From NCBI RefSeq assembly GCF_014397115.1, contig NZ_CP060720.1:884001-948000 (forward strand): DNA of 64,000 nt. Reading direction: 5' to 3'. The notes under the pieces were generated by a model. That model was not told the DNA's origin. It searched no databases and saw only the letters and a list, made by a program, of their open reading frames with translations. The stretch is from Vagococcus carniphilus. Its GTDB lineage: Bacteria; Bacillota; Bacilli; Lactobacillales; Vagococcaceae. Each line of letters opens with the position of its first letter. Position 1 is the first letter of the stretch. The translations under genes and the position numbers were made by a program. Shown here one piece after another: positions 1 to 64,000 of the stretch.

Positions 1-1
1 A

Positions 2-1258
2 AATCCCGTTATTTTAGAAAAAATGCCAGTTGCAGGTGGTAATACCTTAAAATCATCAAGTGGAATGAATGCTTCAGAAACAAAATTCCAAAAAGATCAA
101 GGAATTAAAGATAGTAATGATAAATTCTATGAAGAAACTTTAAAAGGTGGTCATGGAACAAACGATAAAGAGCTATTACGTTATTATGTGGATAATTCGG
201 CAGATGCGATTGATTGGTTAGATGGTATGGGAATTAAACTAAATAACTTAACGATCACTGGTGGTATGAGCGAAAAAAGAACTCACCGTCCTGAAGATGG
301 TTCAGCAGTAGGTGGTTATTTAGTAGATGGCTTACTAAGAAATGTTCATGAAAAGAAAATTCCTATTTTTGTAAATGCTGATGTAACTGAAATTACTGAA
401 AAAGATAATACTGTAGACGGTGTTAAAGTTAAAATTGACAAAAAAGAAAAAGAAATTAAAAGTAAAGCTGTCGTAGTCACAACAGGTGGTTATGGTGCTA
501 ACCCTGAAATGTTAGAAAAAGAAAAACCTGAATTAAAAGGTTATGTGACAACTAACTCAGAAGGCAGTACTGGTGATGGTATCAAGATGATTGAAAAACT
601 TGGTGGACAAACAGTGGATATGGATCAAATTCAAATCCATCCAACTGTTCAACAAGATAAAGGAATCTTAATTGGTGAAGCTGTTCGTGGTGAAGGCGGA
701 ATCTTAGTTTCTCAAGAAGGAAAACGTTTTGTAAATGAAATGGATACACGTGATAATGTTTCTGCTGCTGAAAATAAATTAAAAGAAAAATCTTCTTATT
801 TAATTTTTGATGCAGGCGTTAAAGAACGTGTTAAAGCAATTGATTTTTATGAAAAACAAGGTTTTGTTAAAAAATCAGATACGGTTGAAGGTTTAGCGAA
901 AGAAATTGATATGGATGCTAAAACATTAAAAGAAACAGTTGATACTTGGAATAAAGCAGTAGCAGATAAAAAAGATTCAGAATTTAACCGTGAAACTGGT
1001 ATGGATAACGGATTAGAAAAAGCTGACTTTTATGCGATAAAAATAGCACCAGGTATTCATTACACAATGGGTGGCGTGAAAATCAATGATAAAACAGAAG
1101 TGTTAGACAAAGATGGAAAAGCAATCAAAGGTTTATATGCTTCTGGTGAATTAACAGGTGGCTTACATGGTGAAAACCGAATCGGTGGTAACTCAGTGGG
1201 AGATATTATTGTGTTTGGTCGTCAATCAGGTAAACAAGCATCAGAATTTATTAAATAA
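2..1258 (+). CDS. Flavocytochrome c-type fumarate reductase flavoprotein (5' end cut by window)
   Basis: FAD-dependent reductase of the fumarate/urocanate reductase family, expected to reduce fumarate or a similar unsaturated acid. The reading frame is open to the window edge (residues NPVILEK lie upstream of the first ATG at 23), so the ATG at 23 is internal and the N-terminal dinucleotide-binding region is missing. Visible family landmarks are GGNTLKSSSGMNA near the start, QIHPTV, GKRFVNEMDTRDN, GIHYTMGGVKIN and the C-terminal GENRIGGNSVGDIIVFGRQSG. The His and Arg residues in these segments match the positions that bind substrate in flavocytochrome c fumarate reductases. No haem motif is visible in the part present. 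A hairpin terminator follows directly. The family call is firm; the exact substrate is not decided by sequence. Confidence 0.88.
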   Translation, partial: NPVILEKMPVAGGNTLKSSSGMNASETKFQKDQGIKDSNDKFYEETLKGGHGTNDKELLRYYVDNSADAIDWLDGMGIKLNNLTITGGMSEKRTHRPEDGSAVGGYLVDGLLRNVHEKKIPIFVNADVTEITEKDNTVDGVKVKIDKKEKEIKSKAVVVTTGGYGANPEMLEKEKPELKGYVTTNSEGSTGDGIKMIEKLGGQTVDMDQIQIHPTVQQDKGILIGEAVRGEGGILVSQEGKRFVNEMDTRDNVSAAENKLKEKSSYLIFDAGVKERVKAIDFYEKQGFVKKSDTVEGLAKEIDMDAKTLKETVDTWNKAVADKKDSEFNRETGMDNGLEKADFYAIKIAPGIHYTMGGVKINDKTEVLDKDGKAIKGLYASGELTGGLHGENRIGGNSVGDIIVFGRQSGKQASEFIK

Positions 1259-1268
1259 TTAAAAAAAG

Positions 1269-1297
1269 TGAGGTTGACGTTTTGTCAGCCTCATTTT
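1269..1297 (+). terminator. Intrinsic terminator after the fumarate reductase gene
   Basis: A 10-bp stem (TGAGGTTGAC with GTCAGCCTCA, one G-U pair) with a five-base loop is followed by TTTT. It starts 10 bases after the stop codon. Confidence 0.8.
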
Positions 1298-1336
1298 AGT
1301 ATTTAAAGGAAAAATAGTTGAGAAAGAGGGAGTTAG

Positions 1337-1642
1337 ATGAAAAGAAGTGAGCATCTACTAGTTTGTTTAATGGAAGAATGTGCGGAAGTTCAACAAGCAG
1401 TTGCTAAAAGTTTACGTTTTGGACTAGAAGATCACCATCCAGAGCGTCCTGATTTAACAAATGAAGCTGAAATCTTAACTGAATTTTATCAGTTAGTCGC
1501 AGTAATGGATTTATTACAAGAAGAAGAAATGATATCCTCTTTATCTGAAGTCGAAGTTGAAAGAATCAAGAAAAGAAAGCTAGAAAAATTAGGTGAGTAC
1601 ATGGATTATTCACGAAATACTTGCCATTTAGTAGAGGATTAA
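1337..1642 (+). CDS. MazG-like nucleotide pyrophosphohydrolase-type protein
   Basis: Small all-alpha protein of 101 residues resembling the MazG/dUTPase-2 type NTP pyrophosphohydrolases, which hydrolyse (d)NTPs to NMP and pyrophosphate. The first metal-binding motif is clear: E13, E14 and E17 in EECAEVQQAVAKSLRFG. A second acidic helix, EAEILTEFYQL (E45, E49), stands where the family usually has ExxD, so the metal site may be modified. The purine-rich stretch GAAAGAGGGAG lies just upstream of the ATG. It sits alone between the fumarate reductase terminator and the ManR gene, with no toxin or antitoxin partner beside it. The substrate is unknown; a role in nucleotide-pool cleaning is inferred from the family only. 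Confidence 0.65.
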   Translation: MKRSEHLLVCLMEECAEVQQAVAKSLRFGLEDHHPERPDLTNEAEILTEFYQLVAVMDLLQEEEMISSLSEVEVERIKKRKLEKLGEYMDYSRNTCHLVED

Positions 1643-1683
1643 TAACCATAAATAAAAATAGTATGTATTTTTCTGAAATTTTG

Positions 1684-1714
1684 ATACACTATGAATACAG
1701 TAGTTTTAGTGTAT
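1684..1714 (+). promoter_or_regulatory. Inverted repeat with motifs shared with the PTS promoter region
   Basis: ATACACTA (1684-1691) and TAGTGTAT (1707-1714) form a perfect inverted repeat with a 15-base spacer, which itself contains AATACAGTA (1694-1702). The same words recur at 4572-4623 and 4634-4640, upstream of the PTS promoter. The position just before the ManR ribosome site suggests an autoregulatory site; this is inference. Confidence 0.45.
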
Positions 1715-1730
1715 TTATAGGAGGATACCA

Positions 1731-4559
1731 ATGAAACGAATTGATAGGGTGTACCAATACATAAAAGAAGAGACGAAACATTTAGATGTAGATAAATTGG
1801 ATAACGGCTCAGGAATTACGACAAATCAAGTGGCGGAACATTTTAATATTCAAAGAAGTAATGCTAGCAAGGATTTGAACAGTTTAGTTCGAGAAGGTTT
1901 AATTGATAAATTGGATGGAAGACCTGTTCGCTATGTTTGTAAATCAGTTTTTAGGCACAAACCACTATCTAAATATGTGGAGAGTTACCGAGAAACAGAA
2001 GCGCCATTACCTAAAAAAACAAAAGAAGAATTTTTCAATTCTGATGATATTTTTAAAAGAGTCGTAGGAGCTTATGGAAGTATGAAAAATGCCACTGAAC
2101 AAGCAAAAGCGGCTATTTTATATCCTCCAAAAGGATTGAATTCTTTGATTATTGGGCCAACTGGCTCGGGGAAAACTTTTTTTGCTCATACCATGTTTCA
2201 GTTTGCTAAAAAAAACCAAGTAATAGCTAAAAATAAAGAAATGATTGTCTTTAACTGTGCGGATTATGCTAGTAATCCAGAGCTTTTGATGAGTCATTTA
2301 TTTGGTCATGTCAAAGGAGCGTTTACAGGAGCTGATCAAGAAAAAGAAGGATTAATTAGTTTAGCAAATGACAGTTTCCTGTTTTTAGATGAGATACACC
2401 GTTTACCACCAGAAGGGCAAGAAATGGTCTTTTATTTTATGGACAATGGAACCTTTGCTAAATTAGGTGAAACACAAAAGAGTCATCACTCAAGTGTTCG
2501 AATTATTTGTGCTACAACAGAAGATCCATCTTCTTCATTGTTGAATACTTTTGTCAGACGAATTCCTATAACGATTCAGTTACCTAATTTTAAAGATCGA
2601 ACAGCAAAAGAAAAAATTGATTTAGTTAAGATCATGATGACGATGGAAGCTAAACGGATTCAACGAAAAATTATTTTAAGTGAAGACGTGGTAAAAGCGT
2701 TGATTGGAAGTGTTTCTTATGGAAATGTGGGACAATTAAAATCTAATGTCCAATTGGTCACGGCTCAATCTTTTTTAAACCATATGGAACAAGATGAAAT
2801 CCAAATTACTCTTGAAGAATTAAATGAGAGTATTAAAGAAGGGTTGATTACCCTTTCTCATGATCGAAAGAGCCTATCTGAGTTAACTCCTTTATTAACA
2901 CCTCAGTTGGTTATTTCACCTAATGAACCTTTAGATATGTTTGAAGAAGACTCCTATGAACTACCGTATAATTTATACGAAATTATTGGGGATAAAGCGG
3001 CTGTTTTAAAAGAAGATGGTTTGTCACAAGACGCGATTAATCATTTTATTTCAACAGATATAAATGTCCATTTAAAATCATTTTACCGAAATCACGGGTT
3101 TACATTTGATACAGAAAATAAATTAACAGAAATCATCGATGAACGAATCATTAATACAACCAGAAAAATTTATGAATATGCGAGAGAAGCTTTAGATTAC
3201 GATTTCCAAACCAATTTTTTATATGCTATGGGACTTCACATTAGTTCGTTTTTAAACCGACTTCAAAATAAATCAGAGCTTTTAACACAAGATAATGAGA
3301 ATATTAAAAACATGGTTGCCCATTATCCTCAAGAAATGGAAGTTGCTAAAATTTTTAAGCAAATTATCGAAGAAGATTATCAAGTCGAAGTTCCTCTATC
3401 AGAGGTTCATTATTTAACAGTTCTATTAGTTTCTTTAAGAGAGAATAAAGAGGATGGACGGATTGGCGTTGTTGTAGCAGCTCATGGTAATACAACAGCT
3501 TCCAGTATGGTTCAAGTAGTGACGCAATTATTAAAAGTAGATAATTTAAGAAGTGTTGATATGCCATTAGAGATGAAGCCAAAAGAGGCCTTTGAAAAGA
3601 TTGTTGAGGAAGTTGTATCGGTAAATGAAGGTAGTGGCGTCATGCTTTTAGTTGATATGGGATCTCTTGTCACCTTTGCAGATGATATAAAATTAGAAAC
3701 AGGCATTGAAGTTAAAGTCGTAGATATGGTAACGACTTCTATTGTTTTAGAGGCAGCTAGAAAGTCTAGTTTATTAGATACGACATTAGAAGATTTGTAT
3801 GAATCATTGGCACATTTTCACGGTTATACAATGACTAGTCAAGAGGAAGTACAGGTATCAACAGGTCTTTCGTATAAAGAAGAAGCGATTGTAGCTATTT
3901 GTGCCTCTGGTAAAGGAACAGCACAACGAATGAAAGAGTTGATTGATCATTACCTCCTATCGAAACTCAAAACAGATATCGCTGTTTTTCCCATTTCAAT
4001 TGTTGAATTGAATCAAGAAATTAAAAAAATTCAAGAAAATTATGAAATTATTGCATCCACAGGCATTAAAGATCCTAAACTAAATGTTCCTTTTATTTCA
4101 ATGGATACACTATTTTCTGAAAAAGGTCCAGATGTGTTGGAAGAAGTGTTAATGAAACGATTTGAAGAGGACGATCAACCGATGGAGTTGACCATGGAAA
4201 AGGCGAAAAGTATTTGTTATGACTATGTTAAAGAGAGTTTTACTTTTATTAATCCAGACAAATTGTTACCTTCTATTTGGTTGTTCTCACAAAAAATAGC
4301 AGAAGTTGAATTAATTCAGGCTGAACCAGGCTTTTATATCAACTTATGTATGCATACAGCTGGAGCTATTGAAAGAGAGCTTAGACAGGATACATTAACG
4401 GTTTCTAAAGATGATTTGGAAGAGATGAAAGATACACTAGTGTATCAACGGATAGTTCCTATATTTGAGGAATTGAATCAAATGTTACAGTTATCTTTTT
4501 CTGATAATGAAATCTATTTTATTTATCAAATCATTGAAAACGAAAAATCAAAAAGATAA
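1731..4559 (+). CDS. manR: LevR/ManR-family sigma-54-dependent transcriptional activator with PRD domains
   Basis: Enhancer-binding activator of a mannose-class PTS operon, controlled by PTS phosphorylation. Order of parts: N-terminal winged helix (about 1-70); AAA+ domain with Walker A GPTGSGKT (142-149), the sigma-54 contact loop GAFTGA (196-201) and Walker B FLFLDE (216-221); first PRD with H503; an EIIA-Man-like domain with H585 in AAHGNTT; an EIIB-like domain with C724 in CASGKGTA; and a C-terminal second PRD with H875. Length (942 residues) is normal for the family. Start is supported by AGGAGGATACC before the ATG. It lies directly upstream of a -24/-12 promoter and a mannose-type PTS operon, the standard arrangement for ManR/MptR of Listeria and enterococci. 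The symbol is by analogy. Confidence 0.93.
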   Translation: MKRIDRVYQYIKEETKHLDVDKLDNGSGITTNQVAEHFNIQRSNASKDLNSLVREGLIDKLDGRPVRYVCKSVFRHKPLSKYVESYRETEAPLPKKTKEEFFNSDDIFKRVVGAYGSMKNATEQAKAAILYPPKGLNSLIIGPTGSGKTFFAHTMFQFAKKNQVIAKNKEMIVFNCADYASNPELLMSHLFGHVKGAFTGADQEKEGLISLANDSFLFLDEIHRLPPEGQEMVFYFMDNGTFAKLGETQKSHHSSVRIICATTEDPSSSLLNTFVRRIPITIQLPNFKDRTAKEKIDLVKIMMTMEAKRIQRKIILSEDVVKALIGSVSYGNVGQLKSNVQLVTAQSFLNHMEQDEIQITLEELNESIKEGLITLSHDRKSLSELTPLLTPQLVISPNEPLDMFEEDSYELPYNLYEIIGDKAAVLKEDGLSQDAINHFISTDINVHLKSFYRNHGFTFDTENKLTEIIDERIINTTRKIYEYAREALDYDFQTNFLYAMGLHISSFLNRLQNKSELLTQDNENIKNMVAHYPQEMEVAKIFKQIIEEDYQVEVPLSEVHYLTVLLVSLRENKEDGRIGVVVAAHGNTTASSMVQVVTQLLKVDNLRSVDMPLEMKPKEAFEKIVEEVVSVNEGSGVMLLVDMGSLVTFADDIKLETGIEVKVVDMVTTSIVLEAARKSSLLDTTLEDLYESLAHFHGYTMTSQEEVQVSTGLSYKEEAIVAICASGKGTAQRMKELIDHYLLSKLKTDIAVFPISIVELNQEIKKIQENYEIIASTGIKDPKLNVPFISMDTLFSEKGPDVLEEVLMKRFEEDDQPMELTMEKAKSICYDYVKESFTFINPDKLLPSIWLFSQKIAEVELIQAEPGFYINLCMHTAGAIERELRQDTLTVSKDDLEEMKDTLVYQRIVPIFEELNQMLQLSFSDNEIYFIYQIIENEKSKR

Positions 4560-4571
4560 ATATTGTTATAT

Positions 4572-4628
4572 AATACAGTAAAAATACACTTAAGCTAAAA
4601 AAACAGTGTATTTTTACTGTATTTTTTT
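4572..4628 (+). terminator. 19-bp perfect inverted repeat plus T-tract: terminator and/or activator-binding region
   Basis: AATACAGTAAAAATACACT (4572-4590) is perfectly complementary to 4605-4623 across a 14-base loop and runs into a T-tract. That makes a terminator for manR, although the stem is almost all A/T. Both arms carry the words AATACAGTA and ATACACT also found upstream of manR, and another TAGTGTAT follows at 4633-4640. The site lies 85-135 bases upstream of the -24 element, a normal distance for an enhancer, so it may also bind ManR. Confidence 0.6.
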
Positions 4629-4706
4629 ATTAGTGTATCTATAAGTAAAATAGTTTAAAAGCTTACATAACAACTTTCTTAAGGTAAATTTAATAATTAT
4701 AAAAAG

Positions 4707-4723
4707 TTGGCACAGTAGTTGCA
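4707..4723 (+). promoter_or_regulatory. Sigma-54 (-24/-12) promoter of the mannose PTS operon
   Basis: TGGCAC at 4708-4713, five bases, then TTGCA at 4719-4723 match the -24/-12 consensus, with T before the GG. Transcription should start near 4734. A sigma-54 activator gene is immediately upstream, which makes the assignment strong. Confidence 0.92.
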
Positions 4724-4755
4724 TATATAAAGACGTATGAGAGGAATACTCTGTT

Positions 4756-4778
4756 TGATACAGTTTGTATCATTTTTT
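4756..4778 (+). promoter_or_regulatory. Small leader hairpin with T6 in the PTS 5' UTR
   Basis: TGATAC and GTATCA pair across AGTTT and are followed by six T. It lies between the predicted start of transcription and the first ribosome site. The stem is short and AT-rich, so it could be a weak attenuator or without function. Confidence 0.3.
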
Positions 4779-4805
4779 AAAGTTGATGATATAAGGAGGG
4801 GTTTT

Positions 4806-5303
4806 ATGGCCATAGATATTCGATTAGCTCGAATTGATGATCGTTTAATTCATGGTCAGGTTGCAACAGCTTGGTCTAAACAAATGGAAATTGATCGTAT
4901 TTTAGTTATCAGTGATGAAGCTGCTGAAAATCAAATACGAAAACTTTTGCTGAAACAAGCAGCACCTAGTGGTATTCGAGTGAATGTTATTAGTGTTGCC
5001 AGAATGCATGAAGTGTATCAAAGTAACATTTTACAATTTGAAAAAGTCGCGTTACTGTTTACTTCACCTCAAGATGTAGAGGTATTGGTTAGACAAGGAA
5101 TGGAACTTTCTTCTATTAATATTGGAGGAATGAGTTTTTCAAGTGATAAAAAAATGTTAACTAATTTTATTTCTGTTGATGAAAAAGATATTGCTTCTTT
5201 CATCTATTTGTCAGAACAAGGGATCGAACTTGAAATTAGAAAAGTTCCTGCAGACCACAAACAGAACTTAGTCGAACTTTTAAAAAAACAGAACTTCTTA
5301 TAA
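4806..5303 (+). CDS. PTS mannose/fructose/sorbose family EIIB protein (stand-alone)
   Basis: Cytoplasmic phosphotransfer protein of 165 residues. The EIIB active-site segment RIDDRLIHGQVATAW places the phospho-accepting His at residue 16, and the fold covers the whole protein. The ATG at 4806 is chosen because AAGGAGGGG stands just before it and homology begins here; an upstream in-frame ATG at 4737 has no ribosome site and would begin about 3 bases after the predicted sigma-54 transcription start. It is the first gene of the operon, 69 bases ahead of an EIIAB fusion that carries its own EIIB domain, so this is a second EIIB. A similar extra EIIB is known in the enterococcal mpt locus. It may phosphorylate the PRDs of ManR rather than sugar; that is inference. 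Confidence 0.92.
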   Translation: MAIDIRLARIDDRLIHGQVATAWSKQMEIDRILVISDEAAENQIRKLLLKQAAPSGIRVNVISVARMHEVYQSNILQFEKVALLFTSPQDVEVLVRQGMELSSINIGGMSFSSDKKMLTNFISVDEKDIASFIYLSEQGIELEIRKVPADHKQNLVELLKKQNFL

Positions 5304-5309
5304 GAAAAT

Positions 5310-5339
5310 AAAGTGTATGAAGAGTCGTTCATTTACTTT
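5310..5339 (+). other. Imperfect hairpin between EIIB and EIIAB genes
   Basis: AAAGTGTATGAA and TTCATTTACTTT pair with one G-U and one mismatch over a six-base loop. No T-tract follows, so termination is unlikely. It could be an mRNA processing or stability element that uncouples the EIIB gene from the rest of the operon. Confidence 0.3.
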
Positions 5340-5372
5340 ATAGATAAAAAATAAAAAGTAGGAGGTAGAGGA

Positions 5373-6341
5373 ATGGTAGGGATTATCCTAGCAAGTCATG
5401 GCGAATTTGCATCAGGTATTTTACAATCAGCATCAATGATTTTTGGCGAACAAGAAAATGTTGCGGCTGTAACGTTAATGCCTTCAGAAGGACCTGAAGA
5501 TATTAAGAAAAAAATGCAAGACGCAGTTCAAGGCTTTGACAATCAAGATGAAGTGCTGTTCTTAGTAGATTTATGGGGCGGTACACCTTTCAATCAAGCG
5601 AATAGTTTGTTTGAAGAACACAAAGAAAATTGGGCAATTGTGGCAGGTATGAATTTACCAATGGTCATTGAAGCTTATGCTTCTCGATTCTCAATGGAAA
5701 GTGCGCAAGAAATTGCTACTCACATCTTAGGAACAGCTAAAGAAGGCGTTAAAGTTAAGCCAGAAGAGCTTGAACCTGAAGAAGAAAAAGGAGCAGTTGT
5801 TGAGCAATCAGCAAGTGCTGGAAAACCTGGTAAATTATCTTATGTGTTAGCTCGTATTGACACTCGTTTATTACACGGTCAAGTAGCAACTGCTTGGACA
5901 AAAACGACTGGTCCAACTCGTATTATTGTTGTTTCTGATGCTGTTGCAAAAGATGAATTACGTAAGAAATTAATTCAACAAGCAGCACCACCAGGAGTGA
6001 AAGCTCATGTGGTACCGATTGAACAAATGATTAAAATCTCTAAAGATGATCAACATTTTGGTGGACAAAAAGCGTTATTATTATTTGAAACACCTCAAGA
6101 CGTTTTAAGAGCAGTTGAAGGTGGCGTACCATTAGAGACAGTTAACGTGGGATCAATGGCTCACTCACCAGGAAAAGTTCAACCAAATAAAGTGTTAGCT
6201 TTTGGTCAAGATGATATTGATACATTCAATAAATTAAAAGAAGCTGGCGTTAAATTTGATGTCCGTAAAGTTCCTAGCGATTCAAAAGGAAATATGGAAG
6301 AAATTATTAAAAAAGCACAAGAAGAAATTAACAAAAAGTAA
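5373..6341 (+). CDS. manX: PTS mannose family EIIAB fusion protein
   Basis: Cytoplasmic phosphocarrier of 322 residues that passes phosphate from HPr to the incoming sugar. The EIIA domain (about 1-130) has His9 in ILASHGEFA and the segment DLWGGTPFN. A Glu/Ala/Lys-rich linker (about 128-155) leads to the EIIB domain, with His168 in RIDTRLLHGQVATAW. The ribosome site AGGAGGTAGAGG fits the ATG at 5373. EIIC and EIID follow closely, which completes a mannose-class permease. The domain order equals that of E. coli ManX and streptococcal ManL. Substrates in this class include mannose, glucose, glucosamine and others; specificity cannot be read from the sequence. Confidence 0.95.
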   Translation: MVGIILASHGEFASGILQSASMIFGEQENVAAVTLMPSEGPEDIKKKMQDAVQGFDNQDEVLFLVDLWGGTPFNQANSLFEEHKENWAIVAGMNLPMVIEAYASRFSMESAQEIATHILGTAKEGVKVKPEELEPEEEKGAVVEQSASAGKPGKLSYVLARIDTRLLHGQVATAWTKTTGPTRIIVVSDAVAKDELRKKLIQQAAPPGVKAHVVPIEQMIKISKDDQHFGGQKALLLFETPQDVLRAVEGGVPLETVNVGSMAHSPGKVQPNKVLAFGQDDIDTFNKLKEAGVKFDVRKVPSDSKGNMEEIIKKAQEEINKK

Positions 6342-6373
6342 TTATTAAAAAGAAAAATGGAGGATAAATTATC

Positions 6374-7183
6374 ATGGAATTAAATGCTATTCAAATGATA
6401 TTAGTCATTATCGTTGCATTTTTAGCAGGTATGGAAGGAATTTTAGATGAGTTTCATTTCCATCAACCAGTTATTGCATGTACGTTAATCGGATTAGTTA
6501 CAGGACAACTAGTTCCTTGTCTTATTTTAGGTGGTACCTTACAGTTATTGGCACTTGGTTGGGCAAACATTGGGGCTGCTGTGGCACCCGACGCTGCTCT
6601 AGCTTCAGTAGCATCAGCAATTATTTTAGTTTTAGGTGGACAAGGTAAAGCAGGAGTAGATTCAGCTATCGCATTAGCTATTCCTTTAGCAGTAGCAGGT
6701 CTTTTATTAACAATTTTATGTCGTACAATTGCAACAGCATTCGTTCATTTTATGGACGCTGCGGCTAAAGAAGGAGATTTCAAAAAAATCGAATTCTGGC
6801 ACATTATGGCTATTGGTTTACAAGGTATTCGTATCGCAATTCCAGCAGGTCTTATTTTAGCAATTGGTGAAGGTCCAGTGAAATCTTTACTCTTATCTAT
6901 GCCAGAGTGGTTAACAAAAGGTTTAGCAATTGGTGGTGGAATGGTAGTAGCTGTTGGTTTTGCAATGGTTATTAACATGATGGCAACAAAAGAAGTATGG
7001 CCATTCTTTGCTTTAGGTTTTGTTATTGCAACAGTTTCAGAAATTACTCTTATCGGACTTGGTGTAATTGGTATGTCACTAGCTCTTATCTACTTAGCCC
7101 TTTCTAAACAAGGTGGCGGCTCAGGTGGTAATGGGGGATCTAATACTGGTGACCCTGTCGGCGATATTATAGATAACTATTAA
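6374..7183 (+). CDS. manY: PTS mannose family EIIC membrane protein
   Basis: Integral membrane subunit of 269 residues that helps form the sugar channel together with EIID. The sequence is hydrophobic throughout, with Gly- and Ala-rich helices and the family segment QLLALGWANIGAAVAPDAALASVASAI. The C-terminal tail is glycine-rich and soluble. AATGGAGGATAAATT supplies the ribosome site. The gap to the EIIAB gene is 32 bases, and the EIID gene begins 17 bases after the stop, so the three are cotranscribed. In lactic acid bacteria the homologous EIIC/EIID pair is also the receptor of class IIa bacteriocins, which is family knowledge and not shown here. Confidence 0.95.
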   Translation: MELNAIQMILVIIVAFLAGMEGILDEFHFHQPVIACTLIGLVTGQLVPCLILGGTLQLLALGWANIGAAVAPDAALASVASAIILVLGGQGKAGVDSAIALAIPLAVAGLLLTILCRTIATAFVHFMDAAAKEGDFKKIEFWHIMAIGLQGIRIAIPAGLILAIGEGPVKSLLLSMPEWLTKGLAIGGGMVVAVGFAMVINMMATKEVWPFFALGFVIATVSEITLIGLGVIGMSLALIYLALSKQGGGSGGNGGSNTGDPVGDIIDNY

Positions 7184-7200
7184 AAGGAGGGGACAAAAAA

Positions 7201-8118
7201 ATGACAGAACAACATAGAATTGAATTAACTAAAAAGGATCGTAAGTCTGTTTTCTGGCGTTCAACATTTTTACAAGGTTCTTGGAACTATGAACGTATGC
7301 AAAATGGTGGTTGGGCCTTCTCAATGATCCCAGCGATTAAGAAATTATATACAACAAAAGAAGATCGCGCAGCAGCATTAGAACGTCACTTGGAATTCTT
7401 TAATACTCACCCATATGTAGCTTCACCAATTTTAGGTGTAACCTTAGCTCTTGAAGAAGAACGTGCTAATGGCGCTCCTGTAGATGATGCAGCTATTCAA
7501 GGGGTTAAAGTTGGTATGATGGGACCTTTAGCAGGTATTGGGGATCCAGTATTCTGGTTCACAGTTAAACCTATTTTAGGTGCATTAGCAGCAACTTTAG
7601 CGATTAGTGGTAATATCTTAGGACCAATTATTTATTTTGTTGCATGGAACTTAATTCGTATGGCATTCATGTGGTATACACAAGAATTTGGTTATAAAGC
7701 AGGATCAAAAATTACAGAAGATTTATCTGGTGGTATTCTTCAAGATATTACTAAAGGTGCCTCTATCCTCGGGATGTTTATCTTAGGTTCCTTGGTTAAT
7801 AGATGGGTATCTATTAATTTCACACCAGTTGTCTCTAAAGTAAAATTAGATGATGGTGCTTTTATTGATTGGAAGAACTTACCAAATGGAATTGAAGGAG
7901 TTAAAACTGCGTTAGAACAACAAGCAGCAGGCCTTTCACTTAGTGAGTTCAAAGTAACAACATTACAAGATAACTTAGATAGTTTAATTACTGGGTTAGT
8001 TGGGCTTCTATTAACATTATTATGTATGTGGTTACTTAAGAAAAAAGTATCTCCTATTGTTATTATTTTAGGATTATTTGTTTCAGGTGTATTATTACAC
8101 GTTATTGGTTTAATGTAA
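7201..8118 (+). CDS. manZ: PTS mannose family EIID membrane protein
   Basis: Second membrane subunit of the mannose-class permease, 305 residues. Family landmarks are FWRSTFLQGSWNYERMQNGGWAFSMIPAIKKLY near the N-terminus and GVKVGMMGPLAGIGDPVFW in the middle, then several hydrophobic helices and a hydrophobic C-terminus. A strong AAAGGAGGGG ribosome site precedes the ATG. An inserted stretch around residues 215-270 (SKVKLDDGAFIDWKNLPNGIEG and following) resembles the extra loop seen in EIID proteins of Gram-positive glucose/mannose systems. A hairpin terminator 20 bases downstream closes the operon before the DUF956 gene. Confidence 0.95.
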   Translation: MTEQHRIELTKKDRKSVFWRSTFLQGSWNYERMQNGGWAFSMIPAIKKLYTTKEDRAAALERHLEFFNTHPYVASPILGVTLALEEERANGAPVDDAAIQGVKVGMMGPLAGIGDPVFWFTVKPILGALAATLAISGNILGPIIYFVAWNLIRMAFMWYTQEFGYKAGSKITEDLSGGILQDITKGASILGMFILGSLVNRWVSINFTPVVSKVKLDDGAFIDWKNLPNGIEGVKTALEQQAAGLSLSEFKVTTLQDNLDSLITGLVGLLLTLLCMWLLKKKVSPIVIILGLFVSGVLLHVIGLM

Positions 8119-8137
8119 TTAATCGTTTAAATAAAGT

Positions 8138-8178
8138 AAAAGTGAGACAAATTCAACAAGTGATTTTGTCTCACTTTT
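8138..8178 (+). terminator. Intrinsic terminator of the PTS operon
   Basis: AAAAGTGAGACAAA (8138-8151) pairs perfectly with TTTGTCTCACTTTT (8165-8178) over a 13-base loop, followed by a T-rich stretch. Confidence 0.9.
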
Positions 8179-8221
8179 ATATTTTTCTTTTAAGACTCTT
8201 TTTTATGAATTGTATTAACTA

Positions 8222-8230
8222 TGTTATAAT
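8222..8230 (+). promoter_or_regulatory. Extended -10 promoter for the DUF956 gene
   Basis: TGTTATAAT gives a perfect -10 with the TG extension. The -35 region 17 bases upstream (TTTATG) is poor. It lies between the PTS terminator and the DUF956 gene, so that gene can be expressed apart from the sigma-54 promoter. Confidence 0.65.
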
Positions 8231-8268
8231 TTTTTTAGAAAGCATTTAGGAACGGAGTTGAATAGTCA

Positions 8269-8655
8269 TTGGTACAATCAATTAATACAAAAGTAGATGT
8301 AGTAGAAAAGGCAACTTCTTTTTTAGGTATGGCAGACTACGGTAAAATTATGGTTGGCGATAAAGGGTTCGAGTTCTACAATGAGCGAGATGCTAAGAAC
8401 TTTATCCAAATTCCATGGGAAGAAGTAGATATCGTTATTACTTCTGTTATGTTCAAAGGGAAATGGATTCCACGATTTGCTATTAAAACAAAGCAAAATG
8501 GTACATTCACTTTTTCTACGAAGGATCCTAAAAAAGTGTTGCGAGCTATTCGGGTTTATATCACTCCAGACCGAATAGTTAAGTCCCTCAGTTTTTTTCA
8601 AGTTCTACAAAGAAGTGTTAAAAATATTTTTACGAAAAAAAATAAAAATGAGTAA
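8269..8655 (+). CDS. DUF956 family protein (ManO-like) linked to mannose PTS
   Basis: Protein of 128 residues that matches the DUF956 family, which is found almost only beside mannose-class PTS operons and is called ManO in some lactic acid bacteria. Characteristic text is ATSFLGMADYGKIMVGDKGFEFYN and IPWEEVDIVITSVMFKGKWIPRFAIKTKQNGTFTFSTKDPKKVLRAI. No catalytic motif or membrane segment is visible; the C-terminus is strongly basic (KNIFTKKNKNE). The start is a TTG at 8269 with GGAG 11 bases upstream; no better in-frame ATG exists before the conserved part. Its biochemical role is not established. The link to the PTS is inferred from position. Confidence 0.8.
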   Translation: MVQSINTKVDVVEKATSFLGMADYGKIMVGDKGFEFYNERDAKNFIQIPWEEVDIVITSVMFKGKWIPRFAIKTKQNGTFTFSTKDPKKVLRAIRVYITPDRIVKSLSFFQVLQRSVKNIFTKKNKNE

Positions 8656-8689
8656 TTCTTTCAGGAATATGAGAGGATTGCTCTTTTTT
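8650..8689 (+). terminator. Intrinsic terminator overlapping the DUF956 stop codon
   Basis: GAGTAATTC (8650-8658) pairs with GGATTGCTC (8675-8683) using two G-U pairs and is followed by six T. The stop codon lies inside the left arm. Confidence 0.65.
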
Positions 8690-8731
8690 ATTAGGTGAAA
8701 ATGAGAGAATAAATGAACAGAATATTCTTTT

Positions 8732-8745
8732 ATTAACCGGTTTCA
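8732..8745 (-). promoter_or_regulatory. Possible CcpA (cre) site upstream of oppA
   Basis: On the minus strand the sequence TGAAACCGGTTAAT agrees with the cre consensus TGWAANCGNTNWCA except at the last two bases. It is about 55 bases upstream of the -35 of the oppA promoter. This is weak evidence without expression data. Confidence 0.3.
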
Positions 8746-8798
8746 TTCAAAAAATAAGGATATTTCTGCTTTAAATTTGAATAAATGAATTATTTTTG

Positions 8799-8827
8799 TT
8801 GCATTAAGATTAAAATTAATATATGAT
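8799..8827 (+). promoter_or_regulatory. Sigma-70-type promoter of oppA
   Basis: TTGCAT (8799-8804), 17 bases, TATGAT (8822-8827). It lies 62 bases upstream of the oppA start codon. Confidence 0.6.
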
Positions 8828-8889
8828 TGTTAGCATATTCTAATTTAATTTTAATATTAATGATATCTGAATTTAAGGGGGAACTTATT

Positions 8890-10572
8890 ATGAAAACGAA
8901 AAAAATGTTATACGTTGGTTTGCTTTCAACAGTTGTTTTATCATTAGCAGCGTGTGGAGGCGGTAATGGAAAAGAATCATCAACTAAAGAGAGTGGAAAA
9001 TCAGATGGTAAAGAAGTATTGGCTGAAAAGCAAGAATTTTCTGTCAATGTTCAACAAGAGATGCCTTCAGCAGATTTATCACTTAACACAGATGTAATTG
9101 GTTCAGTTGCTTTGAATAATGTGTATGAAGGAATTTATCGTTTAGATAAAGATCAGAAACCACAACCTGCAGGAGCAACAGAAAAAGCTGAAGTCAGTGA
9201 AGATGGGTTAGTATATAAAATTAAATTACGTGAAGATGCTAAATGGTCAGATGGAAAACCTGTAACGGCAAAAGATTATGTTTACGGATGGCAAAGAACG
9301 GTTGACCCTAAAACAGCTTCTGAGTATGCCTCATTACATGAATCAGTTAAAAATGCAGCAGACATTACAGCAGGGAAAAAAGACAAGAGTGAGCTTGGTA
9401 TTAAAGCAGTGAGTGATTATGAATTAGAGGTTACTTTAGAAAAAGCAACACCTTATTTTGATTACTTATTAGCCTTTACAACTTACATGCCACAACGTGA
9501 AGACATTGTAGAAAAATATGGTAAAGAATATACAACTACAAGTGAAAAAGCTGTTTATAATGGGCCATTTAAATTAGCGGATTTTGATGGACCTGGAACA
9601 GATACTGAGTGGGCTTATGTTAAAAATGATGAGTATTGGGATAAGGATACAGTTAAATTAGATCGTATTAATGTAAGTGTTGTAAAAGAAGCTTCAACTA
9701 GTTTGAATCTTTTTGAAAGTGGCAAAGCAGAAGATATTATTTTAGCTGGTGAGTTAGCTCAACAAAAAGCTGATGATCCTCAATTTGTTAGTGAAATGAA
9801 AGCTTCATCTCGTTACATTGAATTAAACCAAAGAGATGATAAATCTGAATTTAGAAATGAAGATTTAAGAAAAGCTATCTCTTACGCGATTGATCGAGAT
9901 GCGTTAGCTAATCAAATTTTATCTGATGGTTCTGTTGCTTCAACTGGATTAGTTCCTAAAAATGTAGCTGAAAGTCCAAAAGACAAAAAGGATTTTTCTA
10001 AAGAAGCTGGAAGCCAATTAGAGTATGATAGCAAGAAAGCGAAAGATCACTGGAAGAAAGCTAAAAAAGATTTAGGAAAAGATAAAATTGAAGTGGATTT
10101 ATTAGCTTCAGATAACGACTCAACTAAAAAAGTTATCGAGTTCTTAAAAGGTTCTCTGGAAGAAGAATTACCAGGATTGAAAGTTAACTTAAGCCCTGTA
10201 CCATTTAGTGTACGTTTGGATCGTTCTAATAAGGGTGATTTCAGTATGGTTTATAGCGGTTGGATTGCAGATTATCCAGACCCAAGTAGTTTCTTAGATT
10301 TATTTGGAACAGAAAACCCATATAACAGAGGTAAATTCTCTAATAAAGAATACGATAAATTATTAGAAGATGCTGCAACAACTCATGTGAATGACCCTGA
10401 AAAACGTTGGGATGACATGATTAAAGCAGAACAATTAGTAACAAAAGAAGTTGGTGTAGTTCCTGTGATTCAAGAGGCAGAAGCTCACTTACGTTCTGAT
10501 AAAGTTAAAGGTGTGGTATCACATCCGGCAGGCGCAATGTTCGATTACAAATGGACTTATAAAGTAGATTAA
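8890..10572 (+). CDS. oppA: Oligopeptide ABC transporter substrate-binding lipoprotein
   Basis: Extracellular peptide-binding lipoprotein of 560 residues, SBP_bac_5 family. The signal peptide MKTKKMLYVGLLSTVVLSLAAC ends in a lipobox with Cys22 as the lipidated residue, followed by a Gly/Ser/Lys-rich tether. The family segments YKIKLREDAKWSDGKPVTAKDYVYGWQRTVDP and the C-terminal SGWIADYPDPSSFLDLF are clear. The ATG at 8890 follows AAGGGGGAAC and begins a proper signal peptide; the frame is open further upstream but without a ribosome site. A terminator follows, and the permease genes oppBCDF lie 550 bases downstream beyond an opposite-strand gene, so oppA appears to be its own transcription unit. 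Confidence 0.94.
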   Translation: MKTKKMLYVGLLSTVVLSLAACGGGNGKESSTKESGKSDGKEVLAEKQEFSVNVQQEMPSADLSLNTDVIGSVALNNVYEGIYRLDKDQKPQPAGATEKAEVSEDGLVYKIKLREDAKWSDGKPVTAKDYVYGWQRTVDPKTASEYASLHESVKNAADITAGKKDKSELGIKAVSDYELEVTLEKATPYFDYLLAFTTYMPQREDIVEKYGKEYTTTSEKAVYNGPFKLADFDGPGTDTEWAYVKNDEYWDKDTVKLDRINVSVVKEASTSLNLFESGKAEDIILAGELAQQKADDPQFVSEMKASSRYIELNQRDDKSEFRNEDLRKAISYAIDRDALANQILSDGSVASTGLVPKNVAESPKDKKDFSKEAGSQLEYDSKKAKDHWKKAKKDLGKDKIEVDLLASDNDSTKKVIEFLKGSLEEELPGLKVNLSPVPFSVRLDRSNKGDFSMVYSGWIADYPDPSSFLDLFGTENPYNRGKFSNKEYDKLLEDAATTHVNDPEKRWDDMIKAEQLVTKEVGVVPVIQEAEAHLRSDKVKGVVSHPAGAMFDYKWTYKVD

Positions 10573-10650
10573 TCTACTAACAGCTATTTTTAATCATAGA
10601 GTTTAGTTAAGCAACAATAAAAGGATAATAGTTATCTTCAAAAGAAAACA

Positions 10651-10682
10651 AAAAATCCTATAACTCAAGTTATAGGATTTTT
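10651..10682. terminator. Bidirectional terminator between oppA and the convergent membrane gene
   Basis: A 14-bp perfect stem (AAAAATCCTATAAC with GTTATAGGATTTTT) over TCAA has A and T tracts on both sides, so it can serve both strands. Confidence 0.88.
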
Positions 10683-10689
10683 TTTAATA

Positions 10690-11034
10690 TTAGGCAATTA
10701 GGGCAAGGATTAAACTGGTTACTAACAAACTAACTCCAATGATAAACCAAAAAACAGGTTTTTTCTTAAAAATTTGAGAAAAGGGAACGTATTCCTTAGG
10801 TTCATTATTTTTTCTTAATTGGATAAGATGTTTCATATTTTTTTGAAATAAGTCAAAAAAACCAGAAGATAGAACTAGAATAAATCCTCCTACTATTAAA
10901 AAGAAAAGAGCGAACATAAAAAAGTTATCAGATAGATACTTTAAAGTTATTTCTTTTTTCGTTAACCAAGTTATTGCTGGAATAATAGAAAATAGGCCTA
11001 TTAGGCAAATTGCTGTTTTTTTCTTATTGGTCAT
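10690..11034 (-). CDS. Small three-helix membrane protein, probably DUF3899 type
   Basis: Membrane protein of 114 residues with hydrophobic segments at about 7-24, 38-58 and 92-113, and a basic loop (FQKNMKHLIQLRKNNEPKEYVPFSQIFKKKP) between the second and third. The layout and the loop resemble the DUF3899 family of uncharacterised Gram-positive membrane proteins; I am not certain of that family. The ATG at 11034 is preceded on its strand by AAGGATTGTAATT. It is inserted on the opposite strand between oppA and oppBCDF, shares a terminator with oppA, and has no other partner. No function can be given. Confidence 0.7.
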   Translation of the reverse strand: MTNKKKTAICLIGLFSIIPAITWLTKKEITLKYLSDNFFMFALFFLIVGGFILVLSSGFFDLFQKNMKHLIQLRKNNEPKEYVPFSQIFKKKPVFWFIIGVSLLVTSLILALIA

Positions 11035-11121
11035 AATTACAATCCTTATCTGTTTGATTAATAAACTAACTCTAATTCATTTATTAATCGATGTCAAAAT
11101 ATTTTAAAGGGGGAAAAATAA

Positions 11122-12066
11122 ATGAAAAATTTTGCGAAATATTTTCTTAAACGCGTTATGTTTATGTTAATTACCTTATGGTTGATTTCCACTATTACTT
11201 TTTTCTTAATGAAATTATTACCTGGTTCACCTTATGCCAATCAGGAAAAATTATCACCAGAACAAATTGAAATGTTAAATGAACAGGCTGGATTAGATAA
11301 ACCAGTCATTCAACAGTATGGAATCTATATGGGCAACTTAGTAAAAGGTGATTTTGGAACGTCATTCCAATTTAAAAACCAACCTGTTTCTAAATTATTG
11401 AAGGAAAGAATAGGACCTTCAGTTCAGCTAGGTGCTCAGGCAATTATATTCGGAACCATAATTGGCATTATTTTAGGAGCTATTGCTGCTATGAAACAAA
11501 ATACATGGGTGGATACAGTCGCCACGTTAGTCGCCATTTTAGGAAGGTCGATACCAAACTTTGTATTTGCTGTCCTATTGCAGTATTTCTTTGCGATAAA
11601 ATTAGGCATCTTACCAATTGCTAAATGGGATCAAGGATTTGCTTCAACTATTTTACCAACCCTAGCACTTGCTATGTCACCGTTAGCTGACTCAGCACGT
11701 TTTATTAGAACAGAGATGGTTGAAGTTTTAAGTAGTGACTACATTGAGTTAGCAAGAGCTAAAGGTTTAAGCAGAATGCAAGTTGTTTTCAGACATGGAT
11801 TAAGAAATAGTTTGATTCCACTGATTACATTACTTGGGCCTCTTGCAGTTGCTTTAATGACTGGTTCACTAGTAGTAGAAAATATTTTTGCAATACCAGG
11901 AATTGGTGAGCAATTTGTTAAGTCAATTATGACAAACGATTACCCAACGATAATGGCTGTAACAATTATGTTCTCTGCTATGTTAGTTGTAGTTATATTA
12001 ATCGTTGATTTACTATATGGTATTGTAGATCCTCGTATTCGAGTATCAGGAGGTGGCAAAGAATAA
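11122..12066 (+). CDS. oppB: Oligopeptide ABC transporter permease OppB
   Basis: Inner-membrane permease of 314 residues with about six transmembrane helices, BPD_transp_1 family. The N-terminal part MKNFAKYFLKRVMFMLITLWLISTITFFLMKLLPGSPY is typical of OppB/DppB, and the cytoplasmic EAA loop reads YIELARAKGLSRMQVVFRHGLRNSLIPLIT. Ribosome site AAAGGGGGAAAAATA. Its stop TAA shares one base with the ATG of oppC, which points to coupled translation. It pairs with OppC to form the channel for peptides delivered by OppA. Confidence 0.95.
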   Translation: MKNFAKYFLKRVMFMLITLWLISTITFFLMKLLPGSPYANQEKLSPEQIEMLNEQAGLDKPVIQQYGIYMGNLVKGDFGTSFQFKNQPVSKLLKERIGPSVQLGAQAIIFGTIIGIILGAIAAMKQNTWVDTVATLVAILGRSIPNFVFAVLLQYFFAIKLGILPIAKWDQGFASTILPTLALAMSPLADSARFIRTEMVEVLSSDYIELARAKGLSRMQVVFRHGLRNSLIPLITLLGPLAVALMTGSLVVENIFAIPGIGEQFVKSIMTNDYPTIMAVTIMFSAMLVVVILIVDLLYGIVDPRIRVSGGGKE

Positions 12067-13094
12067 TGGAAAAAATTGATATTCAACATATTTCAGAAGA
12101 TAAATTTAAACCAATCTCTATTCAAGATAATTTAGATAGAGAAAAAATTAGTGCCCCTTCTTTAAACTTTATTCAAGATTCTTGGAGACGATTGAAAAAA
12201 AATAAAGGTGCAGTTGTTTCACTTATTTTACTAGGAATTATTTCGATTTTAGCGTTTGGCTCAATTTTTGTTTCACCGCATGATCCAACTAAACAAAATC
12301 CTAAGTATATCAACTTGCCTCCAAAAATACCCGGTGTTAATATTGACGGATTTAATGGAACAGCAGTAGTTGGTGGGAAACGAGTGGATAAATATGAGCA
12401 AGCAAAAGTACCGGAGAATACTCATTTTTATTTAGGGACAGATGGCTTGGGAAGAGATGAGTTATCTAGATTGTTGATGGGAACAAGAATGTCACTTATT
12501 ATTGCTTTTGTCGCAGCCTTTCTTGATTTAACCTTTGGAGTTATCTACGGGATGATCTCAGGAATGAAGGGCGGTAAAACAGATAATGTGATGCAGCGGA
12601 TATTAGAGATTTTATCAGGTGTACCAAATTTAGTTGTTATGATTTTAATGTTAACAGTGTTTAAACCAGGTATGATGTCAATTATTTTAGCAATGATTGT
12701 AACAGGATGGATTACAATGGCTCGGATTGTCCGTGCACAAACGTTAAAAATAAAAGACCAAGAGTATGTTTTAGCCGCAACAACTTTAGGTGAGTCTAAA
12801 GCAAAAATTGCTATGAAACATGTGTTACCAAATATTTCAGGGGTTATTATTGTTCAGATGATGTTTAGTATTCCTTCTGCTATTTTCTTTGAAGCCTTTT
12901 TAAGTTTTATCGGTTTAGGGTTAACGCCACCAACAGCTTCTTTAGGAACATTGTTAAATGAAGGATATAAAACATTTAGATTTTTACCTCATTTGATGTG
13001 GGCACCTGCAATTACTTTATCAGTGATTATGATTTGTTTTAACTTATTAGCTGATGGATTACGGGATGCTTTTGATCCAAAAATGAATGATTAG
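12066..13094 (+). CDS. oppC: Oligopeptide ABC transporter permease OppC
   Basis: Permease of 342 residues. A soluble N-terminal region (OppC_N type, SWRRLKKNKGAVVSLILLGIISILAFG) precedes the first helix. There is an external loop of about 70 residues with the conserved TDGLGRDELSRLLMGTRMSL, and then the transport domain with the EAA loop YVLAATTLGESKAKIAMKHVLPNISGVIIVQ. The start overlaps the oppB stop by one base. The next gene, oppD, begins 14 bases after the stop, so oppB to oppF form a single operon. Confidence 0.95.
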   Translation: MEKIDIQHISEDKFKPISIQDNLDREKISAPSLNFIQDSWRRLKKNKGAVVSLILLGIISILAFGSIFVSPHDPTKQNPKYINLPPKIPGVNIDGFNGTAVVGGKRVDKYEQAKVPENTHFYLGTDGLGRDELSRLLMGTRMSLIIAFVAAFLDLTFGVIYGMISGMKGGKTDNVMQRILEILSGVPNLVVMILMLTVFKPGMMSIILAMIVTGWITMARIVRAQTLKIKDQEYVLAATTLGESKAKIAMKHVLPNISGVIIVQMMFSIPSAIFFEAFLSFIGLGLTPPTASLGTLLNEGYKTFRFLPHLMWAPAITLSVIMICFNLLADGLRDAFDPKMND

Positions 13095-13108
13095 GATGGT
13101 GATGAAAA

Positions 13109-14146
13109 ATGGAGAAAGTATTAGAAGTTAAAGATTTAAATATTTCATTTGATACTTTTGCTGGTAAAGTTCATGCCATTCGTGGGGTAAACTTTGATTT
13201 ACATAAAGGTGAAACACTAGCAATAGTAGGAGAATCTGGCTCAGGTAAGTCAGTAACGACTAGAACGATTATGCGATTATTAGCCAATAATGCAAACATA
13301 GATGAAGGCGAAATCCTTTTTAAAGGAGAAGATTTAGTTCATAAATCAGAGAAACAAATGCAGTCAATTCGTGGAAAAGACATCGCGATGATTTTTCAGG
13401 ACCCAATGACATCTCTTGATCCGACAATGAACATTGGAAATCAAGTAGCAGAGTCATTAAGAAAACATAGAAAAATTTCGAAAAAAGAAGCATTAGAAAG
13501 AGCTCTTGATTTATTAAAACTAGTCGGGATTCCAAATGCGGAAAAACGATTAAAAAATTATCCACATCAATTTTCTGGTGGACAAAGACAAAGAATAGTT
13601 ATTGCGATTGCACTAATTTGTTACCCGGAAGTATTAATTGCTGATGAGCCGACAACGGCATTAGACGTAACAATTCAAGCGCAGATTATTGATTTGATGA
13701 AGGATATTCAAAAGAAAATCCAAACATCGATTATTTTTATTACCCATGACTTAGGGGTTGTCGCCAATGTAGCAGATAGAGTGGCTGTTATGTATGGTGG
13801 TCGAATTATTGAAATCGGAACATCTGATGAGATTTTTTATAACCCACAACATCCGTATACGTGGGGGCTTCTTAGTTCGATGCCAACTCTAGAGACAAGT
13901 GAAGAAAAATTGTATGCTATTCCTGGATCACCACCAGATTTATTAGATCCACCAAAAGGAGATGCTTTTTATCCTCGAAATGAGTTTGCTATGCAAATTG
14001 ATACAGAAGAAGCACCACCATTCTTTGATGTTTCACCAACTCATAAAGCAGCAACTTGGTTACTAGCACCAAATGCACCTAAAGTAACACCGCCTGCTGA
14101 AATAGTTCGTCGTCGTGAAAAATATAAAGAACGTTTTGGAGCATAG
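13109..14146 (+). CDS. oppD: Oligopeptide ABC transporter ATP-binding protein OppD
   Basis: ATPase of 345 residues that powers peptide import. Walker A GESGSGKS, Q-loop IFQDPMTSLDPTMNIG, signature [12 protein letters not shown], Walker B VLIADEPTTALDV and the switch His in FITHDLG are all intact. The C-terminal oligo_HPY domain begins near YNPQHPYTWGLLSSMP. The usual cysteines of the OppD iron-sulfur site are not evident: the corresponding segment reads FYPRNEFAMQ with no Cys. Ribosome site GGATGGTGATG precedes the ATG. Confidence 0.95.
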   Translation: MEKVLEVKDLNISFDTFAGKVHAIRGVNFDLHKGETLAIVGESGSGKSVTTRTIMRLLANNANIDEGEILFKGEDLVHKSEKQMQSIRGKDIAMIFQDPMTSLDPTMNIGNQVAESLRKHRKISKKEALERALDLLKLVGIPNAEKRLKNYPHQFSGGQRQRIVIAIALICYPEVLIADEPTTALDVTIQAQIIDLMKDIQKKIQTSIIFITHDLGVVANVADRVAVMYGGRIIEIGTSDEIFYNPQHPYTWGLLSSMPTLETSEEKLYAIPGSPPDLLDPPKGDAFYPRNEFAMQIDTEEAPPFFDVSPTHKAATWLLAPNAPKVTPPAEIVRRREKYKERFGA

Positions 14147-14161
14147 GAAAGGGGTGATTGG

Positions 14162-15115
14162 ATGCAAGAGCTAAAAGATAAAAAAGTTTTATTAGATGTA
14201 AAAAATCTTAAACAACATTTTAATGTTGGAAGAGAAGATGAGGTAAAAGCTGTTGATGGGATTAGTTTTTCAATTTATGAAGGGGAAACATTTGGACTAG
14301 TTGGTGAGTCAGGCTGTGGTAAATCTACAACAGGTCGAAGTATTATTCGCTTGTATCATCCAACTAGTGGGGAAATTCAATTTGATGGTGAGGATATTGC
14401 TAAAATCAAAGGTCGTAAAAATTTGAATCAGTTTAGACGTGATGTTCAAATGATTTATCAAGATCCTTATGCTTCTTTGAATCCACGAATGAAAGTAAAG
14501 GATATTATCGCTGAGGGAATTGATGTTCATGGTTTAGCCAAAAATGATGAAGATCGAACTAATCGAGTTAATGAATTATTGAAAACGGTAGGTCTTGATC
14601 CAAGTCATGGAACTCGTTATCCACATGAGTTTTCTGGAGGACAAAGACAAAGAATTGGTATTGCACGTGCACTAGCTGTAGAGCCTAAGTTTATTATTTG
14701 TGATGAACCTATCTCAGCTTTAGATGTGTCCATCCAAGCTCAAGTTGTGAATTTACTGCAAGAATTACAAGAGCAACAAAAATTAACTTATTTATTTATT
14801 GCTCATGATTTATCTATGGTTAAATATATTAGTGATCGTATTGGAGTTATGTATTTTGGGAGATTAGTAGAGGTCGGAACAGCAGAAGAAATTTATAATT
14901 ATGGTTTGCATCCTTATACTGAAAGTTTGTTATCTGCTATTCCATTACCAGACCCAGACTATGAAAGAAATCGCCAACGAATCACATACAAGCCAAATCA
15001 ACAAGATACAAAGGAACGTAGTTTGCGTGAAGTTGGTCCCGAGCATTTTGTTTATTGTAGTGAAGATGAAGTTGAGATGTACAGGGATAAACTATTGAAG
15101 AAGAAAGATCAGTAG
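14162..15115 (+). CDS. oppF: Oligopeptide ABC transporter ATP-binding protein OppF
   Basis: Second ATPase of the peptide importer, 317 residues. Walker [11 protein letters not shown]-loop [15 protein letters not shown], signature [15 protein letters not shown], Walker [14 protein letters not shown] and the switch segment [20 protein letters not shown] are complete. The oligo_HPY tail ([20 protein letters not shown]) is present. It starts 16 bases after oppD with AAAGGGGTGATTGG. A terminator 30 bases downstream ends the operon. Confidence 0.95.
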
Positions 15116-15146
15116 ATATTTCCCCCGGCTACTGTTTCTTATAGAT

Positions 15147-15187
15147 AAAAAAGACTGAAACCTGATAACTAGGTTCCAGTCTTTTTT
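15147..15187. terminator. Bidirectional terminator between oppF and the convergent amidase gene
   Basis: GACTGAAACCT (15153-15163) pairs with AGGTTCCAGTC (15171-15181) with one mismatch, flanked by an A-tract and a T-tract. Confidence 0.85.
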
Positions 15188-16141
15188 CTATTCTATGGGA
15201 GCTTTGATTCTTTTTTCATAAGCATCTAACCATTCTTTTGTGATAGGGGTGATACTAGTTGTTTGATTTTCTCCTCTATTTGCCATGAAAATGGTTGGTT
15301 TTGTGGTGTCGTTTGCAACTGAAAAAGTAAATTCAACATTGGTTGCGACACCCCATTCTCCTTTTTTATTCATGGCAATTAAAGAAAAAGCACCTGCTTT
15401 ACCGTAGCGTTTGGTTAGTAGGTCATGGAATGGATAAACGGTTTGATCACACGCCTCTTGTGGAGAAAGACCTTCTGACATTTTTCGAACAATTTCGTAG
15501 GAAAGGATTCCTTTCATCAAATCTTCTCCTAGTCCTGTTGCAGCAGCGCCACCAATTGTACTATCCACATAAAATCCTGAACCGGATAAAGGTGAGTCAC
15601 CAACTCGTCCAGTTTTTTTCATGAAGAGTCCTGAGCTGGAAGTTCCAACTGACATAGATCCCATTTGATCCAGAGTTACAACTCCAACAGTATCATGGCC
15701 GTCATACGGATTTAACTGTTTACTTTTCATATCTTCTATCCGTTTTTCCCATATTTTTTTGGCTCGTTCTGTCAGCATCTCTTTTACTTCAAAACCTTCA
15801 TCTTTTGCGTATTGAGTTGCTCCTTCACCAACTAAAAAGCTGTTAAATTTTTCCTCACTGAGTTTTTTAGCAACTGATATAGGGTTTTTTATATCCACAA
15901 TACCTGCTACAGCACCAATTTGGAAGGTATCTCCATTCATAAAAGCGGCATCCATTTCTAGAATACCTTTTGCATTAGGAAGCCCACCGTATCCTACTGA
16001 TTTATAAAAAGGATAATCTTCTACCTGTTTAATAGCAACTTCAAGTGCATCAGAGGCGTTTGTTCCAGATTCTAAAAGCTTAGTTGCTTCAACAACACTG
16101 TCATGAGCCATTCTCCAAGTTGCGATAGTACCAAAAGTCAT
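15188..16141 (-). CDS. N4-(beta-N-acetylglucosaminyl)-L-asparaginase family Ntn hydrolase
   Basis: Isoaspartyl-peptidase/glycosylasparaginase family protein of 317 residues. These enzymes self-cleave to expose an N-terminal Thr nucleophile. The cleavage segment YDGHDTVGVV puts the nucleophile at Thr151, close to Thr152 of the bacterial prototype. The substrate loops GRVGDSPLSGSGFYVD and GAAATGLGEDLM are intact. Of four possible starts, the ATG at 16141 has the best spacing (8 bases) from GGAG; in-frame ATGs at 16144, 16147 and 16159 lie closer to or before that site. There is no signal peptide, so it should be cytoplasmic. It follows the M20 peptidase gene by only 18 bases, which suggests joint use of peptide or glycopeptide amides. 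Confidence 0.88.
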   Translation of the reverse strand: MTFGTIATWRMAHDSVVEATKLLESGTNASDALEVAIKQVEDYPFYKSVGYGGLPNAKGILEMDAAFMNGDTFQIGAVAGIVDIKNPISVAKKLSEEKFNSFLVGEGATQYAKDEGFEVKEMLTERAKKIWEKRIEDMKSKQLNPYDGHDTVGVVTLDQMGSMSVGTSSSGLFMKKTGRVGDSPLSGSGFYVDSTIGGAAATGLGEDLMKGILSYEIVRKMSEGLSPQEACDQTVYPFHDLLTKRYGKAGAFSLIAMNKKGEWGVATNVEFTFSVANDTTKPTIFMANRGENQTTSITPITKEWLDAYEKRIKAPIE

Positions 16142-16159
16142 CATCATCACTCCGTTCAT

Positions 16160-17467
16160 TTATTTAATTAGTTCTGCTAAAAGATAGGTATATATTTCTA
16201 AATTTTTAAGTAAATCTTTTTGAGTCATGTACTCATTTTTGTTATGAGCAATTCCTTTTTGACCAGGAAAAGAAGGTCCAAAAGCAACAATATTAGGCAT
16301 AGTGCGAGCGTATGTTGCTCCAGTTGTTGTGACAGGGGTACCATCTAAACCAGTTAATTCTTCGTAAACCTGTGTCATTGATTTAATCATTGGGTGATTT
16401 TTATCAAAAAAAGTTGCTGGAAGTTCCCTTTTGACATGAAGAGTAGAGGATTTGGGTAAAGATTTTTGTAACTTACTTAATAAATCCTCTTTTTTCATGG
16501 TAACTGGGTATCTAATAGATAGACCAAGCTTAATTTTATTTTCTTCAAATGTTAATTCAAAGGGGGTGAGTGACAAATCACCTGATTCTTGATCGTGATA
16601 ATTTATCTTTAAACCAGAACCGTCATGTTGATTATGTAAACTATTATTTAGCCAAATTAAAAAAGAATTGAAGTCGCCTGAAACGAGATTTGTACTCACC
16701 ATTTTATTAGCAAAAAGAGTAATCACATTTTCTCCTAAATCAGGAGCATTACTAGGTGCACGTTTTCCTTCAATTAAATATTTTTTTTGATTTATAGTTA
16801 CTTCTAATCTATCAGGAATAGCACTTCTATCAAAATTCCCTTTAAAATAGGTAAGTGTGTCTAGAGAATTATCAGTAATAGGTGTTTCGATTTCTAAACG
16901 AATCATCCCCCGTTCCCCGTACACTGCAGGATACTTACAATCAGGTGTATAACCATATAATGGAGGATTTTCCTTTTCTAAATAAAGAGGAATATCAGCT
17001 GAACCACTTTCTTCGTCAGTTCCAAAAATAATTCGAACGGTTTTTGTTATAGGATAGTTTATTTCTTTTAAAACATATAATGCATATAGGTTAGCAATGA
17101 TAGGTCCTTTATTATCTAAAACACCTCGACCATAAAAAATGCCGTTGTCTAGTGTTAAATCAAACGGTGGATAATCCCAACCATCTCCTTCAGCAACAAC
17201 ATCTAAATGTCCGACTATGCCAATGTAATTGTTATCGTCATCACCAAGCTGAGCGTAACCAACTGCATTGTTAATTATTTTTGTTTTAAATCCAAGTTCT
17301 TTTGAAAGAAGAATAGCTTCATCCAAGACAAGTTTTGGACCTAAACCAAAAGGAGCATTTTTTTCTGGAGTAGATTTTACGCTATTAATTTTCATGATAC
17401 GTTTTAAACCTTTGTAAAAATCCGTTTCAATTTCAGCTAGTTTCTCTTTAAATAATGAAATATCCAT
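16160..17467 (-). CDS. M20 family dipeptidase (PepV/Sapep type)
   Basis: Zinc-dependent cytosolic dipeptidase of 435 residues. Metal-binding segments are complete: GIVGHLDVVAEGDGW, the bridging Asp region GRGVLDNKGP and GTDEESGS. The C-terminal segment TTGATYARTMPNIVAFGPSFPGQKGIAHNKNEY contains the usual His ligand. The lid domain lies between about 190 and 330. An ATG at 17467 is preferred, with GGAAG 8 bases upstream; a GTG at 17476 overlaps the ribosome site. Together with the amidase gene downstream it forms a two-gene unit reading away from the palindrome at 17520. Confidence 0.9.
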   Translation of the reverse strand: MDISLFKEKLAEIETDFYKGLKRIMKINSVKSTPEKNAPFGLGPKLVLDEAILLSKELGFKTKIINNAVGYAQLGDDDNNYIGIVGHLDVVAEGDGWDYPPFDLTLDNGIFYGRGVLDNKGPIIANLYALYVLKEINYPITKTVRIIFGTDEESGSADIPLYLEKENPPLYGYTPDCKYPAVYGERGMIRLEIETPITDNSLDTLTYFKGNFDRSAIPDRLEVTINQKKYLIEGKRAPSNAPDLGENVITLFANKMVSTNLVSGDFNSFLIWLNNSLHNQHDGSGLKINYHDQESGDLSLTPFELTFEENKIKLGLSIRYPVTMKKEDLLSKLQKSLPKSSTLHVKRELPATFFDKNHPMIKSMTQVYEELTGLDGTPVTTTGATYARTMPNIVAFGPSFPGQKGIAHNKNEYMTQKDLLKNLEIYTYLLAELIK

Positions 17468-17519
17468 ATGTATCACTTCCTTAGATTTAAGTATATACTA
17501 GGTGGAAACACATTTGAAC

Positions 17520-17541
17520 TATTTAGTTAAATAACTAAATA
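17520..17541. promoter_or_regulatory. Perfect 22-bp AT-rich palindrome between divergent genes
   Basis: TATTTAGTTA (17520-17529), AA, TAACTAAATA (17532-17541) is a perfect inverted repeat with a two-base centre, typical in form of a dimeric repressor site. It lies 53 bases upstream of the dipeptidase start and 171 bases upstream of the recombinase-like gene. The remaining intergenic sequence to 17711 shows TATAAT-like words near 17667 and 17680 but no convincing -35. Confidence 0.55.
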
Positions 17542-17711
17542 ATAAGAGTAATAATCACAAATATTCATAAAAAGCTCTTTTTTTGCCAGAAATTTCCTAA
17601 CCTTAAGAAAAGTTTGATAAGGCAGGTTTTTTAAAAAAGAGATATAGTATGAACATAATTGAGTAGTATAATAAATTTATAATACAGAGTTTACATATAG
17701 GGGGAAAAAAT

Positions 17712-18269
17712 ATGAAGAAAATAGGGTATGTGTACGCGTCTAGTGAGGAAAGTTATGTAAAAGAGCAGATTGAAGGGTTAAAAGCATTTGAAATTGAAAC
17801 TGTTTCAATAGAAAAAGAAGATATGTCAGGTGTCGCTCAAAATGATGCTGTTTTAAAAGAAGTGGTAGAGAGTCTAGATTCTGGGGATGAATTAGTTGTC
17901 TATGAACTACGTTGTTTAGGGAAGTCTATTATTCAGCTAGCTGAATTTTTAAGCGATTTAAAAGAAAGAAACATTCAATTAATTGTAGTAAAAAAAGGTG
18001 CTGCATATAGTGATATTAAAGATGCTCCTTATGTTGAGATGATTTTGAAAATTGCTGAAATGGAAAAAATGATTATTCGTGAAAGAACAACAAAAGGATT
18101 GCAAGAAGCTCGCCGTAAAGGTCGTGTTGGTGGAAGACCAAAAATTTCGGAAGAAACAATCGAGCAAATTAGATATTTGTATAATAATAATCGATATACA
18201 CTACGCCAAATTGCTGAAGAATGTAACATTTCATTAGGAACTGCGTATAAATACGTTCAAGAAAGATAA
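17712..18269 (+). CDS. Serine-recombinase-like protein with lost catalytic arginines
   Basis: Protein of 185 residues with the length and layout of Tn3/gamma-delta resolvases: an N-terminal resolvase fold, a long helix (about 100-135) with RERTTKG, and a C-terminal helix-turn-helix (about 145-183, LRQIAEECNISLGTAYKYVQ). It aligns without gaps at the key points with gamma-delta resolvase. Ser10, Gln19 and Arg125 are kept, but Arg8 is Tyr, Asp67 is Arg, Arg68 is Cys and Arg71 is Lys. Strand-exchange activity is therefore unlikely. No transposon ends, res-like repeats or transposase lie nearby. It is preceded by ATAGGGGGAAAAAAT. A DNA-binding regulator derived from a resolvase is the likeliest role; this is inference. 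Confidence 0.8.
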   Translation: MKKIGYVYASSEESYVKEQIEGLKAFEIETVSIEKEDMSGVAQNDAVLKEVVESLDSGDELVVYELRCLGKSIIQLAEFLSDLKERNIQLIVVKKGAAYSDIKDAPYVEMILKIAEMEKMIIRERTTKGLQEARRKGRVGGRPKISEETIEQIRYLYNNNRYTLRQIAEECNISLGTAYKYVQER

Positions 18270-18270
18270 T

Positions 18271-18319
18271 AAAAAAGTGAACTCAATGAGATTTATCCAT
18301 CTCTTGAGTTCACTTTTTT
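18271..18319. terminator. Bidirectional terminator between the recombinase-like gene and fetB
   Basis: AAGTGAACTCAA plus TGAGAT pairs with ATCTC plus TTGAGTTCACTT, with a single bulged T, flanked by A and T tracts. Confidence 0.88.
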
Positions 18320-19077
18320 TAGTTTAGTTGATCAAAATCATTGAAATATTTTCCATAACTTAAGTAAGTAGCAATCATCGTAGCAAAACCAGTTGTTGAG
18401 ATGAGCATAAACATAACTACTATTTGATAACGAATAGCCGTTGTTGGATCAATACCAGCAAACATCAATCCACTCATCATACCAGGAAGGCTAACTAGAC
18501 CAACTGTTTTGGTGCTATCAATACTTGGTGACATAGCGGTTTTAATACTTTCTCTAATAATTGGAAGCGTTGCTTGTTTTTTAGTTGCACCTAATGCCAA
18601 TTTTTCTTGAACTTGTTGTTTTTGATCTGTAAATTTTGATTGCATGGTTCTATATCCAACACCAATAGCAGTCATTGCATTACTAGCAATCATACCGGTG
18701 ATTGGAACAATTTGAGAAGGTGTCCATTTTAGAGTGCCAGATAAATAGAGAACGGTAAGTGAGACAAATGTTCCAACACCAATAGCAATAAGTGAAATTT
18801 GAAAACTGTTTTTTAAATGATTTGCTCTTTTTCCTGCATTATAAGCTGCGTTAAAAATAATAAAAAGAACCATGACAGTAGTTGTAATAACATTATCCAA
18901 TTTGAAAATGGCACTTAGAACATAGCCGATAATAAATAATTGTATGACAGCTCGAATTGCTGCAATAAAAATGTCTTTACCTAATCCGAGCTTCTCTTTG
19001 TAATCAATAATAAGGGCGATTAAAACAAGTGAACTAGCAAAAAATAGAGAGGTATTTGAAATATCTAAATTATTCAT
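18319..19077 (-). CDS. fetB: ABC transporter permease, UPF0014/FetB family
   Basis: Membrane protein of 252 residues with about seven hydrophobic segments. The family hallmarks are AAIRAVIQLFIIGYVL near the N-terminus, PITGMIASNAMTAIGVGYRTM in the middle, and LPGMMSGLMFAGIDPTTAIRYQIVVMFM towards the end. E. coli FetAB (YbbLM) of this family is linked to iron export and peroxide resistance; the transported substrate here is not known. Its start overlaps the end of the ATPase gene by 8 bases, so the two are translationally coupled. The stop codon sits in the shared terminator. Confidence 0.88.
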   Translation of the reverse strand: MNNLDISNTSLFFASSLVLIALIIDYKEKLGLGKDIFIAAIRAVIQLFIIGYVLSAIFKLDNVITTTVMVLFIIFNAAYNAGKRANHLKNSFQISLIAIGVGTFVSLTVLYLSGTLKWTPSQIVPITGMIASNAMTAIGVGYRTMQSKFTDQKQQVQEKLALGATKKQATLPIIRESIKTAMSPSIDSTKTVGLVSLPGMMSGLMFAGIDPTTAIRYQIVVMFMLISTTGFATMIATYLSYGKYFNDFDQLN

Positions 19078-19729
19078 TAATATCCTCCTTTATCGTTCCA
19101 TTATCAATAATTAATTGTTGATTGGATGAAAGAAACTCTTCCTCATTATGGGTGACCCAAAGAATAGTTATCTGCTTATTTTGATTTAAGCTGTGGATAA
19201 TATTATAAATAATTTGTCTGTTTTCATGATCAAGAGCACTAGTAACTTCATCTAATAAAAGAACTTTAGGTTGAAATAGTAGATTTCTAACAAAAGCTAT
19301 CCGTTGTTTTTCTCCACCTGATAAAGAATCGATTGATTTATTAAGATAATCAGATGTTAATTTGACTGATTCGAGTAAGGAGATTGCTTTTGTTTCATCA
19401 AATGAAAGATTTCTTATTTCATATGGAAAAGTTAGATTATCGCGGACAGTTTCACCAAATAAAACTGGATTCTGGAAAAAATAGGAAACTTCTTTTCGGT
19501 AATCTGTGGAGAGATATAGATCTATTTTTTTGTCATTAAAGTAAATATCGCCACTTGTTGGTCTAATCATATTGGCAATTAATTTTAAAAGAGTACTTTT
19601 GCCACTACCTGATGGTCCGCTGATAGTTATTAAGTCTCCTTCTTTAACTTGAAATGAAATATTTTTTAATATATTTTTATCGTTAGCGCTATAGCTTAAT
19701 TGATCTGTTTTTATAATAGTATTTGTCAT
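19070..19729 (-). CDS. fetA: ABC transporter ATP-binding protein, FetA type
   Basis: ATPase of 219 residues. Walker A GPSGSGKST (38-46), Q-loop YFFQNPVLFGETV, signature LSGGEKQRIAFVRNL, Walker B VLLLDEVTSALD and the switch His in LWVTHNEEE are present. The ATG at 19729 follows TAGGAGGTTAACA; an upstream in-frame ATG at 19756 has no ribosome site. It is the first gene of a two-gene operon with the UPF0014 permease, which identifies it as the FetA partner. No metal-responsive operator was recognised upstream. Confidence 0.87.
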   Translation of the reverse strand: MTNTIIKTDQLSYSANDKNILKNISFQVKEGDLITISGPSGSGKSTLLKLIANMIRPTSGDIYFNDKKIDLYLSTDYRKEVSYFFQNPVLFGETVRDNLTFPYEIRNLSFDETKAISLLESVKLTSDYLNKSIDSLSGGEKQRIAFVRNLLFQPKVLLLDEVTSALDHENRQIIYNIIHSLNQNKQITILWVTHNEEEFLSSNQQLIIDNGTIKEDINE

Positions 19730-19884
19730 TGTTAACCTCCTATAACCAGGACTCATTGTAGCATGCAGTCTTTTTTATTCTAAGTAAAATTACTTAAATG
19801 ATAGTGATAGTCATCTTCATATGAGTAGTTGTTTATCGTTTTTTATAGTATATTTGAATAAGAAAATAAAAAGGAGGACAGGTA

Positions 19885-20355
19885 ATGATTTATGATCAAG
19901 CAACAACAGTAGATATTCCTCAAATAAAAGCTTTATATCAAGAGTTGACGCAAAGAATTCATGAATTAGAACCTGATTTTTTTAAAGATGCTCAGCAAAG
20001 AAACTCTTTCTTTGAAGAGATGATCCTTTCCAAAAATTCAGATATACTAATAGTAAAAGATGGTGCCAATCTTGTAGGGTTAGCGATTATTCAATTACAA
20101 GAGACACCTGATTATCCCATTTTTGAAAAACACACATTTTGTTATTGTTTAGATCTTGTTGTCACAAAAGATTATCGAGCTCAAGGAATTGCTAGTAAAC
20201 TATTATCACAAATTGAAGAGTGGGCTTATCAAAAAAAGGCAGAATATATTGAGTTAAGTGTTTTGAATAAAAATAAAAATGCTTTTAATTTATATCAATC
20301 AACTGGTTTTTTAGAAAAAATGACAACACTTTATAAAAAAGTAGATAAAAAATAA
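19885..20355 (+). CDS. GNAT family N-acetyltransferase
   Basis: Acetyl-CoA-dependent acetyltransferase of 156 residues. The acetyl-CoA-binding motif A is seen as CYCLDLVVTKDYRAQGIASKLLSQIEEWAYQKKAEYIELSVLNKNKNAFNLYQSTGF, with the characteristic R/Q-x-x-G-x-A (RAQGIA) and the closing NKNAFNLYQSTGF. Start chosen from AAAAGGAGGACAGGTA. It is a single gene between the divergent fetA and udk. The acceptor substrate (small molecule or protein) cannot be predicted. Confidence 0.88.
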   Translation: MIYDQATTVDIPQIKALYQELTQRIHELEPDFFKDAQQRNSFFEEMILSKNSDILIVKDGANLVGLAIIQLQETPDYPIFEKHTFCYCLDLVVTKDYRAQGIASKLLSQIEEWAYQKKAEYIELSVLNKNKNAFNLYQSTGFLEKMTTLYKKVDKK

Positions 20356-20374
20356 GAAATTCATTACGAAAATC

Positions 20375-20403
20375 TTGAAAGTAAGTGCTTGATAGAGTAG
20401 GAT
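20375..20403 (+). promoter_or_regulatory. Promoter of udk
   Basis: TTGAAA (20375-20380), 17 bases, TAGGAT (20398-20403), 39 bases upstream of the start codon. Confidence 0.5.
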
Positions 20404-20442
20404 ATCAAAGAAGGATTAAATAGAATTAAGTGAGGGATACCC

Positions 20443-21075
20443 ATGCAAACAAAAAATGAGCGCCCCGTTGTAATAGGAGTCACAGGTGGTTCAGGAAGTG
20501 GTAAAACAAGTGTTAGTCGTGCAATTTTAAATGCTCTACCAAACCATTCAATCTTACTTTTTGAGCAAGACTCTTATTATAAAGATCAAAGTCACTTGTC
20601 ATTTGAAGAAAGATTAAATACAAATTATGATCATCCCTTGGCGTTTGATACAGATTTGTTGATAGAACATTTAAAACAATTGATGTCTTATCAATCGATT
20701 GACAAACCAGTTTATGATTATGAGGCTCACACAAGAAGTGCAGAAGTTGTACATCAAGACCCTAAAGAAGTCATTATTTTAGAAGGTATCTTAATTTTAG
20801 AAGATGAGAGATTAAGAGATTTAATGGATATCAAAGTATACGTTGATACTGAAGATGATATTAGAATTATTCGTCGAATTAAACGTGATATGGAAGACAG
20901 AGGTCGTTCATTGGATTCTGTCATAGAGCAGTATCTAAATGTTGTGAAACCGATGCATCATCAATTTATAGAACCAACCAAAAAATACGCTGATATAATT
21001 GTGCCAGAAGGTGGCGAAAATCAAGTAGCCATTGATTTATTAACAACAAAAGTAAGAAGTATTTTAGAAAATTAA
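20443..21075 (+). CDS. udk: Uridine kinase
   Basis: Phosphorylates uridine and cytidine to UMP and CMP in pyrimidine salvage, using ATP or GTP. The P-loop GGSGSGKT is at residues 15-22. The substrate segments [30 protein letters not shown] and YDYEAHTRS, the Walker-B-like [10 protein letters not shown], and the lid [52 protein letters not shown] are all standard. Length (210) is normal. GTGAGGGATACCC precedes the ATG. Confidence 0.95.
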
Positions 21076-21118
21076 TTTTATTTTCTACTATAATAGATAG
21101 AAATAAGGAGGAATTAAC

Positions 21119-21703
21119 ATGAGTCAATTTCCACAATTAAATTTAGAAGAAAATAAGGTGACAGCTGTCATTAAAACAAACAGAGGGGATATCAAAGTAG
21201 CTTTATTCCCAGAGCAAGCACCTAAAACTGTAAAGAACTTTATTGAGTTAAGTAAAAAAGGTTACTATGATGGAGTTATCTTCCATAGAATTATTCCTGA
21301 TTTTATGATCCAAGGTGGCGATCCAACTGGAACAGGTATGGGTGGAGAAAGTATTTACGGAGCAAAATTTGAAGATGAGTTTTCTAAAGATTTATTTAAT
21401 TTAAGAGGAGCTCTATCAATGGCTAACGCTGGTCCTAATACTAATGGTAGTCAATTCTTCATCGTTCAAAATCAAAATGTACCAGCTAACATGTTAGGTC
21501 AACTTGAAGGAGCAGGTTTCCCTGAAGAAGTGATTGAAGCTTATAAGAATGGTGGAACACCATGGCTAGATTTCAGACATACTGTTTTTGGTCATGTAAT
21601 TGAAGGAATGGATGTTGTTGACGAAATGTCATCTGTCCAAAGAGATCCACAAGATCGACCTTTATATGATATTACAATTGATGGTGTTGAAATAAATGAA
21701 TAA
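21119..21703 (+). CDS. ppiB: Cyclophilin-type peptidyl-prolyl cis-trans isomerase
   Basis: Cytoplasmic prolyl isomerase of 194 residues. The active-site segments are clear: [33 protein letters not shown] (catalytic Arg in FHRII), [19 protein letters not shown] and [22 protein letters not shown]. There is no signal peptide. A strong AAGGAGG site precedes the ATG, and a TATAAT at 21089-21094 is a probable -10. A terminator begins two bases after the stop codon. Confidence 0.94.
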
Positions 21704-21705
21704 TC

Positions 21706-21743
21706 AAAAAGATTGAGAGTATAAATGCTCTCAATCTTTTTTT
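21706..21743 (+). terminator. Intrinsic terminator of ppiB
   Basis: AAAAAGATTGAGAG (21706-21719) pairs perfectly with CTCTCAATCTTTTT (21728-21741) over an 8-base loop, with further T following. Confidence 0.92.
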
Positions 21744-21785
21744 ATGATAAACTATTGATGAATTATATTTAAGGAGATGGCATTT

Positions 21786-22154
21786 ATGGAATATAAAATT
21801 GGCATGATTATTTCTGGGAAAATAACAGGTATCCAACCTTATGGAGCATTTGTCTCTTTAGACGGAAATCATCAGGGGCTAATTCATGTCTCTGAAGTTA
21901 AGCATGGATTCATAAAAAATATTTCTGAAGAACTAGAAATAGGTCAAGAAGTTACTGTAAAAGTAATTGATATAGATGAGTACACTAAAAAAATTAGTCT
22001 ATCATTAAGAGTGTTACAAGAAACACCACCTGCTGTGTATAGAAAGAAAAAATATTTTACTAATAAAAATAAAAAAATAGGATTTGCTAGTATTGAAGAG
22101 CGTTTAGATAAGTGGACGCAAGATGCTCTAAAAGAAACCTTGGAAAATAACTGA
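21786..22154 (+). CDS. S1-domain RNA-binding protein (CvfD/YugI type)
   Basis: Small protein of 122 residues with one S1 domain at about 2-75: GMIISGKITGIQPYGAFVSLDGNHQGLIHVSEVKHGFIKNISEELEIGQEVTVKVIDIDEYTKKISLSLRV. A basic C-terminal tail (YRKKKYFTNKNKKIGFASIEERLDKW) follows. The ATG at 21786 is preferred because AAGGAG at 21771-21776 is properly spaced from it; an ATG at 21777 touches the ribosome site. Related proteins (B. subtilis YugI, streptococcal CvfD) are post-transcriptional regulators that bind ribosomes or RNA. Here the RNA targets are unknown. Confidence 0.88.
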   Translation: MEYKIGMIISGKITGIQPYGAFVSLDGNHQGLIHVSEVKHGFIKNISEELEIGQEVTVKVIDIDEYTKKISLSLRVLQETPPAVYRKKKYFTNKNKKIGFASIEERLDKWTQDALKETLENN

Positions 22155-22170
22155 TTTCTTTCTGAAAATA

Positions 22171-22179
22171 TGTTATACT
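22171..22179 (+). promoter_or_regulatory. Extended -10 promoter of the Nudix-like gene
   Basis: TGTTATACT, a -10 hexamer TATACT with the TG extension, lies 54 bases upstream of the start codon. The -35 is weak. Confidence 0.5.
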
Positions 22180-22232
22180 TCTTTTTGTTGATCAAATTAA
22201 GCATTAAACCAATCAAACTTAAGAGGTGGAAT

Positions 22233-22604
22233 ATGTTGACACAAGCAAAAGTAGCTGGAACAGTTATTCTTAATCAAGAGAATGGACATAAAAAGTTTCT
22301 AGTTAAAAAGGAACACGATCATGTTGAGTTTGTTATGACAGAAGTTGATGCAAATTATACAAGTTTAGCTTGTATTTTAAATGAAATCAGAGATGAAGTT
22401 CATTTGAATACCACTGATATGGATTTAGTCGAATTGACTAATATTAATGTTGGCAATGTTAAGATGCCGCTTTTTGTTTTTAGTTTAGATGAGGAAAAAA
22501 ATAATTTGAGTTTCGAACAAGAACAATTCACTTGGGAAGAACCTTCTACATTAAGAGAAGTTCTTCAAAATTTTCAAATAAGTGGTGTTCCATATTTAAG
22601 TTAA
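22233..22604 (+). CDS. Small protein with a degenerate Nudix-like pattern
   Basis: Protein of 123 residues. The N-terminal strand KVAGTVILNQENGHKKFLVKKEHDHVEFVMTEVD and the helix YTSLACILNEIRDEVHLNTTDMDLVEL resemble the start and box helix of a Nudix hydrolase, and PLFVFSLDEEKNNLSFEQEQFTWEEPSTLREVLQ resembles the family's C-terminal half. The Nudix signature is broken, though: no GX5E glycine, and NEIRDEV in place of REXXEE. Catalysis is doubtful. The ATG at 22233 follows AGAGGTGGAAT; an upstream ATG at 22170 lies inside the promoter. It ends just before the rRNA promoters. Family assignment is tentative. Confidence 0.6.
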   Translation: MLTQAKVAGTVILNQENGHKKFLVKKEHDHVEFVMTEVDANYTSLACILNEIRDEVHLNTTDMDLVELTNINVGNVKMPLFVFSLDEEKNNLSFEQEQFTWEEPSTLREVLQNFQISGVPYLS

Positions 22605-22622
22605 AAATATTTTATTTTATTG

Positions 22623-22651
22623 TTGACTTATTTTTAAAAAATTGTTATTAT
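22623..22651 (+). promoter_or_regulatory. rRNA operon promoter P1
   Basis: TTGACT (22623-22628), 17 bases, TATTAT (22646-22651), with the downstream word ATAAAAGTTG shared with P2. Confidence 0.88.
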
Positions 22652-22714
22652 ATAAAAGTTGATTGAAACAGCTTTGTAACAAACGTTATGAAAAAATAAA
22701 AACAAAAAATATTG

Positions 22715-22743
22715 TTGACATATTTTTAATAACATGTTATTAT
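22715..22743 (+). promoter_or_regulatory. rRNA operon promoter P2
   Basis: TTGACA (22715-22720), 17 bases, TATTAT (22738-22743). It is a near copy of P1 placed exactly 92 bases downstream, differing at only a few spacer bases. Confidence 0.9.
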
Positions 22744-22788
22744 ATAAAAGTTGTTACGACAACGTAATTAAAAAGAGATAGATCTTTG

Positions 22789-22806
22789 AAAACTGAACAA
22801 AGTAAG
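22789..22806 (+). other. Left arm of the 16S rRNA processing stem
   Basis: AAAACTGAACAAAGTAAG is perfectly complementary to 24513-24530, downstream of the 16S gene. The 18-bp helix is the expected RNase III substrate that frees pre-16S rRNA. A further local hairpin (GTTTTTACT with AGTAAAAAC, 22827-22847) lies in the leader. Confidence 0.85.
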
Positions 22807-22924
22807 ACAAACCAAATGTGTAGGGCGTTTTTACTTCTAGTAAAAACAAACCATATTTAGTGAATAACATTCGCTAGCAAGTTTTAAAATTAATGAGCTA
22901 AACATCGCAAGATGTTAATCAACT

Positions 22925-24488
<1,564 letters not shown>

Positions 24489-24512
24489 AATATTACGGAA
24501 AACACATTGGTA

Positions 24513-24530
24513 CTTACTTTGTTCAGTTTT
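24513..24530 (+). other. Right arm of the 16S rRNA processing stem
   Basis: CTTACTTTGTTCAGTTTT pairs with 22789-22806 to close a helix around 16S rRNA. Confidence 0.85.
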
Positions 24531-24566
24531 GAGAGATTTATTCTCTTGTTTTTATATCTCTAAATA

Positions 24567-24639
24567 GGGGCCTTAGCTCAGCTGGGAGAGCGCCTGCCTT
24601 GCACGCAGGAGGTCAGCGGTTCGATCCCGCTAGGCTCCA
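24567..24639 (+). tRNA. tRNA-Ala (anticodon TGC)
   Basis: 73-base cloverleaf in the 16S-23S spacer. The acceptor arms GGGGCCT and AGGCTCC pair with one G-U, the D-arm has AGCTCAGCTGGGAGAGC, the anticodon loop reads CTTGCAC (TGC) and the T-arm contains GGTTCGATCC. The CCA end is not encoded. Confidence 0.97.
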
Positions 24640-24763
24640 TTGGTGTCTTTGACACCATTTGTATTGTTCATTGAAAACTGGATAGTTGAAGTTAGACATC
24701 AACATTAATTTTTAACACACCGAGTTGATCAGTTTTATTAGTAAAATTGTGACACATAAATAG

Positions 24764-24793
24764 TTTTACTTGAATATCGCTATTTAAGTAAAA
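24764..24793 (+). other. Spacer hairpin between tRNA-Ala and 23S
   Basis: TTTTACTTGAATA pairs with TATTTAAGTAAAA (one G-U) over the TCGC loop. It lies inside the pre-23S leader. The arms AAAACTGGAT (24674-24683) and ATCCAGTTTT (27773-27782) enclose the whole 23S gene and form its processing stem. Confidence 0.65.
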
Positions 24794-24826
24794 TCAGAAA
24801 CATCTAACTCATATATAGTTAGAAAA

Positions 24827-27740
<2,914 letters not shown>

Positions 27741-27808
27741 ATATCGGTGACAATGTTGAATATAACTAAAACATCCAGTTTTGAGTGAATAATCACTCAA
27801 AAAAATAA

Positions 27809-27925
27809 GTGTGGCGATGATGGCAAGAAGGATACACCTGTTCCCATGCCGAACACAGAAGTTAAGCTTCTTAGCGCCGAGGGTAGTGAAGGGTTTCCCT
27901 TTGTGAGAGTAGGACGTTGCCATGC
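27809..27925 (+). rRNA. rrf: 5S ribosomal RNA
   Basis: About 117 bases; the ends GTGTGGCG and GTTGCCATGC pair. The internal segment GTTCCCATGCCGAACACAGA and the helix GTGAAGGGTTTCCCTTTGTGAGAGTAGGAC are typical of Lactobacillales 5S. A small hairpin GAGTGA-ATAA-TCACTC (27783-27798) lies just upstream. Confidence 0.95.
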
Positions 27926-27937
27926 TTATTATAATTA

Positions 27938-28011
27938 TCCGGCATAGCTCAGTTGGTAGTAGCGCATGACTGTTAATCATGATGTCGTAGGTTCGAGTCC
28001 TACTGCCGGAG
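27938..28011 (+). tRNA. tRNA-Asn (anticodon GTT)
   Basis: 74-base cloverleaf. Acceptor TCCGGCA pairs with TGCCGGA, D-arm AGCTCAGTTGGTAGTAGC, anticodon stem ATGACTGTTAATCAT with GTT, and T-arm GGTTCGAGTCC. It is the last gene of the rRNA operon, and CCA is not encoded. Confidence 0.96.
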
Positions 28012-28014
28012 TTT

Positions 28015-28047
28015 AAAAGAGTAAATCAGTGATTTACTCTTTTTTTG
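28015..28047 (+). terminator. Terminator of the rRNA operon
   Basis: GAGTAAATC (28019-28027) and GATTTACTC (28031-28039) form a tight hairpin with A-tract and T-tract on either side. Confidence 0.9.
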
Positions 28048-28070
28048 TTGAATTTTTAAATAATAACATA

Positions 28071-28107
28071 AAAAAAAGCTATGAATCAATAATTCATAGC
28101 TTTTTTT
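28071..28107. terminator. Second, bidirectional terminator between rrn and gloA
   Basis: AAAAAAAGCTATGAAT and ATTCATAGCTTTTTTT pair perfectly over CAATA. It serves the convergent gloA gene and backs up rRNA termination. Confidence 0.9.
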
Positions 28108-28111
28108 ATTA

Positions 28112-28486
28112 CTATTTTTCACGAATTACTTCAATTTTATAGCCGTCAGGATCAACTATAAAATAATATGAAGGAGGAACACCAGGTAAATTTTTTAAAT
28201 CAGTTAGGTTAAAACCAGCTTCTTTATGTTTTTGGTGTAGGCCTTCTAAATCATCTGTTGCAATAGCAATGTGACCATAACCATTTCCTAAATCATACCC
28301 TTCAGAATCATAGTTATATGTTAATTCTAATTCATAAGAATCATTTGGTAATGTTAAATAGACTAGAGTGAATTTGTTTTCTGGAAAATCCCTTCTTCGA
28401 CTTTCTTTAAAATCAAATGCTTTTGTATAAAAATCAACAGAAGCTTCTAAATCTTTAACTCGAACACAAGTATGTGCCATTTTCAT
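28112..28486 (-). CDS. gloA: Lactoylglutathione lyase (glyoxalase I)
   Basis: Glyoxalase I-type metalloenzyme of 124 residues that converts the methylglyoxal-thiol hemithioacetal to a lactoyl thioester. Two vicinal-oxygen-chelate repeats are seen: MAHTCVRVKDLEASVDFYTKAFDFKESRRRDFPENKFTLVYL and GYGHIAIATDDLEGLHQKHKEAGF. The metal ligands are His5, Glu in YELELTYNY, His in YGHIAIA and Glu in YKIEVIRE. The ATG at 28486 is preferred since homology starts MKMAH; an ATG at 28498 overlaps the ribosome site. Which thiol is used in this organism is not known. Confidence 0.92.
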   Translation of the reverse strand: MKMAHTCVRVKDLEASVDFYTKAFDFKESRRRDFPENKFTLVYLTLPNDSYELELTYNYDSEGYDLGNGYGHIAIATDDLEGLHQKHKEAGFNLTDLKNLPGVPPSYYFIVDPDGYKIEVIREK

Positions 28487-28566
28487 TTTGCAAAACATCC
28501 TTTCAATTCATTGATTAAATCATATCATTTTTAGTAAAATCATTCTAGTTATTTACTCAAAATTAC

Positions 28567-28605
28567 TTGATTAGTCGTAGTAATAATGATAAGATACTAC
28601 TACGA
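28567..28605 (+). promoter_or_regulatory. Promoter with inverted-repeat operator upstream of the padR gene
   Basis: TTGATT (28567-28572), 17 bases, TAAGAT (28590-28595) make a promoter. TCGTAGTA (28575-28582) and TACTACGA (28598-28605) form a perfect inverted repeat that spans the spacer and -10, as expected for autorepression by the PadR-type protein encoded next. Confidence 0.6.
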
Positions 28606-28635
28606 TTGGTAGAGTAAAAGAGTAGGTGAATAAAA

Positions 28636-28962
28636 ATGATTAGTAGTGATATCATTCGAGGATATAATGATTCAATTATTTTATCAATATTAATTGATGG
28701 GGATTCTTATGGTTATGAGATATCTAAAAAAATAAGAACAATTACAGATGAAAAATACATTATCAAGGAAACAACTTTATATTCAGCTTTCACACGATTA
28801 AAAAAAAAGGGATTTATAACATCTTATCCAGGTGAAGAAACATTTGGTAAAAAGAGAACATACTACAAAATAACATCTGCTGGGCTTGCTTTTTATTTAG
28901 AGAAAGAAAAAGAATGGCAAATTACTAAAGAAGTAGTCGATAAATTTTTAGGAGGAAAATAA
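28636..28962 (+). CDS. PadR family transcriptional regulator
   Basis: Winged-helix regulator of 108 residues. The PadR pattern is clear: ILSILIDGDSYGYEISKKIRTITDEKYIIKETTLYSAFTRLKKKGFITSYPGEETFGKKRTYYKITSAGLAFYLEKEKEWQ. There is no effector domain beyond the short C-terminal helix. The ATG follows AGAGTAGGTGAATAAAA, a weak ribosome site. The stop is separated by one base from the ATG of the next gene, so the regulator and membrane protein are cotranscribed, the usual PadR/HAAS-domain pairing. An inverted repeat at its promoter is its probable operator. Confidence 0.9.
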   Translation: MISSDIIRGYNDSIILSILIDGDSYGYEISKKIRTITDEKYIIKETTLYSAFTRLKKKGFITSYPGEETFGKKRTYYKITSAGLAFYLEKEKEWQITKEVVDKFLGGK

Positions 28963-28963
28963 A

Positions 28964-29893
28964 ATGATAGCAATTGAAAATTATGTTGAAACGATGTTTA
29001 TGAATTTACCTGAAACAGAAGAAATTCAACATTTAAAAAATGATATCTTACTAAATATGATTGAAAAATATGAAGAGTTAGTTAGTCAGGGAATGACTGA
29101 AAATGAAGCTATTGGTTCAGTTATTTCAGAATTTGGTAATGTAGATGAATTATTAAATGAATTAGAAATAAAAAAAGAAACAAAGAATAACAATATTTTT
29201 AAAAATGATTTTCCTACTTTAGATCTAGATGAGATTGATGAGTACATAGCAATTAAGAGAGAAACAGCTGTTGGTATTGGACTAGGTGTTATTGGTTGTG
29301 GTATGGGAGTAGCTGCGATTTTAATGGGATTACAATTTAATCTTATTATAATAGGAATCATAACGTGTATTGCAATTGTAGCAATCTCTGTGGGATTATT
29401 TGTTATGAATGGATTAAAATTGAGTAAATTCAATCATTTAGAAAAAGGATTTTTCCTTAATCATAGAAATAGAGAGTATATTGTAGCGGAAGATAAAAAT
29501 TATACTAAATCATTCACTATGGCTTTGGTTATAGGAATTGTTATCTGTATTTTATCCTCTATACCTGTTTTAATTGGAAGCCAGAGAGCAGACTATATTC
29601 TACTCTATACTGCTGTGACAGTTGTTATATCGACTATTGGATGCTTCTTCTTAATTTATGCTGGATGTGTTAAATCTAGCTATTCTTTTTTATTGGAAAA
29701 TGCGATAGATGAGTCTATTTCTCAAAAAGAATTAGATCGAAAAATTTTCTGGAAGAAATTTAATGATAGTTTTTGGTTAATCATTGTAGCTGTTTATTTA
29801 TTAATTAGTTTTGTATTTAATAATTGGTCGATTTCATGGATAATCTTCCCAGTTGCAGGCGTTTTATTTGGCTTATGGGTGAAGGAGAATTAA
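28964..29893 (+). CDS. Membrane protein with N-terminal HAAS/permease-prefix domain
   Basis: Protein of 309 residues. The N-terminal soluble part (about 1-70: YVETMFMNLPETEEIQHLKNDILLNMIEKYEELVSQGMTENEAIGSVISEFGNVDELLNELE) is the permease-prefix (HAAS) helical domain usually found beside PadR regulators. After a charged linker come about six hydrophobic segments between 100 and 305. GGAGGAAAATAAA supplies the ribosome site, overlapping the end of padR. Such proteins are thought to be controlled by, or to signal through, the PadR partner; the function is not known. Confidence 0.82.
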   Translation: MIAIENYVETMFMNLPETEEIQHLKNDILLNMIEKYEELVSQGMTENEAIGSVISEFGNVDELLNELEIKKETKNNNIFKNDFPTLDLDEIDEYIAIKRETAVGIGLGVIGCGMGVAAILMGLQFNLIIIGIITCIAIVAISVGLFVMNGLKLSKFNHLEKGFFLNHRNREYIVAEDKNYTKSFTMALVIGIVICILSSIPVLIGSQRADYILLYTAVTVVISTIGCFFLIYAGCVKSSYSFLLENAIDESISQKELDRKIFWKKFNDSFWLIIVAVYLLISFVFNNWSISWIIFPVAGVLFGLWVKEN

Positions 29894-29894
29894 A

Positions 29895-30392
29895 ATGAAT
29901 AAAATTATTAATAGAGAAAGTATGAGCTACTTAATATTTGGTGTGCTGACGACAGTTGTTTATTTTGTAACACGTTTCACGGTTATTGCAATAACAGATA
30001 ATTCAATGTTAGGAGTTGTTTTAGCACAAGTTACAGCCATCCTATTTGCTTATATTACGAACAAGATATTTGTTTTTAAGAATAAGGAATGGGGATTTAA
30101 GCAGGTTTTAAAACAACTGTTTGGTTTTATAGTAGGACGACTATTTGTTTTTGGATTAGACGTTGGGATTACCTTTTTAACAGTTGAAAAATTTCCTGAT
30201 TTTTTTATTCATCTATTATTTTTAGATAAAATTAATTATGAATTTGTCCTGTTTAGTAGTTCATTGACTAAACACTTTATCGGTAGCTCAAAATTATTAA
30301 ATGAGTTTATCTTCGCTCTTTTTGTACAAGTCTTAGCAATTGTTATTAATTATATTATCTCTAAAAAAGCAGTATTTAAAAAAACCGTGTAA
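29895..30392 (+). CDS. GtrA-like membrane protein
   Basis: Membrane protein of 165 residues with four hydrophobic segments, of the GtrA/DPMS_TM family. Typical text is YLIFGVLTTVVYFVTRFTV, AYITNKIFVFKNK, FIVGRLFVFGLDVGITFL and the C-terminal VINYIISKKAVFKK. An insert of about 40 residues between the third and fourth helices (FPDFFIHLLFLDKINYEFVLFSSSLTKHFIGSS) is longer than usual. The family takes part in moving lipid-linked sugars across the membrane, but no glycosyltransferase gene is beside it. It starts one base after the preceding stop, with GAAGGAGAATTAAA. Confidence 0.88.
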   Translation: MNKIINRESMSYLIFGVLTTVVYFVTRFTVIAITDNSMLGVVLAQVTAILFAYITNKIFVFKNKEWGFKQVLKQLFGFIVGRLFVFGLDVGITFLTVEKFPDFFIHLLFLDKINYEFVLFSSSLTKHFIGSSKLLNEFIFALFVQVLAIVINYIISKKAVFKKTV

Positions 30393-30416
30393 GTTATTAG
30401 CTTACACGGTTTTTTA
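30380..30416. terminator. Bidirectional terminator overlapping the GtrA gene end
   Basis: AAAAACCGTGTAAG (30380-30393) pairs perfectly with CTTACACGGTTTTT (30401-30414). The left arm contains the GtrA stop codon and the right arm reaches the stop of the convergent gene. Confidence 0.92.
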
Positions 30417-31298
30417 ATTGTTATAAAATGCAAGTGAAATTGTTAAATCATAGTTGATGAAATCTTTTATGATTTTAATTTCTCCAGATCTATTTCGGTA
30501 AACACGTTTATAAGTTCCACCTAAAATAGTCGGGAAAACTTGTATATTGGCGTATTTTTTAAGTAATAAATCTGCTTTGTAGCTGTCTTCTAATGCGATA
30601 AAACCAAGCATCATTTCATCTTGATTATCTCCTGTTGTTCCTAAAAAAATACCGATTCTATTACTATCGGATTTAGGATCATAAAGAACCTTAGCATAAG
30701 TATTTGGAATTAAATTATCATATAACTCAAAAATGTTTCTTTCCTCATACTCTTCAAAATTATTAACTAAATCATCATTAGTTACACCGGCATAATAACT
30801 TGAAAAGAAGTTATTAGCTTTTAACTGTTGAATGGTTTCAAATAAAAGCTGTTGTTTTTCGCCATTATACAGTAGATTAATTTTTGTGTGAAGATATTCT
30901 TTATTACGAATAGAGGACATACGATGAATTTCATCGGAAGAGCCATGATTTTCATTTGTTTTTTTACGTTCTCTTGCTGTTGTCTCTAAATAATTACTTG
31001 GACGCCTTTTTTTACGTTTTTTTCGACGTTTTTTATTATCAAGAACATCGTAATATTCTTCATCTTCATCATAACTAATTTTTTGTGCAGACTTACTTTT
31101 TAATTTCGTTACATCTTTTTCTGCACGATAATAAAGATTTTTAATTTCAGTTTGGTACAACAAAATAGCTGCTAAAATTAAGGCAACACTGGAAATAAGC
31201 AAGTAGGCCCACCACATCCATGAATTGTTGAAGGTTAAAATTAAGGCGATTATCCAAAAAGCGAATACAAATCCCCCTACAATTTTCAAATTTCTCAT
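30414..31298 (-). CDS. Unassigned membrane-anchored protein with basic linker
   Basis: I do not recognise this family. From the ATG at 31298 (AGGTGGG 11 bases upstream) it has 294 residues. Two hydrophobic segments lie at about 5-22 and 28-48 with a very short loop, then an acidic patch (YDEDEEYYD) and a strongly basic run (KKRRKKRKKRR). A soluble C-terminal region of about 180 residues contains LLYNGEKQQLLFETIQQLKANNFFSSYYAG, YAKVLYDPKSDSNRIGIFLGTTGDNQDEMMLGFIALED and GTYKRVYRNRSGEIKIIKDFINYDLTISLAFY. An upstream in-frame ATG at 31337 has no ribosome site. It stands alone between GtrA and dinG. The soluble part should face the cytoplasm by the positive-inside rule. Confidence 0.7.
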   Translation of the reverse strand: MRNLKIVGGFVFAFWIIALILTFNNSWMWWAYLLISSVALILAAILLYQTEIKNLYYRAEKDVTKLKSKSAQKISYDEDEEYYDVLDNKKRRKKRKKRRPSNYLETTARERKKTNENHGSSDEIHRMSSIRNKEYLHTKINLLYNGEKQQLLFETIQQLKANNFFSSYYAGVTNDDLVNNFEEYEERNIFELYDNLIPNTYAKVLYDPKSDSNRIGIFLGTTGDNQDEMMLGFIALEDSYKADLLLKKYANIQVFPTILGGTYKRVYRNRSGEIKIIKDFINYDLTISLAFYNN

Positions 31299-31412
31299 AA
31301 TTTTTATAGCCCACCTAATCAAACTTTTTCTATACATCTATTTAACCACAGTTTATTCATTAAAACAATCTATCTCCCAAAAATATGACTAGTAAAATAA
31401 ATATCGATTTTA

Positions 31413-31441
31413 GTGAAATAATACTGGTTTGTCTGTATAAT
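31413..31441 (+). promoter_or_regulatory. Promoter of dinG
   Basis: TATAAT at 31436-31441 with GTGAAA 17 bases upstream (31413-31418). No LexA-type box was seen here. Confidence 0.45.
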
Positions 31442-31477
31442 AGAAAGGAGTCTTATTAAGAGGAGGGGGTATTTTTG

Positions 31478-34222
31478 ATGGATGAAAACATCTATGCAGT
31501 TGTTGATATTGAGACAACTGGAACAAATCCCGAACGTGATAAAATTATTCAATTTGCTTGCGTTTTGGTTCAAAAGGGAAAAATCATTAACTATTTCTCT
31601 ACGGACGTTAATCCCCTACTAGCAATTCCTAAAAACATCGAATCTTTAACAGGTATTAGTAATCAACAGGTTGCTAATGCTCCTTATTTTGAAGACATAG
31701 CACCAATCATTAGCCAGCTAATTTCAGATTGTGTATTTGTTGCTCATAATGTTTATTTTGATTTTTCTTTTTTGAATAGTGAATTGTCAAGAGCTGGAGA
31801 AATAGAATTAAAAACAAAATGTATTGATACGGTTGAACTCTCTCAAATTCTTTATCCTACATCGACAGGATTTAGAGTTTCTGATTTAGCTGAAACATTG
31901 AATTTAACACATGATAATCCCCATCAAGCTTTAAGTGATGCTTATGTGACAGCTGAGCTTTTTATTTGCTTGTGTGAGAAGTTAAAAACAATTCCTTATG
32001 TCACTTTGAAAAAAATGACTGAATTGTCTTATTTACTTGGGGTAGATAACTCTATGCTTTTTGAAGAAGTTCTTTTAAGTAAAGAAAGCCAGTTGAATCA
32101 AACTGAATTTGATAGGGTTAAAACGATTGAGAGTATTTCTCTTAGAGAAAAAGATTATACTTTTAAAGAAAAAAAAGTAAGAGAGAAGAAAGATTTTCCA
32201 AAAACAAATAAGGAAAAAGAACTACTTTTTTCATCTTCGTTTGTCAACAGAGAGCCACAATTGAAAATGATGAATACTATATCTGATTTTGTTGAAAAAG
32301 AACAGGGAAAAAACCTTATTATCGAAGCTAGTACAGGAGTTGGAAAAAGTTTAGGATACTTAATGCCTCTGAGCTACAACAATAATAATTATCCTATTAT
32401 TGTTTCAACAAGTACCATCATGCTACAAGAGCAATTAATTGATAGTACCTTAGAGCAATTAAAAGAAGTGACTGATAATGACTTATTTGGTATGGTTTTA
32501 AAAAGTTATCAGCATTATATTGATCTTGAAAAATTTAATAAGACGTTGAAAGAATGCCCTATTGAACAAAAACAATATGCAATTAACCAAATGGCTGTGT
32601 TAACTTGGCTAATTGAGACTGAGACTGGAGATTTAGATGAAATTAATTTAAATAAACAACATGTTTTCTTTGATCATATCAAGCATAGAGGTGTACATAC
32701 ATTAAACAGTCAGTCAAATTTTTATCAAGAAGATTTTGTTAAGTATTTAGAAGAGAAGAAAGAAGTAGCTGATGTTATTGTTGTTAATCATGCTTTTTTA
32801 TGTGAAGAAAACAAACGAGATATCTCATTAATTCCAAAATCTTCTATTTTAGTAATTGATGAATCTCATAAATTAATTAGTCAATTTGAGAATCAAGAAA
32901 TGATCTCTTTATCATTTAATCATGTCTTTTCTTTATTGAAAAAACTAAAAGAGTCAGAAGAGGCTAATTTAGCGTTGGCGAAATTAAATCATTCTAAATT
33001 AAATCGTACAGTCGAATTGTTAGGAACTTTCTCTATAGACGTTAGAGAAGACTTACATTGGTTAGAACGCTTTTTAATAGAAGTAGGTGGTTTTTTAGAA
33101 GGGAAAGAAGAGGTGCTGATGGAGAATTTACCAGAAGTACTTGAATGGCCGGTCCCAATGAGAAAAAATTTAAAAGAACTTATAACCATTTTAAATGAAA
33201 TTAATCAACTTACTGAAGATTTTAAGCAAGAAATTATTAAAAATATGTCTAACATCAAAACAAAAGATTACTTTAATTTACTTGATTATCTTCATGTTTT
33301 AGAACAACTTTCTGAATGGAATAAACATTTTTCAACATTCTTTAAAACATTAGAAAAAACTAACGTCAGATGGATAACTTTAAAGAAAGATCATTTTACT
33401 CTAAAAATGCTCGATTTTTCAAAACTATCTATTCAAACAACTCGTTGGTATCAGTCATTTGAAAAAATTATTTATACAAGCGGGACACTTCAATTGGATG
33501 TAGATTCTAGTTACTTTGAGAAACAATTGAATATACCTGATGCCAAGAAAGTTAAAATTGAAGATACTTTTGATTATCAAAAAAATGCAAAATTTCTTGT
33601 TGTTTCTAAAAAAGAGAAAATATCAAATCAGGCAACGTTCATAGCTAAGACCATTATTGAAAGTCGAAATATTGGAAAAGAATCAATGCTGGTTCTATTT
33701 ACTTCTCATCATCTATTGAAACAAGTTTATCAACAGCTTTCTCAGCATTATAACCAGCAAGATGTTGAACTTTATGCTCAAGATATAACTGGAACAAAAG
33801 AAAAAATAGCGAAGCAATTTGCTAAACGAGCAGGTGGTATAATTTTAGGGGCAAATAGTTTTTGGGAAGGAGTAGATTTAAATCTTCCTAATTTAGATTT
33901 AATTATCATGACTAAGCTTCCATTTGATCCTCCAAAACGACCATTGATAGAAGCTAAGTATCGCTTTATAGAAGAACAAGGAATGAATCCTTTCTATACT
34001 GAAGCAATTCCTCAAGCAGGGATGCGATTAAGGCAAGGATTAGGACGGTTATTAAGATCTGATGCAGATAGAGGCGTTATTCTACTATTAGATGATCGAC
34101 TAACAAAATCAAGTTATTCGCAGCAACTATTAGGCTATTTACCACAGGGGCTACAAGTAGAAGAATGTAGTTTGGAAACTAGTTTAGCTCAAATGAGTTT
34201 GTTTTTTACAGAAATTAACTGA
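31478..34222 (+). CDS. dinG: DinG-family helicase with N-terminal DEDD 3'-5' exonuclease domain
   Basis: Protein of 914 residues of the Gram-positive DinG type. The N-terminal exonuclease (about 1-170) has VVDIETTGTNPERDKIIQFA, AHNVYFDFSFLNSEL and HQALSDAYVTAEL, the DnaQ-like DEDD signature. The helicase part has Walker A around 285-291 (STGVGKS), the DESH box at 461-464 and GRLLRSDADRGVILLLDDR near the end. No cysteine cluster for an iron-sulfur site is seen, in line with Gram-positive DinG, which may act mainly as a nuclease. The ATG at 31478 is preferred over a TTG one codon earlier; GAGGAGGGGG precedes it. The order dinG-ypmB-aspB-asnS is conserved in Bacilli. Confidence 0.93.
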   Translation: MDENIYAVVDIETTGTNPERDKIIQFACVLVQKGKIINYFSTDVNPLLAIPKNIESLTGISNQQVANAPYFEDIAPIISQLISDCVFVAHNVYFDFSFLNSELSRAGEIELKTKCIDTVELSQILYPTSTGFRVSDLAETLNLTHDNPHQALSDAYVTAELFICLCEKLKTIPYVTLKKMTELSYLLGVDNSMLFEEVLLSKESQLNQTEFDRVKTIESISLREKDYTFKEKKVREKKDFPKTNKEKELLFSSSFVNREPQLKMMNTISDFVEKEQGKNLIIEASTGVGKSLGYLMPLSYNNNNYPIIVSTSTIMLQEQLIDSTLEQLKEVTDNDLFGMVLKSYQHYIDLEKFNKTLKECPIEQKQYAINQMAVLTWLIETETGDLDEINLNKQHVFFDHIKHRGVHTLNSQSNFYQEDFVKYLEEKKEVADVIVVNHAFLCEENKRDISLIPKSSILVIDESHKLISQFENQEMISLSFNHVFSLLKKLKESEEANLALAKLNHSKLNRTVELLGTFSIDVREDLHWLERFLIEVGGFLEGKEEVLMENLPEVLEWPVPMRKNLKELITILNEINQLTEDFKQEIIKNMSNIKTKDYFNLLDYLHVLEQLSEWNKHFSTFFKTLEKTNVRWITLKKDHFTLKMLDFSKLSIQTTRWYQSFEKIIYTSGTLQLDVDSSYFEKQLNIPDAKKVKIEDTFDYQKNAKFLVVSKKEKISNQATFIAKTIIESRNIGKESMLVLFTSHHLLKQVYQQLSQHYNQQDVELYAQDITGTKEKIAKQFAKRAGGIILGANSFWEGVDLNLPNLDLIIMTKLPFDPPKRPLIEAKYRFIEEQGMNPFYTEAIPQAGMRLRQGLGRLLRSDADRGVILLLDDRLTKSSYSQQLLGYLPQGLQVEECSLETSLAQMSLFFTEIN

Positions 34223-34247
34223 AAAAAAATTGAAAAGTTGCTATAAT
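34219..34247 (+). promoter_or_regulatory. Internal promoter for ypmB-aspB-asnS
   Basis: TATAAT (34242-34247) has a TG extension at 34239-34240, and CTGAAA at 34219-34224 is a plausible -35 with 17-base spacing. The -35 overlaps the dinG stop codon. Confidence 0.6.
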
Positions 34248-34277
34248 AGGAAAAAAGAATGAGGAGGCAAGCTTGTC

Positions 34278-34763
34278 GTGAATAGAAAAAGAAATCAACA
34301 ACTCAAAATATTTGGCTCCATTTTAATTTTAACCATTGTACTAGTTGGAGTTGTTTTGTTTCAATCAGCTTCCCCAATGAGAAAAGCCAAAAGTCAGGCT
34401 GTTAAAATCTCAAAAAATGTTGCAGGTATTTCAGATGTGCAAGATTTTTATTGGTTTACACGAGATAAAACATACTTTACAGTTGTAGGAACTGATAATA
34501 AAAATGTTGAAAAAATCGTCTTTTTACCTCAAGATGGTTCTGAGGCAGTTATTATGAATCAAAAAGATGGAATTACAAATGATGAAGCTATAAAAAAAGT
34601 TTTAGACATGAAAAAAACAAAGAGAATCAATAAGGTTTCACTTGGTATTTATAAAGAAAAGCCAGTATGGGAAGTAGTGGCAGACAGTATAGAAAGTGGT
34701 TTAGACTATTATCTTATTGATTTTAAAAGTGGGGAACTTGTTAATGAAATAAATCAGGTTTAA
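34278..34763 (+). CDS. ypmB: YpmB-like membrane-anchored protein (DUF5590/PepSY type)
   Basis: Protein of 161 residues with one N-terminal transmembrane segment (about 11-29) and an extracytoplasmic domain of about 125 residues. That domain ends in a PepSY-like segment: GITNDEAIKKVLDMKKTKRINKVSLGIYKEKPVWEVVADSIESGLDYYLIDFKSGELV. The start is GTG at 34278 with GAGGAGG ten bases upstream. The assignment rests on the conserved neighbourhood (dinG, aspB, asnS), where B. subtilis carries ypmB, and on the matching topology. Function is unknown; PepSY domains are often protease-inhibitory. Confidence 0.8.
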   Translation: MNRKRNQQLKIFGSILILTIVLVGVVLFQSASPMRKAKSQAVKISKNVAGISDVQDFYWFTRDKTYFTVVGTDNKNVEKIVFLPQDGSEAVIMNQKDGITNDEAIKKVLDMKKTKRINKVSLGIYKEKPVWEVVADSIESGLDYYLIDFKSGELVNEINQV

Positions 34764-34778
34764 TAGGGGAGGATAGCT

Positions 34779-35969
34779 ATGAAAGTATCTAATAGAGTAT
34801 TGAAGTTAAAACCATCAACAACATTAGAAACAGCAGCAAAAGCAAAAAAATTAGCCGAAAAAGGAATTAACGTATTAAATTTAGCGCTAGGAGAGCCTGA
34901 TTTTAATACACCTGAAAATATTCAGGATGCTGCTGTTAAAGCAATTAAGAGTGGAGAAGCTAGCTTTTATACAGCAGTTTCTGGACAAAAGAAATTGATT
35001 GAAGCAGTCATTAGCCGGACAAAAGAAGATTATGGTATTGAGTATGAACCTAATCAAGTCGTGGTTGGAACAGGTGCTAAATTTATTTTATTTATTCTGT
35101 TTCAGGCATTATTGAATGAAGGTGATGAAGTTATCATTCCATCACCTTACTGGGTAAGTTACGGAGAACAGGTTGAAATTTGTGATGGAATACCAGTTTT
35201 TGTGGAAGGTATTGAGTCTAATCATTTTAAAGTGACAGTTGAAGATTTAGAGAAAGTAACTACAAATAAAACGAAGGCTTTTATTTTAAATTCACCTTGT
35301 AATCCAACTGGTGCTATTTATACGCCGGAAGAATTGGAAAAAATTGGTAAATGGGCAGTTAAACATAATATTTTAATAGTAGCCGATGATATTTATGGCA
35401 AACTAGTTTATAATGGGAATGTCTTTACGCCAATTGCAACATTGTCTGAAGAGATAAAAAAACAGACAATCGTTATCAATGGAGTATCTAAAAGTTATGC
35501 AATGACTGGTTGGCGAATTGGTTACGCCTTAGGAGATGAGAAACTTATTTCTCAAATGGTAAAAATCGCCTCTCAGGCAACAAGTAATCCATCTGCTGTA
35601 AGTCAGTATGCTGCAATTGAAGCTTTAACAGGAAATCAAGAACAAGTTGAGAAGATGCGTTTAGTATTTGAAGAACGTTTAAATCTCACTTATAAACGAC
35701 TTAATGAAATACCAGGAGTTAAGATCGATAAGCCTCAAGGTGCTTTTTATTTATATCCTGATATATCTGAATGTTTAGAATTATGTGGGTATGACAATGT
35801 GACTGATTGGGTAAATGATTTACTAGAAGAAGCTCACGTAGCTGTTGTGACAGGAGAAGGATTTGGAACCAGTAAACATATACGTCTAAGTTATGCAACA
35901 GATTTAGAAACTCTAGATTTGGCAATGGATCAGATTATTGCTTTTGTTAATAAAAAGCAAATCAAATAA
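34779..35969 (+). CDS. aspB: Aspartate aminotransferase, class I/II PLP enzyme
   Basis: PLP-dependent aminotransferase of 396 residues that interconverts aspartate plus 2-oxoglutarate with oxaloacetate plus glutamate. The PLP lysine is Lys238 in NGVSKSYAMTGWRIGY. Other landmarks are NLALGEPDFNTPENI, NSPCNPTGAIYTPEEL, VADDIYGKLVYNG and HIRLSYATDLETL. Length and motifs fit the Bacillus AspB subfamily. It starts 16 bases after ypmB with AGGGGAGGATAGCT and is followed 24 bases later by asnS, so asparagine-related functions are grouped. Confidence 0.93.
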   Translation: MKVSNRVLKLKPSTTLETAAKAKKLAEKGINVLNLALGEPDFNTPENIQDAAVKAIKSGEASFYTAVSGQKKLIEAVISRTKEDYGIEYEPNQVVVGTGAKFILFILFQALLNEGDEVIIPSPYWVSYGEQVEICDGIPVFVEGIESNHFKVTVEDLEKVTTNKTKAFILNSPCNPTGAIYTPEELEKIGKWAVKHNILIVADDIYGKLVYNGNVFTPIATLSEEIKKQTIVINGVSKSYAMTGWRIGYALGDEKLISQMVKIASQATSNPSAVSQYAAIEALTGNQEQVEKMRLVFEERLNLTYKRLNEIPGVKIDKPQGAFYLYPDISECLELCGYDNVTDWVNDLLEEAHVAVVTGEGFGTSKHIRLSYATDLETLDLAMDQIIAFVNKKQIK

Positions 35970-35992
35970 ATTAATATGGATGGAGAGTTGGA

Positions 35993-37291
35993 ATGAAAAC
36001 AATACAGATTATTGATTCAAAGAATCATGTAGGAGAAACAGTAAAAATCGGTGCTTGGATTGCAAATAAACGTTCAAGTGGTAAAATTGCTTTCTTAAAC
36101 TTAAGAGATGGCTCAGCCTTCTTCCAAGGGGTTGTTGTAAAAGCAGAAGTAGGTGATGAGTTATTTGATTTAGCAAAAGGCTTAAATCAAGAAACATCAG
36201 TTATTGTTACAGGTGAAATTAGAGAAGATACGCGTTCTAAATTTGGTTATGAATTGGGTGTTACTGGTCTTGAAGTTGTTGGTGAAAGTCACGACTACCC
36301 AATTACACCAAAAGAACATGGAACTGACTTTTTAATGGATCATCGTCATTTATGGTTACGTTCTTCTAAACAACATGCTGTTATGCAAGTTCGTAATGAG
36401 TTAATTCGTGCAACTTACGAGTTCTTTAACGAGCGTAACTTTATTAAAATTGATCCACCTATTTTAACAAGTAGCGCACCAGAAGGAACAACAGAATTAT
36501 TTGAAACAGATTATTTTGGCGATCCTGCTTATCTGTCTCAAACAGGACAATTGTACTTAGAAGCAGCAGCAATGGCTTTTGGAAAAGTCTTTTCATTTGG
36601 ACCAACTTTTAGAGCTGAAAAATCTAAAACACGTCGTCATTTAACTGAGTTTTGGATGATGGAACCTGAGATGGCGTTTGTCACTCAAGAAGAAAGTTTA
36701 GAAATTCAAGAGCAATATGTAGCATTTATGATTGAAAAAGTTTTAGAAAACTGTGACTATGCTTTAGACGTTTTAGGACGTGATAAAGAATTACTTAAAA
36801 AATATACAGTTTTACCATTCCCAAGAATTTCTTATGATGAAGCTGTTGAATTATTACAAAAAAATGGCTTTGAAGATATTACATGGGGAGATGATTTTGG
36901 TTCTCCACATGAAACATTCATTGCTAATCATTATGAAAAACCAGTATTCATTTTGAATTATCCTAAATCAATGAGTCCATTTTACATGAAGCCACATCCA
37001 ACAAGAGATGATGTTGTTATTCGTGCTGATATGATTGCTCCAGAAGGATACGGTGAAATCATTGGTGGTAGTGAACGTGCTATCGGATTTGAGTATTTAT
37101 TAGAACAAATTGAAAAAGACGGTTTAGATCGTAAAGATTATGAATGGTACTTAGACTTACAAAAATATGGTCCAGTTCCTCACTCAGGCTTTGGTTTAGG
37201 TCTTGAAAGAACTGTTACTTGGGTATGTGGTATTGAACACGTACGTGAAGCAAGTCCATTCCCACGTTTATTACACCGTATTTATCCATAG
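35993..37291 (+). CDS. asnS: Asparaginyl-tRNA synthetase
   Basis: Class II aminoacyl-tRNA synthetase of 432 residues. The N-terminal OB-fold anticodon-binding domain (about 1-110) is followed by the catalytic core, with motif 2 [28 protein letters not shown] and motif 3 [15 protein letters not shown]. The asparagine-type segment [18 protein letters not shown] and the close of the protein at [13 protein letters not shown] distinguish it from AspRS. GGATGGAGAGTTGGA precedes the ATG. No T-box leader lies upstream, so expression follows the aspB operon. Confidence 0.96.
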
Positions 37292-37302
37292 AGAGTTCAA
37301 TT

Positions 37303-37336
37303 AGAGGTAGAGATGAAAATCTTGCCTCTTTTTTAT
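37303..37336 (+). terminator. Terminator of the dinG-asnS operon
   Basis: AGAGGTAGAGAT pairs with ATCTTGCCTCT with one bulged base and one G-U, then a run of T. Confidence 0.75.
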
Positions 37337-37388
37337 TTGACTTTCAAATGGAAGAAGAGTAGTATTGATTTATAAGTTACAAACGTAA
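37337..37388 (+). promoter_or_regulatory. copZ promoter with CopY-box-like palindrome
   Basis: TTGACT (37337-37342), 17 bases, TAGTAT (37360-37365). Just downstream, TACAAACGTA at 37378-37387 differs by one base from the CopY operator core TACANNTGTA and sits inside the palindrome TTAC-N4-GTAA. Copper control is therefore possible. Confidence 0.5.
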
Positions 37389-37411
37389 ACAATAAAAGAA
37401 AGGTGATAGAT

Positions 37412-37621
37412 ATGAAACAAACAATAAAGATTAATGGCATGAGTTGTGAGCATTGTGTAGGAAAAGTGGAGAAAGCAGTATCTGAGTTAGATGGTGTGGA
37501 TAAAATAAAAGTGAAGTTAAAAAATGCAGAAGCTAAAATCAAGTTTGATGAAACTAAAATTCCGTTAGAAAAGATTTTAGAAACAGTTACAGAATTAGGC
37601 TATGAAGCAAGCAGCATCTAA
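37412..37621 (+). CDS. copZ: CopZ-like heavy-metal-binding chaperone
   Basis: Protein of 69 residues forming one HMA domain. The metal-binding motif is GMSCEHC (Cys12, Cys15), followed by VGKVEKAVSELDGVDKIKVKLKNAEAKIKFDETKIPLEKILETVTELGYEA. It should carry Cu(I) to a P-type ATPase or to a CopY-type repressor. The ATG at 37412 is used; a GTG at 37403 belongs to the ribosome site AAAGGTG. No copA, copB or copY gene lies beside it, so it stands as a single-gene unit with its own promoter and terminator. Confidence 0.88.
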   Translation: MKQTIKINGMSCEHCVGKVEKAVSELDGVDKIKVKLKNAEAKIKFDETKIPLEKILETVTELGYEASSI

Positions 37622-37637
37622 TATAATAATATTTGAT

Positions 37638-37668
37638 AAAAGCTGATTTTAAAAAATCGGCTTTTTTT
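37638..37668 (+). terminator. Terminator of copZ
   Basis: AAAAGCTGATTTT and AAAATCGGCTTTT pair with one G-U, followed by further T. Confidence 0.8.
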
Positions 37669-37670
37669 AT

Positions 37671-37720
37671 TTGACAAGTTAAAAAGATTAGGATAGTATC
37701 ATACATACAAATGTATGTAT
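37671..37720 (+). promoter_or_regulatory. tetR promoter with perfect 20-bp operator
   Basis: TTGACA (37671-37676), 17 bases, TAGTAT (37694-37699) form a strong promoter. ATACATACAAATGTATGTAT at 37701-37720 is a perfect palindrome covering the transcription start, placed as a repressor site. A 19/20 copy lies at 38402-38421. Confidence 0.8.
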
Positions 37721-37733
37721 AGGAGTGATTGTT

Positions 37734-38375
37734 ATGGCTCGTAATAAATACCCAGAAAGAACTAGAAAAGCAATTTTAGAATCAGCTGCTAAACTTTTTA
37801 CGTTTCGTGGTTGGGAAAATGTGACGATTCAAGAAGTGATTGATGATGTGGGAGGTATTACTCGAGGTGCTTTCTATCATCATTTTAAATCGAAAGCTGA
37901 TTTAATTGATGCAGTTACGGAAGAATATTTTTCCGAAAATAAGAGTGTGTTAAATCAGATTACTGATACAAAAACGAAAGCAGTCGATCGTTTAAGACAA
38001 GGCATTATTTTAAGTTTAAAAAAACAAACTGAAAAAGGTGCGATGACTAATATTCCTAGTGTTGTTAATTCACCAGAATTTATTTTTAGAATCGTTCACG
38101 ATAGTATTGAAGTAACTGCCACTGAGGTATCACGTTTAATTGAAGAAGGTAACAAGGATGGTTCTTGTCAGGTTGAGAACATCAAGGAAGTTTCTGAAAT
38201 GATGATGTTATTGTTTAATATTTGGAGTAATCCTAATATTATTCATGTTAGTCAAACTGATTATCAATCAAAAATTAGGTTTATTGATCAATTGTTAAAA
38301 ACATCAGGTTTGCCACTAATTGATGAATCAGTTATAGACGCTTTTATGGGATATTACGAAGAAACAAAAAAATAA
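37734..38375 (+). CDS. TetR family transcriptional regulator
   Basis: Repressor-type regulator of 213 residues. The N-terminal TetR helix-turn-helix (about 5-60) reads RTRKAILESAAKLFTFRGWENVTIQEVIDDVGGITRGAFYHHFKSKADLIDAV. The C-terminal ligand domain is not recognisable by eye. The ATG at 37734 follows AGGAGTGATTGTT; a GTG at 37725 is part of the ribosome site. The matching palindromes at its own promoter and before the next gene suggest it represses both itself and the hydrolase downstream. The inducer is unknown. Confidence 0.9.
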   Translation: MARNKYPERTRKAILESAAKLFTFRGWENVTIQEVIDDVGGITRGAFYHHFKSKADLIDAVTEEYFSENKSVLNQITDTKTKAVDRLRQGIILSLKKQTEKGAMTNIPSVVNSPEFIFRIVHDSIEVTATEVSRLIEEGNKDGSCQVENIKEVSEMMMLLFNIWSNPNIIHVSQTDYQSKIRFIDQLLKTSGLPLIDESVIDAFMGYYEETKK

Positions 38376-38401
38376 ACAAATACGTTTATTTTTTTAAAGT
38401 T

Positions 38402-38421
38402 ATACATACATTTGAATGTAT
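38402..38421 (+). promoter_or_regulatory. Second TetR operator before the hydrolase gene
   Basis: ATACATACATTTGAATGTAT shares the left half-site ATACATACA exactly with the operator at 37701 and has one mismatch in the right half. It lies 18 bases before the hydrolase start codon. TATACA at 38401-38406 may be a -10. Confidence 0.7.
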
Positions 38422-38439
38422 CTTAAAGGAGAAGAGAAA

Positions 38440-39801
38440 ATGAGATTTTTTGAAATATTATTTATTGGCTTTACTTTACTAACTTTAGGTAGTATCATAC
38501 TAAAATTTGATGTAGCAAAACGTTATCGAAAACCGATAGCAATGACAGAAATAGGACTGATGATTTTAAGTTTACTCATTGATAGTTATCGTTGGCAGAT
38601 AATTCCCACTTATGGTTTAGCTATTTTGGTAATTGTTTTACTTTTTACTTTAAAAAGTAAAGAAGAAATTCGTTTCCCAAAAAGCTTAGTTGTCGGAAAA
38701 ATAGTAGGAGCTTTGTTAGCTATTTTGGTAACGATTAGTCCACTGTATGCTTTTCCAATCACTCAATTTAAAGCTCTTTCTGGTAACTATGAAGTGGGAA
38801 CTAGAAGTGTGATGCTAACTAATAATAAAAATAAGAAGAATGAAAAAGATATGATGATTCAACTGTATTATCCATCAGTTGATAACAAAGGAAAATTTAC
38901 TGATTATTCAGTAGATATAGATGGTTTGAGACATGAACTAGCTAGAACACAAGGGATGCCAGATATGATTACAGGTCATATGAATCAAATAAAAACTCAT
39001 TCTTATTTAGATGGAAAAGTTGCTAGTGATGAGACATTTCCTTTACTTATTTTTTCACATGGGATGACTTTATATAATCGTCAAAACACTTTCCAACTAG
39101 AAGAGTTAGCAAGTCATGGTTATGTTATTGCGGCAGTTAACTATACAAAAGATTCTGCTCTTACACTGTTTGAAAATCAAGCGTATGTTCCTTATGAAGA
39201 CAAAGATTTAACTTTAGACTATCTAGATAAACATAATTTAGAGTGGCAAGCTGATGCTCGTTTTGTTTTAGATTCATTATTAGATAAAAAGAATAAAAAA
39301 TACGATGATGTAATGAAACAAGTAGATACAGATAAAATTGGTGCTCTTGGTCACTCTTATGGTGGAGCAACATCAACGTACTCACTTATTAATGACGATC
39401 GTATTAAAGCAGCCATTAATATGGATGGAGGATTTTATGGTCCAGCAATAAAAGAGGGCGATATAACAAAACCATTCTTACTTATGAATGCTAGTGATAC
39501 TATTAAGAATATGAAAGAAGGAAAAGACCCATTATTTGTAGAGTGTGGCATTCGAAATGATCAAGTCAATCAACCAGGTGTTTACAAATTAATCTTGCCA
39601 AATACAGATCATGGAAGCTTTACAGATTTAGCTGGTTTTTCACCTTTAATTGCAGTAAAAAATGCTGATTACAAAAAAACATTTGAGACAATTAATCAAG
39701 TGTCACTTGGATTCTTTGATCAACATCTAAAAGGTAAAAATAAAAAAGCTGTTGATAGCTTTTTAAATGAACATAAAGATATAAAAGTCGAAAAATATTA
39801 A
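38440..39801 (+). CDS. Membrane-anchored alpha/beta hydrolase (PAF-acetylhydrolase-like)
   Basis: Protein of 453 residues. The N-terminal 110 residues hold about four hydrophobic segments. The rest is an alpha/beta hydrolase similar to platelet-activating-factor acetylhydrolase and dienelactone hydrolase types: oxyanion strand LLIFSHGMTLYNRQNTFQLEELASHGYVIAAVNY, nucleophile elbow GHSYGG, possible acid in AINMDGGFYGP, and catalytic His in NTDHGSFTDL. The catalytic part should be outside the cell. The ATG at 38440 follows AAAGGAGAAGAG. It is paired with the upstream TetR gene by shared operators. The natural ester substrate is unknown. Confidence 0.82.
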   Translation: MRFFEILFIGFTLLTLGSIILKFDVAKRYRKPIAMTEIGLMILSLLIDSYRWQIIPTYGLAILVIVLLFTLKSKEEIRFPKSLVVGKIVGALLAILVTISPLYAFPITQFKALSGNYEVGTRSVMLTNNKNKKNEKDMMIQLYYPSVDNKGKFTDYSVDIDGLRHELARTQGMPDMITGHMNQIKTHSYLDGKVASDETFPLLIFSHGMTLYNRQNTFQLEELASHGYVIAAVNYTKDSALTLFENQAYVPYEDKDLTLDYLDKHNLEWQADARFVLDSLLDKKNKKYDDVMKQVDTDKIGALGHSYGGATSTYSLINDDRIKAAINMDGGFYGPAIKEGDITKPFLLMNASDTIKNMKEGKDPLFVECGIRNDQVNQPGVYKLILPNTDHGSFTDLAGFSPLIAVKNADYKKTFETINQVSLGFFDQHLKGKNKKAVDSFLNEHKDIKVEKY

Positions 39802-39844
39802 AAAAGGTCAGTAAAAGTTGTTAAGCTTTTACTGATCTTTTTTA
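39801..39844. terminator. Bidirectional terminator between the hydrolase gene and feoB
   Basis: A 17-bp stem (AAAAAGGTCAGTAAAAG with CTTTTACTGATCTTTTT, one G-U) has A and T tracts on both sides. Confidence 0.9.
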
Positions 39845-41758
39845 TTAAACTAAATGAAATAAATGAGCAATCAATGTGGTTAACATAGTAATTCCAATGC
39901 CAATCGCTGTTGGAACGATAAATGAAACGAAGGTCCATTTTTTGCTTTTAGTTTCTTTGTAAATAGTGATTAGAGTAGTTGAACATGGCCAGTGATACAA
40001 AGTAAATAATAAGACATTCGTTGCTGTTAACCATGTCCAACCATTGTTAACTAGTAATTGATGAAATTCGTTAAGTGAATTAAAGTCTGTAATCGTACTA
40101 GTTGCCATATATCCCATTATCATGATAGGAATAACAATTTCATTAGCAGGTAATCCTAGAATAAAGGCCATTAAAATGGTTCCATCAAGTCCCATTAAAT
40201 GAGCAAAAGGATCAATAAAAGCAGTAATACTTTGTAAAATAGATTGATCACCAATATGAATATTTGCTAAGACCCAAATAACTAAACCTGCTGGAGCGGC
40301 TACGATAATGGCACGCCATAAAACGAATAAGGTTCTATCAAAAATAGAACGAACAATTACTTGTCCTATTTGAGGTTTTCTGTAGGGCGGTAATTCTAAT
40401 GTAAAGGAAGAAGGTAATCCTTTTAAAATTGTTTTGGATAGTAAAGTAGAGACCCAAATCGTTGTTGCCACACCAAGCAGAATAACTCCTGTTAAAAAGG
40501 CAGCTGATTTAACAGAACCTAGTAACCCAGTACTTGTACCTGCAAAAAACATTGTAATGACAGCAATTAAGATTGGAAAACGACCGTTACAAGGAACAAA
40601 GTTGTTAGTAACGATAGCAATTAGTCTTTCTCTAGGTGAATCGATAATTCTTGCACCTACGACACCTGCTGCGTTACAGCCAAAGCCCATACACATTGTT
40701 AGTGCTTGTTTACCACAGGCTCCGGCCTTTTGGAAATATTTATCCAGGTTAAAAGCCACTCTCGGTAGATAACCAAAATCTTCAAGTAAAGTAAAGATTG
40801 GGAAGAAGATGGCCATTGGTGGTAACATAACAGCAACTACGGTTGAGAGAACTTTATAGATTCCATCAATTAAAACGCTTTGAAGCATGTTAGGTACATT
40901 CATTTGATTAGCCATTTTAGTTAACCAATTGCCAAATTGATTAAAAGTATCTGCTAAGAAATCAGAAGGCCCATCCGCTCCAACAATTGTAAACCAAAAA
41001 ACAAGCATTAATAATAGAATCATAATAGGGATACCGGTACTTTTTTGAGTTAAAATTTTATCAAGTACACGGTCTTTTTTATCAAAATCTTTTTTTCCAT
41101 AACTAATGACATCATTTGCAATAACTGAAGCTCGGTCTAATAAAGCTAGGATTTCAGTTTCAGAATCATCATGGAGTTGATTTAAAGCATCTCGCATATA
41201 AGGATTAGCTTGTATGTCCCCAGTAATGACTTGTTCAGTTTTCTCCATTAATTCATCTAAACCTTGTTTTTTCACAGCAGAAGTTCCAACAACTGGAACA
41301 CCAAGTAATTCTTGAAGTTTTAATAAATCGATACTAATTTTTTTCTTTTTGGCTTCATCTAGCAAATTAACACAAACGACAACTTTAGGTGTGATTTGCA
41401 TGATCTGTAAAACTAAGTTTAAATTTCGCTCTAAGCTCGTTGCATCACAAACAACTATAGTAGCTTCTGAATCTTTAGATTGGATGAAATCACGAGCCAC
41501 TTCCTCTTCTTGAGAATGGGCCATTAAAGAGTATGTTCCTGGTAAATCTACAAGGACATAACCTTGGTTTTTATGTTGAGCATAACCTTGTGCTAAATCA
41601 ACAGTTTTACCTGGCCAATTACCAGTATGTTGTCTCATTCCTGTGAGTTCGTTAAAAATTGAACTTTTACCTACGTTAGGATTTCCAGCTAAGGCAATTG
41701 TTCTGTCAGATTCGTTTTTCTTTTGAATAACGAAAGTATCGGTTGTTTCTTCCATCAT
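39845..41758 (-). CDS. feoB: Ferrous iron transport protein B
   Basis: Fe(II) uptake permease of 637 residues. The N-terminal G-protein domain shows G1 GNPNVGKSS, G3 DLPGTYSL and G4-like VNLLDEA. After a helical spacer (about 170-240) come about eight or nine membrane helices, with the Gate motifs GFGCNAAGVVGARIIDSPRERLIA and GLPANEIVIPIMIMGYM. The start ATG overlaps the feoA stop (ATGA). It is at the short end of the family, with no obvious deletion in the motifs. FeoA precedes it; no FeoC gene is seen. Confidence 0.95.
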   Translation of the reverse strand: MMEETTDTFVIQKKNESDRTIALAGNPNVGKSSIFNELTGMRQHTGNWPGKTVDLAQGYAQHKNQGYVLVDLPGTYSLMAHSQEEEVARDFIQSKDSEATIVVCDATSLERNLNLVLQIMQITPKVVVCVNLLDEAKKKKISIDLLKLQELLGVPVVGTSAVKKQGLDELMEKTEQVITGDIQANPYMRDALNQLHDDSETEILALLDRASVIANDVISYGKKDFDKKDRVLDKILTQKSTGIPIMILLLMLVFWFTIVGADGPSDFLADTFNQFGNWLTKMANQMNVPNMLQSVLIDGIYKVLSTVVAVMLPPMAIFFPIFTLLEDFGYLPRVAFNLDKYFQKAGACGKQALTMCMGFGCNAAGVVGARIIDSPRERLIAIVTNNFVPCNGRFPILIAVITMFFAGTSTGLLGSVKSAAFLTGVILLGVATTIWVSTLLSKTILKGLPSSFTLELPPYRKPQIGQVIVRSIFDRTLFVLWRAIIVAAPAGLVIWVLANIHIGDQSILQSITAFIDPFAHLMGLDGTILMAFILGLPANEIVIPIMIMGYMATSTITDFNSLNEFHQLLVNNGWTWLTATNVLLFTLYHWPCSTTLITIYKETKSKKWTFVSFIVPTAIGIGITMLTTLIAHLFHLV

Positions 41759-41982
41759 TTCGTCATCACCTCAATATATTTAGCGTCACTATTTCTAAGT
41801 GCTATGGTTGTTCCTCTTACCCGGTAAGCAATCGGGTCACCTTTTGGGCTAACTAAAACTTTTTTGATAGGAGTTCCTTTGTAGAACCCTAAATCTAGTA
41901 ATCGTCTTTTCATTTCTGCGTCAGGATGAGTGATATTCTCAACAAAGACTTCTTCATGATCATTAATAGTTAGTAAATTCAT
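41755..41982 (-). CDS. feoA: Ferrous iron transport protein A
   Basis: SH3-like protein of 75 residues that supports FeoB at the inner face of the membrane. The FeoA pattern is EVFVENITHPDAEMKRRLLDLGFYKGTPIKKVLVSPKGDPIAYRVRGTTIALRNSDAKYIEV. AAAGGAGAACGAGTC precedes the ATG, and the stop overlaps the feoB start by four bases. A DtxR/MntR-type palindrome lies at its promoter, which suggests metal-dependent repression of the operon. Confidence 0.94.
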   Translation of the reverse strand: MNLLTINDHEEVFVENITHPDAEMKRRLLDLGFYKGTPIKKVLVSPKGDPIAYRVRGTTIALRNSDAKYIEVMTK

Positions 41983-41997
41983 GACTCGTTCTCCTTT

Positions 41998-42049
41998 TTA
42001 GGTTAACCTAATCTTTTTTTAGTATAATCCTAATTCAGGTATATATCAA
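41998..42049 (-). promoter_or_regulatory. feoAB promoter with DtxR/MntR-type operator
   Basis: On the minus strand TTGATA (42049-42044), 17 bases, TATACT (42026-42021). TTAGGTTAACCTAA at 41998-42011 is a perfect palindrome just downstream of the expected start and matches the half-site TTAGG(T) of DtxR-family metalloregulators. Confidence 0.75.
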
Positions 42050-42137
42050 CCGATTTCAGGAAAGATTTGTATATTAAAGATGGTAATCTCCATGTAATTC
42101 GTTATAATAGAAATAGTTGTAAAAAAGGAGGTATACG

Positions 42138-43319
42138 ATGTCAATTGAAACGTTTATTAAAACATATTATGTAGAGCGAAAAGGAACAGGTTCTGTCAAA
42201 TGGGACGGATTAAAAGAGAAATTTTCAGATGAAAATCTATTACCATTATGGGTGGCTGATATGGATTTTAAGGTACCAGTTGCTGTTCAAGAAGCATTAG
42301 CTAAGAGAGTAGAACATGGGGTTTTTGGATACTCTTTAGTAGAAGAATCTTACTATAAAGCTTTTAGTCAATGGCAAAAAAACCGCCATGGCATCAACAT
42401 TGAAAAAGATTGGATTCGTTTTACAACAGGAGTTGTTAATTCATTTAACTACCTGATACAAACTTTTACAGAGGTAAATGATAGTGTTATTATTTTAACT
42501 CCAGTTTATTATCCGTTCTTTGATGCTGTAAAAAATAATGAGCGTCAATTAGTAACGTCATCATTAAAGCAAGAAAATGAAACGTATTATATAGACTTTA
42601 AAGATTTTGAAGAAAAAATTATTAAAAATAAAGTAAAACTTTTTTTACATTGTTCTCCTCAAAACCCAGTGGGAAGAGTTTGGACACGTGAAGAGTTGAC
42701 ACAACTTTTTGATATCTGTCAAAGACATCAAGTTAAGATTATTTCAGATGAAATACATCAAGATTTTATTCAACCTGGAAAAAAATTTACGAGTGCTTTG
42801 TCAGTAGACGATTCTTATTTAACAGAATTATTTGTTTTAACGTCAGCATCAAAAACATTTAATTTAGCTAGCTTGCTTCATTCTCATATACTGATACCTA
42901 ATGAAGAACATCGAGTAGCGTATGATAAATACACAGAAAAAATTATCAATAATCCTGTTAGTTTATTTGGTGTGTTAGCGACTCAAGCAGCCTATGAAGA
43001 AGGTGAAGAGTGGTTAGATGAGTTAATTCAAGTGGTAGAACACAATTATCATTTATTAAAAGACGAAATTAGCCAATCACTTCCTAAAGCATCACTTGCT
43101 AAAAAAGAAGGAACCTATTTAGCTTGGTTAGACTTATCTGAGTACCTTTCTAAAGAAGAGATGTCAACTATTTTGGAAAAACAAGTTAAAATTGCGATAG
43201 ATTATGGTGAATGGTTTGAAGAAAAGAGTGCTGGTTTTATAAGAATTAATTTAGCGACAAAACCTGAAAATATTAAGATAGCAGCTAAACAGCTAGCAAA
43301 AGTCTTAAATAATAAATAG
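42138..43319 (+). CDS. PatB/MalY-type PLP-dependent C-S lyase
   Basis: Protein of 393 residues, class I/II aminotransferase fold of the MalY/PatB cystathionine beta-lyase group. Landmarks are VKWDGLKEKFSDENLLPLWVADMDFKVPVAVQEAL at the start, HCSPQNPVGRVWTREEL, SDEIHQDFI, and the PLP lysine Lys239 in SASKTFNLASL. Expected reaction: beta-elimination from cystathionine or cysteine to pyruvate, ammonia and a thiol. The ribosome site is AAAGGAGGTATACG. It is a single gene between feoA and the LCP gene. Aminotransferase activity is the alternative but less likely. Confidence 0.87.
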   Translation: MSIETFIKTYYVERKGTGSVKWDGLKEKFSDENLLPLWVADMDFKVPVAVQEALAKRVEHGVFGYSLVEESYYKAFSQWQKNRHGINIEKDWIRFTTGVVNSFNYLIQTFTEVNDSVIILTPVYYPFFDAVKNNERQLVTSSLKQENETYYIDFKDFEEKIIKNKVKLFLHCSPQNPVGRVWTREELTQLFDICQRHQVKIISDEIHQDFIQPGKKFTSALSVDDSYLTELFVLTSASKTFNLASLLHSHILIPNEEHRVAYDKYTEKIINNPVSLFGVLATQAAYEEGEEWLDELIQVVEHNYHLLKDEISQSLPKASLAKKEGTYLAWLDLSEYLSKEEMSTILEKQVKIAIDYGEWFEEKSAGFIRINLATKPENIKIAAKQLAKVLNNK

Positions 43320-43362
43320 GTCTTGTTATTAAAAAAAATTAAGTTTATTTAAATGTCTGGTA

Positions 43363-43391
43363 TTTACAATAGTTTTTATAAAAAGTATATG
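43363..43391 (+). promoter_or_regulatory. Promoter of the LCP gene
   Basis: TTTACA (43363-43368), 17 bases, TATATG (43386-43391), 39 bases upstream of the start codon. Confidence 0.5.
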
Positions 43392-43430
43392 CTAGACTTG
43401 TTTTAAATTGTTATTTATAGGAGATGAATT

Positions 43431-44366
43431 ATGGAAACTCGTAAGAAAAGAAAGAAAAAAATGAGTCCGTTAAAGAAAACAGTTTTAATTCTTTTAGGTG
43501 TTCTCGTAGCCTTACTTGTCGGAGCAACAGCGATTGCAGGGAAGACATATTTTGATGTGAAAAATACGGCAAATAAAGTAAGTAAACCAGTAAAAGGTCG
43601 TCCAGAAGGAACTAATATCAAAGACGGAAAACCATTCTCTGTTTTAATGCTTGGAATTGACACAGGAGAATTTGGACGTTCAGATGTCGGTCGTTCTGAT
43701 ACATTACTTGTTGCAACAGTTAATCCTAATGAAAAGAAAACAACTTTATTAAGTGTTCCTCGTGATACTCGTACTGAGATTGTAGGGCATGGAACAGTTG
43801 AAAAAGTAGCACATGCTTATGCTTATGGACAAGAAAAAATGGCACTAGATACTGTTGAAAAATTATTAGGTATTCCTCTTGATCACTATGTGTGGATTAA
43901 TATGGAAGGATTTGAAGATTTAGTTAACGCTGTTGGTGGCGTTGAAGTAAATAATAAATTTGAATTCAAACAAGATGGACATACATTCCCTAAAGGAAAA
44001 AATAAATTAAATGGTGACCAAGCTTTAGCTTATACAAGAATGAGATATGAGGATCCAAATGGAGATTACGGTCGTCAAGTGAGACAACAAGAAGTAATCG
44101 CAGCTATTGCAGATCAAGCATTAACTTTCAACGGTGTAACAAAATATAAACAAATTTTAAAAGCAATTGAAGATAACATGAAAACAGATTTAGAACCTGA
44201 AGAAATGTTTAAAATTGCCATGGATTACCGAGAAAGTTTTAAAACGATTGATGAAGAAACACTTCATGGTAATGGTGAAATGATTGATGGTTTATCTTAC
44301 CAAGTTATTCCTGATGAAGAGTTAGTCAGAGTACAAACATTATTAAAACAACAATTAGCTAAATAA
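43431..44366 (+). CDS. LytR-CpsA-Psr (LCP) family cell-wall polymer ligase
   Basis: Protein of 311 residues with a short basic cytoplasmic start (METRKKRKKK), one transmembrane segment (about 16-36) and an extracellular LCP domain. The domain motifs are SVLMLGIDTGEFGRSDVGRSDTLLVATVNPNEKKTTLLSVPRDTRTEI, VEKVAHAYAYGQEKMALDTVEKLLGIPLDHYVWINMEGFEDLVNAVGGVEV and LNGDQALAYTRMRYEDPNGDYGRQVRQQEVI, with the conserved Asp and Arg residues that hold the polyprenyl phosphate. The family attaches teichoic acids or capsule to peptidoglycan. The start is supported by ATAGGAGATGAATT. Confidence 0.94.
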   Translation: METRKKRKKKMSPLKKTVLILLGVLVALLVGATAIAGKTYFDVKNTANKVSKPVKGRPEGTNIKDGKPFSVLMLGIDTGEFGRSDVGRSDTLLVATVNPNEKKTTLLSVPRDTRTEIVGHGTVEKVAHAYAYGQEKMALDTVEKLLGIPLDHYVWINMEGFEDLVNAVGGVEVNNKFEFKQDGHTFPKGKNKLNGDQALAYTRMRYEDPNGDYGRQVRQQEVIAAIADQALTFNGVTKYKQILKAIEDNMKTDLEPEEMFKIAMDYRESFKTIDEETLHGNGEMIDGLSYQVIPDEELVRVQTLLKQQLAK

Positions 44367-44369
44367 TAA

Positions 44370-44419
44370 AAAAGCAGTTAAGACACTTCAATTTGATAGG
44401 TCTTAACTGCTTTTATTTT
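44370..44419. terminator. Bidirectional terminator between the LCP gene and pepC
   Basis: AAAAGCAGTTAAGAC (44370-44384) pairs perfectly with GTCTTAACTGCTTTT (44400-44414) over a 15-base loop; T-tract follows. Confidence 0.92.
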
Positions 44420-44424
44420 TTTAT

Positions 44425-45759
44425 CTATGCTAAAGCTCCCATTGGGTCCCAAGGGGCAAGAACTGTAACATCATCTTTTTCGACAATATCTTTTAACTCA
44501 GCTGGTAAGAATTTTTTGTTGATAACTATTTGATAAGTGTATTCATTTAACCAGTCATCACTCATAACAAAATAGCCTTTTGTTCCCACTTTATCTCCCC
44601 AACTGTTTTCAATTTTCCATTTTGTTGGTTTATCATCAACTAAATCCACACCAGTAATAACCATGGCATGTGTCATTAGACTTTCACCGTAATCAAGACG
44701 TTCTGCTTTTGTCATTTGATAATCAATATCTAATGTTTCAGAAACACTGTAAACATCTGTAGCCATAACGCCTGAATCTTTTGTTGAGGATTGACCGACA
44801 TCACAACCATACCAAACAGCCTCTCCTGCTTTTAGTTGATCGATAGCTAATTTTTTAAATGTTTCAATATCAACATTTAAGTGACGAACTTCTTTTCCAC
44901 CAACAACATTACCTAAAAGTTCAACTGAATACATATGATTATATGGTTTATCAGCAGTTGGTGCGTTAATGACACTAACATAATCTGCTAAATCTCGACC
45001 AATAAATTCATCATAAAAAGATTGAGGTGTTAGGTTTTGTTTCAACTGGTAATTTCCATCAGTATCGACATAAGAAAAATCAAATGAGTCTGGTGGAGTA
45101 CCAAGACTTGTTGCTAATAAATTGTAAATTTCTTGCAACATTCTTTCTTTTACTTGAGCAATTTCTTCGCTTGTTTTGCTGTCTGATACCATTTTTCTTA
45201 AAGTGACAGCATCTTTTCTTAATTTTTTATTGAGAAAATCATTTATTTCACGACTTTGAGAACTGCTGAAAGTTTCTGGCATAATTTGTTTTGGAACGAT
45301 ACCATATTTTTGAATGATTGCTACTAACATATCCCATTGTCCACCGTCTTGTTGGGGTGTTTGTAAAAGGAAAGCAACCTTTCGACTTGTTAAAGATTCG
45401 TTACTAGTAGCTAAAATATTTTCATAAAAATAGTTAGCTTTTTCAAACTTATCCCAGAAGAAAGTATAATTTTGAGATAACTCAAAATCTTTAATATGGA
45501 AGGTTTGACTTATTTGGTGACGGAAAGTGTTTAAGGCTGCAAACATCCAGCACCGTCCACTTTGTTTTTGATTTGAGACATCCCCTGTATCTAAATCAAT
45601 AGAAAACACAGGATTATTTTTGACGATAGAAGCTTGATTTTCAGATGAAGCTAAAATCCCATTTTTCATAACTGCTCGCTGACTGATTAAATGACTAGGA
45701 ACAGAATGATATTTATTATTAAATTGTTTGATTTGTTCGATAGAAATTTCTTTTGACAT
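44425..45759 (-). CDS. pepC: Aminopeptidase C (C1B bleomycin hydrolase family)
   Basis: Cytosolic cysteine aminopeptidase of 444 residues, active as a hexamer in known relatives. Catalytic Cys70 lies in NQKQSGRCWMFAALNTFR, the His in LMTHAMVITGVDL and the Asn in WKIENSWGDKVGTKGYFVMSDDW. The C-terminal tail ends in DPMGALA, typical of the self-capping C-terminus that makes these enzymes aminopeptidases. The ATG at 45759 begins the usual MSKEIS; an ATG at 45771 overlaps the ribosome site GAGAGG. It works in the use of imported peptides, matching the Opp system and the dipeptidase in this window. Confidence 0.95.
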   Translation of the reverse strand: MSKEISIEQIKQFNNKYHSVPSHLISQRAVMKNGILASSENQASIVKNNPVFSIDLDTGDVSNQKQSGRCWMFAALNTFRHQISQTFHIKDFELSQNYTFFWDKFEKANYFYENILATSNESLTSRKVAFLLQTPQQDGGQWDMLVAIIQKYGIVPKQIMPETFSSSQSREINDFLNKKLRKDAVTLRKMVSDSKTSEEIAQVKERMLQEIYNLLATSLGTPPDSFDFSYVDTDGNYQLKQNLTPQSFYDEFIGRDLADYVSVINAPTADKPYNHMYSVELLGNVVGGKEVRHLNVDIETFKKLAIDQLKAGEAVWYGCDVGQSSTKDSGVMATDVYSVSETLDIDYQMTKAERLDYGESLMTHAMVITGVDLVDDKPTKWKIENSWGDKVGTKGYFVMSDDWLNEYTYQIVINKKFLPAELKDIVEKDDVTVLAPWDPMGALA

Positions 45760-45859
45760 AAATTTAATCATCCTCTCATAATTTGACTACACCTTTATTG
45801 TACTCTTTTAATTTAAAAAGAAAAGCCATATGAATGACCGATTTTTTTAGGCGTTTCAA

Positions 45860-45889
45860 TTGGCGAAAATATGTTCGCTATGGTAAAAT
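45860..45889 (+). promoter_or_regulatory. uvrBA promoter with LexA (SOS) box
   Basis: CGAAAATATGTTCG at 45864-45877 matches the Gram-positive LexA box CGAACRNRYGTTYG at all fixed positions but one. It lies between TTGGCG (45860-45865) and the extended -10 TGGTAAAAT (45881-45889), so LexA would block the promoter. Confidence 0.8.
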
Positions 45890-45925
45890 AAAAAGGTCAA
45901 TATACAACCAAAGGAGAATGAAATT

Positions 45926-47920
45926 ATGATAGAAAGAAGTACTGATCATACCTTTGATTTGGTTTCGAAATATGAGCCATCTGGTGATCAACCAGAGGCA
46001 ATAAAAACCCTTGTAGATAATATAAATAAAAAAGAAAAAGCTCAGATTTTACTAGGTGTGACAGGATCGGGTAAAACTTTTACGATGTCAAATGTGATTA
46101 AAGAAGTCAACAAACCTACCTTGATTATTGCTCATAATAAAACGTTAGCAGGTCAATTATATAGTGAGTTTAAAGAGTTTTTTCCAAATAATGCTGTTGA
46201 ATATTTTGTTAGTTATTACGATTATTATCAACCAGAAGCGTATGTTCCTTCAAGTGATACTTATATCGAAAAAGATTCAAGTGTGAATGATGAAATTGAT
46301 AAATTACGTCACTCAGCTACTAGTTCATTGCTAGAGAGAAACGATGTGATTGTGGTTGCTTCTGTTTCTTGTATTTACGGATTAGGAGATCCAAAAGAAT
46401 ACCAAGAGCAAGTTCTGTCTTTACGTGTTGGGATGGAGATGGAAAGAGATCAACTATTAAGAGAATTGGTAGATATTCAGTTTGACAGAAATGATATTGA
46501 TTTCCAACGGGGACGCTTTAGAGTTCGAGGAGACGTAGTAGAAATATTCTTAGCTTCTCGAGATGAACAAGCTCTTCGTGTGGAATTTTTTGGTGATGAG
46601 ATTGATAGAATCAGAGAAGTAAATGCATTAACTGGTGAAATTATGTCAGATACAGAACATGTGGCTATTTTCCCGGCTACTCATTTTGTGACAAATGAAG
46701 AACAAATGGAAAAAGCTATTACAAGAATTCAAGATGAATTAGATGTTCGACTAAAAGATTTAAGAGAAGATGAAAAATTGATAGAAGCACAACGCCTTGA
46801 ACAACGAACGAACTATGATATTGAGATGATGCGTGAGATGGGCTATTGCTCAGGTATTGAAAATTACTCTCGTCATATGGAAGGACGAGACGAAGGAGAA
46901 CCACCTTATACATTAATTGATTTCTTTCCAGAAGATTCTTTAATTATGGTGGATGAGTCTCACGTAACAATGCCTCAAGTTCGAGGAATGTATAATGGGG
47001 ATAGAGCGAGAAAACAAATGTTAGTAGATTATGGTTTTAGATTACCTAGTGCTCTAGATAATCGTCCATTAAAATTAGAAGAATTTGAAGAACATGTTAA
47101 TCAAATTGTTTATGTTTCTGCTACTCCAGGCCCATATGAAAAAGAAGAAACAGACCTTATCGCAGAACAAATTATTCGTCCAACAGGATTGCTTGATCCA
47201 AATATTGAAGTAAGACCTATCATGGGACAAATCGATGATTTAGTTGGTGAAATCAATGACAGAGTTGAGAAAAATGAACGTGTCTTTATTACGACTTTGA
47301 CGAAAAAAATGTCTGAAGATTTAACTGATTACTTTAAAGAACTTGGGATTAAAGTTAAATATCTTCATAGTGATGTTAAAACCTTAGAAAGAACAGAAAT
47401 TATTCGTGATTTAAGATTAGGTGAGTTCGATGTTTTAATTGGAATTAACTTACTTCGAGAGGGAATTGACGTTCCAGAAGTATCATTAGTTGCTATTTTG
47501 GATGCTGATAAAGAAGGCTTCTTACGAAGTGAGCGCTCATTAATTCAAACAATAGGTCGTGCAGCAAGAAATGAAAATGGAAAAGTTATCATGTACGCAG
47601 ACAAGATGACAGATTCAATGAATCATGCGATTGAAGAAACGAAACGAAGAAGAGCTATTCAGGAAGCTTATAACGAAGAACATGGCATTACACCTAAGAC
47701 AATTATTAAAGAAATCCGTGATTTGATCAGTATTTCTAAGGTAAGTGAAGAAGAGGAAGAAGTTAGCTTAACAGAACAATATGAAAATCTTAATAAAGAA
47801 GAAAAATCTGAATTGTTACTTGAACTTGAAAATCAAATGAAAGAAGCAGCTAAAGAGCTGGACTTTGAAAAAGCCGCTACTTTAAGAGATACCCTTCTTG
47901 AATTAAAATCTGGAAAATAA
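45926..47920 (+). CDS. uvrB: Excinuclease ABC subunit B
   Basis: DNA-repair helicase-like protein of 664 residues. Walker A GVTGSGKT, the damage-probing beta-hairpin [21 protein letters not shown], Walker B MVDESH, helicase motif [16 protein letters not shown] and the C-terminal UVR motif ([28 protein letters not shown]) are complete. AAGGAGAATGAAATT precedes the ATG. It works with UvrA and UvrC in nucleotide excision repair. uvrA follows 12 bases later, and an SOS box is at the promoter. Confidence 0.97.
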
Positions 47921-47932
47921 AGGAGGATCACC

Positions 47933-50761
47933 ATGGCAAATGACAAAATAGTGATTCGAGGGGCAAGAGCCCATAATTTAAAAAATATAGATGTGACGAT
48001 TCCAAGGGATAAATTAGTGGTTATTACAGGCTTATCTGGTTCAGGAAAAAGCTCTTTAGCATTTGATACGCTTTATGCTGAAGGGCAAAGGCGTTATGTT
48101 GAAAGTCTTTCAGCTTATGCAAGACAATTCTTAGGACAAATGGATAAACCAGATGTGGATAGCATTGATGGGTTAAGCCCAGCTATCTCAATCGACCAAA
48201 AAACAACGAGTAAGAATCCGCGTTCAACAGTAGGAACAGTGACAGAAATTAATGACTATTTGAGATTACTTTATGCTCGAGTAGGACATCCAATTTGTCC
48301 AAATGATGGAACAGAGATTAGTAGTCAATCACCAGAACAAATGACTGATCGTATTTTAGAGTTAGAAGAAAGAACTAAAGTTCAAATTTTGGCACCAATT
48401 GTTCGAAGTAAAAAGGGACAACATAAAAAAGTATTTGAAAAAATAAAAAAAGAGGGATTTGTTCGAGTAAGAATTGATGGTGAATCTTATGATATTGAAG
48501 AAATTCCGGAACTTGAAAAGAATAAGAAACACTCCATTGAAATTGTTGTTGACCGAATTGTCGTAAAAGAAGGCGTTCGTTCTCGTTTATTTGATTCCTT
48601 TGAAATGGCATTAAGATTATCTGAAGGTTATGCCTTAGTAGATGTTAATTCTGAAGAAGAAATTTTATTTAGTGAGCATTATGCTTGTCCGTATTGTGGC
48701 TTCACAGTAGGTGAAATTGAACCAAGATTATTCTCATTCAATACGCCATTTGGTGCTTGTCCAGAGTGTGATGGTTTAAGTGTTAAACTAGAAGTTGATG
48801 CTGATTTGGTTGTACCAGATAAATCAAAAACATTAAGAGAAGGAGCAATTGCTCCGTGGAACCCTATCAGTTCAAACTATTATCCTCAAATGTTAGAACA
48901 AGCTTGTGATCATTTTGGAATTGATTTTGACACACCTTATGAGAAATTAGAAGACGAACAACAAGAAATTCTTTTAAAAGGATCAAAAGGAGAAGAGTTT
49001 CATTTTCATTATGAAAATGAGTTTGGTGGTGTTCGTGATGTTGATATTCCTTTTGAGGGGATATTAATTAATATTAAAAGAAGATATCATGAAACAAATA
49101 GTGATTATACGCGTGAGCAGATGAGGCTTTATATGACAGAGCTAACGTGTGAAACGTGTCATGGCTATCGTTTAAATGAAGAAGCATTATCAGTTAAAGT
49201 AGATGGTCATCATATTGGTGAGTTGAGTAATTTAGCAGTGGGAGATTCATTAGATTATTTTGAAGGATTGTCATTTGGTGAACAGGAACAAATGATTGCT
49301 AGTCCTATCTTAAAAGAAATAAAAGATCGATTGAGTTTCTTAAAAAATGTCGGATTAACTTATTTAACTTTGAGTCGTTCAGCTGGTACATTATCAGGTG
49401 GAGAAGCTCAACGTATTCGCTTGGCTACTCAAATAGGATCTAATCTTTCAGGTGTCCTATATATTTTAGATGAGCCTTCTATTGGTTTACATCAAAGAGA
49501 TAACAACCGATTGATTGATTCGTTGAAAAAAATGCGTGACTTAGGAAATACTTTAATCGTAGTAGAACATGATGAAGACACTATGCGTGCCGCTGATTAT
49601 TTGATTGATATAGGACCTGGGGCAGGAGAACTTGGTGGAGAGATTATTGCTGCAGGAACTCCTTCAGAAGTTGAAAAAAATAAAAAATCTTTAACAGGTC
49701 AATATCTATCAGGAAAAAAACAGATTCCAGTTCCCACTTCTAGAAGAAAAGGAAATGGTAAGGAAATTGTGGTCAAAGGGGCAAGTGAGAATAATTTAAA
49801 AAACCTTAATGTTACTTTCCCTTTAGGCAAATTTGTCGCAGTTACAGGTGTTTCAGGATCAGGTAAGAGTACATTAGTGAATGAGATATTAAAGAAAGCA
49901 CTAGCCCAAAAAATTAATCGTAATTCAGAAAAACCAGGAAAATACAAATCAATTACTGGTTATGAAGAAATAGAGAAAATTATTGATATTGATCAAAGTC
50001 CTATTGGTAGAACACCAAGAAGTAATCCCGCAACTTACACAAGTGTGTTTGATGATATTCGTGATTTGTTTTCAAAAACAAATGAAGCGAAAATCCGTGG
50101 TTACAAAAAGGGTCGTTTCAGCTTTAATGTCAAAGGTGGTAGATGTGAAGCTTGTCGCGGTGATGGTATCATAAAAATTGAGATGCATTTCTTACCAGAT
50201 GTGTACGTACCTTGTGAGGTTTGTCATGGTCATCGTTACAATTCAGAAACATTAGAAGTCAAATATAAAGGAAAGAATATTGCTGAGATATTAGAAATGA
50301 CTGTCGAAGAAGCAGTGGATTTCTTTAAGGCAATTCCTAAAATTCATCGTAAGATGCAGACCATTGTTGATGTTGGTTTAGGATATGTAAAACTTGGACA
50401 ATCAGCAACAACCCTTTCAGGAGGGGAAGCTCAACGGATGAAGTTAGCCAGTGAACTTCATAAACGTTCTTCTGGTAAAAACTTCTATATTCTAGATGAA
50501 CCTACGACAGGACTACATGCAGATGATATTAGTCGTTTGATTGGGGTTTTAACGCGCCTAGTTGATGCAGGTAATACTGTACTTGTTATTGAGCATAATT
50601 TAGACGTCATTAAAACAGCTGATTATATTATTGATTTAGGCCCAGAAGGTGGAGATGGTGGTGGAACTATCGTCACTACTGGAACGCCAGAAGAAGTCAT
50701 CACTGTTGAAGAAAGTTTCACAGGTTATTATCTAAAAGAAGTCATGGAACGATTTGACTAA
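47933..50761 (+). CDS. uvrA: Excinuclease ABC subunit A
   Basis: Damage-recognition ATPase of 942 residues. Two ABC modules are seen, with Walker [10 protein letters not shown] near 32-40 and GVSGSGKST in the second half. The signatures are [17 protein letters not shown] and [17 protein letters not shown]. Zinc-finger cysteines appear in [20 protein letters not shown] and [16 protein letters not shown]. Length and order are normal for class I UvrA. AAAGGAGGATCACC gives a strong ribosome site; it is cotranscribed with uvrB. Confidence 0.97.
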
Positions 50762-50763
50762 AT

Positions 50764-50810
50764 AAAAAGAATCCAAACCCTATAAATTATAGAGTTTGGA
50801 TTCTTTTTTT
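50764..50810. terminator. Bidirectional terminator after uvrA
   Basis: AAAAAGAATCCAAAC pairs with GTTTGGATTCTTTTT, with an inner CTATAA/TTATAG extension beyond one mismatch; T-tract follows. It also serves the convergent permease gene. Confidence 0.92.
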
Positions 50811-51540
50811 AAGCATTGATTCGTTTGATTTCTCTTTTATAATTCATTAAATAAGTAATGATAGAAAGAACGATGAAGATGACAAAAAGGGATAGAACGA
50901 GTGAAAATGGTTTGTTGCCATCAGGATAAATGCCTAGTGATTTTAAGATAAAAGAAAAGATACTTGTTTTAAAATCAGGACTAATTATTTTTACCAATAA
51001 ACTAACTAAGATAGGAATCATAATGAGAGTTGCGATAACAAATAATTTTTTATATCCAGTTACTCGGTCGTTAAAAACGCCCATTATAGAGCCTATAGAA
51101 CTAGCGAACAGTAAAAAAATAAAGAGCAGTAAAAAACTAGTCATTAAATTTTCTTTCGTATAAATATCGACAAAAAATAGAGTTAAACTTAATTTTTGTG
51201 TGAGCAGCCCATTTCCAAATTGTTTTATTCCTAGGAGAATACAGGAAATGATTAGAGATAGTGTAAAATTTGAGATAAGGGAAGATAAGAAAATATTATT
51301 TCGGGACATCCCATTTTGAATGAATAATTTAAAATCTGAGCTAACACCAATAAAAGCTAAAATAATCATAAAAAGCATTGAAGCAAAAAGCATATCAGAA
51401 CTAACAGTACTATCAGTCCCTGATACAAAAATTCCAATTAAAGGAAACGCAATGGCGAAAAGTAAAAAATAACCAAAGAAAAAAAGAGCAGCTTTCATTT
51501 GATATTTAAAACGATACTTAATAGCTGTTGATAATTTCAT
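50809..51540 (-). CDS. ABC transporter permease-type membrane protein
   Basis: Membrane protein of 243 residues with about six hydrophobic segments, spread over the whole length (first at about 15-37, last at about 210-232). Charged ends MKLSTAIKYRFKYQMK and NYKREIKRINA lie in the cytoplasm. No specific family motif is recognised. It is the last gene of a GntR-ATPase-permease operon, 11 bases after the ATPase stop, which is the basis for calling it the permease. The layout resembles ytrABC-type envelope-stress or drug exporters. The substrate is unknown. Confidence 0.75.
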   Translation of the reverse strand: MKLSTAIKYRFKYQMKAALFFFGYFLLFAIAFPLIGIFVSGTDSTVSSDMLFASMLFMIILAFIGVSSDFKLFIQNGMSRNNIFLSSLISNFTLSLIISCILLGIKQFGNGLLTQKLSLTLFFVDIYTKENLMTSFLLLFIFLLFASSIGSIMGVFNDRVTGYKKLFVIATLIMIPILVSLLVKIISPDFKTSIFSFILKSLGIYPDGNKPFSLVLSLFVIFIVLSIITYLMNYKREIKRINA

Positions 51541-51551
51541 GATAAAACAAC

Positions 51552-52400
51552 CTACTTTCTTTTTGTTAATTGAACAAAGTAATTTTGTAAACTTAGCGGA
51601 GCTAAACGAACTCCAGTTGGTAGTGTTTCAGGAGAAATACCAGAAACATGAACACTAACGAAATCTCCTAGTTCCTCTTTTCCAATAATATTTAAATCTT
51701 TTGTAAAGTCAGAAATAATGTCTCTTGGACCTGAAAGGGTATAGTTTTCCTGTAAAATCGTTTCAACATCTTTTTGAAGGGTTACTTCTCCTTGATCTAA
51801 AATAATAACACTTTCTAATAAATTAGTGATTTCCTCGATTAAGTGAGTTGAAATGATAAAAGTTCTAGGTCTATTTTCAAATGTTTCGATTAAAGACTCA
51901 TAAAATAACTCTCTATGACCTGCATCTAATCCTAAAACAGGTTCATCTAGGAAAATGTAGTCACATGGTACACATAAAGCAGTGATTAACTTTGCGATAC
52001 TTCGATAACCTGTTGATAATTTCTTAAAAGTTGTTTTTTGATTTAATTCGAATAAGTCGGTTAATCGATTAGCTAGATCCCAGTCAAATGAACCATAAAA
52101 TTCTTCTGAGATTTTGAACATTTCTTTGACTTTCATGCTAGAGGGAAATAAGTTATCTTCACTCATTAAGTAAACATGATTTAGAAGCTCTTCATTATCA
52201 GTTATTCGAGTATTATCGAGCAAAATATCTCCAGAACTAGGGAAACTACGATTGTTAATAATATTTAAAAGTGTACTTTTGCCAGCTCCATTTCTACCAA
52301 GCAAACCATAAATTGTTTGTTCTTTGAAAATAATAGAGATATTTGATAGGGCTTTTTTATCTTTGTATGTTTTACTGACAGCTTGAACTTCTAATTTCAT
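51552..52400 (-). CDS. ABC transporter ATP-binding protein of a GntR-controlled exporter
   Basis: ATPase of 282 residues. Walker A GLLGRNGAGKST lies at 32-43 and Walker B is YIFLDEPVLGLD. The signature reads KLSTGYRSIAKL in place of LSGGQ, and the Q-loop position reads YLMSEDNLF with no Gln, as in the YtrB/BcrA-like exporter group. The switch His is in FIISTHLIEEI. A C-terminal region of about 70 residues is extra. Start ATG overlaps the gntR stop by four bases, so translation is coupled. Confidence 0.88.
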   Translation of the reverse strand: MKLEVQAVSKTYKDKKALSNISIIFKEQTIYGLLGRNGAGKSTLLNIINNRSFPSSGDILLDNTRITDNEELLNHVYLMSEDNLFPSSMKVKEMFKISEEFYGSFDWDLANRLTDLFELNQKTTFKKLSTGYRSIAKLITALCVPCDYIFLDEPVLGLDAGHRELFYESLIETFENRPRTFIISTHLIEEITNLLESVIILDQGEVTLQKDVETILQENYTLSGPRDIISDFTKDLNIIGKEELGDFVSVHVSGISPETLPTGVRLAPLSLQNYFVQLTKRK

Positions 52401-52765
52401 GATTGATACCCTCTTTCTAAAATACTTTTTAGTTCTTCTAAACTAATATTTAATTTCTTCGCTTCTTCAATTAATTGATTGACATCATGAGTCAAAAACT
52501 CTTCTTTTCTAATCATTTCAACTTTCTCCTTTGCACCAACTAGAACAAACATACCAATACCACGTTTTTTTTCGATTAATTTGGCATCAACTAATAAATT
52601 CATTCCTTTTAAAACTGTAGCCGGATTAATTTGATAACCTTTAGATATCTCTGTTGTTGAAGGAATTTGAGCACCTTCTTGATAAGCACCGTTTAAAATC
52701 CCTAAAGAAATTTGATCGGCAACTTGTTGAAATAAAGGTTTACCTCCGGAATAATTAAATTCCAT
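52397..52765 (-). CDS. GntR family regulator, YtrA subgroup
   Basis: Regulator of 122 residues. The N-terminal winged helix (about 8-75) reads KPLFQQVADQISLGILNGAYQEGAQIPSTTEISKGYQINPATVLKGMNLLVDAKLIEKKRGIGMFV, with only a short C-terminal tail, which is typical of the YtrA subgroup that lacks a large ligand domain. GAGGTGAAAAA precedes the ATG. It leads an operon with an ABC transporter, and a 22-bp palindrome overlaps its promoter, so autorepression with induction by envelope stress or an antibiotic is likely (inference). Confidence 0.9.
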   Translation of the reverse strand: MEFNYSGGKPLFQQVADQISLGILNGAYQEGAQIPSTTEISKGYQINPATVLKGMNLLVDAKLIEKKRGIGMFVLVGAKEKVEMIRKEEFLTHDVNQLIEEAKKLNISLEELKSILERGYQS

Positions 52766-52788
52766 TTTTTCACCTCATCACTTATTCG

Positions 52789-52837
52789 GTTAGTTACTTG
52801 TGTAACTAACTATAAAACCACAAGAGTTATTTGTCAA
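52789..52837 (-). promoter_or_regulatory. GntR-operon promoter with 22-bp operator palindrome
   Basis: On the minus strand TTGACA (52837-52832), 17 bases, TATAGT (52814-52809). GTTAGTTAC and GTAACTAAC (52789-52797 and 52802-52810) form a perfect inverted repeat around four bases that overlaps the -10 end and the start site. Confidence 0.82.
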
Positions 52838-52871
52838 CTTCTTTTTTAACTATCTTATGATACGCCGGGTA

Positions 52872-52880
52872 TGTTATAAT
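52872..52880 (+). promoter_or_regulatory. Extended -10 promoter of rapZ-yvcK-whiA
   Basis: TGTTATAAT gives a perfect -10 with TG extension, 29 bases upstream of the rapZ ATG. It is divergent from the GntR operon promoter. Confidence 0.7.
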
Positions 52881-52909
52881 TGAGTTATTGAAAATAGGGA
52901 GTGAAGAAA

Positions 52910-53806
52910 ATGGAAGAAAATCAAGTAGAAAGTCTTCAATTAGTTGTTATAACAGGGATGAGTGGAGCTGGAAAAACAGTTGCTATTCAAAGCTTTGAAG
53001 ACATGGGATTTTTCTGTATCGATAATTTACCTCCAAGTTTAATCCCAAAATTTTGGGAATTAATTAAAGAATCTGGGAAAATTACAAAAATAGCATTAGT
53101 GATTGATTTAAGATCTCGTGCTTTCTTTGAAGAAATTCAAAGTATGTTAATCGAAATTGAAAATACAAAATTAGTAGATACAACTATTATGTTTTTAGAT
53201 GCATCAGATAAAGAGTTAGTGTCTCGTTATAAAGAAACAAGAAGAACTCATCCACTTGCAATGGATGGTTTAGTGACTGAAGGAATCATGAAAGAGCGCG
53301 GGTTATTAAGTGAATTAAAAGCAGAAGCGCAATTAGTTATTGATACAACTAAATTAGCTCCAAGAGAATTACGAGAAAAAATTATGTCTAATTTCAAATC
53401 TCACGACACTTCAACTTTTAGAGTTGAGATGGTTTCTTTTGGTTTTAAATATGGTTTACCAATTGATGCTGATATTGTGATGGATGTTCGATTTTTACCA
53501 AATCCTCATTATGTATCTGAACTTCGACCAATGACAGGAAAAGATCAACCAGTCTATGATTATGTGATGGCATCAGAAATGACAGAGGATTTCTATCAAA
53601 AATATGAAGAGTTAATTTTAAGTATTTTACCTGGTTACAAAAAAGAAGGGAAAATGAGTTTAACTATTGCGATTGGCTGTACAGGTGGACAACACCGTTC
53701 TGTTGCTTTAACAGAACGCTTAGGACACCGAATTGAAAAAGATTACAAAACAAACATTACGCATCGTGACATTGGCAAACGGAAAGAAACGGTAAACCGC
53801 TCATGA
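52910..53806 (+). CDS. rapZ: RapZ/YvcJ nucleotide-binding protein
   Basis: P-loop protein of 298 residues. Walker A GMSGAGKT lies at 16-23. Family text includes [72 protein letters not shown] and the C-terminal [19 protein letters not shown]. Gram-negative RapZ guides decay of the GlmZ RNA; Gram-positive YvcJ has ATPase/GTPase activity and a less clear role. The ATG at 52910 is preferred to a GTG at 52901 within the AGGGAGTG ribosome site. The stop overlaps the yvcK start by four bases. Confidence 0.94.
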
Positions 53807-54795
53807 AAACGTATCGAATAAGAAGACCTAAAATCGTCGTCATTGGCGGCGGTACTGGGTTGCCGGTCATATTAAAAGGCTTACGTTATCAAAGTGCAGA
53901 AATAACTGCAGTGGTAACTGTGGCTGATGATGGTGGTAGTAGCGGTATGTTACGCCAAAGTGTGAATATGAGTCCTCCAGGGGATTTGCGAAATGTTTTA
54001 GTAGCTTTATCAGATATGCCGCAAATGTACGAAAAAATCTTTCAATACCGCTTTAAGCAAGAAGATGACTTTCTAGCTAATCATACAATTGGTAATTTAA
54101 TTATTGCCGCTCTTTCAGAGATGAAAGAAAGTACATATGATGCTATCCAGCTTCTAACTAAATTTATGCATGTGGATGGTCATATCTATCCAGCATCAGA
54201 AAAATCATTAACATTACATGCTAAATTCGAAGATGGAACAGAAGCGACTGGAGAATCTAAAATTGCTGAAGACAGAAAGGCAATTGATTACGTTTATGTG
54301 ACTAATACAATGGATGATGAAAAACCAAAAGCATCAAGAAAAGTTGTAACAGCCATTAAAGAAGCTGACATGATTGTTTTAGGACCGGGAAGTCTTTATA
54401 CAAGCATTTTACCGAATCTGATGATTGATGATTTAGGAAAAGCTATTGCAGAAGCTGAGGGTGAAGTTGTTTATATTTGTAATATTATGACTCAAAAAGG
54501 TGAAACAGAACATTTCTCAGATGCAGATCATATTAGAGTTTTACATAAACATTTAGGCACTAAATTTGTCGATACTGTATTAGTAAATACAGAGCCGATA
54601 CCAGAAGGTTACATGGATTTTGATATTTATGATGAATATTTAGTCCAAGTAAGACATAATTTCCAAGGATTACGAGATGAAAATTGTCGAGTGATTTCTG
54701 CTGACTTCTTAGAATTGAAGGATGGCGGTGTCTTTCATGATGGAAATAAAGTTGTGGAAGAATTATTTAGGCTAGTCTTTGGTACGAAATATTAA
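53803..54795 (+). CDS. yvcK: YvcK/CofD-like protein (UPF0052)
   Basis: Protein of 330 residues with a Rossmann-type fold. Landmarks are [68 protein letters not shown] and [17 protein letters not shown]. Members bind UDP-sugars and are needed for cell shape and growth on gluconeogenic substrates in Bacillus and Listeria. It overlaps rapZ by four bases and lies 20 bases ahead of whiA, the conserved Firmicutes order. Confidence 0.93.
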
Positions 54796-54815
54796 ATGTA
54801 AGGGAGTGAGTCAGG

Positions 54816-55742
54816 ATGTCTTTTGCAGCAGATGTAAAAAAAGAACTGACCACATTGGAAGTTCATAAGGAACACGCTAAAGCTGAGTTAGCTGCTCTCA
54901 TTCGAATGAATGGGGCAGTTACTTTAGTTAACAGACAATTCGTCTTGAATGTGCAAACAGAAAATGCAGCCATTGCTAGGCGGATTTACACCTTATTAAA
55001 AGATCATTATCAAGTAAATAGTGAGCTATTAGTAAGAAGAAAAATGAAATTAAAGAAAAATAATGTCTATATTGTTCGGTTGAAACAAGGGACGCAAACG
55101 ATATTAAATGATTTAGAGATTATGGATGGTAATATGTTCAATATTCAAGTTTCTCCTTCAATTATGGGCAATGAACAAAAAATGCGCTCTTATTTAAGAG
55201 GCGCTTTTTTAGCGGGAGGATCTGTTAATAATCCTGAAACGAGTCGATATCATTTAGAAATTTATTCAATGTATGAAGAACAATGTAATGATTTATGTAC
55301 TATGTTGAAGTTTTATGGTTTAAATGGACGTGTTTTAGAAAGACGTAATGGGTTTATCACGTATTTAAAAGGTGCTGAGGAAATTGCGGATTTTCTAGTT
55401 TTAGTAGGTGCAACTAATGCCATGTTAAAATTTGAAGATGTGAGAATTGTTCGCGACCTTAGAAACTCAGTGAATCGTTTAATGAACTGTGAGAATGCGA
55501 ATATGAATAAAACAGCTGACGCTGCTAAACGTCAAATTGAAAATATTAGACTAATCGAAGAACGAGTTGGTCTTGATAGTTTACCTGAAAGATTAAAAGA
55601 AGTTGCTGAAATCAGATTGGAAAATCCAGAAATCAGTTTGAAGGAATTAGGAGAGATTTTGCCTTCTGGGCCGATTACAAAATCAGGTATTAATCATCGA
55701 ATTCGAAAGATCAATGAGTTTGCTGAAAAACTAGAAGCTTAA
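54816..55742 (+). CDS. whiA: DNA-binding protein WhiA
   Basis: Protein of 308 residues with an N-terminal LAGLIDADG-like domain ([34 protein letters not shown], then [28 protein letters not shown]) and a C-terminal helix-turn-helix ([37 protein letters not shown]). In Firmicutes it influences cell division and chromosome segregation. AAGGGAGTGAGTCAGG precedes the ATG. It is the last gene of the rapZ operon, followed by a terminator. Confidence 0.95.
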
Positions 55743-55768
55743 AAAAATAATAGTACTTAACAATGAAT

Positions 55769-55817
55769 GAATCTGTGATATCAGTTTTTAGACTTTTGTC
55801 ACAGACTCTTTTTTTTA
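55769..55817 (+). terminator. Terminator of rapZ-yvcK-whiA
   Basis: GAATCTGTGA (55769-55778) pairs with TCACAGACTC (55799-55808) with one mismatch over a 20-base loop, then nine T. Confidence 0.82.
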
Positions 55818-55861
55818 TTCTAGATACTATTTTGTTTTTTCTATAAAAGAATGTGAAAAAG

Positions 55862-55870
55862 TGCTATACT
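55862..55870 (+). promoter_or_regulatory. Extended -10 promoter of the acoR-like gene
   Basis: TGCTATACT, a TG-extended -10, 36 bases upstream of the likely start codon; the -35 is weak. Confidence 0.55.
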
Positions 55871-55905
55871 GTAGCTAGAAAATTGAAAAAGGGCGTGTGA
55901 AGCTA

Positions 55906-57693
55906 TTGAGTACAAAAGAATTATGGCACACATATGTTCAATCAAGTCAAATTAATCAAGAATTATTACCAAATCATATTGTTGAGTCTTGGGAGTATTG
56001 CATGAATCATGATGTTAATCCTTTCTCAAGACAAGGTGTTGAAAAGGTTTCAGGAAGTGCTTTACGAACGCAAAAGAAAACGTGGGCTTATTTAATTAAT
56101 ATTGTTAAAGATGAAATTCGCCGATTAAATGAGTTTTTCTATATTAAGAAACCACTTTTTATTTTGACGGATAAAAATGGGGTTGTTTTGTGGCGAGATG
56201 GCCATGAGGAAACACGCCATTTGGCAAATGAAATCCGCTTTTCAGAAGGTAGTATTTGGACTGAAAAAGCGGTAGGAACTAACGCAATTGGGATTTCTTT
56301 AAGAACACTTCAAAGTGTAACGGTGGAAAGATTTGAGCATTTTGCAGAAGCTTCTCACCCTTTTACCTGTAGTTCAACGCCTATTTTAGATGGTAACAAT
56401 CAAGTGGTTGCTTGTTTAAATGTTTCTACAATGGAAGAATTAGTAGAATCAGGTTATACCTTATTTGCGTTAAAAATGATTGCTAAAAATGTTCAACAAA
56501 GGATGGCAGAAGTACAGCTAGCTGAGCAAAAAGAAGCTTTTTTAGAAGCTCTAAATTTACCTTTTGAGCAATCCATTCTTGTTGGATTAGATGGAAAAGT
56601 TCTTAGTGTATCTGATGATGTGAAAGAACTACTAGTAGGTAGCGAAGGAAAAACAATAACTGAATTAGCGACATTCAATAAAAATCGTTATACAAAACAT
56701 AACTTATACCAACAGGAAGAATTAATAGGGTTTTGTTATCAATTAGAAACTAAAAAATTAGAACCTTCTTTTATTAGTTTTGGAATAACCTCTCAAAATG
56801 AAAGGTATCAAGTCTTTTTAAATCAACTATCTCAAGCAGCTAAATCAGATTTACCGATTCATATTTATGGTGAAACTGGAAGTGGGAAAGAGGTCTCTGC
56901 TAAGACGATTCACTTTAATAGTTGTCGCCAATCAGGTAAGTTAGTAGCTGTTAACTGTGGTGCACTTAGTGAGAACTTATTAGAGAGTGAGTTATTCGGC
57001 TATGCTCCAGGGGCATTTACAGGAGCTAAGTTAAGTGGTTACAAAGGGAAAATTGAGCAAGCTGATAACGGAACTTTATTCTTAGATGAAATTGATAGTA
57101 TGTCAAAACGAATGCAAGTCGCACTTTTAAGAACATTGGAAGATAAAAAAATTACGCCAATTGGAAGCGACCAAGAAATTAGTGTAAATTTTAGGCTTGT
57201 AACAGCAAGTAATAAAAATTTAAAAGAACTCGTTAATCAGGGAAAATTCAGAGAAGATTTATTTTACCGATTATACGTTGTTCCGTTAAAATTGCCACCT
57301 CTTAGAAAAAGACAAGAGGATTTTGAAGTATTAGTTGAAACATTTTGTGATAAGAAAAATTGGCATCCTATTTGGAAAAATAAAATTAGCGATTTGTCTA
57401 AAGAGTTCGAATGGGAAGGCAATATTAGAGAATTTCATAATTTTTTAGAGAGACTCTATTTATATTTTCCAACAAAAGAGCCTACAAGAGATGAGTTAAT
57501 TGAATTGATTGCAATCGGCTCGATCAAGATTAATCGAATGGAAGAAACTTATTTAGATGAACGTGTTGAGATTATTAATGCGTTAGAATCTACTAATTAT
57601 CATTTGTCTCAAACAGCAGAAAAACTTAATATGGCACGAAGTACTTTGTACCGAAAAATTGATAAGTATCAAATTGAGATTATAAGGCGTTAG
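55906..57693 (+). CDS. acoR: AcoR-like sigma-54-dependent activator
   Basis: Enhancer-binding protein of about 595 residues. An N-terminal sensor of GAF type (about 50-200; FILTDKNGVVLWRDG, GSIWTEKAVGTNAIG, HPFTCSSTPILDGNNQVVACLNVS) precedes an AAA+ domain with Walker A GETGSGKE (322-329), the sigma-54 loop GAFTGA (369-374) and Walker B TLFLDEID. The C-terminal Fis-type helix-turn-helix is NYHLSQTAEKLNMARSTLYRKIDKYQ. TTG at 55906 is taken as start (12 bases after AAAGGG); a GTG at 55897 is the alternative. It faces a -24/-12 promoter ahead of a 2-oxo-acid dehydrogenase operon, as in acetoin loci. Confidence 0.9.
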   Translation: MSTKELWHTYVQSSQINQELLPNHIVESWEYCMNHDVNPFSRQGVEKVSGSALRTQKKTWAYLINIVKDEIRRLNEFFYIKKPLFILTDKNGVVLWRDGHEETRHLANEIRFSEGSIWTEKAVGTNAIGISLRTLQSVTVERFEHFAEASHPFTCSSTPILDGNNQVVACLNVSTMEELVESGYTLFALKMIAKNVQQRMAEVQLAEQKEAFLEALNLPFEQSILVGLDGKVLSVSDDVKELLVGSEGKTITELATFNKNRYTKHNLYQQEELIGFCYQLETKKLEPSFISFGITSQNERYQVFLNQLSQAAKSDLPIHIYGETGSGKEVSAKTIHFNSCRQSGKLVAVNCGALSENLLESELFGYAPGAFTGAKLSGYKGKIEQADNGTLFLDEIDSMSKRMQVALLRTLEDKKITPIGSDQEISVNFRLVTASNKNLKELVNQGKFREDLFYRLYVVPLKLPPLRKRQEDFEVLVETFCDKKNWHPIWKNKISDLSKEFEWEGNIREFHNFLERLYLYFPTKEPTRDELIELIAIGSIKINRMEETYLDERVEIINALESTNYHLSQTAEKLNMARSTLYRKIDKYQIEIIRR

Positions 57694-57719
57694 TAGAATA
57701 ATTAAATTTAATAATGGAT

Positions 57720-57761
57720 GAAGAGTATGACCACTTAATAGGGTTGTACTCTTCTTTTTTT
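57720..57761 (+). terminator. Terminator of the acoR-like gene
   Basis: GAAGAGTA (57720-57727) and TACTCTTC (57747-57754) pair and are followed by seven T. An inner ACC/GGT helix extends the stem. Confidence 0.85.
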
Positions 57762-57792
57762 GTTGCAACAGTTATGGGACAAAAATGTCTCA
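57761..57792 (+). promoter_or_regulatory. Candidate activator-binding palindromes upstream of the aco promoter
   Basis: TGTTGCAACA (57761-57770) is a perfect palindrome. TGGGACA-N4-TGTCTCA (57775-57792) is an inverted repeat with one mismatch. Both lie 50-80 bases upstream of the -24 element, where a sigma-54 activator usually binds. Confidence 0.5.
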
Positions 57793-57822
57793 TTTTATAA
57801 AAAGAAGAACAATAAAGTTTTA

Positions 57823-57837
57823 AATAAAGCGTTTTCT
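57823..57837 (+). promoter_or_regulatory. Candidate CcpA (cre) site at the aco promoter
   Basis: AATAAAGCGTTTTCT matches the lactic-acid-bacterial cre pattern WTGWAARCGYWWWCW at 13 of 15 positions and ends four bases before the -24 element. Carbon catabolite repression of aco operons is known in Bacillus. Confidence 0.5.
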
Positions 57838-57840
57838 AAG

Positions 57841-57857
57841 TTGGCATGATAGTTGCT
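57841..57857 (+). promoter_or_regulatory. Sigma-54 (-24/-12) promoter of the aco operon
   Basis: TGGCAT (57842-57847), five bases, TTGCT (57853-57857) fit the -24/-12 consensus. It is preceded by a sigma-54 activator gene and lies 38 bases before lpd. Confidence 0.9.
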
Positions 57858-57895
57858 TATAAAGAAATGAACCAAATCATAAGGAAGGTGATGTC

Positions 57896-59233
57896 ATGAA
57901 AAAGTACAATCTGATTGTAATTGGTGCGGGTCCTGGTGGCTATGTAGCAGCAGTCGAAGCAGCTAAACTTGGTCAAAAGGTCGCAGTCATTGAAAAAGAA
58001 AAAATCGGAGGTACTTGTCTAAACGTTGGGTGTATTCCATCAAAAGCTTATTTGAAACATGCAGCTTGGGTAGAAGAGATGGAAGAAGCTAACCGTTTTG
58101 GAGTAGTGAATGAGTTAAAGGAAATTGATTTTCCAAAATTAGTCGAGAGAAAAAATGGTGTTGTTAATCAATTGCAACAAGGAATTCATTATTTATTTAA
58201 ACAACAATCAATTGACTATTTTGAAGGAGAAGCTTCTCTTATTAATAAAAAAGAAGTCATGGTTAATGAAGATTTACTAGAAACAGATTATGTCTTACTT
58301 GCTACAGGCAGTCATCCATTTGTTCCACCAATTAATGGTATTGAAAATGTTAATTATTTAACAACAGACACTTTTTTCGAGTTGAAAGAACAACCAAAAG
58401 AATTAGTTATTATTGGTGGTGGTGTCATTGGAATTGAGCTTGCTTTTGCTATGGCGCCTTTAGGAACCAAAGTGACTGTAATTGAAGTTGCCCCAAGTAT
58501 TTTAATGACTGAAGATAAAGAAGCTACTGCTATTATCAGAAATCAATTGAAGAAAATGGGTGTCACTTTATTTGAAGGAGTCACAATTGAAGAAGTGCAA
58601 TCTCAAAAAGTTAAATTAACTAACGAGTCAATCTCGTTTGATCAATTACTTGTCGTAACAGGTAGAAAAGGAAATTTAGAAATTTCAGAGTCGTTAAATT
58701 TAAAGAAAACACCAAATAATAAATTTTTAGAAGTGAATCGCTTTTATCAAACATCAATAGATTCGGTATATGCCGTGGGAGATATTGTTGAAGGCTATAT
58801 GTTGGCTCATGCAGCTAGTAAAGAAGGTATCAAAGCTGTGAGACATATGTTTGCTCAAAAAGAAGCTCCTTTAAAAAATGATCAAGTTCCTCGTTGTGTT
58901 TACACGCATCCTGAAATTGCCAGTTTTGGTTTGAGTGAAGAAGAAGCTAAAGAAAAAGGGTTGGATGTTCTTGTTTCTAAAACAGCCTATTCTGCTAATG
59001 GAAGAGCTATTGCAGGGAATGAAACAACAGGATTTATTAAAATAATTGCTGATAAAAAATACCATGAGATTTTAGGTGGTGTTATCGTTGGCACGAATGC
59101 GACTGAAATGATTCATACCATTTTAGCGGTAAAAGAATCAGAAGGTCGTTTAGAAGAAATTGAAAAAATGACATTTGCTCACCCGACATTATCAGAAATG
59201 ATTGGTGAATTGGGTAGCCAAATGATTAACTAA
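57896..59233 (+). CDS. acoL: Dihydrolipoyl dehydrogenase (E3) of the aco complex
   Basis: FAD- and NAD-dependent disulfide oxidoreductase of 445 residues that reoxidises the lipoyl group of E2. The FAD motif is VIGAGPGGYVAAVEAAKLG, the redox-active disulfide GGTCLNVGCIPSKAYL, the NAD motif IIGGGVIGIELAFAMAPLG, the second FAD segment YAVGDIVEGYMLAHAASKEG, and the C-terminal catalytic His-Glu pair AHPTLSEMIGE. AAGGAAGGTGATGTC precedes the ATG. It is the first gene of the operon, ahead of E1 alpha, E1 beta and E2, an order that differs from the acoABCL order of Bacillus. Confidence 0.93.
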   Translation: MKKYNLIVIGAGPGGYVAAVEAAKLGQKVAVIEKEKIGGTCLNVGCIPSKAYLKHAAWVEEMEEANRFGVVNELKEIDFPKLVERKNGVVNQLQQGIHYLFKQQSIDYFEGEASLINKKEVMVNEDLLETDYVLLATGSHPFVPPINGIENVNYLTTDTFFELKEQPKELVIIGGGVIGIELAFAMAPLGTKVTVIEVAPSILMTEDKEATAIIRNQLKKMGVTLFEGVTIEEVQSQKVKLTNESISFDQLLVVTGRKGNLEISESLNLKKTPNNKFLEVNRFYQTSIDSVYAVGDIVEGYMLAHAASKEGIKAVRHMFAQKEAPLKNDQVPRCVYTHPEIASFGLSEEEAKEKGLDVLVSKTAYSANGRAIAGNETTGFIKIIADKKYHEILGGVIVGTNATEMIHTILAVKESEGRLEEIEKMTFAHPTLSEMIGELGSQMIN

Positions 59234-59246
59234 GGAGGATTTACTA

Positions 59247-60212
59247 ATGGAAAAAATGACAAAACAACAAGCAGAGTGGATCTATAAAACAATGAATGAT
59301 ATCAGAAATTTTGAAGATGAGGTTCATCGTATTTTTACCACAGGAGAAATTCCTGGATTTGTCCATTTATATGCTGGTGAAGAAGCTGTTGCAACAGGTG
59401 TTTGTGCTCATTTAACTGACAAAGATTATATCACAAGTACTCACCGTGGACATGGACATTGTATTGCTAAAGGCTGTGATTTAAATGGAATGATGGCAGA
59501 AATCTTTGGTAAAGAAACAGGCCTTTGTAAAGGGAAAGGCGGCTCAATGCACATTGCCGATATTGATAGAGGGATGCTAGGTGCTAACGGAATGGTTGGT
59601 GGTGGTTTTCCAATCGCTGTTGGTGCAGGGCTTAGAAATAAATATTTGAAAACTGATGATGTAGCGATTTGTTTCTTTGGAGATGGAGCTTCTAATGAAG
59701 GAACATTCCATGAAAGTATTAATATGGCGGCTATTTGGGATTTACCAGTTGTCTTTGTTTGTGAGAATAACTCTTTTGGTGAAGCATCAGCTGTTGAATA
59801 TGCATCAGGGTCAAAAACAATTGCTGAAAGAAGCGTTGCATATGGTATTCCTGGAGTTCGTGTGGACGGGAAAGATTTAGTAGCTGTTTATGAAGCTGCT
59901 GGAGAAGCAATCGATAGAGCTCGTAACGGAGAAGGTCCTACTATTTTAGAGTGTGTTACTTACCGTAATTACGGCCACTTTGAAGGGGACGAACAAAAAT
60001 ATAAATCAAAAGAAGGTAAAGAAAAAGAGTTTGCTGATATTGATAATATTCCTGTTTTTAGAGAAGTTGCTCTTAAAAATAAATGGTTATCAGCTAAGAT
60101 AGCAGATGAAATTGAAAGTCAATCTGTAAAAGATGTTGAGGCTGCCGTTTTATTTGCACAAGAAAGTGATGTACCAAAACCAGAATGCTTATACGAAGAT
60201 GTATCTATTTAA
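59247..60212 (+). CDS. acoA: Acetoin/2-oxo-acid dehydrogenase E1 alpha subunit
   Basis: Thiamine-diphosphate enzyme subunit of 321 residues. The ThDP motif runs from GDGASNEGTFHESINMAAIWDLPVVFVCENN, and THRGHGHCIAKG, GKGGSMHIADIDRGMLGANGMVGGGFPIAVGAG and NYGHFEGDEQKYK are family landmarks. The compact length and YASGSKTIAERSVAYGIPG fit acetoin dehydrogenase (AcoA) and related pyruvate types. With AcoB it cleaves acetoin to acetaldehyde and a hydroxyethyl group passed to E2. It starts 13 bases after lpd with AAGGAGGATTTACT. Confidence 0.9.
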   Translation: MEKMTKQQAEWIYKTMNDIRNFEDEVHRIFTTGEIPGFVHLYAGEEAVATGVCAHLTDKDYITSTHRGHGHCIAKGCDLNGMMAEIFGKETGLCKGKGGSMHIADIDRGMLGANGMVGGGFPIAVGAGLRNKYLKTDDVAICFFGDGASNEGTFHESINMAAIWDLPVVFVCENNSFGEASAVEYASGSKTIAERSVAYGIPGVRVDGKDLVAVYEAAGEAIDRARNGEGPTILECVTYRNYGHFEGDEQKYKSKEGKEKEFADIDNIPVFREVALKNKWLSAKIADEIESQSVKDVEAAVLFAQESDVPKPECLYEDVSI

Positions 60213-60239
60213 GTAAAAACAAGATGAGGAGTGACGAAA

Positions 60240-61262
60240 ATGAGTAGAAGAATAACATTTATGCAAGCAGTTAATGAAGGTTTAGATATGGCTATGGATA
60301 AGGATGATCGTGTCATCTTATTAGGAGAAGACCTTGCAGGGGGAACAGGCATTGAACATCTAAATGGAGAAGGTGCTTTTGGTGGTGTGTTTGGTGTTAC
60401 TAAAGGTTTAGTTGAAAAACATGGTTACGAACGTGTTATTGATACACCTATTTCAGAAATGGGTTACATGGGAGCTGCAGTAGGTGCTGCTGCAACAGGA
60501 TTGAGACCAGTTCCAGAGTTAATGTTTAATGATTTTTTAGGCTTTTGTTTTGATACGTTACTAGCACAAGGTTCAAAAATGCGTTATATGTTTGGAGGAA
60601 AAGCAACTATTCCAATGACAGTAAGAACTTGTCACGGTGCAGGCGCTTCAGCAGCTGCGCAACATTCAGGTTCATATTACGGCATGTTTGGTTCAATTCC
60701 TGGGTTGAAGGTTGTTGTTCCATCTAACCCATATGATGCTAAAGGCCTACTACTTTCAGCAATTGAAGATGATAATATTGTTATTTATTCTGAAGATAAA
60801 ACGTTGTATGGCTTAAAAGATGAGGTGCCAGAAGAGTACTACAAAGTAGAAATTGGAAAAGCAAAAGTTAAACGAGAAGGTTCAGATTTAACTATTGTAA
60901 CAATTGGAAAAATGCTATATGTTGCATTAGACGTAGCAGAAGAATTAGAAAAATCAGGTGTTTCTGTTGAAGTTATCGATTTAATTACAGTAGCACCTTG
61001 GGATCAAGAAACAGTTATCAACTCAGTTAAGAAAACAGGTCGTTTGATAGTAATTGATGAAGCTAATCCACATAATAATACAGCAACAGACATCGCTTCA
61101 GTAGTTGGAGATAAAGCCTTCGATTATTTAGATGGTCCAATTAAATGTATTTGTGCACCAAATACACCTGTTCCATTTGCAAGTAATTTAGAAGCTCTTT
61201 ATTTACCAAATAAAGACAAAGTTTTAGAAGAAGCTAAAGAATTAATCGAAGACTTAAAATAA
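60240..61262 (+). CDS. acoB: Acetoin/2-oxo-acid dehydrogenase E1 beta subunit
   Basis: Transketolase-type beta subunit of 340 residues. Typical segments are ITFMQAVNEGLDMAMDKDDRVILLGEDLAGGTGIEHLNGEGAFGGVFGVTKGLVEKHG, VIDTPISEMGYMGAAVGAAATGLRPVPELMFNDF, RTCHGAGASAAAQHSGSYYGMFGSIPGLKVVVPSNPYDAKGLL and the C-terminal EVIDLITVAPWDQETV. The ATG at 60240 is preferred; a GTG at 60231 is part of the ribosome site GAGGAGTG. It follows acoA by 27 bases. Confidence 0.9.
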   Translation: MSRRITFMQAVNEGLDMAMDKDDRVILLGEDLAGGTGIEHLNGEGAFGGVFGVTKGLVEKHGYERVIDTPISEMGYMGAAVGAAATGLRPVPELMFNDFLGFCFDTLLAQGSKMRYMFGGKATIPMTVRTCHGAGASAAAQHSGSYYGMFGSIPGLKVVVPSNPYDAKGLLLSAIEDDNIVIYSEDKTLYGLKDEVPEEYYKVEIGKAKVKREGSDLTIVTIGKMLYVALDVAEELEKSGVSVEVIDLITVAPWDQETVINSVKKTGRLIVIDEANPHNNTATDIASVVGDKAFDYLDGPIKCICAPNTPVPFASNLEALYLPNKDKVLEEAKELIEDLK

Positions 61263-61278
61263 AGGGTAGGTGAAAAAA

Positions 61279-62478
61279 ATGGCTGAAGCATTACTTATGC
61301 CAACATTAGGCTTAACAATGACAGAAGGTACAGTAGACAAGTGGTATAAAGCAGTTGGAGATCCGATTGCTAAAGGAGAAGCAGTTGTCTCAATTAGTTC
61401 AGAAAAATTAACTCATGACGTAGAAGCACCTGCAGATGGTATTTTACTTGCTATTATCGTTGATGAAGGTGGAGAAAAGGCTTGTCAAGGTGTTATTGGT
61501 TATATTGGACAAGAAGGAGAAAGTGTTCCGACTGAAACGATAGAAGTAAAAGAAGAGGTTAAGGAAGACACACCTCTTGAGGAAGAAAAGATTAAAAAAG
61601 AAAACAAACAACCTGTAAAACGTATTACAGATGGTCGTATATTTGCAACACCATTAGCAAGAAAAATGGCAGATGAACAAGGCTATGCATTAGCTGATAT
61701 TATTGGTTCAGGTGGTAATGGTCGAATTACACGCCGCGATGTGGAACGTTTTGTCCCATTAACAACTACCAGTGCAGCACCACAAACTGTTGGTGAAGGC
61801 TTAGAAGGAATGAGAAAAGTTATTGCGCAAAGAATGCATAATAGTTTAGCTCAAACAGCCCAATTAACGCTTCATCGCAAAGCTGATATTACAAATTTAC
61901 TTGCTTTTAGAAAAGAGATGAAACAAAAAGCAGGAGATAATATGAGTCGCAGTACATTAAGTATCAATACTTTACTTATAAAAGCAGTTAGTCGAGCGCT
62001 AAAAGATTGTCCAGAAATGAATGCGTCGTATAATGGAGAAGAACATATTTTACATGAGTCAGTTCATATGGGAATTGCTGTAGCTGTTGATGATGGTTTA
62101 GTTGTCCCAGTTATAAATGATGTTGATAGCAAACCACTATCACAAATTGGAGCGGACTTTGTTAGTGTGACATCTCAAGCTCTTGATGGCACATTACCAA
62201 GCAACCTATACAGCGGCTCAACATTTACTATTACTAACTTAGGCAGTGCTGGAATTGAGTACTTCACTCCTATTTTGAATACGCCAGAAATTGGTATTCT
62301 AGGTGTTGGAAGTACCTCTTCTAAACTTATTTTTAATGACTTGAAAGTAATTGAAGAGATTCAAGAATTACCATTAAGTTTAACATTTGATCATCAAATA
62401 GTAGATGGCTCACCTGCAGCAGACTTCTTAGGACGAATTGTTTACTATTTAGAAAATCCTTATTTATTAGTAGTTTAG
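61279..62478 (+). CDS. acoC: Dihydrolipoamide acyltransferase (E2) of the aco complex
   Basis: Protein of 399 residues forming the complex core. The lipoyl domain (about 1-80) carries Lys43 in SSEKLTHDVEAP. A charged linker (about 82-118) leads to the peripheral-subunit-binding domain (ATPLARKMADEQGYALADIIGSGGNGRITRRDVERF). The catalytic domain ends with the active-site DHQIVDGSPAADFLG. The sequence SEKLTHDVEAP differs from the usual ETDK form but keeps the lysine. The ATG at 61279 follows AGGTGAAAAAA. The operon ends after this gene; no lipoate ligase gene is present. Confidence 0.92.
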   Translation: MAEALLMPTLGLTMTEGTVDKWYKAVGDPIAKGEAVVSISSEKLTHDVEAPADGILLAIIVDEGGEKACQGVIGYIGQEGESVPTETIEVKEEVKEDTPLEEEKIKKENKQPVKRITDGRIFATPLARKMADEQGYALADIIGSGGNGRITRRDVERFVPLTTTSAAPQTVGEGLEGMRKVIAQRMHNSLAQTAQLTLHRKADITNLLAFRKEMKQKAGDNMSRSTLSINTLLIKAVSRALKDCPEMNASYNGEEHILHESVHMGIAVAVDDGLVVPVINDVDSKPLSQIGADFVSVTSQALDGTLPSNLYSGSTFTITNLGSAGIEYFTPILNTPEIGILGVGSTSSKLIFNDLKVIEEIQELPLSLTFDHQIVDGSPAADFLGRIVYYLENPYLLVV

Positions 62479-62519
62479 TACCAAAAAATAAAAATTAATA
62501 ACAATACATTTACTCACAA

Positions 62520-62560
62520 AAAAAGTAGCATACCTTATATAAAAGGTGTGCTACTTTTTG
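62520..62560. terminator. Bidirectional terminator after the aco operon
   Basis: AAAAAGTAGCATACCTT (62520-62536) pairs with AAGGTGTGCTACTTTTT (62543-62559) with one G-U, with A and T tracts for both strands. Confidence 0.92.
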
Positions 62561-62562
62561 AA

Positions 62563-63078
62563 TTATTCATTAATTAAAGCAAGTAATTCATCACTACTTA
62601 TTTTTTGGTCAACTACATGTTCTCCGATGATAACAGTTGGTACAAAGAAGACATTAGCATCAATTGTTTCTTGTACAATGCTTTTAGCAGTCTCTTTGTA
62701 GTCTTGAAGAGTTAATTGTAATTTTTCAGTAGCATAAAGAGCTACCTCTTCATGACTATCTAAATTACCCCAGTCATCTTGCGTTTCATAGATAGCTTGA
62801 ATAGCTACAATCGCATTTTCATCAGTTGGAATATGGTGATGCATAATATTGCCAAGAGCTAGAGAAGGTTTTTCCTTATCGAATAATTTAATAATTCGTT
62901 GAATTTTTCCTTCCGCTACTAATTGTTGCAATAAATCATTTTTTTCATCAGACCATTGTCTACAAAATGGGCATCTGACATTAATATATTCAACGACTTT
63001 AACTGGAGCTTCGTCAGAACCAATTTTTATTCCAGTATCATAATTAATTTTTGATGTTTCAACGTCTGTCATTCCCAT
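62563..63078 (-). CDS. DsbA-like thioredoxin-fold protein
   Basis: Protein of 171 residues with a thioredoxin fold of the DsbA/FrnE-like group. The active site is CPFC (Cys36-Cys39) in VEYINVRCPFCRQW, and the cis-proline loop is NVFFVPTVIIGEHVV. A helical insert lies between. There is no signal peptide or membrane segment, so it should act in the cytoplasm as a thiol oxidoreductase or redox-stress protein. AAGGAAGTGTAAAA precedes the ATG. It starts 12 bases after clpP on the same strand and is probably cotranscribed with it. Confidence 0.87.
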   Translation of the reverse strand: MGMTDVETSKINYDTGIKIGSDEAPVKVVEYINVRCPFCRQWSDEKNDLLQQLVAEGKIQRIIKLFDKEKPSLALGNIMHHHIPTDENAIVAIQAIYETQDDWGNLDSHEEVALYATEKLQLTLQDYKETAKSIVQETIDANVFFVPTVIIGEHVVDQKISSDELLALINE

Positions 63079-63090
63079 TTTTACACTTCC

Positions 63091-63684
63091 TTATTTTAAT
63101 TTAGAGCTATTAACCATTACTTCATCAATTAAACCATATTCTTTAGCTTCCTCAGCAGACATAAAGTTATCACGATCTGTATCTTTTTCGATAATTTTAA
63201 TATCTTGGCCTGTGTTGTCAGCTAAAATTTGATTCAAGCGATCTCTTGTATTTAAGATATGGCGAGCCGCAATTTCAATTTCAGTTGCTTGTCCTTGGGC
63301 ACCACCTAAAGGTTGATGAATCATGATTTCAGCATTTGGTAAAGCAAAACGTTTACCTTTAGTTCCTGCTGATAATAAGAAACTTCCCATTGAAGCAGCC
63401 ATACCTAACACGATTGTTTGAACATCTGCTTTAATGAAGTTCATTGTGTCATAAATAGCTAACCCAGCTGAAACACTACCACCTGGTGAGTTGATATAGA
63501 TATAAATATCTTTTTCAGGGTCTTGAGCATCTAAAAATAATAATTGTGCAATAACAGAGTTAGCAACATTATCATCAATAGGCCCACTTAACATAATAAT
63601 GCGGTCTTTTAAAAGTCTTGAATAAATATCATAAGCTCTCTCTCCGCGAGAAGATTGCTCGATAACTGTTGGTATTAAATTCAT
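63091..63684 (-). CDS. clpP: ATP-dependent Clp protease proteolytic subunit
   Basis: Serine peptidase of 197 residues that forms the tetradecameric barrel used with ClpX/ClpC/ClpE. The catalytic triad is Ser98 in GMAASMGSF, His123 in MIHQPLGG and Asp172 in [38 protein letters not shown] is the normal N-terminus, which includes the hydrophobic IGF-loop contacts. TAGGAGGAAATTTTT precedes the ATG. A CtsR-type repeat overlaps its promoter, so heat induction is expected. Confidence 0.97.
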
Positions 63685-63756
63685 AAAAATTTCCTCCTAA
63701 ACTAAAACAATCAGTAGCTACATTTTAACATAATTTAAATCATCTACCTAGAATAA

Positions 63757-63786
63757 AGTGTAACGAATTGGTCAATAAAGGTCAAA
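63757..63786 (-). promoter_or_regulatory. clpP promoter with CtsR operator
   Basis: The plus strand shows GGTCAAT-AAA-GGTCAAA (63770-63786), the CtsR heptad direct repeat with one mismatch. On the minus strand TTGACC (63785-63780), 17 bases, TACACT (63762-63757) form the promoter, so CtsR would cover the -35. Confidence 0.88.
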
Positions 63787-63806
63787 AGATAAGCTTAATT
63801 TAAAAA

Positions 63807-64000
63807 CTAGAATAAATCTAAGAAATCCTCTTCTCTATTTTCTTTTTCTAAGGATAATGCTTTGGCTGTATAGTTAGTAAAATAAGTATCAACATCTAAA
63901 GAAATAGCATACTTAATTTCATCCGTTGTGTTCAAAGTCCAAGTGTTGAAGTTTTTCTTTTTCTGATGAACTAAATTAACATTTTTTTGATTTAGTAATT
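63807..64000 (-). CDS. Glycerophosphodiester phosphodiesterase family protein (C-terminal end only)
   Basis: Reading the minus strand, an open frame enters at the window edge and ends at a TAG at 63809-63807. The visible 64 residues contain NFNTWTLNTTDEIKYAISLDVDTYFTNYTAKAL, which corresponds to the last strand and helix of GDPD domains (usual form WTVN...GVDGIFTNYP). The 14-residue tail EKENREEDFLDLF is acidic. The N-terminal catalytic part lies outside the window. GDPDs hydrolyse glycerophosphodiesters to glycerol-3-phosphate and an alcohol. Confidence 0.75.
   Translation of the reverse strand, partial: LLNQKNVNLVHQKKKNFNTWTLNTTDEIKYAISLDVDTYFTNYTAKALSLEKENREEDFLDLF

Follow-up and report, generated by a model that had tools for sequence, protein, structure and literature searches.

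A resolvase homologue without its active-site arginines, conserved in the Vagococcus family and likely domesticated as a DNA-binding regulator

Why is a gene for a serine recombinase kept when the arginines of its active site have gone? The question is raised by one gene in the 64,000-nucleotide stretch of Vagococcus carniphilus DNA analysed here (the window; positions below are those of this stretch). A first-pass annotation had described its product as looking like a resolvase turned into a DNA-binding regulator. Comparison with relatives favors that description, since the residue losses are conserved, purifying selection centers on the HTH, and a palindrome lies in the gene's own promoter; together these point to a probable regulatory role.

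The protein, its residues and its locus

17712..18269, + strand: 185-aa homologue of small serine recombinases that lacks the active-site arginines (P0001), from the ORF list, Pfam and alignment
17712..18011, + strand: former catalytic domain, residues 1-100, with the modelled fold kept and the active site lost (Y8, S10, D45, R67, C68, K71)
18012..18122, + strand: residues about 101-137, a long and well-conserved E helix that usually serves dimerisation (alignment, structure model)
18123..18266, + strand: residues 138-185, comprising the GGRP arm and HTH, with the highest conservation in the protein (alignment, pN/pS)
about 18271..18319, + strand: intrinsic terminator hairpin and T run (-24.9 kcal/mol, z -7.9)

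The open reading frame at 17712-18269 on the forward strand starts with ATG and encodes 185 amino acids with zero internal stops, so the gene is intact, as the annotation had it. Pfam assigns the protein to Resolvase (PF00239, E 1.5e-20, 74.2 bits against a cut-off of 23.3), with HTH_7 C-terminal to it (E 2.5e-7, 31.2 bits, cut-off 23.8). Every NCBIfam model listed for the protein scored below its cut-off, including the Mpi-type master invertase NF009949, with 41.5 bits against a curated cut-off of 272. The predicted structure (pLDDT 89.2, from 57 sequences) has the Sin, gamma-delta and Tn3 resolvases as its PDB matches, at Z about 14; superposition on gamma-delta resolvase (1gdt; Z 13.8, 134 residues, rmsd 4.3) places the model in the resolvase fold. 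The top PDB match by sequence is the Gin structure 4m6f (E 8.1e-16).

Alignment to 1gdt is gap-free at the key positions and gives the substitutions R8Y, R45D, D67R, R68C and R71K, with Ser10, Gln19, Glu124 and Arg125 retained (gamma-delta resolvase numbering). This agrees with the earlier reading of the numbering, of the kept Ser10, Gln19 and Arg125 and of the four replacements at 8, 67, 68 and 71, and the Arg45 that was then not evident is an Asp. Descent and fold mark the window protein as a serine recombinase; by its residues it is not an enzyme of that family. Arg8 and Arg68 contact the scissile phosphate in Tn3 resolvase (PMC4499144). Strand exchange should be lost in the window protein, because the arginines that hold the phosphate are gone and, in many relatives, so is the nucleophilic serine. 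Residual nicking may still be possible, as Ser10, Gln19 and Arg125 are in place.

The surroundings look like those of an ordinary chromosomal gene. A GGGGG-type ribosome site can be read 5' of the ATG, and the hairpin at about 18271-18319 supplies the terminator, though a simple terminator scan did not list it; both features had been claimed before. Five neighbors were matched by profile comparison to ordinary families, in keeping with the annotation's view of the locus: a Sapep/PepV-type dipeptidase, FetB-like and FetA-like ABC proteins (both under the equivalog cut-offs), a uridine kinase and a beta-aspartyl-peptidase-like protein (below cut-off). Inspection by eye of the ORFs between 12000 and 24000 showed no linked transposase, the comparison with families covering the five neighbors named. 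An Rfam search of 15000-20500 gave zero matches. Elsewhere in the same genome, one small contig carries a resolvase homologue with one in-frame TGA (L005, G000:C2:38905-39456). Another (G000:C3) carries an ordinary resolvase, L002, which is nearly identical to L100 from another family (G257) and probably derives from a mobile element.

Relatives were collected from 29 genomes of the Vagococcus family (f1), 14 of them in the genus; we take this family to be the Vagococcaceae of GTDB. NCBI taxonomy places Vagococcus within the Enterococcaceae. A relative of the window protein was found in 14/14 genus genomes and, at E<=1e-20, in 29/29 family genomes. We refer to the window protein's type as V-type, and to a type linked to rpiA and gpmA in a second family, f3, as E-type. 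The V-type orthologue set comprises 29 rows from 28 genomes, G022 contributing two, and does not count the paralogues L034 and L035 or L062; the 29th genome, G014, holds an E-type gene (L122) and a divergent relative (L097).

None of Arg8, Arg45, Asp67, Arg68 and Arg71 is kept in any of the 29 V-type rows. Ser10 is kept in 13 and replaced by Thr, Asn, Gly, Ala or Leu in the other 16, and Arg125 is kept in all. A second alignment, free of duplicates, gave the same picture (the five residues in 0/25 rows, Ser10 in 11/25). The annotation had asked whether its set of substitutions is conserved across orthologues. The losses are, recurring in all 29 rows, and they are for this reason more than chance; the exact replacements are not, with Y, F, N or H at position 8 and R, V, I, L or S at position 67. 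Orthologues with the normal arginines and linked res sites, named at the outset as evidence to the contrary, did not appear in these 29 rows from 28 genomes.

Conservation rises toward the C-terminus. Of the invariant columns in an alignment of 28 rows, most fall at residue 118 or later (E helix, GGRP arm, HTH). The pN/pS ratio, computed from 45 pairs drawn from 10 of the 14 coding sequences of the genus, is 0.15 for the whole protein; it falls from 0.20 in residues 1-100 to 0.12 in the E helix and 0.05 in the HTH. The whole protein is maintained; purifying selection is strongest on the HTH, and the DNA-binding end is the slowest to change. On these comparisons the gene has probably been domesticated in the core genome of the genus and the family.

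A palindrome in the gene's own promoter and its counterparts elsewhere

17584..17619, no strand assigned: putative operator, a 36-bp palindrome with the consensus TATCAAAnTTTnCATAnnnnTATGnAAAnTTTGATA (34.7 bits), from a motif search upstream of V-type genes
17643..17648, + strand: probable -10 box TATAGT; TATAGT/TATACT is common to near relatives, and the consensus scan disagrees

The palindrome was found in 24/24 regions upstream of V-type genes (260 bp each, 23 genomes), with best scores of 19.8 to 38.8 bits, and is also present upstream of the gene in the remaining five V-type genomes (G007, G011, G012, G019 and G026). The motif log-likelihood is 393, against 61-68 in three mononucleotide shuffles, which keep neither the dinucleotides nor the relatedness of the sequences. 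The site at 17584-17619 is the only strong match in the 64 kb of the window (34.4 bits, the next being 8.5); with regard to res sites, a search confined to this shared motif type found that single palindrome. Its layout is that of two 12-bp outer motifs set 12 bp apart. Seven columns (11, 13, 16, 24, 26, 27 and 33) are invariant across 28 sites, of which 24 are first and four are second sites. The pairs 11/26 and 13/24 are symmetric, and the partners of columns 16, 27 and 33 agree in 26/28, 26/28 and 25/28 sites, respectively. The spacing fits a resolvase accessory site (site II-like) and not a crossover site (PMC9943657), and because of this inter-motif spacing the putative operator may descend from a res site. 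The same motif was not found upstream of the paralogue L017, nor upstream of a G033 gene from outside the family with a similar HTH.

The TATAGT hexamer begins 23 bp past the putative operator, and the corresponding -35 position, 17620-17625, reads AGGCAG. As this sequence is unlike TTGACA and abuts the putative operator, activation is favored over repression as the outcome of binding. The argument is weakened by the consensus promoter scan, which does not list the TATAGT promoter and gives TTAAAA-17-CATAAT at 17631-17659 instead, an alternative with a -35-like hexamer.

A sequence-only model of the site, built from the V-type gene's own promoters and trained on the very promoters that it then recovers, was searched in the 29 family genomes, and 40 sites away from the gene were inspected among the matches listed. 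Within that list the sites upstream of walR and rpoB are the most recurrent. The identity of walR rests on the YycF response regulator profile (452.7 bits, cut-off 340), with WalK at 846.7 against 725. A site scoring >=7.5 lies at -165 to -186 from the walR start in 13/14 genus genomes, and is preserved between diverged flanks; none was found in G010 or in the 14 other family genomes tested (0/14). Only 1/213 other upstream regions scored as high; these controls come mostly from other genera and do not include 28 regions that were set aside for sharing the operator of the V-type gene itself. For rpoB, a site scoring >10 lies about 650-720 bp 5' of the gene in 9/14 genus genomes and is absent from the other five; it is present in 0/14 of the other family genomes, where the best score is 3.1. 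Since walR and rpoB were singled out once whole genomes had been scanned, and since the genomes share ancestry, these counts cannot be treated as independent trials. Within the window's own genome the walR site (E 0.027) ranks below both a site near ABC_cobalt-type and Mga-like genes (2.1e-4) and the rpoB site (4.8e-4).

The site near the ABC_cobalt-type and Mga-like genes, L152 (G000:C1:2348849-2348882), has an ABC_cobalt-type gene on one side and the gene for an Mga-like regulator on the other. Operator-like sites were also seen between motAB-like and flgB-like genes, named from sequence, in G002 (L170) and G027 (L171), and near genes for sortase, LPXTG, MucBP or collagen-binding proteins in other family genomes (L161, L183, L168, L190 and L191). 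The motA-flgB, sortase, LPXTG, MucBP and collagen-binding cases are single or double occurrences and were left uncounted.

A proposed mechanism and its alternatives

We consider it likely that the window protein is a resolvase that has lost catalysis and been domesticated as a DNA-binding regulator of its own gene, with sites at walR-walK and rpoB in the genus. With the active site lost and the dimer helix and HTH kept, the function that remains would be promoter binding. A dimer formed through the E helix would bind the 36-bp two-fold symmetric putative operator at the upstream edge of the gene's own promoter. Binding there would lead to autoregulation, more likely by activation if the -35 box is indeed absent. 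In the genus Vagococcus the protein would also act at the matching sites that precede walR-walK and rpoB. The binding, its sign and the regulon are our proposals, placed beside the computed losses, conservation, selection and motif positions given above.

The palindrome could instead belong to an unrelated conserved regulator, the dead recombinase having another role. The link between protein and motif is one of position, and the center of the motif is as conserved as its ends, which would suit a different owner. Set against this, the upstream neighbors vary between genomes and the palindrome remains with the V-type gene; the promoter block of the E-type, whose HTH is another, is different; and in G014, which has the E-type HTH, a block similar to that one and no palindrome can be seen by eye. 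We think separate ownership unlikely on this evidence.

An architectural role, in which the protein bends or loops DNA as resolvase dimers do at accessory sites and is not a classical transcription factor, appears improbable. Resolvases do form looped complexes, the spacing is site II-like (PMC9943657), and second sites of at least 15 bits lie 90-100 bp upstream in 5/24 regions; the other 19/24 regions have a single site of that strength, however, and the recurrent sites sit in front of genes.

Very improbable, in our estimate, is an active recombinase with an unusual active site, in which Lys71 and other groups do the work on some target site. Such an enzyme would make sense of the intact fold, of Ser10, Gln19 and Arg125 in the window protein and of Lys71 in 25/25 V-type rows of the duplicate-free alignment. 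It fits poorly with the replacement of Ser10 in 16/29 rows and with the absence from all 29 of Arg8 and Arg68, the phosphate contacts of Tn3 resolvase (PMC4499144), and the conserved site has the spacing of an accessory and not a crossover site (PMC9943657). That the gene is a decaying recombinase pseudogene, open by chance, is scarcely credible: the catalytic residues are gone and residues 1-100 evolve faster than the HTH, but a relative is present in 29/29 family genomes, the orthologue matches listed from the genus and family searches lack internal stops, the promoter element is conserved, and dN is 0.076 against a dS of 1.07 between the window gene and L021, so that decay of a single copy is ruled out by the conservation and selection figures.

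E-type relatives, significance and comparison with known systems

L071-L079, L081-L091, L101 and L102: E-type loci with Thr10 between rpiA and gpmA, in f3

Family f3, probably the GTDB Enterococcaceae (Enterococcus and kin), has a match at E<=1e-45 in 63/105 genomes. In the 22 E-type loci aligned, Ser10 is Thr in 22/22, Arg45 and Asp67 are each lost in 21/22, Arg8 is kept in 22/22 and Arg68 in 17/22. The rpiA gene lies upstream in 22/22 (directly in 21) and gpmA downstream in 22/22 (directly in 17, with one or two ORFs between in five), both families having been named on one member each. A search of 125 bp upstream, with L082, L086 and L087 left out, yielded a non-palindromic promoter block, CTATCATTTnnnTnnnnTTTATGCTACATTTTTA, in 17/22 loci; L079, L082, L086, L087 and L088 score <0. 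The motif from a 250-bp upstream search was discarded, being dominated by the end of rpiA, and no palindrome was found in the E-type upstream regions. Searched in 30 genomes, the block recovered the E-type gene's own promoter in 12 at E<=3.3e-4 and otherwise nothing <0.007, and so defined no regulon. When the V-type operator model was run with stricter filters on 58 f3 genomes, 15 had matches at E<=0.05 and none had one at E<=0.001 (best 0.0014), and f3 walR upstream regions (n=30, 260 bp) reached only 5.9 bits at best (G414). In one genome, G421, the f3 promoter model matches in part at five places with equal scores, perhaps a repeated promoter.

V-type and E-type proteins fall into two clans in a quick tree, and G014 holds both kinds, an E-type gene with gpmA beside it (L122) and, from the V clan, the divergent L097; strict orthology between the types is not claimed. 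A single clade of the two is not rejected (AU p 0.397), and the V clan has an unstarred support of 81 in the AU-test set. The trees omit eight duplicate loci, and the AU test was also run without L043, L039, L046, gamma-delta and L087. Eight paralogues in the Vagococcus family (L039, L043, L044, L045, L046, L097, L098 and L119) lack the arginine set and have a similar HTH, Ser10 being retained in L045 and L119; they perhaps belong to a wider family of dead resolvases. Among 30 further rows, a count that leaves out gamma-delta and L311, at least seven of the eight examined residues are kept in 20, and the other 10 are L122, L080 and the eight arginine-less paralogues. No further match was found between the V- and E-types and ordinary resolvases in 398 genomes of the class; the next best match after f1 and f3 has E 1.3e-46, and three of the four such proteins fetched have the full residue set.

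A broader reading of these relatives is that resolvases founded a new regulator family: inactive serine recombinases would have become fixed in the Vagococcus family and the probable Enterococcaceae, perhaps twice independently, arginine-less paralogues would have arisen, and one member would control walR-walK and rpoB through an operator derived from a res accessory site. We offer this whole scenario tentatively, and hold it to be possible but doubtful.

Family models call proteins of this kind recombinases, so that a conserved Vagococcus regulator, and probably a related enterococcal one too, would be overlooked. The two types also form a natural series of inactivation, from the E-type with Thr10 and Arg8 to the V-type with the arginine set gone, on which the path from enzyme to regulator can be tested. 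The walRK cell-wall circuit is essential in related bacteria, and should the sites at walRK and rpoB prove real, a former mobile-element protein would be tied to it.

Among the openly licensed papers listed by our searches, none appeared to describe a serine recombinase or resolvase that has lost its activity and works as a regulator, or this locus. In a review of how prokaryotes have recruited mobile genes, serine recombinases figure as active invertases, among them Hin, which inverts DNA to switch genes, and a dead serine recombinase is absent from its transcription-factor section, as far as the available text extends (PMC8987985).

The E-type of f3 resembles the window protein in its catalytic losses (Thr10, Arg45 lost) and its fixed chromosomal locus. 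It differs from the V-type in keeping Arg8 and, mostly, Arg68, and in having another HTH and another promoter block. The Gin and Hin DNA invertases flip DNA to switch genes; Gin is the closest PDB sequence to the window protein, which, unlike these enzymes, is missing the catalytic set. The complex of Sin with its regulatory site II (2r0q) is among the closest structural matches, and the window protein may be likened to the Sin dimer at accessory site II, a non-cleaving element. Unlike Sin, it has lost the arginine set, and its site is an inverted repeat, whereas the half-sites of Sin site II are direct repeats (PMC9943657). With the gamma-delta and Tn3 TnpR resolvases the window protein shares the fold, the domain order, HTH_7 with its arm, and the dimerisation helix. 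Tn3 TnpR was named for repression of the transposase, and resolvase bound at res autoregulates tnpR and tnpA (PMC7157771); a resolvase is thus already a promoter-binding protein, and the regulation proposed here would be similar to that which TnpR exerts on its own and the transposase promoters through res. Unlike these resolvases, the window protein is encoded by a conserved chromosomal gene, is without the active-site arginines, and shows one promoter palindrome of the shared motif type in the window in place of res I-II-III.
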